Positions 1-47,450 of a stretch of DNA of 47,450 bases are shown piece by piece (position 1 is the first letter of the stretch; each line of letters begins with the position of its first letter). The position numbers were made by a program, and so were the translations under genes. Origin of the DNA: an uncultured Bacilli bacterium (GTDB lineage Bacteria > Bacillota_I > Bacilli_A > RFN20 > CAG-449); NCBI GenBank assembly GCA_947629415.1, contig CANRDP010000009.1, forward strand, positions 1-47,450. The letters run 5' to 3'. Below the pieces are notes generated by a model, which was given only the letters and a program-made list of their open reading frames with translations, was not told where the DNA came from and ran no database searches.

Positions 1-270
1 TTCTTCCGGATTTCTGGATAATTTTTTATGCCAAATGGGATTTTCTCTTAAAAAAATAAAATAATCCTCATCTTTTTGTTCTTTTTCCTTGGATTCATTC
101 TTTTTTTCGGGTTCTTCTACTTTCGGTTCCGAAAAAATGGTATCTTCTTCTCCATAAAGATCATAATGCTCATATAACTCTTGCCAAGTGGTTTCTTTAT
201 TTTTCACTTTTTTTTGTAAATAAGGTTTATCTTTGACAAATTCTCTGAAATGTTCAAAACTATCTTGCAT
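1..270 (-). CDS. ylbD: YlbD-like putative spore coat protein, 3' part cut by window
   Basis: The first 90 codons are visible and the reading frame runs off the left edge. The N-terminal segment (DSFEHFREFVKDKPYL, then TWQELYEHYDLYGEEDTIF) resembles the start of Bacillus YlbD, a putative coat protein family with an F-x-x-F-V-K-x-x-P motif followed by T-W-Q-E-x-Y and G-E-E-D. After it comes a charged Glu/Lys-rich linker. I chose ATG 268-270 because the complementary strand has an AGG-N-GGGTGAT ribosome site 3-5 nt before it. An in-frame ATG at 280-282 lies inside that site. The gene is divergent from the YjcZ-like gene at 374. The family match is from memory of the motif, and function in the spore is inferred. 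Confidence 0.6.
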   Translation of the reverse strand, partial: MQDSFEHFREFVKDKPYLQKKVKNKETTWQELYEHYDLYGEEDTIFSEPKVEEPEKKNESKEKEQKDEDYFIFLRENPIWHKKLSRNPEE

Positions 271-328
271 AGAATCACCCATCCTAACTTTATGCAAATA
301 TTCAAAAAAGTGTACATTTGAAATTTGC

Positions 329-356
329 ACCATCTAAAAAAACCATGCATACACTA
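329..356 (+). promoter_or_regulatory. Sporulation-sigma-like promoter (sigma-K/E type)
   Basis: CATACACTA at 348-356 fits both the sigma-E -10 pattern (CATACAnT) and the sigma-K -10 pattern (CATAnnnTA). An AC at 329-330 lies 17 nt upstream, which is the sigma-K -35 element and spacing. The -10 ends 17 nt before the ATG of the YjcZ-like gene, so the start point would fall at the edge of the ribosome site. No good sigma-A promoter is visible. These motifs are short, so the call is tentative. Confidence 0.4.
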
Positions 357-373
357 AACTGAGGGAGGTCAAT

Positions 374-577
374 ATGTATTATCAAAACTATGGGTATCCT
401 CAAGGTGGGTATGGATATAATTACCAACCGACAAACCAAGGAGCTTCCTGGGGCGGTGTCTTCGCATTTATTCTTGTAATCTTTATCTTATTAGTGATTA
501 TCGGTTGTAACTTTGGAAATAATAATTGCTGCGGAAATCGTTCCTCTTATGGTTGCTGTGGACAAATGGGCTATTAA
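374..577 (+). CDS. Tiny YjcZ-like membrane protein
   Basis: A 67-residue protein with a Tyr/Gly-rich N-terminus (about residues 1-26), one hydrophobic segment (about 28-46, GVFAFILVIFILLVIIG) and a short Cys-rich tail with CC pairs at about 52-53 and 61-62. The arrangement resembles the tiny one-helix YjcZ-type sporulation proteins of Bacillus, whose hydrophobic segment has the same FxLIVVxFILLIIVG flavour. A strong GAGGGAGG ribosome site ends 5 nt before the ATG. The upstream promoter looks like a sporulation-sigma type. A terminator overlaps the last codons, so it is a single-gene transcript. Function in the spore is inferred; the Cys-rich tail could be cross-linked or bind metal. Confidence 0.7.
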   Translation: MYYQNYGYPQGGYGYNYQPTNQGASWGGVFAFILVIFILLVIIGCNFGNNNCCGNRSSYGCCGQMGY

Positions 578-596
578 AGGCCCGTTTGTCCTTTTT
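560..596 (+). terminator. Intrinsic terminator overlapping the gene's 3' end
   Basis: The perfect 12-bp stem GGACAAATGGGC (560-571) / GCCCGTTTGTCC (580-591) has an 8-nt loop and is followed by TTTTT. The 5' arm and loop are coding and contain the stop codon at 575-577. Confidence 0.9.
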
Positions 597-597
597 G

Positions 598-626
598 TTG
601 AGATTATTTTTTAGATTTGCTAAAAT
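598..626 (+). promoter_or_regulatory. Sigma-A promoter for def
   Basis: TTGAGA (598-603), a 17-nt spacer and TAAAAT (621-626). The predicted start at about 633 leaves a leader of about 11 nt before the def ATG at 644. Confidence 0.75.
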
Positions 627-643
627 AAGCATGAGGCAAATCT

Positions 644-1186
644 ATGTTAAAAATTTTTGATGATAAAAGCAAAATTTTGCGTGAATATTGTGACGAAGTA
701 CCTCTGCCTCTTTCAAAAAAAGATGAAGAAGTTCTGCTTTCTATGTTACATTATTTGGAAAAATCCCAAGATGATAAATATGCCGAAAAGCATCATATTC
801 GTTCGGGAGTCGGACTTGCCGCGCCTCAAATTGGATTAAAAAAAAGAATGTATGCCATTTATTATAAAAAAAATGAAGATGAAGTGATTCAATATGCCTT
901 GGTTAATCCTAAAATTTTATCTAATTCAACGAAAATGTGTGCAATGAAAAACGGAGAAGGTTGTTTATCGGTAAAAGAAGATAAAGAAGGTTATGTTTAT
1001 CGTTATTATAAAATTGTTTTGAAAGCCTTTGATGTATTAAAGAATAAAGAGGTTCAAATAACGGCATACGGATATGATGCCATTGTTCTTCAACATGAAC
1101 TGGATCATTTAAACGGGATTCTTTATTATGACCGAATCAATAAGCAAAATCCGTTTGAAATACGTCCGAATTCAGAATTTATTTAA
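644..1186 (+). CDS. def: Peptide deformylase
   Basis: Removes the formyl group from the N-terminal methionine of nascent proteins in the cytosol using a bound metal (usually Fe2+). All three family motifs are present: GVGLAAPQIG at about residues 55-64, EGCLSV at about 104-109 with the metal-binding Cys, and QHELDHLNG at about 149-157 with the HExxH metal site. At 180 residues, with an extended region before motif 2, it fits the type 2 enzymes of Gram-positive bacteria. The ribosome site is weak (GAGG, 8 nt before the ATG), but a clear sigma-A promoter lies just upstream. It appears to be transcribed alone. Confidence 0.95.
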   Translation: MLKIFDDKSKILREYCDEVPLPLSKKDEEVLLSMLHYLEKSQDDKYAEKHHIRSGVGLAAPQIGLKKRMYAIYYKKNEDEVIQYALVNPKILSNSTKMCAMKNGEGCLSVKEDKEGYVYRYYKIVLKAFDVLKNKEVQITAYGYDAIVLQHELDHLNGILYYDRINKQNPFEIRPNSEFI

Positions 1187-1322
1187 TTTCATGTTTAAAT
1201 AATAATTATAAATAAAGAAATATCTTTTGATTGTTTGAAATTTTTATGTCATCGAATCTTGTAAAAAAGATGAATCGATGGAATTAAGAAGAAAACAATA
1301 TCTTTATTTTTTCTATTTTGTT

Positions 1323-1351
1323 TTGATTTTTATTTCTTGGGTTATTATAAT
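1323..1351 (+). promoter_or_regulatory. Sigma-A promoter for the rnj-maf operon
   Basis: TTGATT (1323-1328), a 17-nt spacer and TATAAT (1346-1351). It lies about 65 nt upstream of the RNase J start. The rest of the 230-nt gap after def holds only imperfect AT-rich inverted repeats (around 1245-1315) with no clear role. Confidence 0.75.
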
Positions 1352-1416
1352 GGTAAATGCAAGAAAAAAAGATATCGGATAATACCACTTTTTTTGAAAC
1401 GGAGTGAACTAGAATT

Positions 1417-3105
1417 ATGGAAAATTCGTTAGGATTTACTTATCCTGTTCGTATTTATGCGCTGGGAGGACTTGGTGAAGTCGGAAAAAACATGTACTGC
1501 ATCGAATCCGAAAGTGATTTGATTATTATTGATGCCGGAGTCATGTTTCCGGAAGAAAGTATTTACGGAGTAAATTATGTTATTCCGGATTATACGCATT
1601 TGAAAAATATGCGAAATAAAATACGCGCTTTATTTATCACGCATGGCCATGAAGATCATATCGGAGGAATACCTTATTTATTGCAAAATGTTTTTGTGCC
1701 TGTCATTTATGCTCCAAAATTAGCTGCTGCATTAATTCGTCATAAAATCAGTGAAAATAATATAAAAGATAAAGTAACTATTGTGGAATATGATGAATCG
1801 ACCGAAGTGAATATTAGAGATTGCTTTAAGGTACAATTTTTTCATGTGACACATTCTATTCCGGATTCTTATGGTATATGTGTAGATACTCCTCAAGGTA
1901 GAATCGTAACGACAGGAGATTTTAAGGTGGATCTGACACCGGTTGTTCAAGAAATTTCTTTAAATAAAATTGCCCGTCTGGGTGAAGAAGGTGTGGATTT
2001 ATTTTTATCGGATTCCACGAATGTGGAAAGAGAAGGTTTTACTCCTTCGGAAAGAACGGTTATCTCTTCGATTAATGAAATTTTTTCAAAAACTCCGGGA
2101 AGATTAATCATCTCTACTTTTTCAAGTAATGTTTCCCGAGTTCAACAAATTGTGGAAGCTTGCGTTACTTATAAAAGAAAATTAGTTATTTTGGGACGCT
2201 CCATGGAATCAACAATTAATATTGCACGAGAGTACGGATATATTAAAATTCCCGATTCCACGATTGTTTCTGCGGAAAACATTAAAAATATCAAATCTAA
2301 TGAACTGTGCATTATTTGTACCGGTTCTCAAGGAGAACCTTTGGCTGCACTTTCGCGTATTGCCAGTGGAGGGCATGCGTTTTTATCTATCATGCCCGGA
2401 GATACGGTGGTATTTTCTTCTTCGCCGATTCCCGGGAATACGGCTTCTGTAAATCGAATTGTAAATCAATTGGCCAGAATCGGTGCTAACGTTTTGACCA
2501 ATTCCATTTTGACGAATCTTCATGCTTCCGGGCATCCCTCAAAGCAAGAATTGCGCTTACTTTTGAAGTTGATTCATCCAAAGTATTTTATGCCTGTTCA
2601 TGGTGAATATCGTATGCTCCGAATGCATGCCGAACTTGCTCAGGAATTGGGTATACCAAAAGAAAATACTTTTGTTTTGGAAAATGGCAATGTTTTGAAT
2701 TTATTTAATCATGTTGTGACAAGAGGCGGGGAAGTGGTAACCGATGACATATTTTTAGACGGAAAAGATATAAACGGATTATCTACGGCAGTAATAAAAG
2801 ATCGTGAACTTCTTTCGGATGAAGGAGTGGTAGGTGTAATGCTAACGATTGATTCCCGAAAAAACATCTTATTAGCAAAACCTAAAATTGTTACAACAGG
2901 ATTTTCCACGATTGATAGCAGATTGCAAAGAATTTTGGATAGGGCAAGTCTTCGTTTAGAGGAAGATTTACATGCTTTATTAAAAAATAAAGTTACCTTC
3001 GGTGATATTAAAAATACCATTCGAAATACCATTGGAAAAGAGATATATCAAAATACAAGAAGAACTCCCATGGTTATTCCTCTTATCATGAATAAGGTGA
3101 ATTAA
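1417..3105 (+). CDS. rnj: Ribonuclease J
   Basis: A 5' exonuclease and endonuclease of mRNA decay and rRNA maturation in Bacillota. It is a metallo-beta-lactamase/beta-CASP enzyme that binds two Zn ions. The start has the typical RIYALGGLGEVGKNMY segment, and the zinc motif THGHEDHIGG is at about residues 75-84. A second metal-ligand segment (VTHSIPDSYG) lies at about 144-153, followed by the beta-CASP region and C-terminal domain. The length of 562 aa is normal for RNase J1/J2; I cannot tell which paralog from the sequence alone. GGAGTG lies 10 nt before the ATG. Its stop overlaps the maf start by one base (TAATG), so the two are translationally coupled. Confidence 0.95.
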   Translation: MENSLGFTYPVRIYALGGLGEVGKNMYCIESESDLIIIDAGVMFPEESIYGVNYVIPDYTHLKNMRNKIRALFITHGHEDHIGGIPYLLQNVFVPVIYAPKLAAALIRHKISENNIKDKVTIVEYDESTEVNIRDCFKVQFFHVTHSIPDSYGICVDTPQGRIVTTGDFKVDLTPVVQEISLNKIARLGEEGVDLFLSDSTNVEREGFTPSERTVISSINEIFSKTPGRLIISTFSSNVSRVQQIVEACVTYKRKLVILGRSMESTINIAREYGYIKIPDSTIVSAENIKNIKSNELCIICTGSQGEPLAALSRIASGGHAFLSIMPGDTVVFSSSPIPGNTASVNRIVNQLARIGANVLTNSILTNLHASGHPSKQELRLLLKLIHPKYFMPVHGEYRMLRMHAELAQELGIPKENTFVLENGNVLNLFNHVVTRGGEVVTDDIFLDGKDINGLSTAVIKDRELLSDEGVVGVMLTIDSRKNILLAKPKIVTTGFSTIDSRLQRILDRASLRLEEDLHALLKNKVTFGDIKNTIRNTIGKEIYQNTRRTPMVIPLIMNKVN

Positions 3106-3662
3106 TGAAAATCATTTTGGCTTCTGCTTCTCCTCGCCGTAAGGAGTTATTATCACGAATTCTTTCTTCTTTTGAAATTCTTCCGGCAAATATTGATGAA
3201 GAGCGTTTTTCTCTTCAAGAAATTTCTTATCAAAAGGCAAAAATTATCGGTGATCAGCATCCGGAAGATCTTGTTTTAAGTGCCGACACCGTGGTGTTAT
3301 ATCAACATAAAATTTTAGGGAAGCCAAAAGATGAAAAAGAGGCGATTTCTATGTTGCAAACTCTTTCTTCACAAAAGCATGAAGTTTCTACTTTCTATAC
3401 GATATATTGGAAAAAGAAAAATATTATACGTACTAGACAAGTGATCTCTTTTGTATATTTTAATCCATTAAGCGAGCAAATGATTCTCGATTATGTTGCT
3501 ACCAAATCTCCTTTGGATAAAGCCGGGGCATATGGAATACAAGATAAACAGTTTCCTTTAATTGCCAAAATCGAAGGAGATGAAGAAAATATAATGGGTC
3601 TTCCTATAAAAGAAATAAAAGAAGATTTTATTTCTTTAGGCATCCCCCTAAAAGAAGAATAA
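3105..3662 (+). CDS. maf: Maf-family nucleotide pyrophosphatase
   Basis: Maf proteins hydrolyse non-canonical or dTTP/UTP-type nucleotides to monophosphates (house-cleaning) and have been linked to septum control. The N-terminal signature ASASPRRKELL is at residues 6-16. The catalytic-base segment LSADTVV (about 57-63) is followed by the GKP motif (about 71-73). The length of 185 aa is typical. The ATG uses the last base of the upstream RNase J stop, so expression depends on the rnj transcript. A terminator hairpin begins within the stop codon. Confidence 0.92.
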   Translation: MKIILASASPRRKELLSRILSSFEILPANIDEERFSLQEISYQKAKIIGDQHPEDLVLSADTVVLYQHKILGKPKDEKEAISMLQTLSSQKHEVSTFYTIYWKKKNIIRTRQVISFVYFNPLSEQMILDYVATKSPLDKAGAYGIQDKQFPLIAKIEGDEENIMGLPIKEIKEDFISLGIPLKEE

Positions 3663-3695
3663 AACCTCCCATACATTATCTTAGGAGGTTTTTTT
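3661..3695 (+). terminator. Terminator whose 3' arm is the next gene's ribosome site
   Basis: AAAACCTCC (3661-3669) pairs perfectly with GGAGGTTTT (3684-3692) across a 14-nt loop and is followed by a run of seven T (3689-3695). The AGGAGG of the 3' arm is also the only ribosome site for the ATG at 3696, 7 nt downstream. When the hairpin forms it would both end transcription and hide that site. Confidence 0.75.
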
Positions 3696-3977
3696 ATGCG
3701 TTATGTTAAACCCTATTTTCGTGAAGTAGAAGATGACTCGGAGAGATTTGGCGAATTTCTGTTGCCATTTTTAGGTGGAGCGGTTTTAGGCGGATTTTTT
3801 GCTCCCGCAAAGCAAGTACCGGTTTATGTTCCTAGCTATCCTTATTATTCTAATTCTATCCAAGTAAGACCAACTTATCCTACTCCGTATCCATATGCAC
3901 AACCCTATAGTCCGATGTATTCTTATCCACAAAACGGACCATATGTTTTTCCAACCCAATCTTATTATCAAAAATGA
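3696..3977 (+). CDS. Pro/Tyr-rich small protein of unknown function
   Basis: A 93-residue protein I do not recognise. An acidic start (EVEDDSERFGEF) is followed by a short hydrophobic stretch (LLPFLGGAVLGGFFAP, about residues 22-37). The second half is very rich in Pro, Tyr and Ser with PYxYxxPY-like repeats. Such tails occur in some coat or exosporium proteins, but that is only a compositional resemblance. The AGGAGG ribosome site is ideal in spacing but is buried in the terminator hairpin after maf, so expression may be conditional. It converges on the EIIB-like gene with one base between the stop codons. Confidence 0.7.
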   Translation: MRYVKPYFREVEDDSERFGEFLLPFLGGAVLGGFFAPAKQVPVYVPSYPYYSNSIQVRPTYPTPYPYAQPYSPMYSYPQNGPYVFPTQSYYQK

Positions 3978-3993
3978 TTTATTTTTTTTGATA
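3966..3993. terminator. Weak bidirectional AT-rich hairpin between convergent genes
   Basis: TATCAAAAA (3966-3974) pairs with TTTTTGATA (3985-3993). It overlaps the ends of both convergent genes. The stem is AT-rich and therefore weak. Confidence 0.35.
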
Positions 3994-4350
3994 GTTTTGA
4001 ATAAAATCGGCGATTTCCTGAGAAGCGTCTCTTCCGATGACTAATGTGGTTTTTTTACTCATACGAACAATAGAAGAAACACCTAAACTTTTTAATGCTT
4101 CTTCATTTAGCAGGGAAGAATCTTTTAAAACAATATTCAGACGAGATTCTTTTGCTTCAATCGATAGTATATTTTCTTCTCCTCCAAGAGCAAGAAGAAC
4201 ATTCTGAGATCGTTCGATTTTTTCATTTTGATTCTTTTTCTTTTTATTTTTGAAAAAGAAAAAAAGTAAAAAACCGAAAAGGAATGCAATAGCAACAGCA
4301 CCTATAATCCAAGTGGTGATATCTACAACAAAAAATATTTTTCTTTCCAT
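3979..4350 (-). CDS. Membrane-anchored PTS EIIB-like domain lacking the phosphocysteine
   Basis: A 123-residue protein. A single membrane helix at about residues 12-33 is followed by a Lys/Asn-rich linker and a domain (about 51-120) that lines up with the glucose-type PTS EIIB fold: LGGEENI, then EAKESRLNI, LNEEALKSLG and TLVIG. In EIIB the second motif reads DACxTRLR and its Cys receives the phosphate from EIIA. Here that position is Lys67, so the domain cannot carry out normal phosphotransfer. The Arg-Leu after it is kept. I chose ATG 4348-4350, 7 nt after the nadK stop; an in-frame TTG at 4369-4371 lies inside nadK and has no better ribosome site. It is co-transcribed with nadK. Role unknown; a sugar-sensing or partner-binding remnant is possible. 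Confidence 0.75.
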   Translation of the reverse strand: MERKIFFVVDITTWIIGAVAIAFLFGFLLFFFFKNKKKKNQNEKIERSQNVLLALGGEENILSIEAKESRLNIVLKDSSLLNEEALKSLGVSSIVRMSKKTTLVIGRDASQEIADFIQNYQKK

Positions 4351-4357
4351 ACTTTTC

Positions 4358-5140
4358 TTAATCTGCAACAAATGCCTTTCTTAAACGATAAAAATAATTG
4401 ACATCTTTATAATGCAAGGATCGCATTGATCGATGAGATAGATTTACCGTAATTTCATCTTCAATGGAAGAACTGTCAATCGTGACAAATTCATGATCAT
4501 ATCCGATTAAACACCGCTTAAAGTTTCCTTGTAAACGGATTTCATAACCCTCCCCCAAAACTAAAAAGGAATTTAAAGAGCGATATGCATTGTGATTGAT
4601 GGAAGCAACCTCACCCATGGTAATTGTTTCAATTCTCGGATCAATTAATGGACCACCTAAAGATCGATTATAAGCCGATGCACCGGTAGTTGAAGAGAAA
4701 TTTAAACCATTGCCGCGGAAATTTTCTAACAATTGATTTTGAATATATACATTACAAATCATAGTATTGTATGGGTTTTCCACTCGAACTTCATTGATTC
4801 CGTAGTAATGATTGTTTTTGTATTTTATATCCAGTAAATGATGTTTTACAATTACGCGTCTTTTATAAAGAAGTGCTTCAATCAAATCATCAATTTCATT
4901 TCGAGTAAATTCGCAAAAAAATCCGAGTTTTCCAGTATGAATACCGATGAAATCAACATTTTCCAAGCGATCCAAATATTTATGGACGGCTCTTAAATAG
5001 GTTCCATCTCCACCTACAGAAATTACCGTATCCGGGCAAATTTCATCCAAAACATTACCATTTTTTTTAAGAGCTTTATCGATTTCATCGCGAATAGCTC
5101 TGGAATTAACATCATCTCGAGTACAAATAAAATATTTCAT
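4358..5140 (-). CDS. nadK: NAD kinase
   Basis: Phosphorylates NAD to NADP, the only route to NADP in most bacteria; cytosolic. The GGDGT nucleotide motif is at residues 43-47. The second family signature is at about 151-166 (TTGASAYNRSLGGPLI, where most enzymes have TPTGSTAYxxSxGGPI). The length of 260 aa is usual. An AAAAGGAG ribosome site lies 8 nt before the ATG, and an extended -10 promoter is just upstream. It shares an operon with the EIIB-like gene, 7 nt apart. Confidence 0.93.
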   Translation of the reverse strand: MKYFICTRDDVNSRAIRDEIDKALKKNGNVLDEICPDTVISVGGDGTYLRAVHKYLDRLENVDFIGIHTGKLGFFCEFTRNEIDDLIEALLYKRRVIVKHHLLDIKYKNNHYYGINEVRVENPYNTMICNVYIQNQLLENFRGNGLNFSSTTGASAYNRSLGGPLIDPRIETITMGEVASINHNAYRSLNSFLVLGEGYEIRLQGNFKRCLIGYDHEFVTIDSSSIEDEITVNLSHRSMRSLHYKDVNYFYRLRKAFVAD

Positions 5141-5168
5141 GTTTCAAACTCCTTTTATGGAATTTCTA

Positions 5169-5197
5169 TTACATTTATTGTATCATATCTTTAATAA
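5169..5197 (+). promoter_or_regulatory. Putative promoter for the CYTH gene
   Basis: TTACAT (5169-5174), a 17-nt spacer and TAATAA (5192-5197). It overlaps the divergent nadK promoter. Confidence 0.4.
5177..5185 (-). promoter_or_regulatory. Extended -10 promoter for nadK
   Basis: On the complementary strand TGATACAAT is an extended -10 element (TGn + TACAAT). It lies about 37 nt before the nadK ATG. Confidence 0.5.
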
Positions 5198-5221
5198 AAT
5201 AGAAGAGGTGATTTTGTATTT

Positions 5222-5800
5222 ATGAACTCAAATATTGAAATCGAAGCGAAAGTTCTTCTTAGTGAAGAGCAATATGAATTATTAGTAAATTATTTAGGAC
5301 TTGACAAATATCGAAAAGTGAAACAAACAAATTATTATATTGATAGTAAAGAAAGAATTTTAAAACAGAATGATATCGCTTTAAGAATTCGTGAAAAAGA
5401 TGATTTTGTTTTAACACTGAAAACTCCTTTGAGTGAAGGTTTATTAGAAAAAAATCAAACAATTTCCTGGAGAGAATATGAGCATTTTGAAAAATCAAAT
5501 TCTTTTCCTTCCGGAGATATAAAACTCTTCTTAGAAATGTTGGGCTTTAACCCGGATCAATTGGAAATTTTGGCAACTTTATCTACGGAGCGTATTGAAA
5601 TGAATATTGAAGACGGCTTATTGAGTCTTGATAAAAATATTTATGGTGAAAATATAGATTATGAAATCGAAGTGGAAGCTTCCTCCATGGATCGTGCCGA
5701 AGAAATTTGTCAACGAATCTTAAATGAGGCAGGTATCCGGGATTTTAAATTCAACACATTATCAAAACAAAGTCGTGCGATGAATGCATTAAAGGATTAA
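5222..5800 (+). CDS. CYTH-domain protein (YjbK-like)
   Basis: CYTH/triphosphate-tunnel enzymes act on triphosphates such as inorganic triphosphate, thiamine triphosphate or ATP with Mg2+ or Mn2+. The diagnostic ExExK motif is EIEAK at residues 6-10. Alternating charged beta-strands follow (ALRIREKDDFVLTLK, YEIEVEA) and supply the tunnel Arg, Lys and Glu residues. At 192 residues it matches Firmicute YjbK-type stand-alone domains. The ribosome site GAAGAGGTGAT is about 9 nt before the ATG. It is followed by a terminator, so it is a single-gene unit. The substrate cannot be read from the sequence. Confidence 0.85.
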   Translation: MNSNIEIEAKVLLSEEQYELLVNYLGLDKYRKVKQTNYYIDSKERILKQNDIALRIREKDDFVLTLKTPLSEGLLEKNQTISWREYEHFEKSNSFPSGDIKLFLEMLGFNPDQLEILATLSTERIEMNIEDGLLSLDKNIYGENIDYEIEVEASSMDRAEEICQRILNEAGIRDFKFNTLSKQSRAMNALKD

Positions 5801-5805
5801 TTTAT

Positions 5806-5844
5806 AAAACGGTTTTTTGATTTTCATCGAAAAAATCGTTTTTT
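5806..5844 (+). terminator. Terminator of the CYTH gene
   Basis: AAAACGGTTTTTT (5806-5818) pairs with AAAAAATCGTTTT (5830-5842) with one G-U pair, then T runs on to 5844. Confidence 0.75.
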
Positions 5845-6081
5845 ATTTGCGATTTTTTCTTCATGATCACAATCAAGAAATTTTAAATAAGTATAATCGG
5901 TGAATTCGTTTGAACATAGAGAAGCATACCAATCTTCTTTTGTGTTATATCTTTTTGTAAGCTTTAAAATTAAAATCCATAATAAAGAATAATTTAAAAG
6001 AATTTATCTAAGATATGAACAATTATAAAGTTTTCTTACTTCATCATAAAATATTTCTTTACCAAGAGAAGAGATTTCTTT
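5824..6081 (-). pseudogene. Decayed coding remnant of unknown family
   Basis: The 5801-6319 gap has no intact gene. On the complementary strand one frame reads like protein from 6081 to the TGA at 5824-5826 and is broken by one in-frame TAA at 6004-6006. The downstream part includes RYNTKEDWYASLCSNEF and KFLDCDHEEKIANKK; the upstream part includes KEIFYDEVRKLYN. Just upstream a second frame also reads protein-like (VTEYDEKKSLLLV), suggesting a frameshift. There is no start codon with a ribosome site. I do not recognise the family. It could be chance in an AT-rich spacer, but the residue mix looks coding. Confidence 0.4.
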
Positions 6082-6185
6082 TCATCATATTCTGTAACTT
6101 GATTTTACAAAATATCGATTTACTTTTAAATCTGAATTACATTAAAAAGTTCTTTTCTTTTCCATACATTTATATCTTAATAAAT

Positions 6186-6211
6186 TAAAAACTTGGACCC
6201 TAGTCCAAGTT
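6186..6211 (-). terminator. Terminator downstream of the GNAT-like gene
   Basis: On the complementary strand AACTTGGAC (6211-6203) and GTCCAAGTT (6198-6190) form a perfect 9-bp stem with a 4-nt loop, followed by a T run. It lies about 110 nt past the present stop codon, beyond the duplicated 3' segment. Confidence 0.7.
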
Positions 6212-6241
6212 CTTATCGGTTGCTAAATTGATTTTGTTCAG

Positions 6242-6413
6242 CATGAATAATTTATAAGAAGAGCTTCTTCTTTATCAAGACTATAAATACTAAAATCCGA
6301 GAATAGAGATTTCAATAATTTATTTTGCATGAAATAATTTATAAGAATTTGCTTCCTCTTCATCAAAACTATGAATACAGAAATCCGAGAATAAAGATTT
6401 CAATAATTTATTT
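6242..6413. repeat. Tandem duplication of a gene 3' end (two ~86-bp units)
   Basis: Unit 1 (6242-6326) and unit 2 (6327-6413) are near-identical, offset by 85-87 bp (for example AAATCCGAGAATA at 6294 and 6381). Unit 2 is the coding 3' end of the GNAT-like gene. Unit 1 is a diverged extra copy beyond the stop. Read in the original frame, unit 1 still encodes a matching peptide (NKLLKSLFSDFSIYSLDKEE), so it came from coding sequence. Confidence 0.9.
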
Positions 6414-6766
6414 GGTTTCATTCCGGCATCCATTGTATTTGAGATACCCAATTTTTCATCCAAAATAATAATTTTTTCAATGTGAAACATATAAAAATAA
6501 GTTAAAGCCCGAAAAAGCATTTCTTTTCCTTCTTCTTCTTTTGTTGTATGAAAGAAACGAATGATTCCTTCATTTCTTGCATTTTTTCCGTATTGAATGA
6601 ATCCGGTGATTTGACCTTCGGATTCTCCTACATAAAGTCGTTGATAAGAAAAAATGTTTTTATCAAACAGTTCATTATCAAATGCTTGTTTGTTTCCTTG
6701 AAATCCTCTTTCGATAAACCATTGATATAATGAGATGGAATTGGCTTTTGTTCCTGCATAAATCAT
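6320..6766 (-). CDS. GNAT-like acetyltransferase-type protein
   Basis: About 148 residues. The pattern YVGESEGQITGFIQYG, then GIIRFFHTTKEEEGKEMLFRAL, resembles GNAT strands beta2-beta4 and the acyl-CoA-binding helix, but the usual R/Q-x-x-G-x-G/A loop is not clear. The family call is therefore tentative. I chose ATG 6764-6766 because the AGGAGG site is 8 nt upstream of it. The ATG at 6770-6772 is only 2 nt from that site. The C-terminus after about residue 120 is the source of the tandem duplication described at 6242-6413; the present stop falls where the duplicated copy enters a shifted frame. Confidence 0.6.
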   Translation of the reverse strand: MIYAGTKANSISLYQWFIERGFQGNKQAFDNELFDKNIFSYQRLYVGESEGQITGFIQYGKNARNEGIIRFFHTTKEEEGKEMLFRALTYFYMFHIEKIIILDEKLGISNTMDAGMKPNKLLKSLFSDFCIHSFDEEEANSYKLFHAK

Positions 6767-6860
6767 AAACATTTCCTCCTTTAATCAAGCAGTTTGCTTG
6801 TTATCTATAAAAAATGTATCATAATTTTCTTTTTTTATACTCTAATCTATCTTCGCACAC

Positions 6861-6917
6861 TCTACATTCCGTTTTTGCGTGGTAGAATTTTCTTTTTGAG
6901 ACTCTACCAGTAGTAGA
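6861..6917 (+). promoter_or_regulatory. Phased TCTAC/GTAGA operator half-sites
   Basis: Half-sites TCTAC (6861-6865), GTAGA (6882-6886), TCTAC (6903-6907) and GTAGA (6913-6917) alternate in orientation. Start-to-start distances are 21, 21 and 10 bp, so all lie on one DNA face. The last two form a TCTAC-N5-GTAGA dyad 13 bp upstream of the -35 element of the XRE gene. Autoregulation by that protein is inferred. Confidence 0.55.
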
Positions 6918-6930
6918 AACATAAAAAACG

Positions 6931-6959
6931 TTGACATTTTCTTTTGCGTTTTTTAAAAT
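6931..6959 (+). promoter_or_regulatory. Consensus sigma-A promoter, leaderless transcript
   Basis: Perfect TTGACA (6931-6936), a 17-nt spacer and TAAAAT (6954-6959). The predicted start, 7 nt past the -10, is the A of the ATG at 6966. There is no ribosome site in between. Confidence 0.8.
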
Positions 6960-6965
6960 AAATTT

Positions 6966-7625
6966 ATGGAAACTGCAGATAAAATAACTCAAACACTTGC
7001 AAAAAATATAGCACTATTACGACGCCAGAACGGAATGACACAATTGGAACTGGCGGAAAAACTTTCTTATAGTGATAAAGCTATTTCCAAATGGGAAAGA
7101 GGAGAAGCTATCCCGGATGTTATTGTTTTGGTGCAACTTTCCGAATTATTTAATGTGAGTTTGTCCGATCTTGTTTCTACGGATTTAAGCGCGAAAAAAG
7201 AATTGCAATCTTTGACAAAAGAGAAGAAAAAAAGAACATTATTGAATAAATGGATTATTGCGTTAATGTCCTCCGGATTAGTATGGTTAATTGCAACTAT
7301 AACTTTTGTATTGATTGAATTAATTATACCGAATACGGTTCCCTCTTTTTTAGTTTTTATTTACGCAATACCCGTTTGCTTTATCGTTTTGTTGGTCTTT
7401 TCCATGGTTTGGAAAGTTTTTTGGGCAACCTTTCTTTGTGTGTCGGTTTTGACTTGGACATTATTTACTTCTGTATTTCTTACATTGAATACATTTATTT
7501 CCATTCCGAATTCCTGGCTATTATTTATTATTCCCGCGGCATTTCAAATTTTGGTGATTTTTTGGTTTTGGCGAATACGAGCAACGCGAAATCCCCGAAA
7601 GAAAAAATATGAAAAAAGTAGTTAA
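6966..7625 (+). CDS. XRE-family regulator with four-helix membrane domain
   Basis: 219 residues. An N-terminal HTH_3 DNA-binding domain (about 10-68) has the typical LRRQNGMTQLELAEKLSYSDKAISKWERG helix-turn-helix pattern in two stretches, followed by IPDVIVLVQLSELFNVSLSDL. A charged linker (about 78-92) leads to four hydrophobic helices (about 95-120, 128-148, 152-175, 184-202) and a basic tail. Membrane-anchored XRE regulators of this shape often sense envelope stress or antimicrobials, but no partner gene is present. The strong promoter starts transcription at the ATG itself, so the mRNA looks leaderless. Operator-like half-sites upstream suggest self-control. A shared terminator separates it from the convergent cotJ operon. 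Confidence 0.88.
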   Translation: METADKITQTLAKNIALLRRQNGMTQLELAEKLSYSDKAISKWERGEAIPDVIVLVQLSELFNVSLSDLVSTDLSAKKELQSLTKEKKKRTLLNKWIIALMSSGLVWLIATITFVLIELIIPNTVPSFLVFIYAIPVCFIVLLVFSMVWKVFWATFLCVSVLTWTLFTSVFLTLNTFISIPNSWLLFIIPAAFQILVIFWFWRIRATRNPRKKKYEKSS

Positions 7626-7652
7626 TCGATGAATAACGATTAACTACTTTTT
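7613..7652. terminator. Strong bidirectional terminator
   Basis: The 16-bp perfect stem AAAAAGTAGTTAATCG (7613-7628) / CGATTAACTACTTTTT (7637-7652) has an 8-nt loop. T runs on both strands let it serve both the XRE gene and cotJC. It overlaps the XRE stop codon. Confidence 0.92.
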
Positions 7653-7654
7653 CT

Positions 7655-8215
7655 TTAACGATTAAATTCTTTTTTGTAAACTTCCAACATTTGCTTAAAG
7701 CGATTGAAATGGACAATTTCCCGTTGTCTTAAGAAAAGCAAGGGCTGTATGACATCTTCATCAGTGGCTAAATCAATAAGATGCTCATAGGTTGCTCGCG
7801 CTTTTTCTTCTGCAGCCATATCTTCACTTAAATCTGCGATAAAATCACCGGTTGCACCGATTCCTGTGACGGAAAAATCTTGTCCGTTGGAATCGGTCAT
7901 GAACATTTCTAATCCATGTGTAGCGAAATTTCCACCCATACCGCCTTCTTCAATTTCTTTTATCGTGGCACCACGTGTTAATTGATATACCATGGTACAA
8001 ATCATTTCCACATGACCATATTCTTCGGTTCCGATGGAAGTTAAAAGTGTTCTTCCTCTTTCGTCTGGCATTGTGAAACGTTGATTCAAATATCTTAGTG
8101 CTGCGCCAAGTTCTCCATAAGGACCACCATATTGCGTTAAAATGTATTTGGCCATACGCACATCTTTTCTTTTAATATCAATTGGATATTGAGTTCTTTT
8201 TTGATAAGTATACAT
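7655..8215 (-). CDS. cotJC: Manganese-catalase-family coat protein CotJC
   Basis: 186 residues of the ferritin-like manganese catalase fold. In Bacillus CotJC is placed in the spore coat. The visible pattern is YGGPYGELGAALRYLNQRF, EEYGHVEM (metal-ligand Glu and His in a helix), AEEKARATYEHL (second metal Glu) and EIVHFNRF (Glu-x-x-His ligand pair). A GGAGG ribosome site lies 5 nt before the ATG. It follows the CotJA-CotJB fusion by 9 nt, the order of the Bacillus cotJABC operon. The length is close to Bacillus CotJC (about 190 aa). Peroxide removal is the family activity; it is not shown here. Confidence 0.92.
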   Translation of the reverse strand: MYTYQKRTQYPIDIKRKDVRMAKYILTQYGGPYGELGAALRYLNQRFTMPDERGRTLLTSIGTEEYGHVEMICTMVYQLTRGATIKEIEEGGMGGNFATHGLEMFMTDSNGQDFSVTGIGATGDFIADLSEDMAAEEKARATYEHLIDLATDEDVIQPLLFLRQREIVHFNRFKQMLEVYKKEFNR

Positions 8216-8224
8216 AATAACCTC

Positions 8225-8674
8225 CTACATTTTTAACCACACACTCGGTGTGAGAACATAAGAAAAAGTACCGTTTTTATCTATTGCAGTACTTGGACTT
8301 AATGTTTCATATTTTTTATTGTACTCATCAAGCAATTCCTTTGCTTTTTTTGAATAAAAGACAAAAAGATCCAGAATTTTTTTATCGGTCGGATAAATAT
8401 CCAAATATAATTCCAAATCATGAGCAGCACCGGAATATGCCTGAATATTCATCAGAAGCATTTGCTGTTCTTTTTTTGCTTTTAATTTTGCCGGGATATA
8501 ATTTTTATATCCTTTATATTCATCTTTAAAGATGTTTCCTTTTTCTAAAGCTTCATCCGCTTGATATAATTCTTTTTGAGCCATTTCGTATTTGGGCTCA
8601 TTGTCGGCTCTCATTTCTTTTTCCGTCGGATAAGAGGGAACAAAAAATAAGGGACTATTTCCAGAATAATACAT
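8225..8674 (-). CDS. cotJB: CotJA-CotJB fusion, spore coat assembly
   Basis: 149 residues. The C-terminal part (about 68-149) is CotJB: LLMNIQAYSGAAHDLELYLD, a helical YSKKAKELLDEYNKKY segment and a Trp near the end. Before it, about residues 38-62 read YQADEALEKGNIFKDEYKGY, which matches the CotJA core (spxEALxxGTLfPxLYxPY). In Bacillus these are two genes; here they appear as one protein. I chose ATG 8672-8674 because an AAAGGAGG site lies 7 nt upstream. A longer in-frame reading to 8734 crosses that site and a possible promoter. Function in coat assembly with CotJC is inferred from the family and operon. Confidence 0.8.
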   Translation of the reverse strand: MYYSGNSPLFFVPSYPTEKEMRADNEPKYEMAQKELYQADEALEKGNIFKDEYKGYKNYIPAKLKAKKEQQMLLMNIQAYSGAAHDLELYLDIYPTDKKILDLFVFYSKKAKELLDEYNKKYETLSPSTAIDKNGTFSYVLTPSVWLKM

Positions 8675-8691
8675 ATTATTTCCTCCTTTAA

Positions 8692-8700
8692 TAATGTATG
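8692..8700 (-). promoter_or_regulatory. Sporulation-sigma-like -10 element of the cotJ operon
   Basis: On the complementary strand CATACATTA fits the sigma-E (CATACAnT) and sigma-K (CATAnnnTA) -10 patterns. Its end is 17 nt from the cotJ ATG, exactly as in the YjcZ-like gene. A matching -35 is not evident. The rest of 8701-8924 holds an imperfect inverted repeat (TTTTCTTA / TAAGAAAA, about 8830-8862) and little else. Confidence 0.35.
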
Positions 8701-8924
8701 TATAACCGTTTTTTGTCCCAATACAAATGCCCAATTTTTAATGAAAATCCGATATTTTGAAAAATCGTGTCGAAAAAACCTTAGAATTCAAAAAGAAACG
8801 GGAATCTATTTTTCTTTCGTGATGGCATTATTTTTTCTTAAATTAGGATTTCATAAGAAAATATATTTTATAGGCTATCATTTCTTGTTAAATTTTATTA
8901 TAATGAAAATATCAAGGTGATAAC

Positions 8925-9299
8925 ATGAAAATACAAGAATCGGCAGAAAATTATTTAGAAAGAATTTTGATGATTGAAGAAGAAAAGGGAAATGTTCATG
9001 CGATTGATATAGCACATTCCATGAAATTTTCTAAACCGAGTGTTTCGATTGCCATGAAAAAATTACATGAAAATGGTTATATCAAAATCACTGAGGATTC
9101 CAATATTCTTTTGACGGAAAAAGGAAAAAAGATAGCCGTCAAAATATATGAGCGTCATAAACTTTTATCTGCTTTATTGATTCGTCTTGGTGTTCCGGAA
9201 GAAATTGCTAAAGAAGATGCTTGCCGTATTGAACATGATTTATCTAAAGAATCTTTTGATGCAATAAAAAAATATTGTGAAAAGATTTGTCAAAAATAG
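8925..9299 (+). CDS. DtxR/MntR-family metal-dependent repressor
   Basis: 124 residues. A winged helix-turn-helix (about 1-70) shows the family pattern SAENYLERILMIEEEKGNV, then MKFSKPSVSIAMKKLHENGYI. A dimerisation helix (ERHKLLSALLIRLGV) follows, then ACRIEH with Cys100, Glu103 and His104. In DtxR the equivalent primary metal ligands are Cys102, Glu105 and His106, while Bacillus MntR has Glu at the first of these. The pattern therefore leans towards iron, although Mn is possible. There is no SH3-like third domain. AAGGTGATAAC precedes the ATG. Its end overlaps mutY tail to tail by 10 nt. Likely targets are metal transport genes. Confidence 0.88.
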   Translation: MKIQESAENYLERILMIEEEKGNVHAIDIAHSMKFSKPSVSIAMKKLHENGYIKITEDSNILLTEKGKKIAVKIYERHKLLSALLIRLGVPEEIAKEDACRIEHDLSKESFDAIKKYCEKICQK

Positions 9300-10321
9300 G
9301 GAAAGAATTTTTTAAAACAAGTAGGAACAGGTATTTTTTCTTTTAAATCATCCAAGAAAAAAAACTGTTCTTTTTTCATATTATTATTGAACAAAATAGG
9401 GACAATATAACCTTTCATCAACCATATACGATGTGAAAATATATGTTTTTTTAATGGCAATTCTTGGAAATATCGTATTTTTATTCCTTGTTTTTTCAAA
9501 ATTTCTTCTAATTCATCTTCACGTTTAAAAGAATCGATAAGAATAGGAGCATATAGTCCTTTCAATAATCCTTGCTCTTTTGGACTCAGAAAAAATCGAT
9601 TATTCCATGATAGAAAAACACATGTTTTTTCTTCTATTATTTTTTCATTTTTCGCTATCTTAACCGGATATTGATTTTGCTTTCCTTCTTGAAATGCCTT
9701 GCAAAAAGAAGAAATAGGGCATATTTCACACTTTGGTTGTTGTTTTGGAAGACAAATTGTCGCTCCTAAATCCATGAAAGCTTCATTAAATGTCCCGGGT
9801 GAAAAATGTTGAATTTCTTTTTCCAACAAAGCTTTATATTCTTTTTTTGTTTTTTCTGCTTTGATATCTTTAAAAGAACCTTCGATTCTCGATAAAACTC
9901 TTAAAACATTTCCATCGACGGCAGCATACGGCAGATGATAAGCTCGAGACAAAATCGCTCCTGCGGTATATTCTCCGATTCCGGGTAAAGAAATGGCTTT
10001 TTTATAGTCTTTAGGAAAAACTCCATGATAATTTTCAACAATAATTTGTGCCGCTTTTTTTAAATTCCGTGCTCGCGAATAGTAGCCAAGTCCTTCCCAT
10101 AACTTCATGAAAATACGATCCTCAACCTGTGCTAAATCCTCATAGTTTTTTAACGTGTTCAAAAATGTTATATAGTAGGGAATTACTGTTTCTACTTTTG
10201 TTTGCTGTAACATGATTTCACTGACATGAATGGCATAAGTATCGACATCCTTTCTCCAAGGTAAATCTCTTTTATTCTGTTGAAACCACGAAATTAATGC
10301 GTAAAATAATTTTGAATTCAT
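9290..10321 (-). CDS. mutY: Adenine DNA glycosylase MutY
   Basis: Removes A mispaired with 8-oxoguanine in base-excision repair. An LPWR start motif (about residue 19) is followed by SEIMLQQTKVETV with the catalytic Glu, the helix-hairpin-helix LPGIGEYTAGAIL (about 113-125) and VDGNVLRVLSR with the catalytic Asp. The four-cysteine Fe-S cluster C-x6-C-x2-C-x5-C is at about 190-206. The C-terminal NUDIX-like domain (about 220-340) that reads 8-oxoG is present. The length of 343 aa is normal. It overlaps the upstream nudix gene by 4 nt, so the two are translationally coupled, and it is the last gene of a three-gene operon. Confidence 0.95.
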   Translation of the reverse strand: MNSKLFYALISWFQQNKRDLPWRKDVDTYAIHVSEIMLQQTKVETVIPYYITFLNTLKNYEDLAQVEDRIFMKLWEGLGYYSRARNLKKAAQIIVENYHGVFPKDYKKAISLPGIGEYTAGAILSRAYHLPYAAVDGNVLRVLSRIEGSFKDIKAEKTKKEYKALLEKEIQHFSPGTFNEAFMDLGATICLPKQQPKCEICPISSFCKAFQEGKQNQYPVKIAKNEKIIEEKTCVFLSWNNRFFLSPKEQGLLKGLYAPILIDSFKREDELEEILKKQGIKIRYFQELPLKKHIFSHRIWLMKGYIVPILFNNNMKKEQFFFLDDLKEKIPVPTCFKKFFPYF

Positions 10322-10887
10322 AGACTTTTTCTGAGCAATTTTTCATAGATCGGTAACATTTTTTCTTCTGTTACTACTTTTTTTAAATCTTGGATTTTAA
10401 TCCATTTTACCGCGGAATTTTCTTCTTTTCTCGGATAAATTTTTTCTTTTTCCGAAGCAAGAAAAACATAACTGACATTTAAATGAAAATGATCCGGAAC
10501 AAAAACATTTCTTTTATAATGATTTTTAACACTTAAGCATTCTAAAGAAGAAAAGGAAGGAGATAATAATCGAAAATTTTTCAATCCGCATTCTTCTTGT
10601 ACTTCTTTTTTTGCCACTTCAAAAAGATTGAAATTTCCATCGGCATGTCCTCCAAGCCAGGACCAGGATTGATAAATTAAATGATAGCAAAATAAAACTT
10701 TATCTTTCTTCTCATTTAAAATAAAAGCAGACGCGGAAAAATGATAGGGAAGACTTTCTCTTAAAAAAAGCTTTTCTTTTTCTTGATCAAGTAAAGATAG
10801 AAATAGATCTTTATCCTTTTGTTCTTGTGCAAGAAAAGGAACATAATTGTTGATTTCAGTGATTATATTTTCCCATTCTTTATTCAT
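10318..10887 (-). CDS. NUDIX hydrolase with a divergent Nudix box
   Basis: 189 residues. The Nudix box lies at about 78-100 (GHADGNF, then KKEVQEECGL). Compared with Gx5Ex7REUxEExGU, the core Glu residues of the E-x-x-EE part are kept. The first Glu is Phe and the Arg before the helix is Lys. The ASAFILNEKKDKVLFCYH strands before the box and the WIKIQDL strand after it fit the fold. Substrate unknown. A role in nucleotide cleaning or isopentenyl-type substrates cannot be separated by reading. It overlaps both neighbours (8 nt with the hydrolase, 4 nt with mutY), so it is tightly coupled in the operon. Confidence 0.85.
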   Translation of the reverse strand: MNKEWENIITEINNYVPFLAQEQKDKDLFLSLLDQEKEKLFLRESLPYHFSASAFILNEKKDKVLFCYHLIYQSWSWLGGHADGNFNLFEVAKKEVQEECGLKNFRLLSPSFSSLECLSVKNHYKRNVFVPDHFHLNVSYVFLASEKEKIYPRKEENSAVKWIKIQDLKKVVTEEKMLPIYEKLLRKSL

Positions 10888-11869
10888 ATAAAAAATCCTT
10901 CAGCATACGAAAAGTACTCGGATCGATTTCATTAAAGCAAGAAAGATCCACATATTTCTTTTCAAAATCTTCATACGTTTTTATCTTTTTTTCTTTTTTC
11001 ATTTTTCGATAAAGAGCAAATTTTTCTTTCCGATATTTTTTACATGCCTCGGTTAATAGAAAATAATTATGTTCCCGATTTTCAAAAAGATGTTTGGTAA
11101 CATTCGGAAAGTTTTCTTCTTTTAAAGAAAAGAGTATCGAAGAAGAAAGCGGAACGGTTTTATCATCTTTGGAATGCCAAATCATATAGGAAATATTCGG
11201 AGTTTTCTGTATTTCATTTTTAATTTCATTTTTTAAAAATTTTCCATGCATTCTTTCAAAAAGAAGGAGAAAAGGAAAAAGAAAAAACTTAAAGACAGAT
11301 GGTACATTCCCCATAGAGGTTTTTCTTATGATATTTTGTCTTTTTTCAAAACCGGCGATGGAAATAATTTTATCAATACGTATTTTATATTCCTGCGGTA
11401 AAGCGACGACAGCATATCCTCCAAGGGAATGCCCGATAAGACTTATTTTTTTATATTGTGACCAATGTTGGATTTCTTTAAGAACCGTAATAAGATCTTT
11501 TTTCGATTGATTCAAAGAAAGAATTCCTTTCCCGGAAGATTCTCCGCATCCAAGACAATCATAGGCAAAGACATCAAAACCGGCTTCGACAAGAGCATCG
11601 ATGAAAGCCAAATATTCTTGATGTTCTGCCAAAAGCCCGTGAACCAAAACAAGAAGGTATGAGGATTCTCCTTTCGAATAAAGAAATCCTTTTAATGTTC
11701 CCTTCTTTGTTTCAAAACTATACGGTTTTTTTTGATAAAGGCTCTTTTTTTCTCCTTTAAAATGATAATGATAACGGAATATTCTTTTATAAGTAATTCT
11801 TGCGAATAAAAAAGAAAATAAAATAAAAAAAATTGCAAGAAACAAAAGGATGAGCCAAAAAAAATTCAT
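10880..11869 (-). CDS. Membrane-anchored alpha/beta hydrolase (S33-like)
   Basis: 329 residues. An N-terminal hydrophobic helix (about 3-24) is followed by an alpha/beta hydrolase domain: LVLVHGLLAEHQEYL (oxyanion region, about 74-88), YDCLGCGESSG (about 105-115), the nucleophile elbow GHSLGG (about 147-152), an Asp in WHSKDDKTVP, and a late NREHNYFL His. The catalytic triad looks complete. Homologs are annotated as serine aminopeptidase or lysophospholipase-like; the substrate is not predictable here. GAGGTAAACG precedes the ATG. It is the first gene of the hydrolase-nudix-mutY operon. Confidence 0.88.
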   Translation of the reverse strand: MNFFWLILLFLAIFFILFSFLFARITYKRIFRYHYHFKGEKKSLYQKKPYSFETKKGTLKGFLYSKGESSYLLVLVHGLLAEHQEYLAFIDALVEAGFDVFAYDCLGCGESSGKGILSLNQSKKDLITVLKEIQHWSQYKKISLIGHSLGGYAVVALPQEYKIRIDKIISIAGFEKRQNIIRKTSMGNVPSVFKFFLFPFLLLFERMHGKFLKNEIKNEIQKTPNISYMIWHSKDDKTVPLSSSILFSLKEENFPNVTKHLFENREHNYFLLTEACKKYRKEKFALYRKMKKEKKIKTYEDFEKKYVDLSCFNEIDPSTFRMLKDFLYE

Positions 11870-11921
11870 CGTTTACCTCAATCAATATTATCTTAAAGAG
11901 TTCTTTTTAAAAAAACAAGAA

Positions 11922-12479
11922 TTAAGCAAGAAAGGACTCAACTAAAATTTTTATTCCGATTCCTATTAAAATTATTCCTCCGAAAAGAGTGGCTTTATTT
12001 TTAAATACTTCTCCAAATTTTTTCCCGATAAGAATAGCAACAAAAGAAATAAGAAAAGTTATTCCCGCGACAATAGAGAAGGCGAGAATTGCTTCATATA
12101 TTTCTTTTCCCACATAAATAATTCCCGTAGTTAGTGCATCAATTGAGGTAGCAATAGCTTGTAAAAATAAAGAAGAAAAAGTAGTTTTTATTTCTTCATT
12201 ATTTTTTTTCATGACGGATTCATATATCATTTTTCCACCGAGAAAGATTAAAAGAAAAAAGGCAATCCAAGGAATATAATAGAATAATGCCGAAGAAAAA
12301 AACGATCCTGCAAAATAACCGAGCATAGGCATAAATCCCTGAAAAAATCCAAAAAGAAAAGCAATAAAAAACATTTTCTTCTTGGACATTGTTTTTTCCA
12401 TCATACCATCACTCATGGATACGCTTGCAGCATCCATGGATAAACCAAGTCCCAAAAATATCATTTGAGCAATATCCAT
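11922..12479 (-). CDS. mntP: Manganese efflux pump MntP
   Basis: 185 residues with six hydrophobic segments. It exports Mn2+ across the cell membrane. Family features are the first-helix LGLSMDAASVSMSDG with its Asp, and the internal-repeat counterpart ATSIDALTTGIIYVG, also with Asp. An AGGAGGAAAAC ribosome site precedes the ATG. The leader carries a yybP-ykoY manganese riboswitch with a terminator, so expression should rise when Mn is high. This pairing is the textbook one, which strengthens both calls. Confidence 0.95.
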   Translation of the reverse strand: MDIAQMIFLGLGLSMDAASVSMSDGMMEKTMSKKKMFFIAFLFGFFQGFMPMLGYFAGSFFSSALFYYIPWIAFFLLIFLGGKMIYESVMKKNNEEIKTTFSSLFLQAIATSIDALTTGIIYVGKEIYEAILAFSIVAGITFLISFVAILIGKKFGEVFKNKATLFGGIILIGIGIKILVESFLA

Positions 12480-12490
12480 GTTTTCCTCCT

Positions 12491-12516
12491 AAAAAAAATC
12501 AGGCGCTATGCCTGAA
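12491..12516 (-). terminator. Riboswitch expression-platform terminator
   Basis: On the complementary strand TCAGGC (12515-12510) pairs with GCCTGA (12504-12499) and is followed by eight T. A competing hairpin GCTATGC / GCATAGC uses the 5' arm and loop of this stem, so the two cannot form together. Confidence 0.85.
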
Positions 12517-12545
12517 GTCTTTTCATGCATAGCAAATTAGCTACA

Positions 12546-12630
12546 CATGAGTCTTGTCAATTAAGGTAAGCCAGATCTATTGATCAGCATGTTGACTTAT
12601 CACAGTGAAACTGTTGACTACTCCCCCATG
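12546..12630 (-). ncRNA. yybP-ykoY manganese riboswitch aptamer
   Basis: The RNA on the complementary strand begins with CATGGGGGAGTAGTCAAC and ends with TTGACAAGACTCATG. The GGGGAGTAG loop and 3' ACAAGACUC are hallmarks of the yybP-ykoY class. CATGGG/CTCATG form P1 and AGTCAA/TTGAC extend it. The predicted start site is only a few nt upstream. Together with mntP downstream this is a confident call made from motifs. Known members are ON switches for Mn2+. Confidence 0.9.
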
Positions 12631-12642
12631 GAGTTCTTACTT

Positions 12643-12671
12643 ATGTTATCAATATATAAGAATCTTGTCAA
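12643..12671 (-). promoter_or_regulatory. Promoter of the mntP riboswitch transcript
   Basis: On the complementary strand TTGACA (12671-12666), a 17-nt spacer and TAACAT (12648-12643). The start at about 12636 is just before the aptamer. It lies directly after the ktrA stop, with no terminator between. Confidence 0.75.
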
Positions 12672-12678
12672 ATAAATT

Positions 12679-13338
12679 CTAATTTTCCGACAAAGAATCA
12701 GAAAATTTCAAAATCTGAGATTGATTTCCAAAAACAAAAATTCGATCTCCGGCTTTGATTAAATCGGTTGCTCTCGGGGCAATCGTGAGATTTTTTCGGC
12801 GAATCAGAATGATATTTACTCCGAAGCGATTGCGAGAATTCAAATCGAGAATGGAAATTTCTTTCATATTTTCCGGAGTAGTTACTTCCACGATGGAAAA
12901 ATCATTTGTCAAATTAAAATAATCCGCGAAATTATCATTTACAATACGATTGCCCAAGCGAATACCCGCCAATTTTTGAGGAGAAAAGATATCGGTTGCA
13001 CCGAGTTTTTCCAAAATGGGCAAATATTGATCATTATCGCATCGCACAGTAATACGTTTTACACCTAAATTTTTCAAACTGACCAAAGTCAAGATCGTAG
13101 CCTTTAAATCGGTACCGAAACAAATGATGGCATGATCGATATTTTGCATTCCGATACTTTTTAAAGCGGCTTCGTTTGTAGCTTCCAGAATAAAGCATTG
13201 ATTAATATATTCCGTAGCTTTTTCCACTTGTTCTTCCACTTGATCCAAGGCAATAATATTGTCGGTGTATTTTGAAAGTTCCTTTAATAACGCTAATCCG
13301 AAACTTCCCAAACCAATGACTGCAAAACTTTTTTTCAT
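12679..13338 (-). CDS. ktrA: Ktr/Trk potassium channel RCK subunit
   Basis: 219 residues. The cytosolic gating subunit of a K+ uptake channel. The RCK_N Rossmann domain begins VIGLGSFGLALLKEL (GxGxxG at about 9-14), with an acidic end of strand 2 (ALDQVEE) for nucleotide binding (ATP/ADP or NAD). RCK_C occupies about 140-219; this domain binds c-di-AMP in Bacillus KtrA/KtrC. AGGAGG precedes the ATG. It lies 11 nt after ktrB in the same operon. Naming as KtrA or KtrC is arbitrary; the adjacent ktrB favours KtrA. Confidence 0.92.
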   Translation of the reverse strand: MKKSFAVIGLGSFGLALLKELSKYTDNIIALDQVEEQVEKATEYINQCFILEATNEAALKSIGMQNIDHAIICFGTDLKATILTLVSLKNLGVKRITVRCDNDQYLPILEKLGATDIFSPQKLAGIRLGNRIVNDNFADYFNLTNDFSIVEVTTPENMKEISILDLNSRNRFGVNIILIRRKNLTIAPRATDLIKAGDRIFVFGNQSQILKFSDSLSEN

Positions 13339-13349
13339 AGAAAAACCTC

Positions 13350-14687
13350 CTATCCAATAATAATTTTTTCTTCTACATAACGCACAGGGTCATCACTTGT
13401 AGAGAAGGCTCTGCGGTTTAAAAGAGAAATGAAAGTAATCGGTCCGAGACGACCGAAATACATCAAAACGCATAATAAGAGTTTTGATCCCCATTGCAAA
13501 TGTGGGGTAATACCTAAACTGGTTCCAACCGTAGCAAAAGCAGAAACAGATTCAAATAAAATTTCCAACATGGTAAATTCGGGCTCCAAAACACATATAA
13601 TTGTCGTCATGATGAGCACAAATGCCAAAGCTACTACAGTCAAAACAAAGGCTTTGAAAATAGAACTATTGGATATTTCACGATGATAGGCATGTGTTCT
13701 TTTATTTCCGAGAGCGAAACTGCTTATAGCTTTGATCATGGTATATAAAGAAGTTGTTTTGATACCACCGGCACAAGAAGAAGGAGATCCGCCGATAAAC
13801 ATAATAAACATCAGAATAATTATTGTCGCATTTCTTAATAAAGGCATATCTACCGTGTAAAATCCTGCCGTACGAGCAAAAATAGTGGTCAATATTGCGT
13901 CAGACCAAGAAAGAGTATCCCAACTGGTTAATTTGGTAAAAATGGAACCGAAAACCAAGATGAAAAATGTAGTCTTTAAAACGATTTTTGTGTGTAAACT
14001 TAATTTTTTAAGACTTCTTTTCTGAAGAATATCAAAAATACAAACAAAACCGATACCTCCGAAAATAATCAATAATGAAGTTGAAAACATCAGTAAAAAA
14101 TTACTTTTGTATAAAGACAAAGAGGATGCTCCGAAAATATCAAATCCGGCATTATTGAAGGAACTGCAAGCATGAAAAAGGCTTAAGGGAAGCGCATAGG
14201 ATGGATCAAAACCCAATTGTAAAAATGCGATGAAATTTAAAACGGCTCCGAAAAGTTGAATACTAAAAGAAGTAAGGACAATTTTTTTTACTAATGGAAG
14301 CATGTCGGCATAAGAATTTTGATTCAATGCTTCTTTTAACAAAACACTGGTGGAAATTCCTATTTTCTTTCCAAGCATGGAAAAAAAGAACATAAAAATA
14401 GTTACAAATCCTAAGCCTCCGACTTCCATAAGGAACATAAGAACCACATGCCCAAAAGGACTGAATAAGTCGGAAATCGGAATTGAAGTAGAAACAAGTC
14501 CGGTAACACAAACCGCGGAAGTAGATATAAATAAAGAATCGACAAAAGAAATCGTATTTCCGTCTTTTAAAGAAATCGGTAAAAGTAATAAAACAGTTCC
14601 AAAGGCGATTAATCCTAGAAAACTTAATAAAAGAATGGCAAAAGGAGAAATAGGTTTATGACCGATTTTTTTGATTTTCAACATCAT
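13350..14687 (-). CDS. ktrB: KtrB-type potassium uptake channel subunit
   Basis: 445 residues with four pore (M1-P-M2) repeats. The selectivity-filter segments are visible as SAVCVTGL, SSFNNAGFD, ARTAGFYT and SAFATVGTSLG, each with the conserved Gly. This is the TrkH/TrkG/KtrB superfamily and pairs with the RCK subunit downstream. KtrB systems are Na+-dependent K+ importers. Two ATG codons in tandem (14685-14687 and 14682-14684) share the AAGGAG site; the second has the better spacing. Confidence 0.93.
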   Translation of the reverse strand: MMLKIKKIGHKPISPFAILLLSFLGLIAFGTVLLLLPISLKDGNTISFVDSLFISTSAVCVTGLVSTSIPISDLFSPFGHVVLMFLMEVGGLGFVTIFMFFFSMLGKKIGISTSVLLKEALNQNSYADMLPLVKKIVLTSFSIQLFGAVLNFIAFLQLGFDPSYALPLSLFHACSSFNNAGFDIFGASSLSLYKSNFLLMFSTSLLIIFGGIGFVCIFDILQKRSLKKLSLHTKIVLKTTFFILVFGSIFTKLTSWDTLSWSDAILTTIFARTAGFYTVDMPLLRNATIIILMFIMFIGGSPSSCAGGIKTTSLYTMIKAISSFALGNKRTHAYHREISNSSIFKAFVLTVVALAFVLIMTTIICVLEPEFTMLEILFESVSAFATVGTSLGITPHLQWGSKLLLCVLMYFGRLGPITFISLLNRRAFSTSDDPVRYVEEKIIIG

Positions 14688-14716
14688 ATTACTCCTTTCC
14701 TTAAAAGATTAAATTT

Positions 14717-14725
14717 ATTTTAGCA
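14717..14725 (-). promoter_or_regulatory. Extended -10 promoter of ktrBA
   Basis: TGCTAAAAT on the complementary strand (TGn + TAAAAT) lies about 30 nt before the ktrB start, with T-rich DNA upstream. The rest of 14726-14875 shows no clear signal. Confidence 0.5.
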
Positions 14726-14875
14726 CGAACAAAAAAAGAAAAAAACAAGTTCTCAATCTCTTCATGAAATCAATATTTTTCATAAAAACAAAAAAAGATA
14801 ATGAAGTATCCCGGAAATACTCAATTTTCTTATTTCCCATTTGCGATAATGATGAAAAGAAATCATCTTTTTTCA

Positions 14876-16186
14876 TTAAAAGAAAGTAAAAACGAAATAC
14901 AAAATACCTAAACCAAAAAGCAAAGTAGGTATAGCAATAAGAACACCATAGAAAATAAACGATTTAAATCCATATTTTACATTTTGTTTCTCTAATAATT
15001 CCGTGAATAATATACCGGCCAAAGCACCGATTGGTGTTAAAAAAGCTCCGATATTCGATCCGATGATTGTAGCATAAACCGCCTGAAGGGTATTAAGACC
15101 CGATGAATACATAGGAAGAGTGGCAAAAAATACACTCATGGGAATATTGTTCATAATATTGGCAAAAAGAAAGGAACTTATTCCATAAGAAAAAATGGGA
15201 TTATTGCTACCGAGAAAAAGGGAAAGTTGTTGAGAATAGCCTTGAATGTTCAAACTTTCCACCAAAACGAACATGGATAAAATAAAAGGAATCAATGCAT
15301 AAGGTGCTCTTTTTAACGTATGAAATAAATTTTGTTGTCCTCTTTTTTGCAGTAAATTAATAAAAGCATTGGTAAGAAATAAACTTATAGCACAACTTAA
15401 AGAGATAATCCACATTTCAAAATTCAAATAGGAAGAAAGTATCATTAAAAAAAGACAAACGCTTAAATGAATTAATCCTAAAATAAGTCCAGGAATATTC
15501 TCGATTTTTCTTTCTTCTAATTGTATATGCATCGGTACATTCAATTTTTTATAGAACAAGAGAAAAATAAGGAAAAACTCAACGATACCGGCACCAATCG
15601 TAGGTAAAAACATAATCTTGAGGTAAGAAAGAAAATCGATATGAAATGAGGAAGCTAAATAAATATTTGTCGGATTTCCGATAAGAAGCATCATACTCCA
15701 AGTGTTTGCCGCGGCAAATTCTGCTACTAAATAAGGAAGGGGATTAATATCTTCATCTTTGCAAAAATAGCAAATAAATGGTGTTAACGTTAATATAACA
15801 ATATCGTTAGAGGTAAATATCGTAAGAAAAGATGCCAATAAGTAAAGAATAACAAACAAGAATTTTTGATTTTTACTGGCAATTTTTGTTGCTTTCACTG
15901 CTAAAAAATGAAAAAAACCGACTTCATCCAAAAAGATGGAAAGCAGTGTCATGGAAAAAAACAAAATCAGAATTTTTATCGGATTCATCGAACTATTTTG
16001 AAAAAGACAAGATTGAAAATCTTCCCATGGAATGGAATTTGTTAAAAACATCAAAATAGCACCGAGAATACCGATTATCCAATACGTTTCCAAAGTTATT
16101 TTTCCTATTTTTATCTTTGGGAAAAATAAAATAGAAAGAATCAAAAAAAAGCAGGTAATAAGTGCAAGAATAAGTGTTATAAGCAA
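14876..16186 (-). CDS. SLC13/ArsB-type (IT superfamily) permease
   Basis: 436 residues with about 11-12 hydrophobic segments. The internally duplicated ion-transporter fold is supported by TSNDIVILTLTPFICYF and GNPTNIYLASSF in the first half (SNT/NPT-like hairpin motifs). IMNNIPMSVFFATLP and GSNIGAFLTPIGALAGIL mark the second half. Relatives include ArsB arsenite exporters, NhaD and SLC13 carboxylate carriers; there is no ars gene nearby, so the substrate is open. The start is a TTG (16184-16186), with a CCGAGG site 7 nt before it; no ATG fits the N-terminus better. It appears to be a single-gene unit. Confidence 0.82.
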   Translation of the reverse strand: MLITLILALITCFFLILSILFFPKIKIGKITLETYWIIGILGAILMFLTNSIPWEDFQSCLFQNSSMNPIKILILFFSMTLLSIFLDEVGFFHFLAVKATKIASKNQKFLFVILYLLASFLTIFTSNDIVILTLTPFICYFCKDEDINPLPYLVAEFAAANTWSMMLLIGNPTNIYLASSFHIDFLSYLKIMFLPTIGAGIVEFFLIFLLFYKKLNVPMHIQLEERKIENIPGLILGLIHLSVCLFLMILSSYLNFEMWIISLSCAISLFLTNAFINLLQKRGQQNLFHTLKRAPYALIPFILSMFVLVESLNIQGYSQQLSLFLGSNNPIFSYGISSFLFANIMNNIPMSVFFATLPMYSSGLNTLQAVYATIIGSNIGAFLTPIGALAGILFTELLEKQNVKYGFKSFIFYGVLIAIPTLLFGLGILYFVFTFF

Positions 16187-16255
16187 AAGTAAACCTCGGA
16201 AAAGAAATTTCCCTTCAAAACTATAGCATAGTTTTCAAAAAAAGATAGAGTTTTT

Positions 16256-16334
16256 TATAATAAAGCCAAAAGCAAAAAAAATTTGAACAATATTCAAAAT
16301 AAAAAGTCGTCTCCTAATGAAAACGGCTTTTTTT
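16256..16334 (+). ncRNA. Candidate short RNA between divergent genes
   Basis: The 348-nt gap 16187-16534 separates two divergent genes, yet it contains a terminator-like hairpin: AAAAAGTCGT (16301-16310) / ACGGCTTTTT (16323-16332) plus extra T. It is preceded by a small hairpin TTTGAA (16282-16287) / TTCAAA (16293-16298) and a TATAAT at 16256-16261. A transcript of about 67 nt would result. The -35 is poor, so this may instead be a leader attenuator of the 16535 gene. Nothing else was recognised in the gap. Confidence 0.3.
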
Positions 16335-16534
16335 GCGATTCATTCATGATGATAATGCCCTAAAATACGGACAAAGACAGTGTTATATGATGTTGTTTTT
16401 TGAAATTATCTAATATTGTTTGTTTTTTAAAAAAATTGTGTAGAATTATTTAGTAAAACATCGTATAAGTTTGTTTTTTTAAGACCATATGTCAATGAAA
16501 TAATTCAATTTATTTAAAGGAAGTTGGAGGCAAG

Positions 16535-18871
16535 ATGAAATATGATAAAAGACAACAAAAAAGGAACGGGGGAGGGGTATTATTCCTTTCCATCGCGCTT
16601 ATATTAATTTTTTTAATAGGTTCTCCTATTTCATTAACAACGTATGCGGCACGAAGTGAAACCGATTGGGTTACAATTGGCGAAATTTATGATGAAGAAA
16701 ATTTACGCTTCAAAGATGACGAACTCAAAAAGTTGTATACATATCTAACAGGCGAAGAGAAATTTTCAAGCGTTGCGAAATCCGCACAATCCACAAAAAC
16801 TTCTGCTGATTTCCGCGATCTAAATGAGGGCAATAACATTGCCCTAACGTTTGGCGGAATCAAGTGGGATGCCGTTTATCTCACAACGGCAAGAAATGGA
16901 GATGTAATTCTTGACCTTTGGCAATCCTCAAATTGGGAAAGTAATGATATTAGAAAGCAAAAATCAATGTACTCAAATGGTTGGTACGAGAATAACGAAG
17001 ACCAAATCTATCCTTGTACAATGTATTCCACAAGCAAAATCCGTGTGGATGCTTTAAACGCGGGTGGATATTATAGTTCCAAAAATATTCGTGAAAATTT
17101 GGTTTTTCTTGAACACCATGAACAAAGTGAAGAGAGTATCTATGCCCGTTTCACTATGGATGATGCTTCAGATTCTTTAACACGCTACATTGTAAAACCT
17201 GTTGATGTGGCATATCAAGAAACAGAATTTAATTCTGTAGTCAGTCATGGATTTGTTGCAGGAAAAGATTTATATTTCCCAAATGATGCTTACGGTACTC
17301 CTCAAGCCGGAGGAGAATGGTCGAAAGATTATTTGAATTTTGGATTAGACGGCAAAGATGCTTTACGTGAATACGAACAAGCCTACTATGATGCATGGAA
17401 AAATGACTATTTATGGCTTCCATCAATTACTGAGACAGGATATAGATATCTCCCTGTTAGTGATCCATACACTAAAGAAGCACCAGGCATGTGGAACACT
17501 GACGACAGCTTAAGAAGTGCTACCGAAACAATCAGCAAAAACGGCTGTTACTTGCGTTCCGGAACCGAAAGGTCTGTTTCTGCAGTATATGCTCTTACTA
17601 CAAAAGGCACATATACTAATGATCCACCAAATATGGAACGAGGTTTACGTCCTGCTTTGCATTTGAATTTGACTGCTGCACAAAGGACTATTCCATTTTC
17701 GCCAGAAAAAACGATTTTTGCAGATGATACCAAGACATATTCTCCAAACGGAACAACATGGCAACTTCCAAATAATGTAGAGACAAATGTTATTTATTCT
17801 CCTGTCGGGGAGTCTTCTTCATGGTGGGATGGTGAAAATTGCACAATAACCGCTTTTGAGGTTGGTAAATACCAATTGACGGTAAGGCCACGGCACAATT
17901 GGAGTGATGGTTCTAATGACACCCTAACAATTACATTTATAGTTGAGAAAGCTAAAATTAATGTTCAATGGGAAGAAAAAGAATATACCTACACTGGTGA
18001 AAAATTTCTTTTCCCAATAGCAACCGCAAAGGGACTTGGAGAAGATGGTGATTTCATTCTTGATGTCAAGATGACAAGCCCTGCAAACGGTGAATTTAAA
18101 AATGTAGGCGAATATGATTTTGAGGCAAGTTTCAAAAGTGGCGAAGAGAAAGCCAAAAACTATGACTTAGAAAATAACACAAGGAAGTATATCGTTTCCA
18201 AACCGGTTTATGACTTAACAAAAATTCAATTTAATGATCTTTCCATTAAGTGCGATGGACAACCTAAGGATATCAAAATTGTTGGTGATTTGCCTGATGG
18301 TGTAAGCGTTCGCTATGAAAATAATGGACAATCTGATCCCGGAATTTATACCATAACTGCAATTTTTAGCGATAGTTTTGGCGAAATTGAAAGAAAAACG
18401 GCAACTCTTACAATTTTGAGAACTCATGCGGAAGTGGCAGATAAAAATAATCAAATAGTTTTTGTTGAGAGTGAAGAAGGATTTGATCCTACTTATGAAA
18501 TAATTGTCGAATCTTTTCAAGAAGTAAACAGAACGATATGGTTTTGGCAAAAAGATAAGTTTATAAAAACTTATCATGTAAAATTTTTAAAAAACGGAGT
18601 TGAAGTGCCTTTTGAAGGACAATTAAAAATTCGACTTACCTTGCCAGAAGAGTTTAAAAATCAAAATTTTGATTTAAGTAATGGCACAAATAAAATTGAC
18701 TACACGATTGAAGAAAATTCTATCGTATTCTCTGTAAATGGTTTGTCAGATTTTATATTGACAAAAACCTATACTCCTTACTTTCCATTCATAATTATTG
18801 CTTCGTGTGTTTTGTTCGTCGATATTGTTGTATTGATATTGTTATTGAAAAAGAAAAAACGAAATCGATAG
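16535..18871 (+). CDS. Large secreted, C-terminally anchored surface protein
   Basis: 778 residues. A signal peptide (about 17-41, ending near TTYAA) is followed by an N-terminal region (about 45-395) resembling DUF6273-type domains: IALTFGGIKWDAVYL, then YLWLPSITETGYRYLP, CYLRSGTERSVSAVYAL and GLRPALHLNL. Next are three bacterial Ig-like/MBG-type modules (about 400-480, 480-560, 560-640), each ending in a YxLTVRP- or ATLTI-like strand. A final beta domain (about 650-745) precedes one membrane helix (about 748-770) and a KKKKRNR tail. There is no LPxTG motif. GGAGG lies 4-5 nt before the ATG. The small membrane gene 17 nt downstream is probably co-transcribed. Ligand unknown; adhesion or cell-wall contact is inferred from the architecture. 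Confidence 0.8.
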   Translation: MKYDKRQQKRNGGGVLFLSIALILIFLIGSPISLTTYAARSETDWVTIGEIYDEENLRFKDDELKKLYTYLTGEEKFSSVAKSAQSTKTSADFRDLNEGNNIALTFGGIKWDAVYLTTARNGDVILDLWQSSNWESNDIRKQKSMYSNGWYENNEDQIYPCTMYSTSKIRVDALNAGGYYSSKNIRENLVFLEHHEQSEESIYARFTMDDASDSLTRYIVKPVDVAYQETEFNSVVSHGFVAGKDLYFPNDAYGTPQAGGEWSKDYLNFGLDGKDALREYEQAYYDAWKNDYLWLPSITETGYRYLPVSDPYTKEAPGMWNTDDSLRSATETISKNGCYLRSGTERSVSAVYALTTKGTYTNDPPNMERGLRPALHLNLTAAQRTIPFSPEKTIFADDTKTYSPNGTTWQLPNNVETNVIYSPVGESSSWWDGENCTITAFEVGKYQLTVRPRHNWSDGSNDTLTITFIVEKAKINVQWEEKEYTYTGEKFLFPIATAKGLGEDGDFILDVKMTSPANGEFKNVGEYDFEASFKSGEEKAKNYDLENNTRKYIVSKPVYDLTKIQFNDLSIKCDGQPKDIKIVGDLPDGVSVRYENNGQSDPGIYTITAIFSDSFGEIERKTATLTILRTHAEVADKNNQIVFVESEEGFDPTYEIIVESFQEVNRTIWFWQKDKFIKTYHVKFLKNGVEVPFEGQLKIRLTLPEEFKNQNFDLSNGTNKIDYTIEENSIVFSVNGLSDFILTKTYTPYFPFIIIASCVLFVDIVVLILLLKKKKRNR

Positions 18872-18887
18872 AAAGGAGAAAGGTAGT

Positions 18888-19094
18888 ATGTCAGGTTTAC
18901 TTCTAGATACAATCCTTTTCAATACCGGAGAATTCGTTGCACTTATTCTTTTGGGAGTTATTGCAACGCTATGTACCATTGCAGTAATCACAATATTAAT
19001 AGTTTTGATGGTAGACAAAAATAGAAAAACACAAAATAATAACACAGTCGAGCCTAAAACAAAAAACACTTTACAAAACAGAAAGAAATTATAG
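18888..19094 (+). CDS. Small single-helix membrane protein
   Basis: 68 residues with a strong hydrophobic segment at about 15-42 and a Lys/Asn/Thr-rich polar tail. AAAGGAGAAAGG lies about 5 nt before the ATG. It follows the surface-protein gene by 17 nt and is followed by a terminator at 19213, so it is probably the second gene of that operon. I do not recognise it. Its size suits a partner or stabiliser of the anchored protein, but that is a guess from position only. The 19095-19212 stretch after it shows no gene. Confidence 0.65.
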   Translation: MSGLLLDTILFNTGEFVALILLGVIATLCTIAVITILIVLMVDKNRKTQNNNTVEPKTKNTLQNRKKL

Positions 19095-19212
19095 TAAGGA
19101 AAAAAATAAATAAAACTACTGCTGAGCAATTCAAAAAGCCGAAGAAAAAAAACAAAGACTGCAAATACCGACTCAAAAAACACAAAAATAAGAGACTTTG
19201 AGATGTAAAAAG

Positions 19213-19242
19213 AAGGTTGAAAGTAAAATTTCAGCCTTTTTT
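19213..19242 (+). terminator. Terminator of the surface-protein operon
   Basis: AAGGTTGAAA (19213-19222) pairs with TTTCAGCCTT (19229-19238), one G-U pair, with T running on to 19242. Confidence 0.8.
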
Positions 19243-19350
19243 CTTTACAAAAACTATATTTTTTCACTACTTTTGAGATTTTGAAGACTCAAATTTGAAT
19301 GTCCAAAAACGCCAATTTCATAAAATTTATTAGATAAAATTTGAAACATA

Positions 19351-19379
19351 AAAAATAAAAACCCCTCTAAAGTAGGGGA
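19351..19379 (-). terminator. Terminator of the tRNA-Lys gene
   Basis: On the complementary strand CCCCT (19378-19374) and AGGGG (19366-19362) form a stem with a 7-nt loop, followed by a T run. It begins 6 nt past the CCA end of the tRNA. Confidence 0.75.
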
Positions 19380-19384
19380 TTAAT

Positions 19385-19460
19385 TGGTGAACTGCCGGGG
19401 ACTCGAACCCCGGACCCACTGATTAAGAGTCAGTTGCTCTACCAACTGAGCTAGCAGTCC
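19385..19460 (-). tRNA. tRNA-Lys (CUU)
   Basis: A complete cloverleaf on the complementary strand: acceptor GGACTGC/GCAGTTC (one G-U), D arm GCTCAGTTGGTAGAGC, anticodon stem ACTGA/TCAGT with loop CTCTTAA (anticodon CTT), and T arm CCGGGGTTCGAGTCCCCGG. The CCA is encoded (19387-19385). Confidence 0.95.
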
Positions 19461-19485
19461 AAATTTGTTATTAAGTTGTGTTTTT

Positions 19486-19532
19486 GCCCTTTGATTAAGA
19501 GTTAGCTATGCTACCAACTGAGCTAATGGTCC
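19486..19532 (-). pseudogene. Truncated tRNA-Lys relic
   Basis: Upstream of the intact tRNA the complementary strand has GGACCATTAGCTCAGTTGG, then GTAGCATAGC and CTAACTCTTAATCAAAGGGC. The 5' acceptor strand, D arm and CTCTTAA anticodon loop remain, but the anticodon stem is mispaired and no T arm or 3' acceptor strand follows. It looks like a decayed tandem copy. Confidence 0.8.
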
Positions 19533-19616
19533 ATCAAATTGCTAGTCTATCTTATCTCATATAGGGAAATTTTGCAACAAAAAAATGTTTTTCACCAAAC
19601 AATAGATAGGAAAAAG

Positions 19617-20633
19617 TTAGTTACTTTTCAAATATTCTTTTGTAATTCGATAAGATAAAGAAGAATAAAATTCATAAGGAGTTACATCATAAATTTCCAA
19701 AAGATCTTTTAAGGTTAAATGTGACCCTAAAAGCTCAACCGAAGTTAAAGGTGGAAGAGGATTTTTGGCAAAAAGCATAAGCGAATCCATATTGGTGACA
19801 CCTATTTGAGTGTAGTATTTATCCGCGTAAGCAATGGTATTATAACTTCTTTTCCAACCATCTCCATAACCGATACCCAAAGTAAGAATATATCCGTCTT
19901 CTTCACAGATTTCTTTATCGTAACTGACCCATTCTCCTTTTTTTATCGGCGAACAACGCAGAACACGGGCATAAAGACTTAAAACCGGCAATAATTTTAG
20001 TGATGTATGGAATCCGTAAAGACTGATACCCGGTCGTACGGTATTTGTATAAGAATCTTCTTTTTCTAAAAATCTGCTGGATGCAGAATGAATCAAAATG
20101 CGAGAGCGAAAGGGTATTTTATCGAGTACTCGATGAAAAATTTGATTTTGTTCTTCATAAGAAGATTCATCTCCAAAATGGGTATAAACTCCTTTTAATA
20201 CCAAAGCAGAATGAGCAATTAGATTCAAAGCATTATCCAGTTCTTCTTCCTGAATTCCGAAGCGATGAAATCCGGTATCGATTTCCAAATGAATCGATAA
20301 AGGAAAATTGGATGCTGCCAATTCTTTTAAATGTTCCAAAGATTGAATGGAAGAAGTTATCCGATAGGAAGATAAAAGCCGATAAGAAGAGCAGCGTTCA
20401 AATAATAAAATAGGAGTAAAAATTAAATTCTTTCTTAAAGTCACTGCCTCTTCGAAAGTTGCTACGGCAATCATTCGTACTCCCAATGAGGAAAGAACTT
20501 GTGCCGAATGAATAAGATCATGCCCATAGGCATTATCTTTCAAAACGGCAATGATTTCTTTTTTTGTTTTTTTCTTAATGGTTAAATAATTCTTTTTTAG
20601 ATTATCTAAATTTATTTTTGCCAATGCCCGCAT
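19617..20633 (-). CDS. alr: Alanine racemase
   Basis: PLP enzyme converting L- to D-alanine for peptidoglycan. The PLP lysine lies in AVLKDNAYGHDL (about residues 30-41), the usual AVVKANAYGHG motif with D for A. Further support comes from HLEIDTGFHRFGI, VRPGISLYGF and the catalytic Tyr segment LGIGYGDGWKR. At 338 aa it is somewhat shorter than typical (about 370-390). The usual GRVSMDQ motif reads GVTNMDS. I chose ATG 20631-20633, which gives the family's normal start (MRALAKINLDNLKKNY). A longer reading would begin with TTG at 20663. GGTGA is 6 nt upstream. Confidence 0.88.
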   Translation of the reverse strand: MRALAKINLDNLKKNYLTIKKKTKKEIIAVLKDNAYGHDLIHSAQVLSSLGVRMIAVATFEEAVTLRKNLIFTPILLFERCSSYRLLSSYRITSSIQSLEHLKELAASNFPLSIHLEIDTGFHRFGIQEEELDNALNLIAHSALVLKGVYTHFGDESSYEEQNQIFHRVLDKIPFRSRILIHSASSRFLEKEDSYTNTVRPGISLYGFHTSLKLLPVLSLYARVLRCSPIKKGEWVSYDKEICEEDGYILTLGIGYGDGWKRSYNTIAYADKYYTQIGVTNMDSLMLFAKNPLPPLTSVELLGSHLTLKDLLEIYDVTPYEFYSSLSYRITKEYLKSN

Positions 20634-20682
20634 GAGTTTCACCAATTCACTATATGCAAACAAAGATTTTAAAAGAAGAAAT

Positions 20683-20713
20683 AAAAAAAAGATGAAGTTT
20701 TTTCTTCATCTTT
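20683..20713 (-). terminator. Terminator of the HPr-like gene
   Basis: On the complementary strand AAAGATGAAG (20713-20704) pairs perfectly with CTTCATCTTT (20697-20688) across a 6-nt loop and is followed by eight T. The 5' arm overlaps the stop codon. Confidence 0.92.
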
Positions 20714-20978
20714 AAGCGGTTAATTTTAATTCTTGTAAAAGATTTGTAAATTTTTTATAGGCGCTTTCTTCGTCTTTACCGTTAATTTCAATGGTGAAAT
20801 TTTGACCATGAGGTACGATAATGGCAACAACATTCATAATTGATTTTAAATCCGCTTTTTCATCCGATACCGTAAAATAAATATTGGACTGAAACTTATT
20901 TGCCAAATTAACCAATTCAACAGCCAATCTTGATGTCAGACCATCATGATTTGTAACGTAACCGTGAACAATTTTCAT
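20712..20978 (-). CDS. HPr-like (Crh-like) protein lacking the phospho-histidine
   Basis: 88 residues aligning without gaps to Bacillus HPr. The active-site segment GIHARPAT becomes GLTSRLAV, so His15 is Thr15; Arg17 is kept and Pro18 is Leu. The regulatory site is intact: LKSIMNVV with Ser46 at the same number. His15 takes phosphate from enzyme I, so this protein cannot relay phosphate to sugars. Ser46 is the target of HPr kinase, whose gene is at 30874. Bacillus Crh has the same logic (Gln15, Ser46) and acts as a CcpA co-regulator. The GGAGG site is ideal and a strong terminator follows, so it is expressed alone. Confidence 0.88.
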   Translation of the reverse strand: MKIVHGYVTNHDGLTSRLAVELVNLANKFQSNIYFTVSDEKADLKSIMNVVAIIVPHGQNFTIEINGKDEESAYKKFTNLLQELKLTA

Positions 20979-21150
20979 TTCGCGCCTCCTTTATTTTTCA
21001 TTATACAACTTTCCTTTTTTCTTACAAGTTTCTATCCGACTCTTTATGCAAGAAAACAATTTTTTTATGACGAAACTCAAGCATAAATTCCATAAGAAAA
21101 CATGGAAAAAAGTACAAAACTAAGTTATGATGATAGCGGAGGATTTGAAA

Positions 21151-22029
21151 ATGAAAAAAATAAAGAAGGCCATTATTCCTGCGGCAGGATTGGGCACAAG
21201 GTTTTTACCGGCGACAAAGTCTTTGCCAAAAGAAATGCTTCCGATTGTGGATACTCCGACAATTCAATATATTGTGGAAGAGGCCGTAGCATCCGGAATA
21301 GAAGAAATTTTGATTATTACAAACGGAAACAAACATTCCATGGAAAATCACTTTGATGTGAATTTTGAATTGGAAACAAGACTTCGTTTGTCCAAAAAAG
21401 AAAAAGAAGCGGAACAAATTCGGGCAATTGCCAACATGGCCAATATTTTTTATGTTCGACAAAAAGAGCCTAAAGGTCTTGGACATGCGGTAAGTTGTGC
21501 GAAATCTTTTGTCGGAGAAGAACCTTTCGCCGTTTTGCTGGGCGATGATTTAATCATCAATAAAAACGGAAAACCCGTTTTGCGTCAATTAATTGATGTC
21601 TATGAACAAACTTCTTCTTCGGTCATCGGAGTGCAAGAAGTAAAACAAGAAGATGTATCAAAATACGGAGTGGTCAAACCGGTTACGCAAAATGGAAGAA
21701 CGATAGAAATTTCCGATTTTGTGGAAAAACCTCCCGTGGAAAAGGCTCCGTCTCGTTTTGCCGTTTTGGGACGATATGTTTTGACACCGGCCATTTTTGA
21801 AATTTTGGACAATCAAACTCCCGGGAAGGGTGGAGAAATACAATTAACGGACGCAATTAGAACTTTGATGGATCGCGAACATGTTTATGCATATGATTTT
21901 GAAGGATTTCGTTATGATGTCGGAGATAAATTCGGATTTGTTCGTGCGACGATTGATTTTGCATTGGAACGGGAAGATCTAAAAGAAAATACGGCAAATT
22001 ATATAAAAGAATTAGCGAAAAAAATTTAA
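21151..22029 (+). CDS. galU: UTP-glucose-1-phosphate uridylyltransferase
   Basis: Makes UDP-glucose from UTP and glucose-1-phosphate, for cell-envelope polysaccharides and glycolipids. The nucleotide-binding start KAIIPAAGLGTRFLPATKS (about residues 5-23) is followed by PKEMLPIVDTP, KGLGHAV, LLGDDL and FVEKP. The length of 292 aa is usual. I chose ATG 21151-21153 because GCGGAGG lies 8 nt before it. An in-frame ATG at 21127 sits upstream of that site. It appears to be a single-gene unit. Confidence 0.94.
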   Translation: MKKIKKAIIPAAGLGTRFLPATKSLPKEMLPIVDTPTIQYIVEEAVASGIEEILIITNGNKHSMENHFDVNFELETRLRLSKKEKEAEQIRAIANMANIFYVRQKEPKGLGHAVSCAKSFVGEEPFAVLLGDDLIINKNGKPVLRQLIDVYEQTSSSVIGVQEVKQEDVSKYGVVKPVTQNGRTIEISDFVEKPPVEKAPSRFAVLGRYVLTPAIFEILDNQTPGKGGEIQLTDAIRTLMDREHVYAYDFEGFRYDVGDKFGFVRATIDFALEREDLKENTANYIKELAKKI

Positions 22030-22082
22030 TTTTTCTGAAATTTTACCCTAAAGAAAAGAAGTTGAAAAAATCTTTCTTCTTT

Positions 22083-22103
22083 TTGACACGTATACGTGCG
22101 CAC
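22083..22103 (+). promoter_or_regulatory. TTGACA with two overlapping palindromes upstream of PFOR
   Basis: TTGACA (22083-22088) is followed by the perfect palindromes ACGTATACGT (22088-22097) and GTGCGCAC (22096-22103). A TATAAT also occurs closer to the gene (22156-22161) without a good -35. GC-rich palindromes stand out in this AT-rich spacer and would suit an operator; the factor is unknown. Confidence 0.4.
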
Positions 22104-22196
22104 AAAAATATCGAAAAACGAATAAAGGGGTATAGCATTGCCTTTTAGAATGGTTTATAATAAAAAAAGATTGAAATTAGGAGGATTTAAATTTCT

Positions 22197-25100
22197 ATGG
22201 AAGAAAGAAAAAACAATGTTTCTGTCGGCGAAGGAAAGAAAACATTTCTCTCGGTCGATGGGAATACGGCGACGGCTCTTGCTTCTTATAATTTTACCGA
22301 AGTAGCAAGTATTTATCCGATTACGCCTTCCTCAACAATGGCGGAATTGGTCGAACAATATGCCAGTGAGGGTATGAAAAATTGCTTCGGTACAGAAGTA
22401 AAAGTTGTCGAAATGCAATCAGAAGCCGGTGCCTCTGGCACGGTACATGGTGCTTTACAAGCGGGTGCATTAGCAACAACATACACTGCTTCACAAGGAT
22501 TACTCCTTATGATTCCAAACATTTACAAGTGGGTTGGTGAGTGTTTGCCGGCAGTATTGCATGTATCTGCAAGATCTTTAGCAACAAGATCGTTAGCTAT
22601 CTTTGGCGATCATCAAGATGTTTATGCTTGTCGTCAAACCGGCGCAACGATGATTTGCGCTCATTCCGTACAAGAATGTGCAGATTTGGCACCGGTCGCA
22701 CACTTAATTGCTATTGCTTCTCAAAGTCCGGTTATTCATTTCTTTGATGGATTCCGAACATCTCATGAAATTCAAAATGTCGAATTTGTCGATAATGAAG
22801 ATTGGGATAAATTAATTGATCAAAAATCTTTATTGGAATTCCGCAATCGTGCATTAAATCCGCATACTCATCCGGTAACTCGCGGTGGTGCGGAAAACGA
22901 TGATATTTATTTCCAAGGTAGAGAAGCACAAAATAAACATTTGGATGCGGTTCTGGAAATTGCTGAAAAATACTTTAAAGAAGCTTCCCGACTTACCGGT
23001 CGTGAATATGCACCGTTTACTTATTATGGAGATCCGAATGCTACCAAAGTGATCGTAGCTATGGGTTCTGTCACGGAAACGGCAAAAGAAGTGGTTGATG
23101 AACTTCTTCTTGAAGGACAAAAAGTCGGTCTTGTAAAAGTACATCTTTATCGTCCGTTTTCTGCAAAATATTTGTCCAAAGTAATTCCGGCAAGTGTTAA
23201 GAAAGTTGCCGTTTTGGATCGAACAAAAGAATCCGGTGCTTCGGGAGAACCTTTATATCTGGATGTTGTTGCTGCTTTGGAACAAGCGGGTCGTAAGATG
23301 GAAGTCCTTATCGGTGGACGATATGGTCTTGCATCCAAAGATACACAACCAAAACATGTGAAAGCCGTTTATGACTTCTTGGATAATAACAATAATTTCA
23401 CCGGATTTACCATCGGTATTAACGATGATGTTACCCATTTATCCATTCCTGTCGATGATAATTTCCATGTAAAAGGAGATTATACTTCTTGCTTATTCTA
23501 TGGTTTAGGTTCCGATGGAACAGTATCCGCAAATAAATCTTCCATTAAGATTATCGGTGATGCCACCCATCAATATGCACAAGCTTACTTTGCTTATGAC
23601 TCAAGAAAGGCAGGAGGAGTTACTCGTTCGCACTTAAGATTCGGTAAAACACCGATTCGTTCCACATATTATGTTGAACACGCGGATTTCCTTTCTTGTT
23701 CTCTTGATTCCTATATCTTTAAGTTTGATATGCTCAAATGCTTAAAGAAAGGTGGAACATTCTTACTCAATACCGATATTCCCGCAGATGAATTGGAAGC
23801 AAGATTACCGAATCGTGTAAAGAAACAACTTGCTGATAAAGAAGCGAAATTTTATATTATCGATGCCAATGCCATTGCTTCAAAGATTGGCCTTGGACGT
23901 CGTACAAATACAATTCTTCAAGCATCGTTCTTCTATCTCAATCAAAACATTATGCCTTATGCAGAAGCGCAAGATTGGATGAAGAAATTTGCAAAGAAAT
24001 CCTATGCCAAAAAAGGCGACGATATCGTTCAAATGAATTATAAAGCCATTGATGCCGGTGCCGAAGGATTAATTGAAGTAAAAGTAAAACCGGAATGGAA
24101 GAATCTTGATGCGACAAGAGTTTACGCAAAAACCGGAGATGAATATTTCGATTCTTATGTTAATGTCATCGGATCATTGGATGGTTACGATCTGCCGGTA
24201 AGCAAATTTACCGAATACGAATTGCTTGATGGAACAATGCGTAATGATGTGACTTTCATGGAAAAACGTTCCATTGCAGACCGTGTACCTGTCTGGAAAA
24301 AGGAAAATTGTATTCAATGTAATCAATGTGCCTTTGTTTGTCCGCATGCTACCATTCGTCCTTTCTTATTAACAGAAGAAGAAATGAAGGGTATGCCTGA
24401 AATTGCAAAAGATGATGTTTTGCAAGCAATCGGACCAAAAGTTTCCGGATTAAAATTCCGTATTCAGGTTTCTCCGAAGAATTGTGTCGGATGTGGCCTT
24501 TGTGTTGTCGAATGTCCGGGAAAGAAAGTAAAAGATGCAGACGGCAATATGATTACCGTCAAAGCTTTGGAAATGGCCGAAGCCAAATCTCAGTTCAATC
24601 AGGAAGATGCGGCAGATTATCTTTATAAAAAAGTTTCGTATAAATCCGAATACTTTGATGTAAAGACCGTAAAAGGTGCCAGCTTCTTAATGCCGTACGT
24701 TGAAGTTTCCGGTGCTTGTGCCGGTTGTGGTGAAACACCTTATTATCGTTTGGCCACACAATTATTCGGAAAAGATATGTTGATTGCCAATGCCACCGGA
24801 TGTTCTTCGATTTACAATGGTTCGACTCCGTTAACTCCATTCTGCACCGATAAGGACGGAAATGGTGTTGCTTGGGCAAACTCTTTATTCGAAGATAATG
24901 CCGAATATGGTTATGGTATGAGAATTGCAACCGATTATAAACTCGGACAAATTTGCCGAATCATGGAAGCAAATAAGGAAAATTGCGAAGAAGAGTTGAA
25001 AGGCCTTATCGAAGATTATCTGAACAATATCAAAAACAGAGATTATGTCCGCAATATAAAAGATCGTTTAATTGAACTTGTCAAGGCCAGTAAGAATGAA

Positions 25101-25790
25101 GAAATCAAAGCTTTACTGGAATATGAAAGAGATCTTGTCGATAAGTCGGTATGGATTGTCGGTGGAGACGGATGGTCTTATGATATCGGTTACGGTGGAT
25201 TAGATCATGTCATTGCCAACGAAGAAGATGTAAACATTATGGTCTTGGATACCGAAGTTTATTCCAATACCGGTGGACAATCCTCGAAATCTTCTCAAAC
25301 CGGAAGTATTGCGAAATTTACCGCTTCCGGTAAGAAAACCGCGAAAAAGAATCTTGCTATGATGGCCATTAGTTATGGTAATGTCTATGTCGCTCAGATT
25401 TCTATGGGCGCCAATAAGATGCAAGCCATTAAGGCAATGAAAGAAGCGGAAAGCTATAATGGTCCGTCACTTATCATTTGCTATTCACCATGTCAGGCTC
25501 ATGGACTTAAAGGTGGATTAGCCAATGCACAAAAGACAGAAAAAGAAGCTGTGGAATGCGGTTACTTCCCAATCTTCCGTTATGACCCACGTTTAGAAGC
25601 GGAAGGAAAATGCCCGATGCAACTTGATTGTCAAGAACCGGACTTCAGCAAATTCCGTGATTTCGTGATGACACAAACGAGATTCTCTCAACTTCCCAAA
25701 GTGAATCCGGAACATGCAGAGGAACTTTTGACAAAATCTCAAGAATACGCGGCATTACGTTGGAAGAGATTCAAAAGACTTTGTGATTAA
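22197..25790 (+). CDS. nifJ: Pyruvate:ferredoxin (flavodoxin) oxidoreductase
   Basis: 1197 residues in one chain. It converts pyruvate and CoA to acetyl-CoA and CO2 and passes electrons to ferredoxin or flavodoxin, an anaerobe's route out of glycolysis. Domain I has YPITPSSTMAELVE (about 40-53) and VEMQSEAGASG. The CoA-type and gamma domains follow. The ferredoxin domain has two CxxCxxCxxxCP clusters (about 705-716 and 762-773). A proximal cluster begins CAGCGETPY (about 840), and TPP-binding CSSIYNGSTPLTPF (about 868) and VWIVGGDGWSYDIGYGG complete it. AGGAGG lies 12 nt before the ATG, a long spacing. It is followed by a strong terminator, so it is a single-gene transcript. Confidence 0.96.
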   Translation: MEERKNNVSVGEGKKTFLSVDGNTATALASYNFTEVASIYPITPSSTMAELVEQYASEGMKNCFGTEVKVVEMQSEAGASGTVHGALQAGALATTYTASQGLLLMIPNIYKWVGECLPAVLHVSARSLATRSLAIFGDHQDVYACRQTGATMICAHSVQECADLAPVAHLIAIASQSPVIHFFDGFRTSHEIQNVEFVDNEDWDKLIDQKSLLEFRNRALNPHTHPVTRGGAENDDIYFQGREAQNKHLDAVLEIAEKYFKEASRLTGREYAPFTYYGDPNATKVIVAMGSVTETAKEVVDELLLEGQKVGLVKVHLYRPFSAKYLSKVIPASVKKVAVLDRTKESGASGEPLYLDVVAALEQAGRKMEVLIGGRYGLASKDTQPKHVKAVYDFLDNNNNFTGFTIGINDDVTHLSIPVDDNFHVKGDYTSCLFYGLGSDGTVSANKSSIKIIGDATHQYAQAYFAYDSRKAGGVTRSHLRFGKTPIRSTYYVEHADFLSCSLDSYIFKFDMLKCLKKGGTFLLNTDIPADELEARLPNRVKKQLADKEAKFYIIDANAIASKIGLGRRTNTILQASFFYLNQNIMPYAEAQDWMKKFAKKSYAKKGDDIVQMNYKAIDAGAEGLIEVKVKPEWKNLDATRVYAKTGDEYFDSYVNVIGSLDGYDLPVSKFTEYELLDGTMRNDVTFMEKRSIADRVPVWKKENCIQCNQCAFVCPHATIRPFLLTEEEMKGMPEIAKDDVLQAIGPKVSGLKFRIQVSPKNCVGCGLCVVECPGKKVKDADGNMITVKALEMAEAKSQFNQEDAADYLYKKVSYKSEYFDVKTVKGASFLMPYVEVSGACAGCGETPYYRLATQLFGKDMLIANATGCSSIYNGSTPLTPFCTDKDGNGVAWANSLFEDNAEYGYGMRIATDYKLGQICRIMEANKENCEEELKGLIEDYLNNIKNRDYVRNIKDRLIELVKASKNEEIKALLEYERDLVDKSVWIVGGDGWSYDIGYGGLDHVIANEEDVNIMVLDTEVYSNTGGQSSKSSQTGSIAKFTASGKKTAKKNLAMMAISYGNVYVAQISMGANKMQAIKAMKEAESYNGPSLIICYSPCQAHGLKGGLANAQKTEKEAVECGYFPIFRYDPRLEAEGKCPMQLDCQEPDFSKFRDFVMTQTRFSQLPKVNPEHAEELLTKSQEYAALRWKRFKRLCD

Positions 25791-25812
25791 TTGAAAATCT
25801 TGAAAGAAAAAG

Positions 25813-25846
25813 AAAATGAGATGGTGTGAAGCCATCTCATTTTTTT
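25813..25846 (+). terminator. Terminator of PFOR
   Basis: AAAATGAGATGG (25813-25824) pairs with CCATCTCATTTT (25832-25843), with a 7-nt loop and a run of T. Confidence 0.92.
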
Positions 25847-25871
25847 GTAATAAAAATTTTAAAGAAAATGA

Positions 25872-26129
25872 TTATTGTTTCCACGAATAATATTCTTTAT
25901 CTTTTTCAGGATCAATTTCGATATTGGATTCGCTTTTTATTTGAAAGTGGGAAGTTTCATATAACTTTTGAAAATTTTCCACGGATAATTTTATTTTTGC
26001 ATTGGGAAGATAAATCGAAATCATATTCCCGGCACGGCAAAAGATTTGATTCGGATGCTCCGCATTGATCAAAACAATGCCGTTTTTCAATAAGATCAAT
26101 GCTTCTTCCATCGCAAAAATTTTATCCAT
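25872..26129 (-). CDS. Small protein of unknown function, last gene of the CDF operon
   Basis: 85 residues, no signal peptide or membrane segment. It appears beta-rich (GIVLINAEHPNQIFC, MISIYLPNAKIKLSVENF) and ends in an acidic EIDPEKDKEYYSW tail. I do not recognise a named family. The ATG directly abuts the stop of the CDF transporter gene, so it is translated from the same mRNA. GATGAAAAA upstream is a poor ribosome site, which suggests coupling. Confidence 0.65.
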   Translation of the reverse strand: MDKIFAMEEALILLKNGIVLINAEHPNQIFCRAGNMISIYLPNAKIKLSVENFQKLYETSHFQIKSESNIEIDPEKDKEYYSWKQ

Positions 26130-27335
26130 TTATTTTTCATCCTTTCCAAACAGCAAATCGCTGCTTTTCGAATCTATTTGGATAAAAAGACGATAATATG
26201 GAGAATATTCTTTTGCTTTCTTCTGAATCGTTTGAAGAATTATTTGTTCCTCGCCTTCTTTTTGATCCGGAAGTACCAAATCAAAAGAAATATCAAAATA
26301 AGTAGGACCTTTTTTTATGTGAAAATCATGATAAGGAAGAGGAAAAGAAAAAGACGATAAAATTTCTTTTATTTCTTCTTCGATTGCTTTGAATTTTTCG
26401 TTTTCTTTTTGCACGGGATCAATATGAACCACTAAAAGAATATGCAAATCTTTTTGACATTTTTTTTCAATTTGATCCACAATATCATGTGCTTTCGTTA
26501 AAGTTAAAGAAGAATCCATTCCGATATGCAAACTGGCATAAACTTTTTCATCTCCATAGGAATGAAGATATAAATCATGTAAAGAAAGAACTTCGGGGAA
26601 AGATTTAACCAGATTGAAAATCATATCGATTTGTTTTTCACTGGGTTTTTGTCCCAATAAAGGAGATGCTTCCTCAATCAGCAACTTTATTCCCGAAATA
26701 AAGATAAATAATCCGATTCCCGCGGCAAAATAGGAATCCAAATTGATCTTTAAAGAAAAAGAAAGAATAAGACCAAGTAAGACGGAAATTGAAGCAAGAA
26801 CATCGGCAAAAGCATCGAAAGAAGAAGCTTTTAAACTTAAAGAATGAATCGTTTTGGCAATGTTCCGATAAAACAAACATTGATAGATTTTAACGAAAAT
26901 GGTAAAAAGCAAAAGAAAACATGCAAGAAGAAAATGTTCGTTTGTTAAAGACATTTCTTTTTTTTCAAACATTTCTTCAATAGCACGAAAAAGTAATTCG
27001 ATTCCCAAAGCGACGATTAAAGAAGCCACCACTAAACCGGAAAGAGCTTCCATCCTTGCATGACCATAAGGATGTTTTTTATCCGCAGGTTTGGATGACA
27101 TTTTGAATCCGATGAAAGAGACAATAGAAGAAAAAGCATCCGAAAGATTATTGAGTCCGTCGGCAATAAAGGACATAAAACCGAAAAATGCACCGAAAAC
27201 AATTTTGATAATAGAAATGATTCCGTTGGAAATAATGCCGAAAACAGAGGCAAGTTTTCCGTAACGGATACGAACTTTCGGATGATCACTATTTTGATAA
27301 TCCGGTACAAAAAGCTTTACGAGAATGGATTTCAT
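26130..27335 (-). CDS. Cation diffusion facilitator, probably manganese type
   Basis: 401 residues. Six membrane helices (about 28-215) are followed by a cytosolic domain extended beyond the usual length (about 220-395). The metal motif in helix 2 is NNLSD (N-x-x-x-D) and in helix 5 DAFAD (D-x-x-x-D). Zn-type CDFs carry His in these motifs, while N/D-only pairs are typical of Mn2+ exporters such as MntE; the Mn call is inferred from this. The HPYGHARMEAL loop is conserved. The middle gene of three: one base after the HdeD-like gene and abutting the 85-aa gene. Confidence 0.9.
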   Translation of the reverse strand: MKSILVKLFVPDYQNSDHPKVRIRYGKLASVFGIISNGIISIIKIVFGAFFGFMSFIADGLNNLSDAFSSIVSFIGFKMSSKPADKKHPYGHARMEALSGLVVASLIVALGIELLFRAIEEMFEKKEMSLTNEHFLLACFLLLFTIFVKIYQCLFYRNIAKTIHSLSLKASSFDAFADVLASISVLLGLILSFSLKINLDSYFAAGIGLFIFISGIKLLIEEASPLLGQKPSEKQIDMIFNLVKSFPEVLSLHDLYLHSYGDEKVYASLHIGMDSSLTLTKAHDIVDQIEKKCQKDLHILLVVHIDPVQKENEKFKAIEEEIKEILSSFSFPLPYHDFHIKKGPTYFDISFDLVLPDQKEGEEQIILQTIQKKAKEYSPYYRLFIQIDSKSSDLLFGKDEK

Positions 27336-27336
27336 T

Positions 27337-27837
27337 TTATTCGTGCTTTGATAAGGAAATGCATCCTAAGATAAGATAAAGAACCGCACCGACAATTAAG
27401 ATCCATCCCAAGACATCCAATAATATATTTACAAAACCACCGATACCTAAAATAAGGACCAAAAGACCAACGACAATCTTGGGAAGTTGTTCTTTCAGTT
27501 CCTCTTTAAAATATTCACGGCGAAGAATCAAAAGAATCACCGGAACACCGATAAAATAAATTCCGACACTGATTCTTATAAATCCTTCTTGAAAGAAAAT
27601 TAATAAAATTCCCAAAAGAATTGCAAGAGCATTTGCTACAATTAAAAATACATTTTTCCGAACAGACTCGGATAAAAGTGCCAATAATCCTTCAAGAATA
27701 AAAATGACACCGAAAATAATAAATAAAATTCGAGTAAAAAAATCTCCATCGATGAGAATGAGTAAAATTCCCAAAGCAATTGCCACAAGTACGCTTGTCA
27801 ACATGCGTATTAATAAATACTTTTTTGTTTCCGACAT
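27337..27837 (-). CDS. HdeD/DUF308-like membrane protein
   Basis: 166 residues, nearly all hydrophobic, with about six short helices in paired form. The repeated LGILLILxxGxxFxRI-like hairpins (about 22-45 and 72-95) match the DUF308 repeat of HdeD-type proteins. HdeD is linked to acid resistance in E. coli, but that role cannot be carried over here. It is the first gene of the operon with the CDF exporter, one base apart, which suggests a link to metal export or membrane stress. The ATG has GGAGGAAAAT before it. Confidence 0.75.
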   Translation of the reverse strand: MSETKKYLLIRMLTSVLVAIALGILLILIDGDFFTRILFIIFGVIFILEGLLALLSESVRKNVFLIVANALAILLGILLIFFQEGFIRISVGIYFIGVPVILLILRREYFKEELKEQLPKIVVGLLVLILGIGGFVNILLDVLGWILIVGAVLYLILGCISLSKHE

Positions 27838-27900
27838 AATTTTCCTCCGAACTTTTCAAGTGTATTATAGTATTTCCTATAATAGAATTCTATATAAATA

Positions 27901-27909
27901 TGTTATAAT
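27901..27909 (+). promoter_or_regulatory. Extended -10 promoter of uvrA
   Basis: TGTTATAAT (TGn + TATAAT) lies 36 nt before the uvrA ATG. The -35 region (AATAGA, 27881-27886) is weak, as expected for extended -10 promoters. Confidence 0.6.
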
Positions 27910-27945
27910 AAAAAATAGACCATTTGGTTTATAGCGAGGTAAATT

Positions 27946-30801
27946 ATGGATGAAAAGAAGTACATTGTGATAAAAGGCGCACGTGAAAATAATCTTAAAG
28001 ATATTACTTTATCTTTGCCAAAAGAAAAATTAATCGTATTTACTGGAGTTTCCGGATCTGGGAAATCCACTTTGGCTTTTGATACCATTTATAATGAGGG
28101 ACAACGTCGTTATGTTGAATCTCTTTCCAGTTATGCTCGTCAATTTTTGGGAAATATAGAAAAACCGGAGGTCGATTCCATTGAAGGATTATCTCCGGCA
28201 ATTGCCATCGACCAGAAAACTACCTCGCATAATCCTCGTTCTACGGTGGGAACAGTAACGGAAATTTATGACTATTTACGTTTACTTTATTCTCGAATCG
28301 GGGTTGCTTATTGTCCCACGCATCATGAACCGATTGTTGCCATGACGGTTTCACAGATTTTAAATATCGTTATGATGAAAGAAGAAGGTACAAAATTATA
28401 TATTTTTGCACCGATTGTTCGGAATGAAAAAGGTACACATAAAGATACTTTGGATAAATTTTTGACTTCGGGTTTTGAAAGAGTTCGTGTCGACGGAATG
28501 ATTTGTCGTATTCACGAACTTCCTCCTTTGGAAAAAAATAAAAAACACTTTATTGATATTGTTATTGATCGGATGGTTTTGAAAAAAGAAAATCAATCTC
28601 GTCTTTATGAAGCGATTGAGACGGCCTTGGATGTTTCCGATGGGTATGTCATTATAAAAGATGATGAAGAAGAAAAGTTATTTTCCGAGAAAGCTTCTTG
28701 TAAATATTGTGGTTTTTCTGTTCCTCCATTGGAACCGCGTTTATTTTCTTTCAATGCTCCTTTGGGATGTTGTCCGGATTGCAATGGGTTAGGAATCAAA
28801 CAAGAAGCGGCAGAGGATTTATTGGTTCCGAATCCGAATTTTTCTTTGAATCAAGGAGCGGTAGTTTATTTTAAAAATCAGATTGAAAATAATACCATTG
28901 ATTGGCAAAAATTTTGTCAAGTCTGTGATTATTACGCGATTCCACGAGATATTCCTTATCGCAAATTAACCGAAGATCAACGAAAAATTTTGATGTATGG
29001 AACTTCAGAACGAATACCGATGACGATTATTACGGATAATCGAAAGACAACGGATCGTAAAGAAGTAGAAGGGTTAATTCCGCGTATTACTCGTTTATAT
29101 AATACGACAACTTCCGAATTTATGCGGGAATATTATCGTTCTTTTATGCGCGATTCCATATGTCCGACTTGTCATGGAGCACGTTTAAATCCTCAGGTTT
29201 TATCCGTACGTATCGGGGGACTTAATATTTATGAACTTACTTGTTTATCTTTAAGTAATTTGAAAGTTTTCTTGGAAGAATTGAAATTAACAACAGAACA
29301 AAAGGAAATTGCCCGACTTGCTTTACAAGAGATTAAAAATCGGGTGCAATTTTTGATTGATGTCGGATTAGACTATTTGACTCTTTCCAGAATGGCATCG
29401 ACACTTTCCGGTGGGGAATCGCAACGTATCCGTCTTGCCACGCAAATCGGATCCAAATTAACCGGAGTATTATATGTTTTGGATGAACCATCGATTGGTT
29501 TACATCAACGCGATAACGATCGCTTAATTAAAACCTTAAAAGAAATGGTGGAATTAGGAAATACTTTGATTGTCGTCGAACATGATGAAGATACAATGCT
29601 TCAGGCGGATTATCTTGTCGATATCGGTCCCGGGGCAGGAGAACATGGTGGTTTTATTGTGGCTCAAGGTCGTCCCGAAGAAATATTGAAAAGCGAAGCA
29701 TCACTTACCGGTGCTTATTTATCGGGAAGAAAGTTTGTTCCGTATTCTTTATATCGTGGAAAAGGAAACGGAAAATACCTTACCATTGTCGGTGCCGAAG
29801 TGAATAATTTAAAAAAGATTACGGTAAAGATACCTTTGAATACATTGACGGTGGTTACCGGTGTCTCCGGATCCGGGAAATCTTCTTTGATTACCGAGAC
29901 ACTTTATAAAACCATTCGGAAAGAACTTTATGATGCAAAAGAAGAACCGGGAAAATGCGAAAAAATTTTGGGTTTAAAAGAAATCGATAAGGTTATTAAT
30001 GTTTCGCAAGAACCGATTGGCCGAACTCCGAGAAGTAATCCGGTTACTTATATCGGTGCATTTGATGATATAAGAGAATTATACGCGAATACCAAATTGG
30101 CTCGTGCCAAAGGATATAAGCGAAGTCGTTTTTCGTTTAATGTAAAAGGCGGTCGCTGTGAAAGTTGCGAAGGTGACGGAGTGAAAAGAATTTCCATGCA
30201 TTTTCTTCCGGATGTTTATGTTGTTTGCGATGAATGTCATGGAAAAAGATATAATCAAGATACTTTGGAAATTACTTATAAAGGAAAAAATATTTACGAT
30301 GTTTTGGAAATGACCGTGGAAGAAGCGTGTACATTTTTTGAAAACATTCGACCGATTTATAGCAAAATCAAAACACTTTATGATGTGGGACTGGGTTATA
30401 TAAAATTGGGACAGTCCTCAACGACATTATCCGGCGGTGAAGCACAGCGGGTAAAACTTGCCTATGAACTTTCGAAAAAAGCCACAGGAAAAACATTATA
30501 TATATTGGATGAACCAACAACAGGACTCCATATGGATGATGTAAGACAATTGATATCTGTTTTGCAGTCAATGGTAAATAACGGAAACACCGTGATTGTC
30601 ATTGAACATAATTTGGATGTCATCAAAAATGCCGATTATATTATCGATCTGGGACCGGAAGGGGGAGAAAGAGGCGGAGAAATTGTTGCCACGGGAACTC
30701 CCGAAGAAGTGGCAAAAGTGGAAAAATCTTATACGGGACAATACTTAAAGAAAATTTTGGAAAGAGATTTAAAAAGAATGCAAGCGAAAAAGATTTCTTG
30801 A
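27946..30801 (+). CDS. uvrA: Excinuclease ABC subunit A
   Basis: 951 residues. ATPase that finds DNA damage and loads UvrB in nucleotide excision repair. Two ABC modules are visible: Walker A GVSGSGKST at about residue 33 and again GVSGSGKSS at about 638. Signatures are LSGGESQRIRLA (about 487) and LSGGEAQRVKLA (about 828). Zinc fingers begin CKYCGF (about 250) and CESCEGDG (about 737), the latter closing with CDECHGKRYN. The length is normal. GCGAGG precedes the ATG. uvrB is not in the window. hprK follows after 72 nt in the same direction without a terminator. Confidence 0.97.
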   Translation: MDEKKYIVIKGARENNLKDITLSLPKEKLIVFTGVSGSGKSTLAFDTIYNEGQRRYVESLSSYARQFLGNIEKPEVDSIEGLSPAIAIDQKTTSHNPRSTVGTVTEIYDYLRLLYSRIGVAYCPTHHEPIVAMTVSQILNIVMMKEEGTKLYIFAPIVRNEKGTHKDTLDKFLTSGFERVRVDGMICRIHELPPLEKNKKHFIDIVIDRMVLKKENQSRLYEAIETALDVSDGYVIIKDDEEEKLFSEKASCKYCGFSVPPLEPRLFSFNAPLGCCPDCNGLGIKQEAAEDLLVPNPNFSLNQGAVVYFKNQIENNTIDWQKFCQVCDYYAIPRDIPYRKLTEDQRKILMYGTSERIPMTIITDNRKTTDRKEVEGLIPRITRLYNTTTSEFMREYYRSFMRDSICPTCHGARLNPQVLSVRIGGLNIYELTCLSLSNLKVFLEELKLTTEQKEIARLALQEIKNRVQFLIDVGLDYLTLSRMASTLSGGESQRIRLATQIGSKLTGVLYVLDEPSIGLHQRDNDRLIKTLKEMVELGNTLIVVEHDEDTMLQADYLVDIGPGAGEHGGFIVAQGRPEEILKSEASLTGAYLSGRKFVPYSLYRGKGNGKYLTIVGAEVNNLKKITVKIPLNTLTVVTGVSGSGKSSLITETLYKTIRKELYDAKEEPGKCEKILGLKEIDKVINVSQEPIGRTPRSNPVTYIGAFDDIRELYANTKLARAKGYKRSRFSFNVKGGRCESCEGDGVKRISMHFLPDVYVVCDECHGKRYNQDTLEITYKGKNIYDVLEMTVEEACTFFENIRPIYSKIKTLYDVGLGYIKLGQSSTTLSGGEAQRVKLAYELSKKATGKTLYILDEPTTGLHMDDVRQLISVLQSMVNNGNTVIVIEHNLDVIKNADYIIDLGPEGGERGGEIVATGTPEEVAKVEKSYTGQYLKKILERDLKRMQAKKIS

Positions 30802-30873
30802 TTTCACTTTTCGGATATGTAAAAATTGATTTGAGTTTGAATTTGCTTCAACGGAAAACGGAAGGGGCTTTAT

Positions 30874-31809
30874 ATGCCACAGAAAAAAATCACATTGCAA
30901 GATTATGCCAATCACTTTGGTCTCGTAAGAATTCATGGAGATATGGAAGCTATGTCGCGAGAGATAACCGAAATATCCGTGAATCGTCCCGGCTTGGAAT
31001 TAGCGGGATTTTTTGAATATCCTCGTTCTCATCGATTGGTTTTTTTCGGAAATAAAGAAATGACCTATATTCAGACAATGAGTGAAGAAGCAATGCGCAA
31101 GGCCTTTGACTTTTTAACCTCGGATACTTGCCCGGGAATTATCATATGTCAAGGACGAAATTGCCCTCGGATTTTATTGGAAATTGCCGCGAAAAAAAAT
31201 TTTCCGATTTTGACCACAAAGCGGGCCACGAATATGTTGAATCTTGAAACGGTAATGTATTTACAGGAAGTATTGGCTCCGATGACTGCGATTCATGCGA
31301 CCTTGATGGAAATATTTTCCATGGGAGTATTGATCCTTGGAGAATCCGGGATTGGTAAATCTGAAACAGCTTTGGAATTGGTAAAAAAAGGTCATCGCCT
31401 GGTAAGTGATGATCGGGTGAATATATCTTATGTTCAGGGGAAACTTTATGGGGAAGCTCCCGAACTTTTACTTGGTATGATGGAAGTAAGAGGAATCGGA
31501 ATTATCGATATTTCACGAATGTTTGGTATTAATTCTTTGATACAAAAAATCGATATCAGCTATGCCATTCAATTGGAAAAACCGGATTTGACAAAACCGA
31601 TGGAGCGAATCGGAAGTGCGGTGCAATATATGGATTTATTGGAACAAAAAATACCTTTATTGAAAATACCCGTTTTTGCCGGGCGAAGTATGGCGGAAAT
31701 TATCGAAACGGCCGTTACCTATTTAAAATTAAAACAATATGGATATGATTCCGGTTATGAATTTGAAAATCGGATGAAAGAATTACTCCAAAGAAAGAAA
31801 GGAAATTAA
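30874..31809 (+). CDS. hprK: HPr kinase/phosphorylase
   Basis: 311 residues. Phosphorylates and dephosphorylates Ser46 of HPr (and Crh) in response to glycolytic metabolites, driving carbon catabolite control. The N-terminal domain leads to a Walker A loop GESGIGKS (about 156-163), His141 (AIHATLME), VSDD (about 177-180) and the family signature EVRGIGIIDI (about 205-214). GGAAGGGG lies about 7 nt before the ATG. It begins the conserved hprK-lgt-ppaX order. In this window its likely substrate is the Ser46-bearing, His15-less HPr-like protein at 20712. Confidence 0.96.
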   Translation: MPQKKITLQDYANHFGLVRIHGDMEAMSREITEISVNRPGLELAGFFEYPRSHRLVFFGNKEMTYIQTMSEEAMRKAFDFLTSDTCPGIIICQGRNCPRILLEIAAKKNFPILTTKRATNMLNLETVMYLQEVLAPMTAIHATLMEIFSMGVLILGESGIGKSETALELVKKGHRLVSDDRVNISYVQGKLYGEAPELLLGMMEVRGIGIIDISRMFGINSLIQKIDISYAIQLEKPDLTKPMERIGSAVQYMDLLEQKIPLLKIPVFAGRSMAEIIETAVTYLKLKQYGYDSGYEFENRMKELLQRKKGN

Positions 31810-31811
31810 TT

Positions 31812-32756
31812 ATGGTTTTTGAAGTATTGGAAAAATTACCTACAGGAATTAATTTCGGAAGTTTTGAAATTCGTTTTTATGCTATCTTCATTATTATCGG
31901 TGCAATTATCGCATATATCTTATCCCGTTATTTTTGCCGAAAAGAAGGATTTGATGATACGATTTTGGAAGGAACATTTTATCTTGCTTTTCCTATGGGT
32001 ATTGTCGGAGCAAGAATTTGGTATGTTATTGCCGAGTGGAGTAAAGAATTTGCCTCGCAACCTTTTTATAAAGTATTTGCCATTTGGGAAGGTGGTCTTG
32101 CTATCCAGGGCGGAGTTCTTTTAGGAGCTCTTGTCGGAATACTTTATATTCATCATCGAAAACCGAACTATAATGTTTTGGCTATTGCGGATTTGGTGGT
32201 TCCCAATATTTTGGTAGCTCAGGCCATCGGACGATGGGGGAATTTTTTTAATGCGGAAGTCTATGGATTATGTGTCGATGAATCCCAATGGTCATTTCTA
32301 CCGAATTTTATTATCGAACAATTGCATTATAATAGTGCCGGTGATCTTGCTTGCGGAGGATCGCAAATTGTTACGCCTTTATTTTTGATTGAATCTGTTG
32401 TCAATTTAATCGGTTTTGTTCTTTTGATGTTTGTTGTTCGCAAATTTTTGAAAAAATGGTTATGCCCCGGAGATTTGATTGCTTCTTATATGATATGGTA
32501 CGGGATTGTGCGGGCCATTATGGAACCGATGCGAAATCCCACTTTCCAAATGGGAAGCAATACCATGGCATCACAATTAATGGCTTATATCTTTATTGTT
32601 CTCGGCGTATTGTTGATTGTGGTCTTTCACCTTTTGGATCGATATAAAAAGAAAAAATATGCTCATGTGGATGAATATAAAGAAGCTTATTTTGAATATC
32701 GGGATCAATTTGAAGAAAAAAAAGAGCAAACGCAAAATGAAGACCATTCTCTTTGA
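31812..32756 (+). CDS. lgt: Prolipoprotein diacylglyceryl transferase
   Basis: 314 residues with about seven membrane helices. Adds diacylglycerol from phosphatidylglycerol to the lipobox Cys of prolipoproteins. The catalytic signature QAIGRWGNFFNAEVYG is at about 137-152, preceded by GIVGARIWYV (about 63-72) and IWEGGLAIQGG. The C-terminal MWYG-like segment (MIWYGIVRAIMEPMRN) is conserved. It lies 2 nt after hprK and overlaps ppaX by 20 nt. A charged tail after the last helix extends it slightly. Confidence 0.96.
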   Translation: MVFEVLEKLPTGINFGSFEIRFYAIFIIIGAIIAYILSRYFCRKEGFDDTILEGTFYLAFPMGIVGARIWYVIAEWSKEFASQPFYKVFAIWEGGLAIQGGVLLGALVGILYIHHRKPNYNVLAIADLVVPNILVAQAIGRWGNFFNAEVYGLCVDESQWSFLPNFIIEQLHYNSAGDLACGGSQIVTPLFLIESVVNLIGFVLLMFVVRKFLKKWLCPGDLIASYMIWYGIVRAIMEPMRNPTFQMGSNTMASQLMAYIFIVLGVLLIVVFHLLDRYKKKKYAHVDEYKEAYFEYRDQFEEKKEQTQNEDHSL

Positions 32757-33372
32757 TGTTGACGGAACACTTTTGAATACGGATATGCTTATTATCCGTT
32801 CTTATATGCATGTATTCGATAAATTTCGTCCCGATTATCCTTTGAGTATTCAAGAATTAATTTCTTTTTTGGGACCGGTTTTAAAAGAAGTATTTCCTCG
32901 CTATTTTAGCGAAGATTTTGATACTTTATTTGCCGAATATCATCAATATTCCAAAAAGAATATAAAGCGTTTTGTCACACCGTTTCAAGATGTGGAATGG
33001 ATGATAAAAACATTGAAGGATTCTTCGTTTCAATTAGGTATTGTTACGAATCGTTTCAAAGATAGTTTTCATGAAGTGACGGAACCATTTCCTTTTTTTC
33101 GTCTTTTTGATCTTTCCGTTTGCCTTGATGATATAAAGAATCCAAAACCGGATCCGGAGGGTATTTTAAAAGCAATGAAAGAACTGAATGCAAAAAAAGA
33201 GGATACAATATATGTAGGGGATAATGAAAGTGATTTTTTGGCGGCAAAAAACGCAGGCATAAAAGTTGCCTTGGTTTCTTGGTCTTTCGGAAGAGATTTT
33301 TCTTATCTTCATCCGGATTATTTTCTTTCCTCTTTTAAACAATTCGTGAAGGAGATGCAAAATGATAGATAA
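32737..33372 (+). CDS. ppaX: HAD-family phosphatase, PpaX-like
   Basis: 211 residues. HAD motif I is ILFDVDGTLLNTD (residues 4-16, nucleophile and acid Asp). Motif II is the Thr in GIVTNR, motif III a Lys in KNPKPDP, and motif IV GDNESDFLAAKNAG. Bacillus PpaX hydrolyses the pyrophosphate released by HprK when it dephosphorylates HPr-Ser46-P, and lies in the hprK-lgt operon. The same position here supports the name. I chose ATG 32737-32739, which gives the normal HAD start; it overlaps lgt by 20 nt and trxB by 11 nt, so it is translationally coupled. Confidence 0.85.
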   Translation: MKTILFDVDGTLLNTDMLIIRSYMHVFDKFRPDYPLSIQELISFLGPVLKEVFPRYFSEDFDTLFAEYHQYSKKNIKRFVTPFQDVEWMIKTLKDSSFQLGIVTNRFKDSFHEVTEPFPFFRLFDLSVCLDDIKNPKPDPEGILKAMKELNAKKEDTIYVGDNESDFLAAKNAGIKVALVSWSFGRDFSYLHPDYFLSSFKQFVKEMQNDR

Positions 33373-34288
33373 AGAAGTTTCCATTATCGGTGCCGGCCCA
33401 AGCGGAATCAGCGCCGCGCTTTATTTAAAAAGAGCGGGGATTCCTTTTCTTTTATTTGAAAAAAATATTCCGGGAGGAAAAATCGCTTTTACTTCTTATA
33501 TTGATAATTATCCGGGATATAAAAATAGAGATGGTGTGGAACTGGCTCTTCAAATGCAAGAGCAATTAGCGGAAAATGAAATCGAAATCACTTTTGATTC
33601 TATTGAAAATATTACCAAAGAAAACGAACGATTTTTATTAAAAGGAAATAAAGAAACGTATCTCAGTAAATATATTTTACTTGCTACGGGAACAAAAGAA
33701 AAAAGAATCGGATTGCAAGGAGAAGAAAGATTTTACGGAAAAGGGATTTCTTATTGTGCTCTTTGTGATGGTGCTCTTTATAAAAACAAAGAAGTAGCGG
33801 TTTTGGGAGGAGGAAATTCCGCGTTAGAAGAAAGTTTATATTTATCCTCGATTGTTTCCAAAGTTTATCTGATTCATCGTCGGGAAGAATTTCGAGCTGA
33901 AGAAGAATTGATAAAAAAAGTAAAACAAAAAGAGAATATCGTACTTTATACTTCATATCAAATTGAAAAACTTTATGGTACAAAGTTTTTGGAAGGAATC
34001 GAAGTGGTTTCTTCTTTAAAGGAGGAAAAAGAGTTTTTGCCGATATCCGGATTATTTGTCTATATCGGTTTTGAACCTTCTTTTGATATTGTTTCGTTTC
34101 CGATAGAAACCGAAGACGGATATATTAAAACCGATGAAGATATGGAAACATCCGTTGCTCGTTTTTTTGCTATCGGCGATGTGCGAAAAAAAAGATTGCG
34201 TCAGATTGTTACCGCGGTAAGCGATGGAGCGATTGCTGCAACGAAAATAGGAAATTTAAGAAATGAAGAATATAAAAGAGAAAGATAA
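33362..34288 (+). CDS. trxB: Thioredoxin reductase
   Basis: 308 residues. FAD enzyme moving electrons from NADPH to thioredoxin. The FAD-binding IIGAGPSGISAAL is at about residues 8-20. The redox CxxC is CALC at about 131-134 (often CATC), and the NADP-binding GGGNSALEE is at about 154-162. The C-terminal FAD motif is AIGDVRKK. The length is normal. It overlaps the end of ppaX. The whiA gene begins just after or slightly within it, so the run hprK to whiA behaves as one operon. Confidence 0.94.
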   Translation: MIDKEVSIIGAGPSGISAALYLKRAGIPFLLFEKNIPGGKIAFTSYIDNYPGYKNRDGVELALQMQEQLAENEIEITFDSIENITKENERFLLKGNKETYLSKYILLATGTKEKRIGLQGEERFYGKGISYCALCDGALYKNKEVAVLGGGNSALEESLYLSSIVSKVYLIHRREEFRAEEELIKKVKQKENIVLYTSYQIEKLYGTKFLEGIEVVSSLKEEKEFLPISGLFVYIGFEPSFDIVSFPIETEDGYIKTDEDMETSVARFFAIGDVRKKRLRQIVTAVSDGAIAATKIGNLRNEEYKRER

Positions 34289-34310
34289 TACTACAAAAAA
34301 GGCAACATTG

Positions 34311-35258
34311 ATGACATTTACCAAAAGAGTAAAAGAAGAAATTATCGAACAGGAATTCGAACCCTCACATCTTTTATCGCTTTTGTCCGGTTACATAAAA
34401 CTCAATGGTTCCATTACTTTTTCCGAGAAGAAAAAGATTTTGACGATTGCCACACAAAATTCCAAAGTAGCGCGTTTTATTTATACTTCGATTCAAAATT
34501 ATTTTCATGCGGAATCTTCGTTTACTTTCTTTCGGGAAATCAATTTAAAAAAAAGTGTGATTTATCGTATTGATATCGAAAACAAAGTAGAAGAAATTTT
34601 AGAGAAATTGGAATTGATTCAAAATGGTATTGCTTCGTATCCGTCATCTCTTGTTCAAAAAAAAGGAAAATATTATTTTTTGGCTGGAGTATTTTTGGCT
34701 TCGGGAAGTGTGAATCCCCCTTATACGGATTATCATTTGGAAATGAATTTTTCGGAGCTTCAGGATGCCAAATATGTTTTGAAACTCATCAAATCTTTTT
34801 ATCAAAGAAAACCGTTTGATTTTAAAATTTTTCAGCGCAAGACAAAAACTATTCTATATTTGAAAAAAGCAGAACAAATTGCCGACTTTTTATCTTTACT
34901 GCATGCAACTTCTTCCATGCTTTATTTTGAAAATGAACGTATTATGCGCGATTTCTTCAATTCGGAAAATCGGGTCAATATTTGTACCATTCAAAATCAT
35001 CAAAGGGCATATGTAAAAGCACAAGAACAATTAAAAATTATTCACTTTTTAAAAGAGCATTCGGCGATGAGTATCTTAACCGATAAAGAAGAAAAGCTTT
35101 GTCAGTTACGGTTAGAAAATGAAGATGCCTCTTTTAGTGAATTAAGCAATTTATTTTTCGAAACTTATGGTATAAGTATATCGAAATCGGGAGTTCATCA
35201 TTTATTTACTTCCATTCAGACGAAAGCAGAAGATTTTCAAAAGAAAATTTCTTCTTAA
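34311..35258 (+). CDS. whiA: WhiA, sporulation/division regulator
   Basis: 315 residues from the chosen start. WhiA has a LAGLIDADG-homing-endonuclease-like N-terminal domain (AGVFLASGSVNPP and DYHLEMNFSE are visible) and a C-terminal helix-turn-helix (about 245-305). It acts in cell division and chromosome segregation in Bacillus and in sporulation in Streptomyces. I chose ATG 34311-34313 because the protein then starts MTFTKRVKEEI like other WhiA proteins. An upstream in-frame ATG at 34263 would add 16 polar residues overlapping trxB. The neighbours rapZ and yvcK, usual before whiA, are absent. The end overlaps clpP tail to tail by 4 nt. Confidence 0.9.
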   Translation: MTFTKRVKEEIIEQEFEPSHLLSLLSGYIKLNGSITFSEKKKILTIATQNSKVARFIYTSIQNYFHAESSFTFFREINLKKSVIYRIDIENKVEEILEKLELIQNGIASYPSSLVQKKGKYYFLAGVFLASGSVNPPYTDYHLEMNFSELQDAKYVLKLIKSFYQRKPFDFKIFQRKTKTILYLKKAEQIADFLSLLHATSSMLYFENERIMRDFFNSENRVNICTIQNHQRAYVKAQEQLKIIHFLKEHSAMSILTDKEEKLCQLRLENEDASFSELSNLFFETYGISISKSGVHHLFTSIQTKAEDFQKKISS

Positions 35259-35833
35259 TTCTGAAGAATTTCATCGATTAATCCATAATTTTTTGCTTCT
35301 GATGCGGTCATAAAATAATTTCGTTCCGTATCTTGTTTGATTTTTTCTTTTCTTTGACCGGTATGATCACTTAATAAAGTAATGAGTTTTTCTTTTAAAT
35401 ACAAATAGCGGCGATTCATAATATCCATATCGGTTACTTGCCCTTCAAATGCTCCTAAAGGTTGATGAATCATAATTTCGCAATTCGGATAAGAAAAACG
35501 ATGTCCTTTACTCCCGGAAGAAAGGAGAAAAGCACCCATCGAGGCACATAAACCAACACCGATGGTTTCAATGATGCATTGGGAATTTTTCATGGCATCA
35601 TAAATAGCAAGACCGCTGGTGACACTTCCTCCGGGTGAATTGATATATATGGTAATTTTTTCTTTTTTGGATACTGCCGATAAATATAAAATTTCCGATA
35701 AAGCAATATTCGCTAAATCGTCATTGATTTCTCCGGAAATGAAAATAATTCGTTCTTTTAAAAGCAAAGAAAACAAATCATAAGATTTTGATCCTTCAAA
35801 ACCTTGAATGCTTACTGCCGGTATATAGTTCAT
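35255..35833 (-). CDS. clpP: ClpP-family protease, ClpP1-like with Asn in the triad
   Basis: 192 residues. Barrel-forming serine protease working with Clp ATPases in cytosolic protein turnover. Nucleophile Ser98 lies in LCASMGAFLL and His123 in MIHQPLG. The third triad position falls in KQDTERNYFM: the residue aligned with E. coli Asp185 (DTERDRF) is Asn172. Listeria ClpP1 has this same Ser98-His123-Asn172 set and is weak on its own. SPGGS (oxyanion region) and the handle helix are intact. It is convergent with whiA. The 189-nt gap upstream (35834-36022) holds its AT-rich promoter region but no further gene. Confidence 0.93.
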   Translation of the reverse strand: MNYIPAVSIQGFEGSKSYDLFSLLLKERIIFISGEINDDLANIALSEILYLSAVSKKEKITIYINSPGGSVTSGLAIYDAMKNSQCIIETIGVGLCASMGAFLLSSGSKGHRFSYPNCEIMIHQPLGAFEGQVTDMDIMNRRYLYLKEKLITLLSDHTGQRKEKIKQDTERNYFMTASEAKNYGLIDEILQN

Positions 35834-36022
35834 AGGTATCTCCTCGATTCTATTTTAGGAAGATTTTTTAAAAAAAATACATGAGGGACTCTTTTTTTAT
35901 TCGAAGAAAGTATAAAAAAACAAGTTTTTCTATGAAAAAAAGAAAAAGGTTAAAAAAATTGAAAGGATTTCTTAAGAAAATTTTTTATTTGTGGTAAAGT
36001 GTAGAAAAGGAGGAAGAGGGGT

Positions 36023-36529
36023 ATGGAAACTTATCAAAAATTTTTACAAAATATAAAAGAAGGGAATTACTTTTCTTTGCAGTATCAAAAAGATATTGAA
36101 GAGTATTTAAAACAAATGGAAGGATATGAAGAATATCTTCGCGAAGAAGATAGTTTAAGAGACAGACTGAAAAAGATTATGGCAAGTAAAGATGAAGATC
36201 AAAAAACACTTATTTTAACGGAAACGCGTACCTTCATTGAAAAATACGGACGAAAAAAAAGTATTTGGTTAGAAAAGATATTACAAAAAGAGGATATTCG
36301 CGAATTTTTGGAAAAGAATGAATTAAAAAAATATTTGGTGAAAATAGAACAAAAAGGTCATTCTTTATTTGAAAAAGAAGATAAAGCACTTTTCTTTTAT
36401 TTTAAATTCAATCGAGTTACCAAAAAACAATTAAGCAATGATATTTCGGTGGATAACGAAGTATTCAAAAATCTTCGTATTTATATAGAAGACGAATGTA
36501 TTGCCACTTTTGAAAAAGAAAAAATCTAG
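36023..36529 (+). CDS. Protein of unknown function, charged and helical
   Basis: 168 residues, rich in Lys and Glu, without signal peptide or membrane segment. The first two thirds look helical (QYQKDIEEYLKQMEGYEEYL, REEDSLRDRLKKIM). The final third looks like mixed strands (KALFFYFKFNRVTKKQL, LRIYIEDECIATF). I do not recognise the family. An AAGGAGGAAGAGG site just before the ATG predicts strong translation. A TGG-TAAAGT extended -10 (35992-36000) is possible. A terminator overlaps its stop. Confidence 0.7.
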   Translation: METYQKFLQNIKEGNYFSLQYQKDIEEYLKQMEGYEEYLREEDSLRDRLKKIMASKDEDQKTLILTETRTFIEKYGRKKSIWLEKILQKEDIREFLEKNELKKYLVKIEQKGHSLFEKEDKALFFYFKFNRVTKKQLSNDISVDNEVFKNLRIYIEDECIATFEKEKI

Positions 36530-36546
36530 AGAATTCTCTAGATTTT
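36515..36546. terminator. Bidirectional terminator overlapping a stop codon
   Basis: AAAATCTAGAG (36521-36531) pairs perfectly with CTCTAGATTTT (36536-36546) across AATT. The T run is better on the complementary strand, so it mainly serves the surface-protein operon ending at 36558. The stop of the unknown gene (36527-36529) is inside the stem. Confidence 0.85.
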
Positions 36547-36557
36547 AAATTATTTTT

Positions 36558-38549
36558 CTAAGACGGAGGTGAAGGCGGTGCCGTGACTTTTTCGATAACG
36601 GCATTTGTTCCTGTGCCTTTGATATTGGTCCCGGCATCGAAAGTATTGGAAGTTAAATAATAACAAGTTACTTTGGAAGAATTACGATAAAACCAAAACG
36701 TAATTTCTATTTGTTCCGGGATAGTAATTTCAAATAAAACATCCGATTCCGTGTAACCATCTCTTCCCGGGAGAAGATTTGTGTTTTCTACGAAGTCGAT
36801 ATTTTGCAATGTTCCTGCAAGATTTCCTCCTGAAGCGGAAGTTCCTGCTAAATCCAAATAAGTAAACATACTTAATTTTGTACTGATTTGGCTTAAGGAT
36901 GTAATTTGTGAATTAGATGCAGCAAAGGCAAATTCATACTCATTATCAATATCATCCTGAGTGATGATATAAGGAAAATAAATTGCATAGTTATTTGTTT
37001 TAGAATTTGTTGGAGTGACAAATACAGTTTCTGTAATTACTTTTAAAGTATTATCGGCATTCCGATCTAATTTATATAAAGATAAAACGCATATATCGTC
37101 GTTTTCCGCGGAAATTAAAATGTTACATTGACCTGGAATAGAAGGATGAAAATAAATACTTGCACGAGGTAAAGACTTCGTTGTTTTTCTAGTAGGAATT
37201 GTTGAATCTGGAACTATTTGTTCAATCGTTGTTCCAGCAGACACTTCGGTAATTTTGCTCCATGTGATTGTATCTTCTTCACGAATTCTTAATCCCAAAT
37301 TCATTAATGATAAATCTTGTTTTGCTAAGTTTTTTGAAATATCCGCTTGGTCAATAATACTACCGGTTTCACCGGTATAATCGGTTATGGTTGCAATTTG
37401 TTTTTCATTAGTTTCAGAACCAACATATGAAGCTGCACCGGTAGGACTAGAATTAGCAACAAAAGCATATCCTTTTACTAATTGTTGAATTGTTTTGCTT
37501 TGAGATTTAATTTCACCAATATAAAGCGCGTTTTCAAGACCTTCTTTTTGTGCTTTTTCTTCTGCGTATCGAACATCACCTTTGCTTAAATCCGACCAAG
37601 ATGTAGGATTAATAATTAAATCTCCTCCGGCATTTTCACTTTCCTCATCAAAAAAAACATTGGGATTTTTATGTCCAATCAAAGCATATTGCGAATGGAA
37701 ATTCAGCACGGATGGTTTGACATCAATGATAGAATCATGAACACCAATGGAAGAAATATTTCCCGAATAAACCGCGCCGGCAACAAGACCAACGGAATTT
37801 ACATCCGCTGCCGATGAAATTTCTTGATCACAACCAATGGTCGCCGTATCCAAGAAAAAGTTCTCGATACTTGGTAAAAGAGAAGAGGCCACGGTATCCG
37901 TTTCTTTTCCTACAGTACCAAAGAAACCAACATTATGAAAATCCAAGGAAATATCTTCACCGCTTAAATCTTTGGTGTCTACACGATTTGTTATGGTTAA
38001 ATTTTTGACTTTCAAATCATTTCCGTTAAATACGCCCGAGAAAGGATTTGTTTCATTTCCGATGGGAATCATATTGGATTGGCTTTTCATATCCAATGTA
38101 TCCACATAAGAACCGAGGATACGATTTCCGCTTTCATTGCAGGCATAAAATTTTTCACCGCTTCCATCAAAATCATATCCCAACTGAAAATAATATTGTG
38201 TCGGTCCGTTTCCATCCGAATTATTAAAAAAACCCAAAGCCTGTAAATAGGCTAAATTATATAAATGAACCGGTTCGGTGATAATAAGAGGACCTTTATG
38301 ATTTCCGTAATTTCCGATTTCGTCGTTTGTAATGTTTCCTGCAAAATCCGATTTCGCGTTCAGATCATTTTGCATTTGAGAACCATCTCCGGAATGTTCA
38401 TCAAAATAGTATTTGATTAATGTTCCGTTTACTTGATCCATATCAATAAAATTTTCATCGATAAACCAAGAATAAGTAGATACGGCCAAAGCAAAAAATG
38501 TGGCAAAAAACATAGTGAAAGCAGCGAAACTTTTTTTCATTCTTTTCAT
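36558..38549 (-). CDS. Large surface protein, TYSWF leader, GLUG-like repeats
   Basis: 663 residues. An N-terminal signal/anchor helix (about 7-24) is directly followed by STYSWF (about 24-29), a pattern like the Ala/Thr-Tyr-x-x-Phe at the end of SipW-type leaders of TasA/camelysin-class proteins. Further on, NPFSGVFNGNDLKVKNLTI (about 164-182) and VNSVGLVAGAVYSGNISSIG (about 245-264) look like the FxGxFxGNxxxIxxLxI and GLVGxxxxGxI units of GLUG-type beta-helix adhesins. The rest is Thr/Ser/Asn-rich beta sequence ending in APPSPPS. There is no LPxTG or C-terminal helix. The start overlaps the stop of its partner (ATGA), with GGTGG upstream, so it is translationally coupled. Export as a surface or fibre component is inferred. 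Confidence 0.8.
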   Translation of the reverse strand: MKRMKKSFAAFTMFFATFFALAVSTYSWFIDENFIDMDQVNGTLIKYYFDEHSGDGSQMQNDLNAKSDFAGNITNDEIGNYGNHKGPLIITEPVHLYNLAYLQALGFFNNSDGNGPTQYYFQLGYDFDGSGEKFYACNESGNRILGSYVDTLDMKSQSNMIPIGNETNPFSGVFNGNDLKVKNLTITNRVDTKDLSGEDISLDFHNVGFFGTVGKETDTVASSLLPSIENFFLDTATIGCDQEISSAADVNSVGLVAGAVYSGNISSIGVHDSIIDVKPSVLNFHSQYALIGHKNPNVFFDEESENAGGDLIINPTSWSDLSKGDVRYAEEKAQKEGLENALYIGEIKSQSKTIQQLVKGYAFVANSSPTGAASYVGSETNEKQIATITDYTGETGSIIDQADISKNLAKQDLSLMNLGLRIREEDTITWSKITEVSAGTTIEQIVPDSTIPTRKTTKSLPRASIYFHPSIPGQCNILISAENDDICVLSLYKLDRNADNTLKVITETVFVTPTNSKTNNYAIYFPYIITQDDIDNEYEFAFAASNSQITSLSQISTKLSMFTYLDLAGTSASGGNLAGTLQNIDFVENTNLLPGRDGYTESDVLFEITIPEQIEITFWFYRNSSKVTCYYLTSNTFDAGTNIKGTGTNAVIEKVTAPPSPPS

Positions 38550-39322
38550 AAATTACCACCACTTTCAATCACAGAAGCGTGAATGGTTAAATCACTGGGA
38601 AGAAGAATATCGTATCCCAAAACCGCTTGATTTTGCGTTCCGCCGGTACCGGAAGATCGATTAATAATTTCTTTCATCAAAGTCTGATTATATTCAAAAT
38701 TAAAATAAACATAAGCCGTTGTCGTATTTTGTCCTATTTCAATTAAGGGTAAATCGATTTTTGCGGACTTTTGAAAACTTGCATTTGCATCGACAAAAGC
38801 ACTTTTTTGAAGAGATGATGCACCTTTGAATTGTTCTGTAACAGTAGAAAACAATTGGGCTAAATCTTGCTGAGTATTTATATTGCTCCCGGTTAAATCC
38901 AAAATCGAAATATCGATTCCATCCGATAAAAAGAAATTTGTTCCGGTAGTTGTGGGATTACCAAAGGATTCTTTTTCCGTAGAAACAGAAAAGGATAAAT
39001 TCCTTGAAACTTCGCTTTCATGCAAAGTAAGTTTCATTTGTAACAAAATATGACTATTTTCATTTTTGGATACGATCACCGGATCATAAGGATCCATATT
39101 CAAAACAGTTGAAGTATCGTCTTGATTTCTTAAATAAGTTCCATCATGTTTTATAAAGCAATATTCAATGGATTCAATATCGGAAGTATTTACCTGTATA
39201 CTGCCTAATTCCGGATCGACTTGTCTTTTAGCATTAAACCAAGAATAAGTCGCAGCAAAAAGGCCGAAGAAAGACATCGTCATTAAAGTTAAATTTAAGA
39301 AAAATTTCTTAGTGATTTTCAT
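38546..39322 (-). CDS. Partner surface protein with the same TYSWF leader
   Basis: 258 residues from the chosen start. A leader helix (about 5-23) is followed by AATYSWFNAKRQ, closely like the downstream protein. The rest is predicted beta-rich and soluble: ENSHILLQMKLTLHESEVSRNL and YVYFNFEYNQTLMKEIINR resemble an immunoglobulin-like TasA/camelysin-type core, but I cannot assign the family firmly. I chose ATG 39320-39322 because AAGGAAGG lies just before it; a longer in-frame reading to 39391 would run through the promoter. It is first in a two-gene operon behind an operator-like promoter. No signal peptidase SipW or sortase is nearby. Confidence 0.75.
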   Translation of the reverse strand: MKITKKFFLNLTLMTMSFFGLFAATYSWFNAKRQVDPELGSIQVNTSDIESIEYCFIKHDGTYLRNQDDTSTVLNMDPYDPVIVSKNENSHILLQMKLTLHESEVSRNLSFSVSTEKESFGNPTTTGTNFFLSDGIDISILDLTGSNINTQQDLAQLFSTVTEQFKGASSLQKSAFVDANASFQKSAKIDLPLIEIGQNTTTAYVYFNFEYNQTLMKEIINRSSGTGGTQNQAVLGYDILLPSDLTIHASVIESGGNL

Positions 39323-39352
39323 AGGCCTTCCTTTCGATAAAAATCCATTTTT

Positions 39353-39382
39353 ATTATAATTCCTCTTATAGAGGAAAAGCAA
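39353..39382 (-). promoter_or_regulatory. Promoter with a perfect dyad filling the spacer
   Basis: On the complementary strand TTGCTT (39382-39377), an 18-nt spacer and TATAAT (39358-39353). The spacer contains the perfect inverted repeat TTCCTCT-ATA-AGAGGAA (39376-39360). A dyad between -35 and -10 is a classic repressor operator position. The predicted start is about 24 nt before the ATG. The flanking 39383-39600 is A/T-tract DNA without a gene. Confidence 0.65.
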
Positions 39383-39622
39383 GTTTTTCACTTTATTTGA
39401 AAATTGGCCCTGAAAAAAGTAGAAAATTTTAAAAAAAATAAAAAAATTTTTAAAAAATTTGTGCTGAAATTGAAATAAAGATAAAGAAAAAAATCGGTTT
39501 TTTTCAAAATTTTTTTCTTTTTACGTTTCGATAAATTTTTTTCTTTTTCTCCCCTTGAAAATATTAAAAACAAAATATGGATTTCCTATAAAAAAACTCT
39601 TTTATTTTGGAGCACAAAATTT

Positions 39623-39628
39623 TATAAT
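39623..39628 (+). promoter_or_regulatory. -10 element of gap
   Basis: TATAAT 32 nt before the gap ATG. The -35 (TTTTAT, 39600-39605) is weak, but strong A/T tracts lie upstream (39420-39560) and may act as an UP element. Confidence 0.5.
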
Positions 39629-39660
39629 ATAACTGCAAAAATTAAAGGAGGACATAATAA

Positions 39661-40698
39661 ATGTCAGTGAAAATTGCGATTAATGGATTCGGCCGTATCG
39701 GTCGTTTGGCTTTCCGACAAATGTTCGGGGATCCGGGATATGAAATCGTTGCAATCAATGATTTAACAAGCCCGAAAATGTTGGCACATCTTTTAAAGTA
39801 TGATTCTGCTCAAGGTAGATATGCTTTAGCCGATAAAGTTACATGTTCTGAAGATGGAGCAAGTGAAGGATGGATTGCCGTTGATGGCAAAAAAATTCGT
39901 ATATATGCGGAAAAAGATGCAAACAATTGTCCTTGGAAAGAATTGAAAGTGGACGTTGTTCTTGAATGTACGGGCTTTTATTGTTCCAAAGAAAAATCGA
40001 TGGCTCATATTAATGCCGGTGCTCGGAAAGTTATTATTTCCGCTCCAGCAGGAAATGATTTAAAAACCATTGTTTACGGTGTAAATGATGATACCTTGGA
40101 AGCAGAAGACCAAATTATCTCTGCTGCTTCTTGTACCACAAATTGCTTGGCACCGATGGCAAAAGCATTGAATGATTTTGCTCCGATTCAATCCGGTATC
40201 ATGACTACCGTTCATGCATATACCGGTGATCAAATGGTTTTGGATGGCCCGCATAGAAAAGGCGATTTAAGAAGAGCAAGAGCAGCTGCTTGTTCCATTG
40301 TTCCGAATTCTACCGGTGCTGCAAAAGCCATTGGTCTTGTTATTCCGGAACTCAACGGAAAATTGATTGGTTCGGCACAACGTGTTCCGGTCCCGACGGG
40401 ATCGACAACCATTCTTGTTGCCGTTTGCAAAGGCGAAAATATCACCAAAGAAGCAATCAATGCTTATATGAAATCCGTAGCAAATCCATCCTTTGGATAT
40501 ACCGAAGAACCACTTGTTTCTTCTGATATTATCGGTATTACTTATGGCGGCCTTTTCGATGCCACACAAACCATGGTTACCAAAGTGAGCGAAGGGCTTT
40601 ATCAAGTTCAAGTTGTTTCTTGGTATGATAATGAAAATTCTTATACCACACAATATGTGCGATTGGCAAAGAAATTCTCAGAGCTCGGCGCAAAATAA
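39661..40698 (+). CDS. gap: Glyceraldehyde-3-phosphate dehydrogenase
   Basis: 345 residues. NAD-dependent glycolytic enzyme. The Rossmann start [17 protein letters not shown] is followed by the catalytic Cys in [17 protein letters not shown] (about 148-164), the His in TVHAYTGDQ (about 180-188) and [28 protein letters not shown] near the end is typical. The length is slightly above the usual 335. AAAGGAGG lies about 8 nt before the ATG. It is first of gap-pgk-tpiA, with a terminator hairpin after it that may set its level above pgk. Confidence 0.97.
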
Positions 40699-40718
40699 AT
40701 AAAAAATCAATTATATAT

Positions 40719-40742
40719 AAAAGCGCCATAACGGCGCTTTTA
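40719..40742 (+). terminator. Hairpin terminator between gap and pgk
   Basis: AAAAGCGCC (40719-40727) / GGCGCTTTT (40733-40741) with a 5-nt loop. No separate promoter is obvious before pgk, so partial read-through is likely. Confidence 0.85.
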
Positions 40743-40762
40743 TTTCAATTAAGGAGAAATGT

Positions 40763-41974
40763 ATGAAGACGGTTAGAGATTTAAAAGTAAAAGGACAGGT
40801 AGTATTTGTCCGTTGTGATTTTAATGTTCCTTTGAAAGAAGGAGAAATTCGAGATGATAATCGAATTGTTGCCGCTTTACCGACCATTAAAGATTTGATG
40901 GAAAAGGGAGCAAAAGTTGTTTTGATGTCTCATCTTGGAAAAATCGATCATAAAGATCCGGAAAAATGTGAACAAGATAAGAAAAAGAACAATATGGCAG
41001 TTGTAGCCAAACGTTTATCGGAATTATTGGGACAAAAGATTCTTTTTTGCCCGGCAACTCGCGGAGAAGAGTTAAAGAAGGCTATATATAGCTTACAAGA
41101 TGGCTCTGTGATGTTAATGCAAAATACTCGTTATGAAAAAGGTGAATCGAAAAATGATCCGGAATTATCCAAAGAATGGGCGAGTTATGCAGATGCATTT
41201 GTCATGGATGCTTTCGGTTCGGCACATCGTGCGCATGCTTCGACTTATGGAATCCCCGAAATATTGAAAAGTGAAGGAAAACAAACGGCAATCGGCTATC
41301 TTGTGGAAAAAGAAGTCAATGCTTTGAAGAAAGTCGTGGATGTGGAAAAAGAAGCAAGACCTTATGTTGCCATTTTGGGTGGATTTAAAGTATCCGACAA
41401 AATTAAAGTCATTGAACGATTAATGGAAAAATGCGATAAGATTTTGATTGGCGGTGCCATGGCTTATACTTTCAATAAAGCATTGGGACATAATATCGGA
41501 ACATCTCCATTTGAAGAAGATCAGTTGGAATTTGCCAAGAATTGCTATGAAAGAGCTCAAGGCAGAATTGTTCTTCCTGTGGATTGTGTTGTTGCCGATG
41601 ATTTTGATAATCCTACTCAAATCAAAGTTACGGAAAATTGTGATATTCCCGAAGGATTTATGGGAATGGATGTCGGCCCGAAAACAAGAGAACTTTATGT
41701 AAAGGAAATTAAAAAAGCAAAGACTTTATTCTGGAATGGACCTGTCGGTGTTTTTGAAAAAGAACAATTTACCGAAGGTACCATTACGGTCTGTAAAGCA
41801 TGTGCGGAATTAGAGAATGTCTTTACTTGTATCGGCGGAGGAGATTCTGCAGCGGCAGTAAAACAATTCGGTTATAGTGATGCTTTTTCTCATATTTCCA
41901 CCGGTGGCGGTGCTTCTTTGGAAATGATTGAAAATGATGGTCATCTTCCGGGAATTGATGTTATCGGAGATTAA
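40763..41974 (+). CDS. pgk: Phosphoglycerate kinase
   Basis: 403 residues. Transfers phosphate between 1,3-bisphosphoglycerate and ADP. VRCDFNVPL (substrate Asp and Asn), DDNRIVAALPTI (Arg) and DAFGSAHRAHAST are in place. The ATP site is in LFWNGPVGVFE and GGGDSAAAV. Two oddities occur in usually fixed motifs: SHLGRP reads SHLGKID with a longer Lys-rich insert after it, and LGGAKVSDK reads LGGFKVSDK. The length is near normal, so the enzyme is probably active. It lies 2 nt before tpiA. Confidence 0.96.
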   Translation: MKTVRDLKVKGQVVFVRCDFNVPLKEGEIRDDNRIVAALPTIKDLMEKGAKVVLMSHLGKIDHKDPEKCEQDKKKNNMAVVAKRLSELLGQKILFCPATRGEELKKAIYSLQDGSVMLMQNTRYEKGESKNDPELSKEWASYADAFVMDAFGSAHRAHASTYGIPEILKSEGKQTAIGYLVEKEVNALKKVVDVEKEARPYVAILGGFKVSDKIKVIERLMEKCDKILIGGAMAYTFNKALGHNIGTSPFEEDQLEFAKNCYERAQGRIVLPVDCVVADDFDNPTQIKVTENCDIPEGFMGMDVGPKTRELYVKEIKKAKTLFWNGPVGVFEKEQFTEGTITVCKACAELENVFTCIGGGDSAAAVKQFGYSDAFSHISTGGGASLEMIENDGHLPGIDVIGD

Positions 41975-41976
41975 TT

Positions 41977-42735
41977 ATGAGGCGAAAACTTCTTGTTGGA
42001 AATTGGAAAATGAATAAAACGCCGGATGAGGCGATTGCTTTTGCTTCGGAAATACAAAAAGAAGCAAAATTTGCAGCAGATCAAAAGATCGATCTCGGTA
42101 TTGCTCCGACGTTTTTATGCTTAAATGATTTTCGTAAAAATGCTCCGAATAATATTCTTGTTTTTGCACAAAATGTACATTATGAAGATCATGGTGCATT
42201 TACCGGAGAAGTATCGGCAGCGATGTTAAAATCCATTCGGATCGACGGATCCATCATCGGACATTCGGAACGTAGAACTTATGATAATGAGACTTCGAAA
42301 AAATGTGCCAAGAAAATACGAGCATTATTGAAGGAAAATTTGATACCTTTATATTGTGTCGGAGAAACAGAACAAGAATTTAATGAGGGAAAGACCAAGG
42401 AAGTCATTTTAAAGCAATTAAAAGAAGGTTTAGAAGATTTCAAAAAAGAAGAAATGAAAAAAATCATTATTGCCTATGAACCGGTTTGGAGTATCGGAAC
42501 AGGAAAAAATGCCAGTGAAGAAATTGCCGAGAATGTCTGTAAATTTATACGAGAAGAAGTAGAAAAGATGATTCCGGAATCTTCAGAAGAAGTGCGTATT
42601 CTTTACGGAGGAAGTGTCAAGCCGAACAATATTGCCGGATATTTGAAACAAGAAAATGTAGACGGAGCTCTCGTCGGAGGAGCATCTTTAACTCCTTCCT
42701 CTTTTGCGGAAATGATTCACGCTTTGAGTGAATAG
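41977..42735 (+). CDS. tpiA: Triose-phosphate isomerase
   Basis: 252 residues. Interconverts dihydroxyacetone phosphate and glyceraldehyde 3-phosphate. GNWKMNKT has the catalytic Lys (residue 11). GHSERR has the His (about 95). IIAYEPVWSIGTGK has the catalytic Glu (about 167), with Ser in place of the usual Ala. The phosphate-binding YGGSVKPNN and GALVGGASL follow. The start is 2 nt after the pgk stop. Confidence 0.97.
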   Translation: MRRKLLVGNWKMNKTPDEAIAFASEIQKEAKFAADQKIDLGIAPTFLCLNDFRKNAPNNILVFAQNVHYEDHGAFTGEVSAAMLKSIRIDGSIIGHSERRTYDNETSKKCAKKIRALLKENLIPLYCVGETEQEFNEGKTKEVILKQLKEGLEDFKKEEMKKIIIAYEPVWSIGTGKNASEEIAENVCKFIREEVEKMIPESSEEVRILYGGSVKPNNIAGYLKQENVDGALVGGASLTPSSFAEMIHALSE

Positions 42736-42747
42736 AAAGGAAATTTT

Positions 42748-43461
42748 ATGAGAAAAGTTGGAACATACGAACGATTTGAAATTTCAACATCGAGTTTTGT
42801 CGGTGTCTTTGGCTGGATGTTTTATGGCCTTTTGCTGACAGCAATCGCTGCTATCGGTCTTTTTCTTGGTGCCCAAAACGGATGGATATCTGCAGATCAA
42901 TATTCCATGGTGTTGACGGTAAGCATTATTGCTTTCTTTATTTATACTTTTGTAGCAATTTTCGCTATGAATGTCACAAGAAGTAAAAACGCGGCGCTTG
43001 TTTTTTATTCGATTTATGCATTGCTTTTGGGAATTTTATTATCTTCCGTTTTGATACTTTATGATTTGGGTACCGTGACCTATGCTTTCGGCGCAACTTG
43101 TCTGGTCTTTGGAATTATGGCATTATATGGTTATTTTACCAAAAGAGATTTGACGCGATTCGCATCGATTCTTACGATGATATTTTTCGGAGTGATTATC
43201 GTTTCTCTTTTGAATACTCTTTGCTTTTTCTTCCTTGCACCCGGGACATATGGTGCAATCAATTGGGTTATTTCCTATGTGGTTCTTGCGATCATTATCG
43301 GCTATGTGGCTTTTGATGTGCAACGTTTGAAAAATGCGGCGCAAAACGGTATGTTGGCAAATTCTTTACCGATATTTTTGGCTTTCAATTTATACACGGA
43401 TTTCATTGCAATCTTTATAAGACTTGTTCAAATTATCGGTGCCGCAAATAGTAATAATTAA
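42748..43461 (+). CDS. Bax inhibitor-1 (BI-1/YccA) family membrane protein
   Basis: 237 residues with seven hydrophobic helices. MFYGLLLTAIAAIG, ALVFYSIYALLLGILLSSV and the late GYVAFDVQRLKNAA motif with conserved Asp are typical of BI-1/YetJ/YccA proteins. Bacterial YetJ is a pH-sensitive calcium leak channel, and the Asp pair is part of that gate; the role here is inferred. AAAGGAAATTTT precedes the ATG. It lies 12 nt after tpiA, so it may share that transcript, and a strong hairpin terminator follows. Confidence 0.9.
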   Translation: MRKVGTYERFEISTSSFVGVFGWMFYGLLLTAIAAIGLFLGAQNGWISADQYSMVLTVSIIAFFIYTFVAIFAMNVTRSKNAALVFYSIYALLLGILLSSVLILYDLGTVTYAFGATCLVFGIMALYGYFTKRDLTRFASILTMIFFGVIIVSLLNTLCFFFLAPGTYGAINWVISYVVLAIIIGYVAFDVQRLKNAAQNGMLANSLPIFLAFNLYTDFIAIFIRLVQIIGAANSNN

Positions 43462-43472
43462 TTAAAAAAAGT

Positions 43473-43521
43473 AAAAAAGAAAAGGTATAGAAACAATATT
43501 TCCACTGCCTTTTCTTTTTTT
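43473..43521 (+). terminator. Terminator at the end of the glycolytic cluster
   Basis: AAAAAAGAAAAGG (43473-43485) pairs with CCTTTTCTTTTTT (43508-43520) across a 22-nt loop and ends in T. The long loop lowers its strength somewhat. Confidence 0.7.
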
Positions 43522-43610
43522 GTGGAAAGGAAAAAATATTTTTTGGTGAAAATGAAGAAGAAGATAAATTATATTTATCTTAAAAAAATTCAAGAAAGTG
43601 AAAAAAGTTC

Positions 43611-43640
43611 TTGACGGGGATAAAAAGGATGTATTAGAAT
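43611..43640 (+). promoter_or_regulatory. rRNA operon promoter
   Basis: TTGACG (43611-43616), an 18-nt spacer and TAGAAT (43635-43640). Just upstream are A/T tracts and the inverted repeat AAGATAAA / TTTATCTT (43561-43581), suited to an UP element. Confidence 0.75.
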
Positions 43641-43777
43641 ATAAAAAGCGCGGCAAGGGGGGCGAGAGCCACTTGTCTGCGGAGATCTTTGAAAACCGGA
43701 TAGAATCGAAAAACGAAAAAGAAACGTTAATTCCAAGAGACGAAAAGAAGGAACCGGATTAAACAAAAAAAGAGAAA
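43641..43777 (+). promoter_or_regulatory. rRNA leader with boxA and 16S processing stem
   Basis: The leader carries a boxA-like GATCTTTGAAAAC (43684-43696) for antitermination. AAAACCGGATAGAATC (43692-43707) can pair with GATTCTATCTGGTTTT in the spacer (45364-45379), 16 bp with one G-U, enclosing 16S as a precursor stem. Confidence 0.7.
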
Positions 43778-45307
<1,530 letters not shown>

Positions 45308-45504
45308 AAGGAGAAAGAAAAAAAGCGAAAAAAAGGAAGGTTCCTGAGTTGAAGGAAGGAAAGATTCTATCTGGTTTTGAGGGAGTGGAGACACAATCTC
45401 AAAGAGGAACGATCTTTGAAAATCAGATAACAAAACATGTTCTTTCTAGAAAAGAGTCGTGGTTTCAAAAAAGGAGACTGCGAGAGAGAAAAAAAAGAAG
45501 GCAG
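45308..45504 (+). other. 16S-23S spacer without tRNA genes
   Basis: About 197 nt, with no tRNA. It holds the 3' strand of the 16S precursor stem (45364-45379) and a second boxA-like GATCTTTGAAAA (45412-45423). AAAATCAGATA (45420-45430) can pair with TATCTGGTTTT (45369-45379) in place of the leader. Confidence 0.85.

Positions 45505-47450
<1,946 letters not shown>

Follow-up and report, generated by a model that had tools for sequence, protein, structure and literature searches.

The window, a 47,450-nucleotide stretch of DNA from an uncultured Bacilli bacterium, encodes a 123-amino-acid protein made of one N-terminal helix and a glucose-type EIIB domain of the phosphotransferase system (PTS) in which lysine occupies the position of the phosphorylatable cysteine. 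Short orphan EIIB proteins without this cysteine are spread through the bacterial class, and one of them, judging from sequence comparison, is MG_129 of Mycoplasma genitalium. We put at about even the chance that these proteins are pseudo-EIIB docking platforms that bind a soluble protein at the membrane, probably derived from the stump of an EIICB permease, with HPr as the likeliest original partner. The relevant features of the window are the following.

3696..3977, plus strand: Pro/Tyr-rich protein of 93 amino acids, convergent with the EIIB gene; no Pfam match
3979..4350, minus strand: membrane-tethered Cys-less EIIB protein (MG_129 family), 123 amino acids from ATG (reading frame, profile, alignment, structure)
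3991..4212, minus strand: EIIB (IIBGlc-type) domain, residues about 47-120 (Pfam, NCBIfam and phmmer; Foldseek to 1o2f_B, 3bp3_A and 3bp8_C)
4150..4152, minus strand: Lys67 codon, phosphocysteine position (phmmer alignment, family alignment)
4249..4317, minus strand: hydrophobic core of the N-terminal transmembrane helix, residues about 12-34 (sequence, AF2)
4358..5140, minus strand: nadK, NAD kinase (PF01513/PF20143; NCBIfam NF003424, 220.9 bits, over cut-off; GGDGT and NRSLGG motifs)
20712..20978, minus strand: HPr, His15 changed to Thr and Ser46 kept (GLTSR ... DLKSIM), unlinked to the EIIB gene
31270..31773, plus strand: HprK, C-terminal domain of HPr kinase/phosphorylase (PF07475, E=3e-58)

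An EIIB domain lacking the phosphocysteine

The reading frame matches PF00367 with E=9e-6 and 25.4 bits, slightly below the 27-bit cut-off of that model, and with 27.4 bits in the genome search. The best match among the NCBIfam IICB models is IIBC-nag (E=2e-13), and phmmer pairs the protein with the PDB entry of IIBGlc, 1iba (E=3e-5); neither Pfam nor NCBIfam yielded a model of its own for the family. The AF2 model (mean pLDDT 93.9) places one continuous helix, residues 2-54, before the domain, and a Lys-rich stretch directly follows the hydrophobic core of this helix. The top PDB folds returned by Foldseek are E. coli IIBGlc, alone (3bp3_A), with IIAGlc (1o2f_B) or with Mlc (3bp8_C), at TM 0.87-0.88. 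The protein is thus predicted to adopt the IIBGlc fold, and it has the architecture of the MG_129 family, a single N-terminal helix plus an EIIB domain, usually in 105-145 residues.

In the phmmer alignment, SIEAKESRLNI of the window protein lies under NLDACITRLRV of IIBGlc, so that Lys67 falls under the phosphocysteine. In E. coli PtsG numbering, Cys421 corresponds to Lys67, Thr423 to Ser69 and Arg426 to Asn72, Arg424 being kept as Arg70. The initial annotation had proposed a glucose-type EIIB fold with Lys67 at the active-site position, anchored by its own helix rather than fused to EIIC; model and alignments agree with it, and no EIIC is found in the genome (see below).

The family was surveyed in one bacterial class. 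Orthologs are present, one per genome, in 43 of the 58 near relatives, and the orphan profile matches 353 of 395 genomes of the class, although in some families part of these matches are real permeases. Typically, a genome has one short orphan EIIB. An alignment of the short reading frames extracted from 103 genomes showed the cysteine site to be variable (K 30, E 18, N 11, T 9, R 8, Q 8, S 6, others, and Cys once). Lysine at this site, considered as a specially conserved residue, was therefore rejected: cysteine is missing from 102 of the 103 orphans, and only this absence is conserved. The one that has it, L110, is likely a separate protein, since a tree from which the cysteine column was left out (69 columns, poorly resolved) puts it with the EIIBs of true permeases. 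It is a short membrane-tethered EIIB (3995-4525, minus strand) from a genome, G084, with about ten EIIB domains. The cysteine is retained in 18 of 20 permease EIIB domains used for comparison. Initially suggested as a check on the domain, this survey of relatives returned proteins without the cysteine and outside any permease. The tree would be compatible with a single origin of the cysteine loss. Two full-length EIICB-like reading frames of 511-512 residues, L250 (G146) and L254 (G255), also lack the cysteine in their EIIB part.

PTS components in the genome and its relatives

The window genome (G000) comprises 1.19 Mb in 49 contigs and is 90.6% complete, so that the gene absences given here are those of an incomplete assembly. 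Within it, the window reading frame is the only PF00367 match and the profile search returned no PTS_EIIC (PF02378), a domain equally without a match in 55 of 58 genomes. EI (PF05524) is found neither in this genome nor in 18 further genomes of its order that were tested, and the HPr of the window carries Thr in place of His15. With EIIC, EI and any other EIIB missing from the genome, PTS phosphotransfer would have neither source nor acceptor; the loss of the cysteine and the missing donors together rule out the normal reaction of an EIIB in this genome.

Across the window's order (window and L256-L273) HPr has lost His15 (GLT, GLS, GLN or GLG in nearly all) and kept the Ser46 motif. HprK is present and EI absent in the genomes tested, making a Crh-like, regulation-only protein the only HPr of these bacteria. 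Crh of Bacillus, an HPr with His15 replaced, offers a parallel to the window EIIB as a PTS protein kept after losing its phosphocarrier residue, although it has the soluble HPr fold and not that of EIIB; the HPr of the window is itself of the Crh kind. Ser46 of Crh is still phosphorylated by HprK. Outside the window's order, in L102 (G145), position 15 of the HPr that adjoins an orphan EIIB is Gln, and EI is again lacking. Another locus, L140 (G124), appears to have EIIB, HPr and EI in a row (EI placed by the position of its match), that is, an orphan EIIB in a general PTS operon.

Could EIIB still be a phosphoprotein, modified at another residue such as Ser69 by a non-PTS kinase? Ser stands at the old Thr423 position in 76 of 103 orphans and the next residue is Arg in 87, which counts in its favour. 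We nonetheless accord this idea little probability, since a search of 19 genomes from the window's order detected no EI and the Ser, not being invariant, may be structural. Among genomes tested for all three of HPr, HprK and EI, those of families f3, f4 and f8 lack them all and retain the orphan EIIB, so that the function can depend neither on PTS phosphotransfer nor on HPr alone.

Gene neighbourhoods of the orphan EIIB

The EIIB gene starts 7 bp after the end of nadK, on the same strand. As the gene on its other side is convergent, EIIB could share an operon only with nadK in the window, as the initial annotation had noted. The convergent gene, for the Pro/Tyr-rich protein, is kept at the same place within the window's family. 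nadK lies directly upstream of EIIB in families f1, f4, f5, f6, f15 and f29, usually no more than a few bases away, and the adjacency is old since it is common to the window and to M. genitalium, where the two genes overlap by 1 bp.

Such tight pairing in six families could mean that EIIB regulates or localises NAD kinase, tying NADP supply to the membrane. An obligatory coupling is ruled out by independent losses on either side at the locus. In the window's order, eight genomes of two families (f5 g8 and part of f4 g25) lack EIIB and have nadK directly against maf, and four more genomes without EIIB (f4 g23) have a longer nadK-maf gap of about 140 bp; nadK left beside maf indicates that EIIB was lost while nadK stayed. 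Conversely, in parts of f4 and f1 EIIB is present and nadK absent at the locus. The two genes are thus separable. In most other families the neighbour of EIIB is HPr, tkt, polC or a cell-wall gene, and operon sharing among housekeeping genes needs no functional link. A control of NAD kinase by EIIB therefore seems rather improbable to us: of what had been proposed, the nadK-EIIB pair is real and recurrent, whereas the functional link to NADP synthesis finds no support.

Another arrangement has ptsH, encoding HPr, directly downstream of EIIB (20 loci in seven families, f14, f16, f18, f19, f21, f27 and f28), with gaps of -11 to 125 bp and often an overlap of 1-4 bp. The upstream neighbours of this pair differ among the seven families, giving several different surroundings. 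Further neighbours are tkt (f10, f23) and polC (f22), and in f3 EIIB follows rplQ. Co-dependence of EIIB and HPr was considered and rejected, since genomes lacking HPr keep EIIB and HPr occurs in some that lack EIIB.

MG_129 and a possible docking function

In M. genitalium the locus (L166) reads trpS, spx, nadK, EIIB. The EIIB gene encodes 117 residues, with Thr at the cysteine site when the motif is aligned by eye; from its position behind nadK and its size we take it to be MG_129, and the genome record to be that of M. genitalium G37. The window protein and MG_129 match with an hhalign probability of 96.2 (E 2e-9), and the orphan HMM detects the M. genitalium reading frame with E 7e-13; with nadK directly upstream in both, the two are orthologs. 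Like the window protein, MG_129 and its M. pneumoniae counterpart MPN_268 have a single N-terminal helix, an EIIB domain without the cysteine and nadK directly upstream. M. genitalium belongs to another family of the class and, unlike the window, has retained spx and trpS beside the pair. It is described as lacking any single EIIA or EIIC (PMC13047044), and the window genome, likewise without EIIC, differs in that EI is missing too and HPr lacks His15.

The orphan EIIB of M. genitalium is already published: a 2026 paper names MG_129 an "orphan PTS EIIB" and predicts that it binds the SRP receptor FtsY, citing one crosslink (PMC13047044). Cysteine loss, class-wide spread and shifting neighbours appear undescribed; the literature searched, which was partial, held no description of the first two, of the HPr operons or of the nadK pair. 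If the prediction applied generally, the EIIB domain would help hold FtsY at the membrane for co-translational targeting. FtsY is present in all 45 genomes tested, including those without HPr, and one FtsY-MPN_268 crosslink was obtained in M. pneumoniae; in the model, however, this crosslink spans 33.4 A, beyond the authors' own limit of 30 A (PMC13047044), and the published support comes from one lineage. Neither ftsY nor ffh was recognised beside EIIB among the neighbours identified. In genomes without EIIB, FtsY has the same short amphipathic N-terminus and no new membrane anchor. A change of this N-terminus upon EIIB loss was looked for and gave no consistent pattern, which speaks neither for the FtsY idea nor more than slightly against it. 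On balance, we consider a role in FtsY targeting unlikely.

Decay is another reading to be weighed. EIIB changes fast in sequence, has been lost repeatedly and has no EIIC left to serve, all of which would fit a remnant without function, left behind by a lost permease. The reading frame is intact, though, the GG..NI and S-R motifs are retained at 20-30% identity across the class, operon positions are tight, and even a genome of 580 kb has retained the gene. The motifs, together with the 353 matching genomes, argue against a decaying relic, to which we assign scarcely any probability. Conservation of the fold, of both motifs, of the membrane tether and of tight operons points rather to selection on a binding function.

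We therefore favour the docking platform. Loss of the cysteine would lock the glucose-type EIIB domain in a non-phosphorylated state, and the single helix would hold it at the inner face of the membrane, where it may dock a soluble protein, by analogy with unphosphorylated IIBGlc of E. coli binding the repressor Mlc. Sequestration of Mlc by IICBGlc is established. IIBGlc, the C-terminal domain of PtsG, resembles the window EIIB in fold (TM 0.87) and in being held at the membrane, and its binding of Mlc (noted in PMC11393339) is a precedent for docking; PtsG has Cys421 and its own EIIC, and the window protein has neither. EIIB-like domains are also reused for protein contacts and regulation in the PRD regulators AtxA, MtlR and Mga, but there they are parts of transcription factors in which a cysteine matters, no membrane helix is described, and that of MtlR is EIIB(Gat)-like (PMC12680359). 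The initial annotation had envisaged a non-catalytic sensor or docking domain. Its non-catalytic part holds, with the cysteine absent and no permease; the role itself we infer, docking or sensing being the best reading because the structure is that of EIIB and the relatives lack the cysteine and stand outside permeases.

In several real EIICB permeases the match to the orphan profile continues through the final helix of EIIC. This suggests that the platform is perhaps a C-terminal stump of such a permease, consisting of the last EIIC helix and EIIB. Candidate partners are HPr-type proteins, FtsY and NAD kinase. The operons lead us to put HPr-type proteins first as the original partner; FtsY comes second, on the published prediction and its over-long crosslink, and NAD kinase third. 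The families f3, f4 and f8 imply that HPr is not the only partner, and lineages without HPr would use another protein. The deletion of the gene in some lineages shows it to be dispensable and counts against docking. It is possible, at somewhat under even chances, that the pseudo-EIIB serves class-wide as a receptor at the membrane, dedicated to a partner new to it (FtsY, HPr-Ser-P or NadK), and so has a PTS-free role in minimal-genome bacteria.

A transport-enzyme domain has thus been kept as a short membrane protein, without its chemistry and without its transporter, across a class whose members include cultivable bacteria with some of the smallest genomes. If the protein serves for docking, simple genetics would give access to what MG_129, a conserved gene of a model minimal cell, does, and the case would show how parts of the PTS survive as regulators after PTS sugar transport has been lost.
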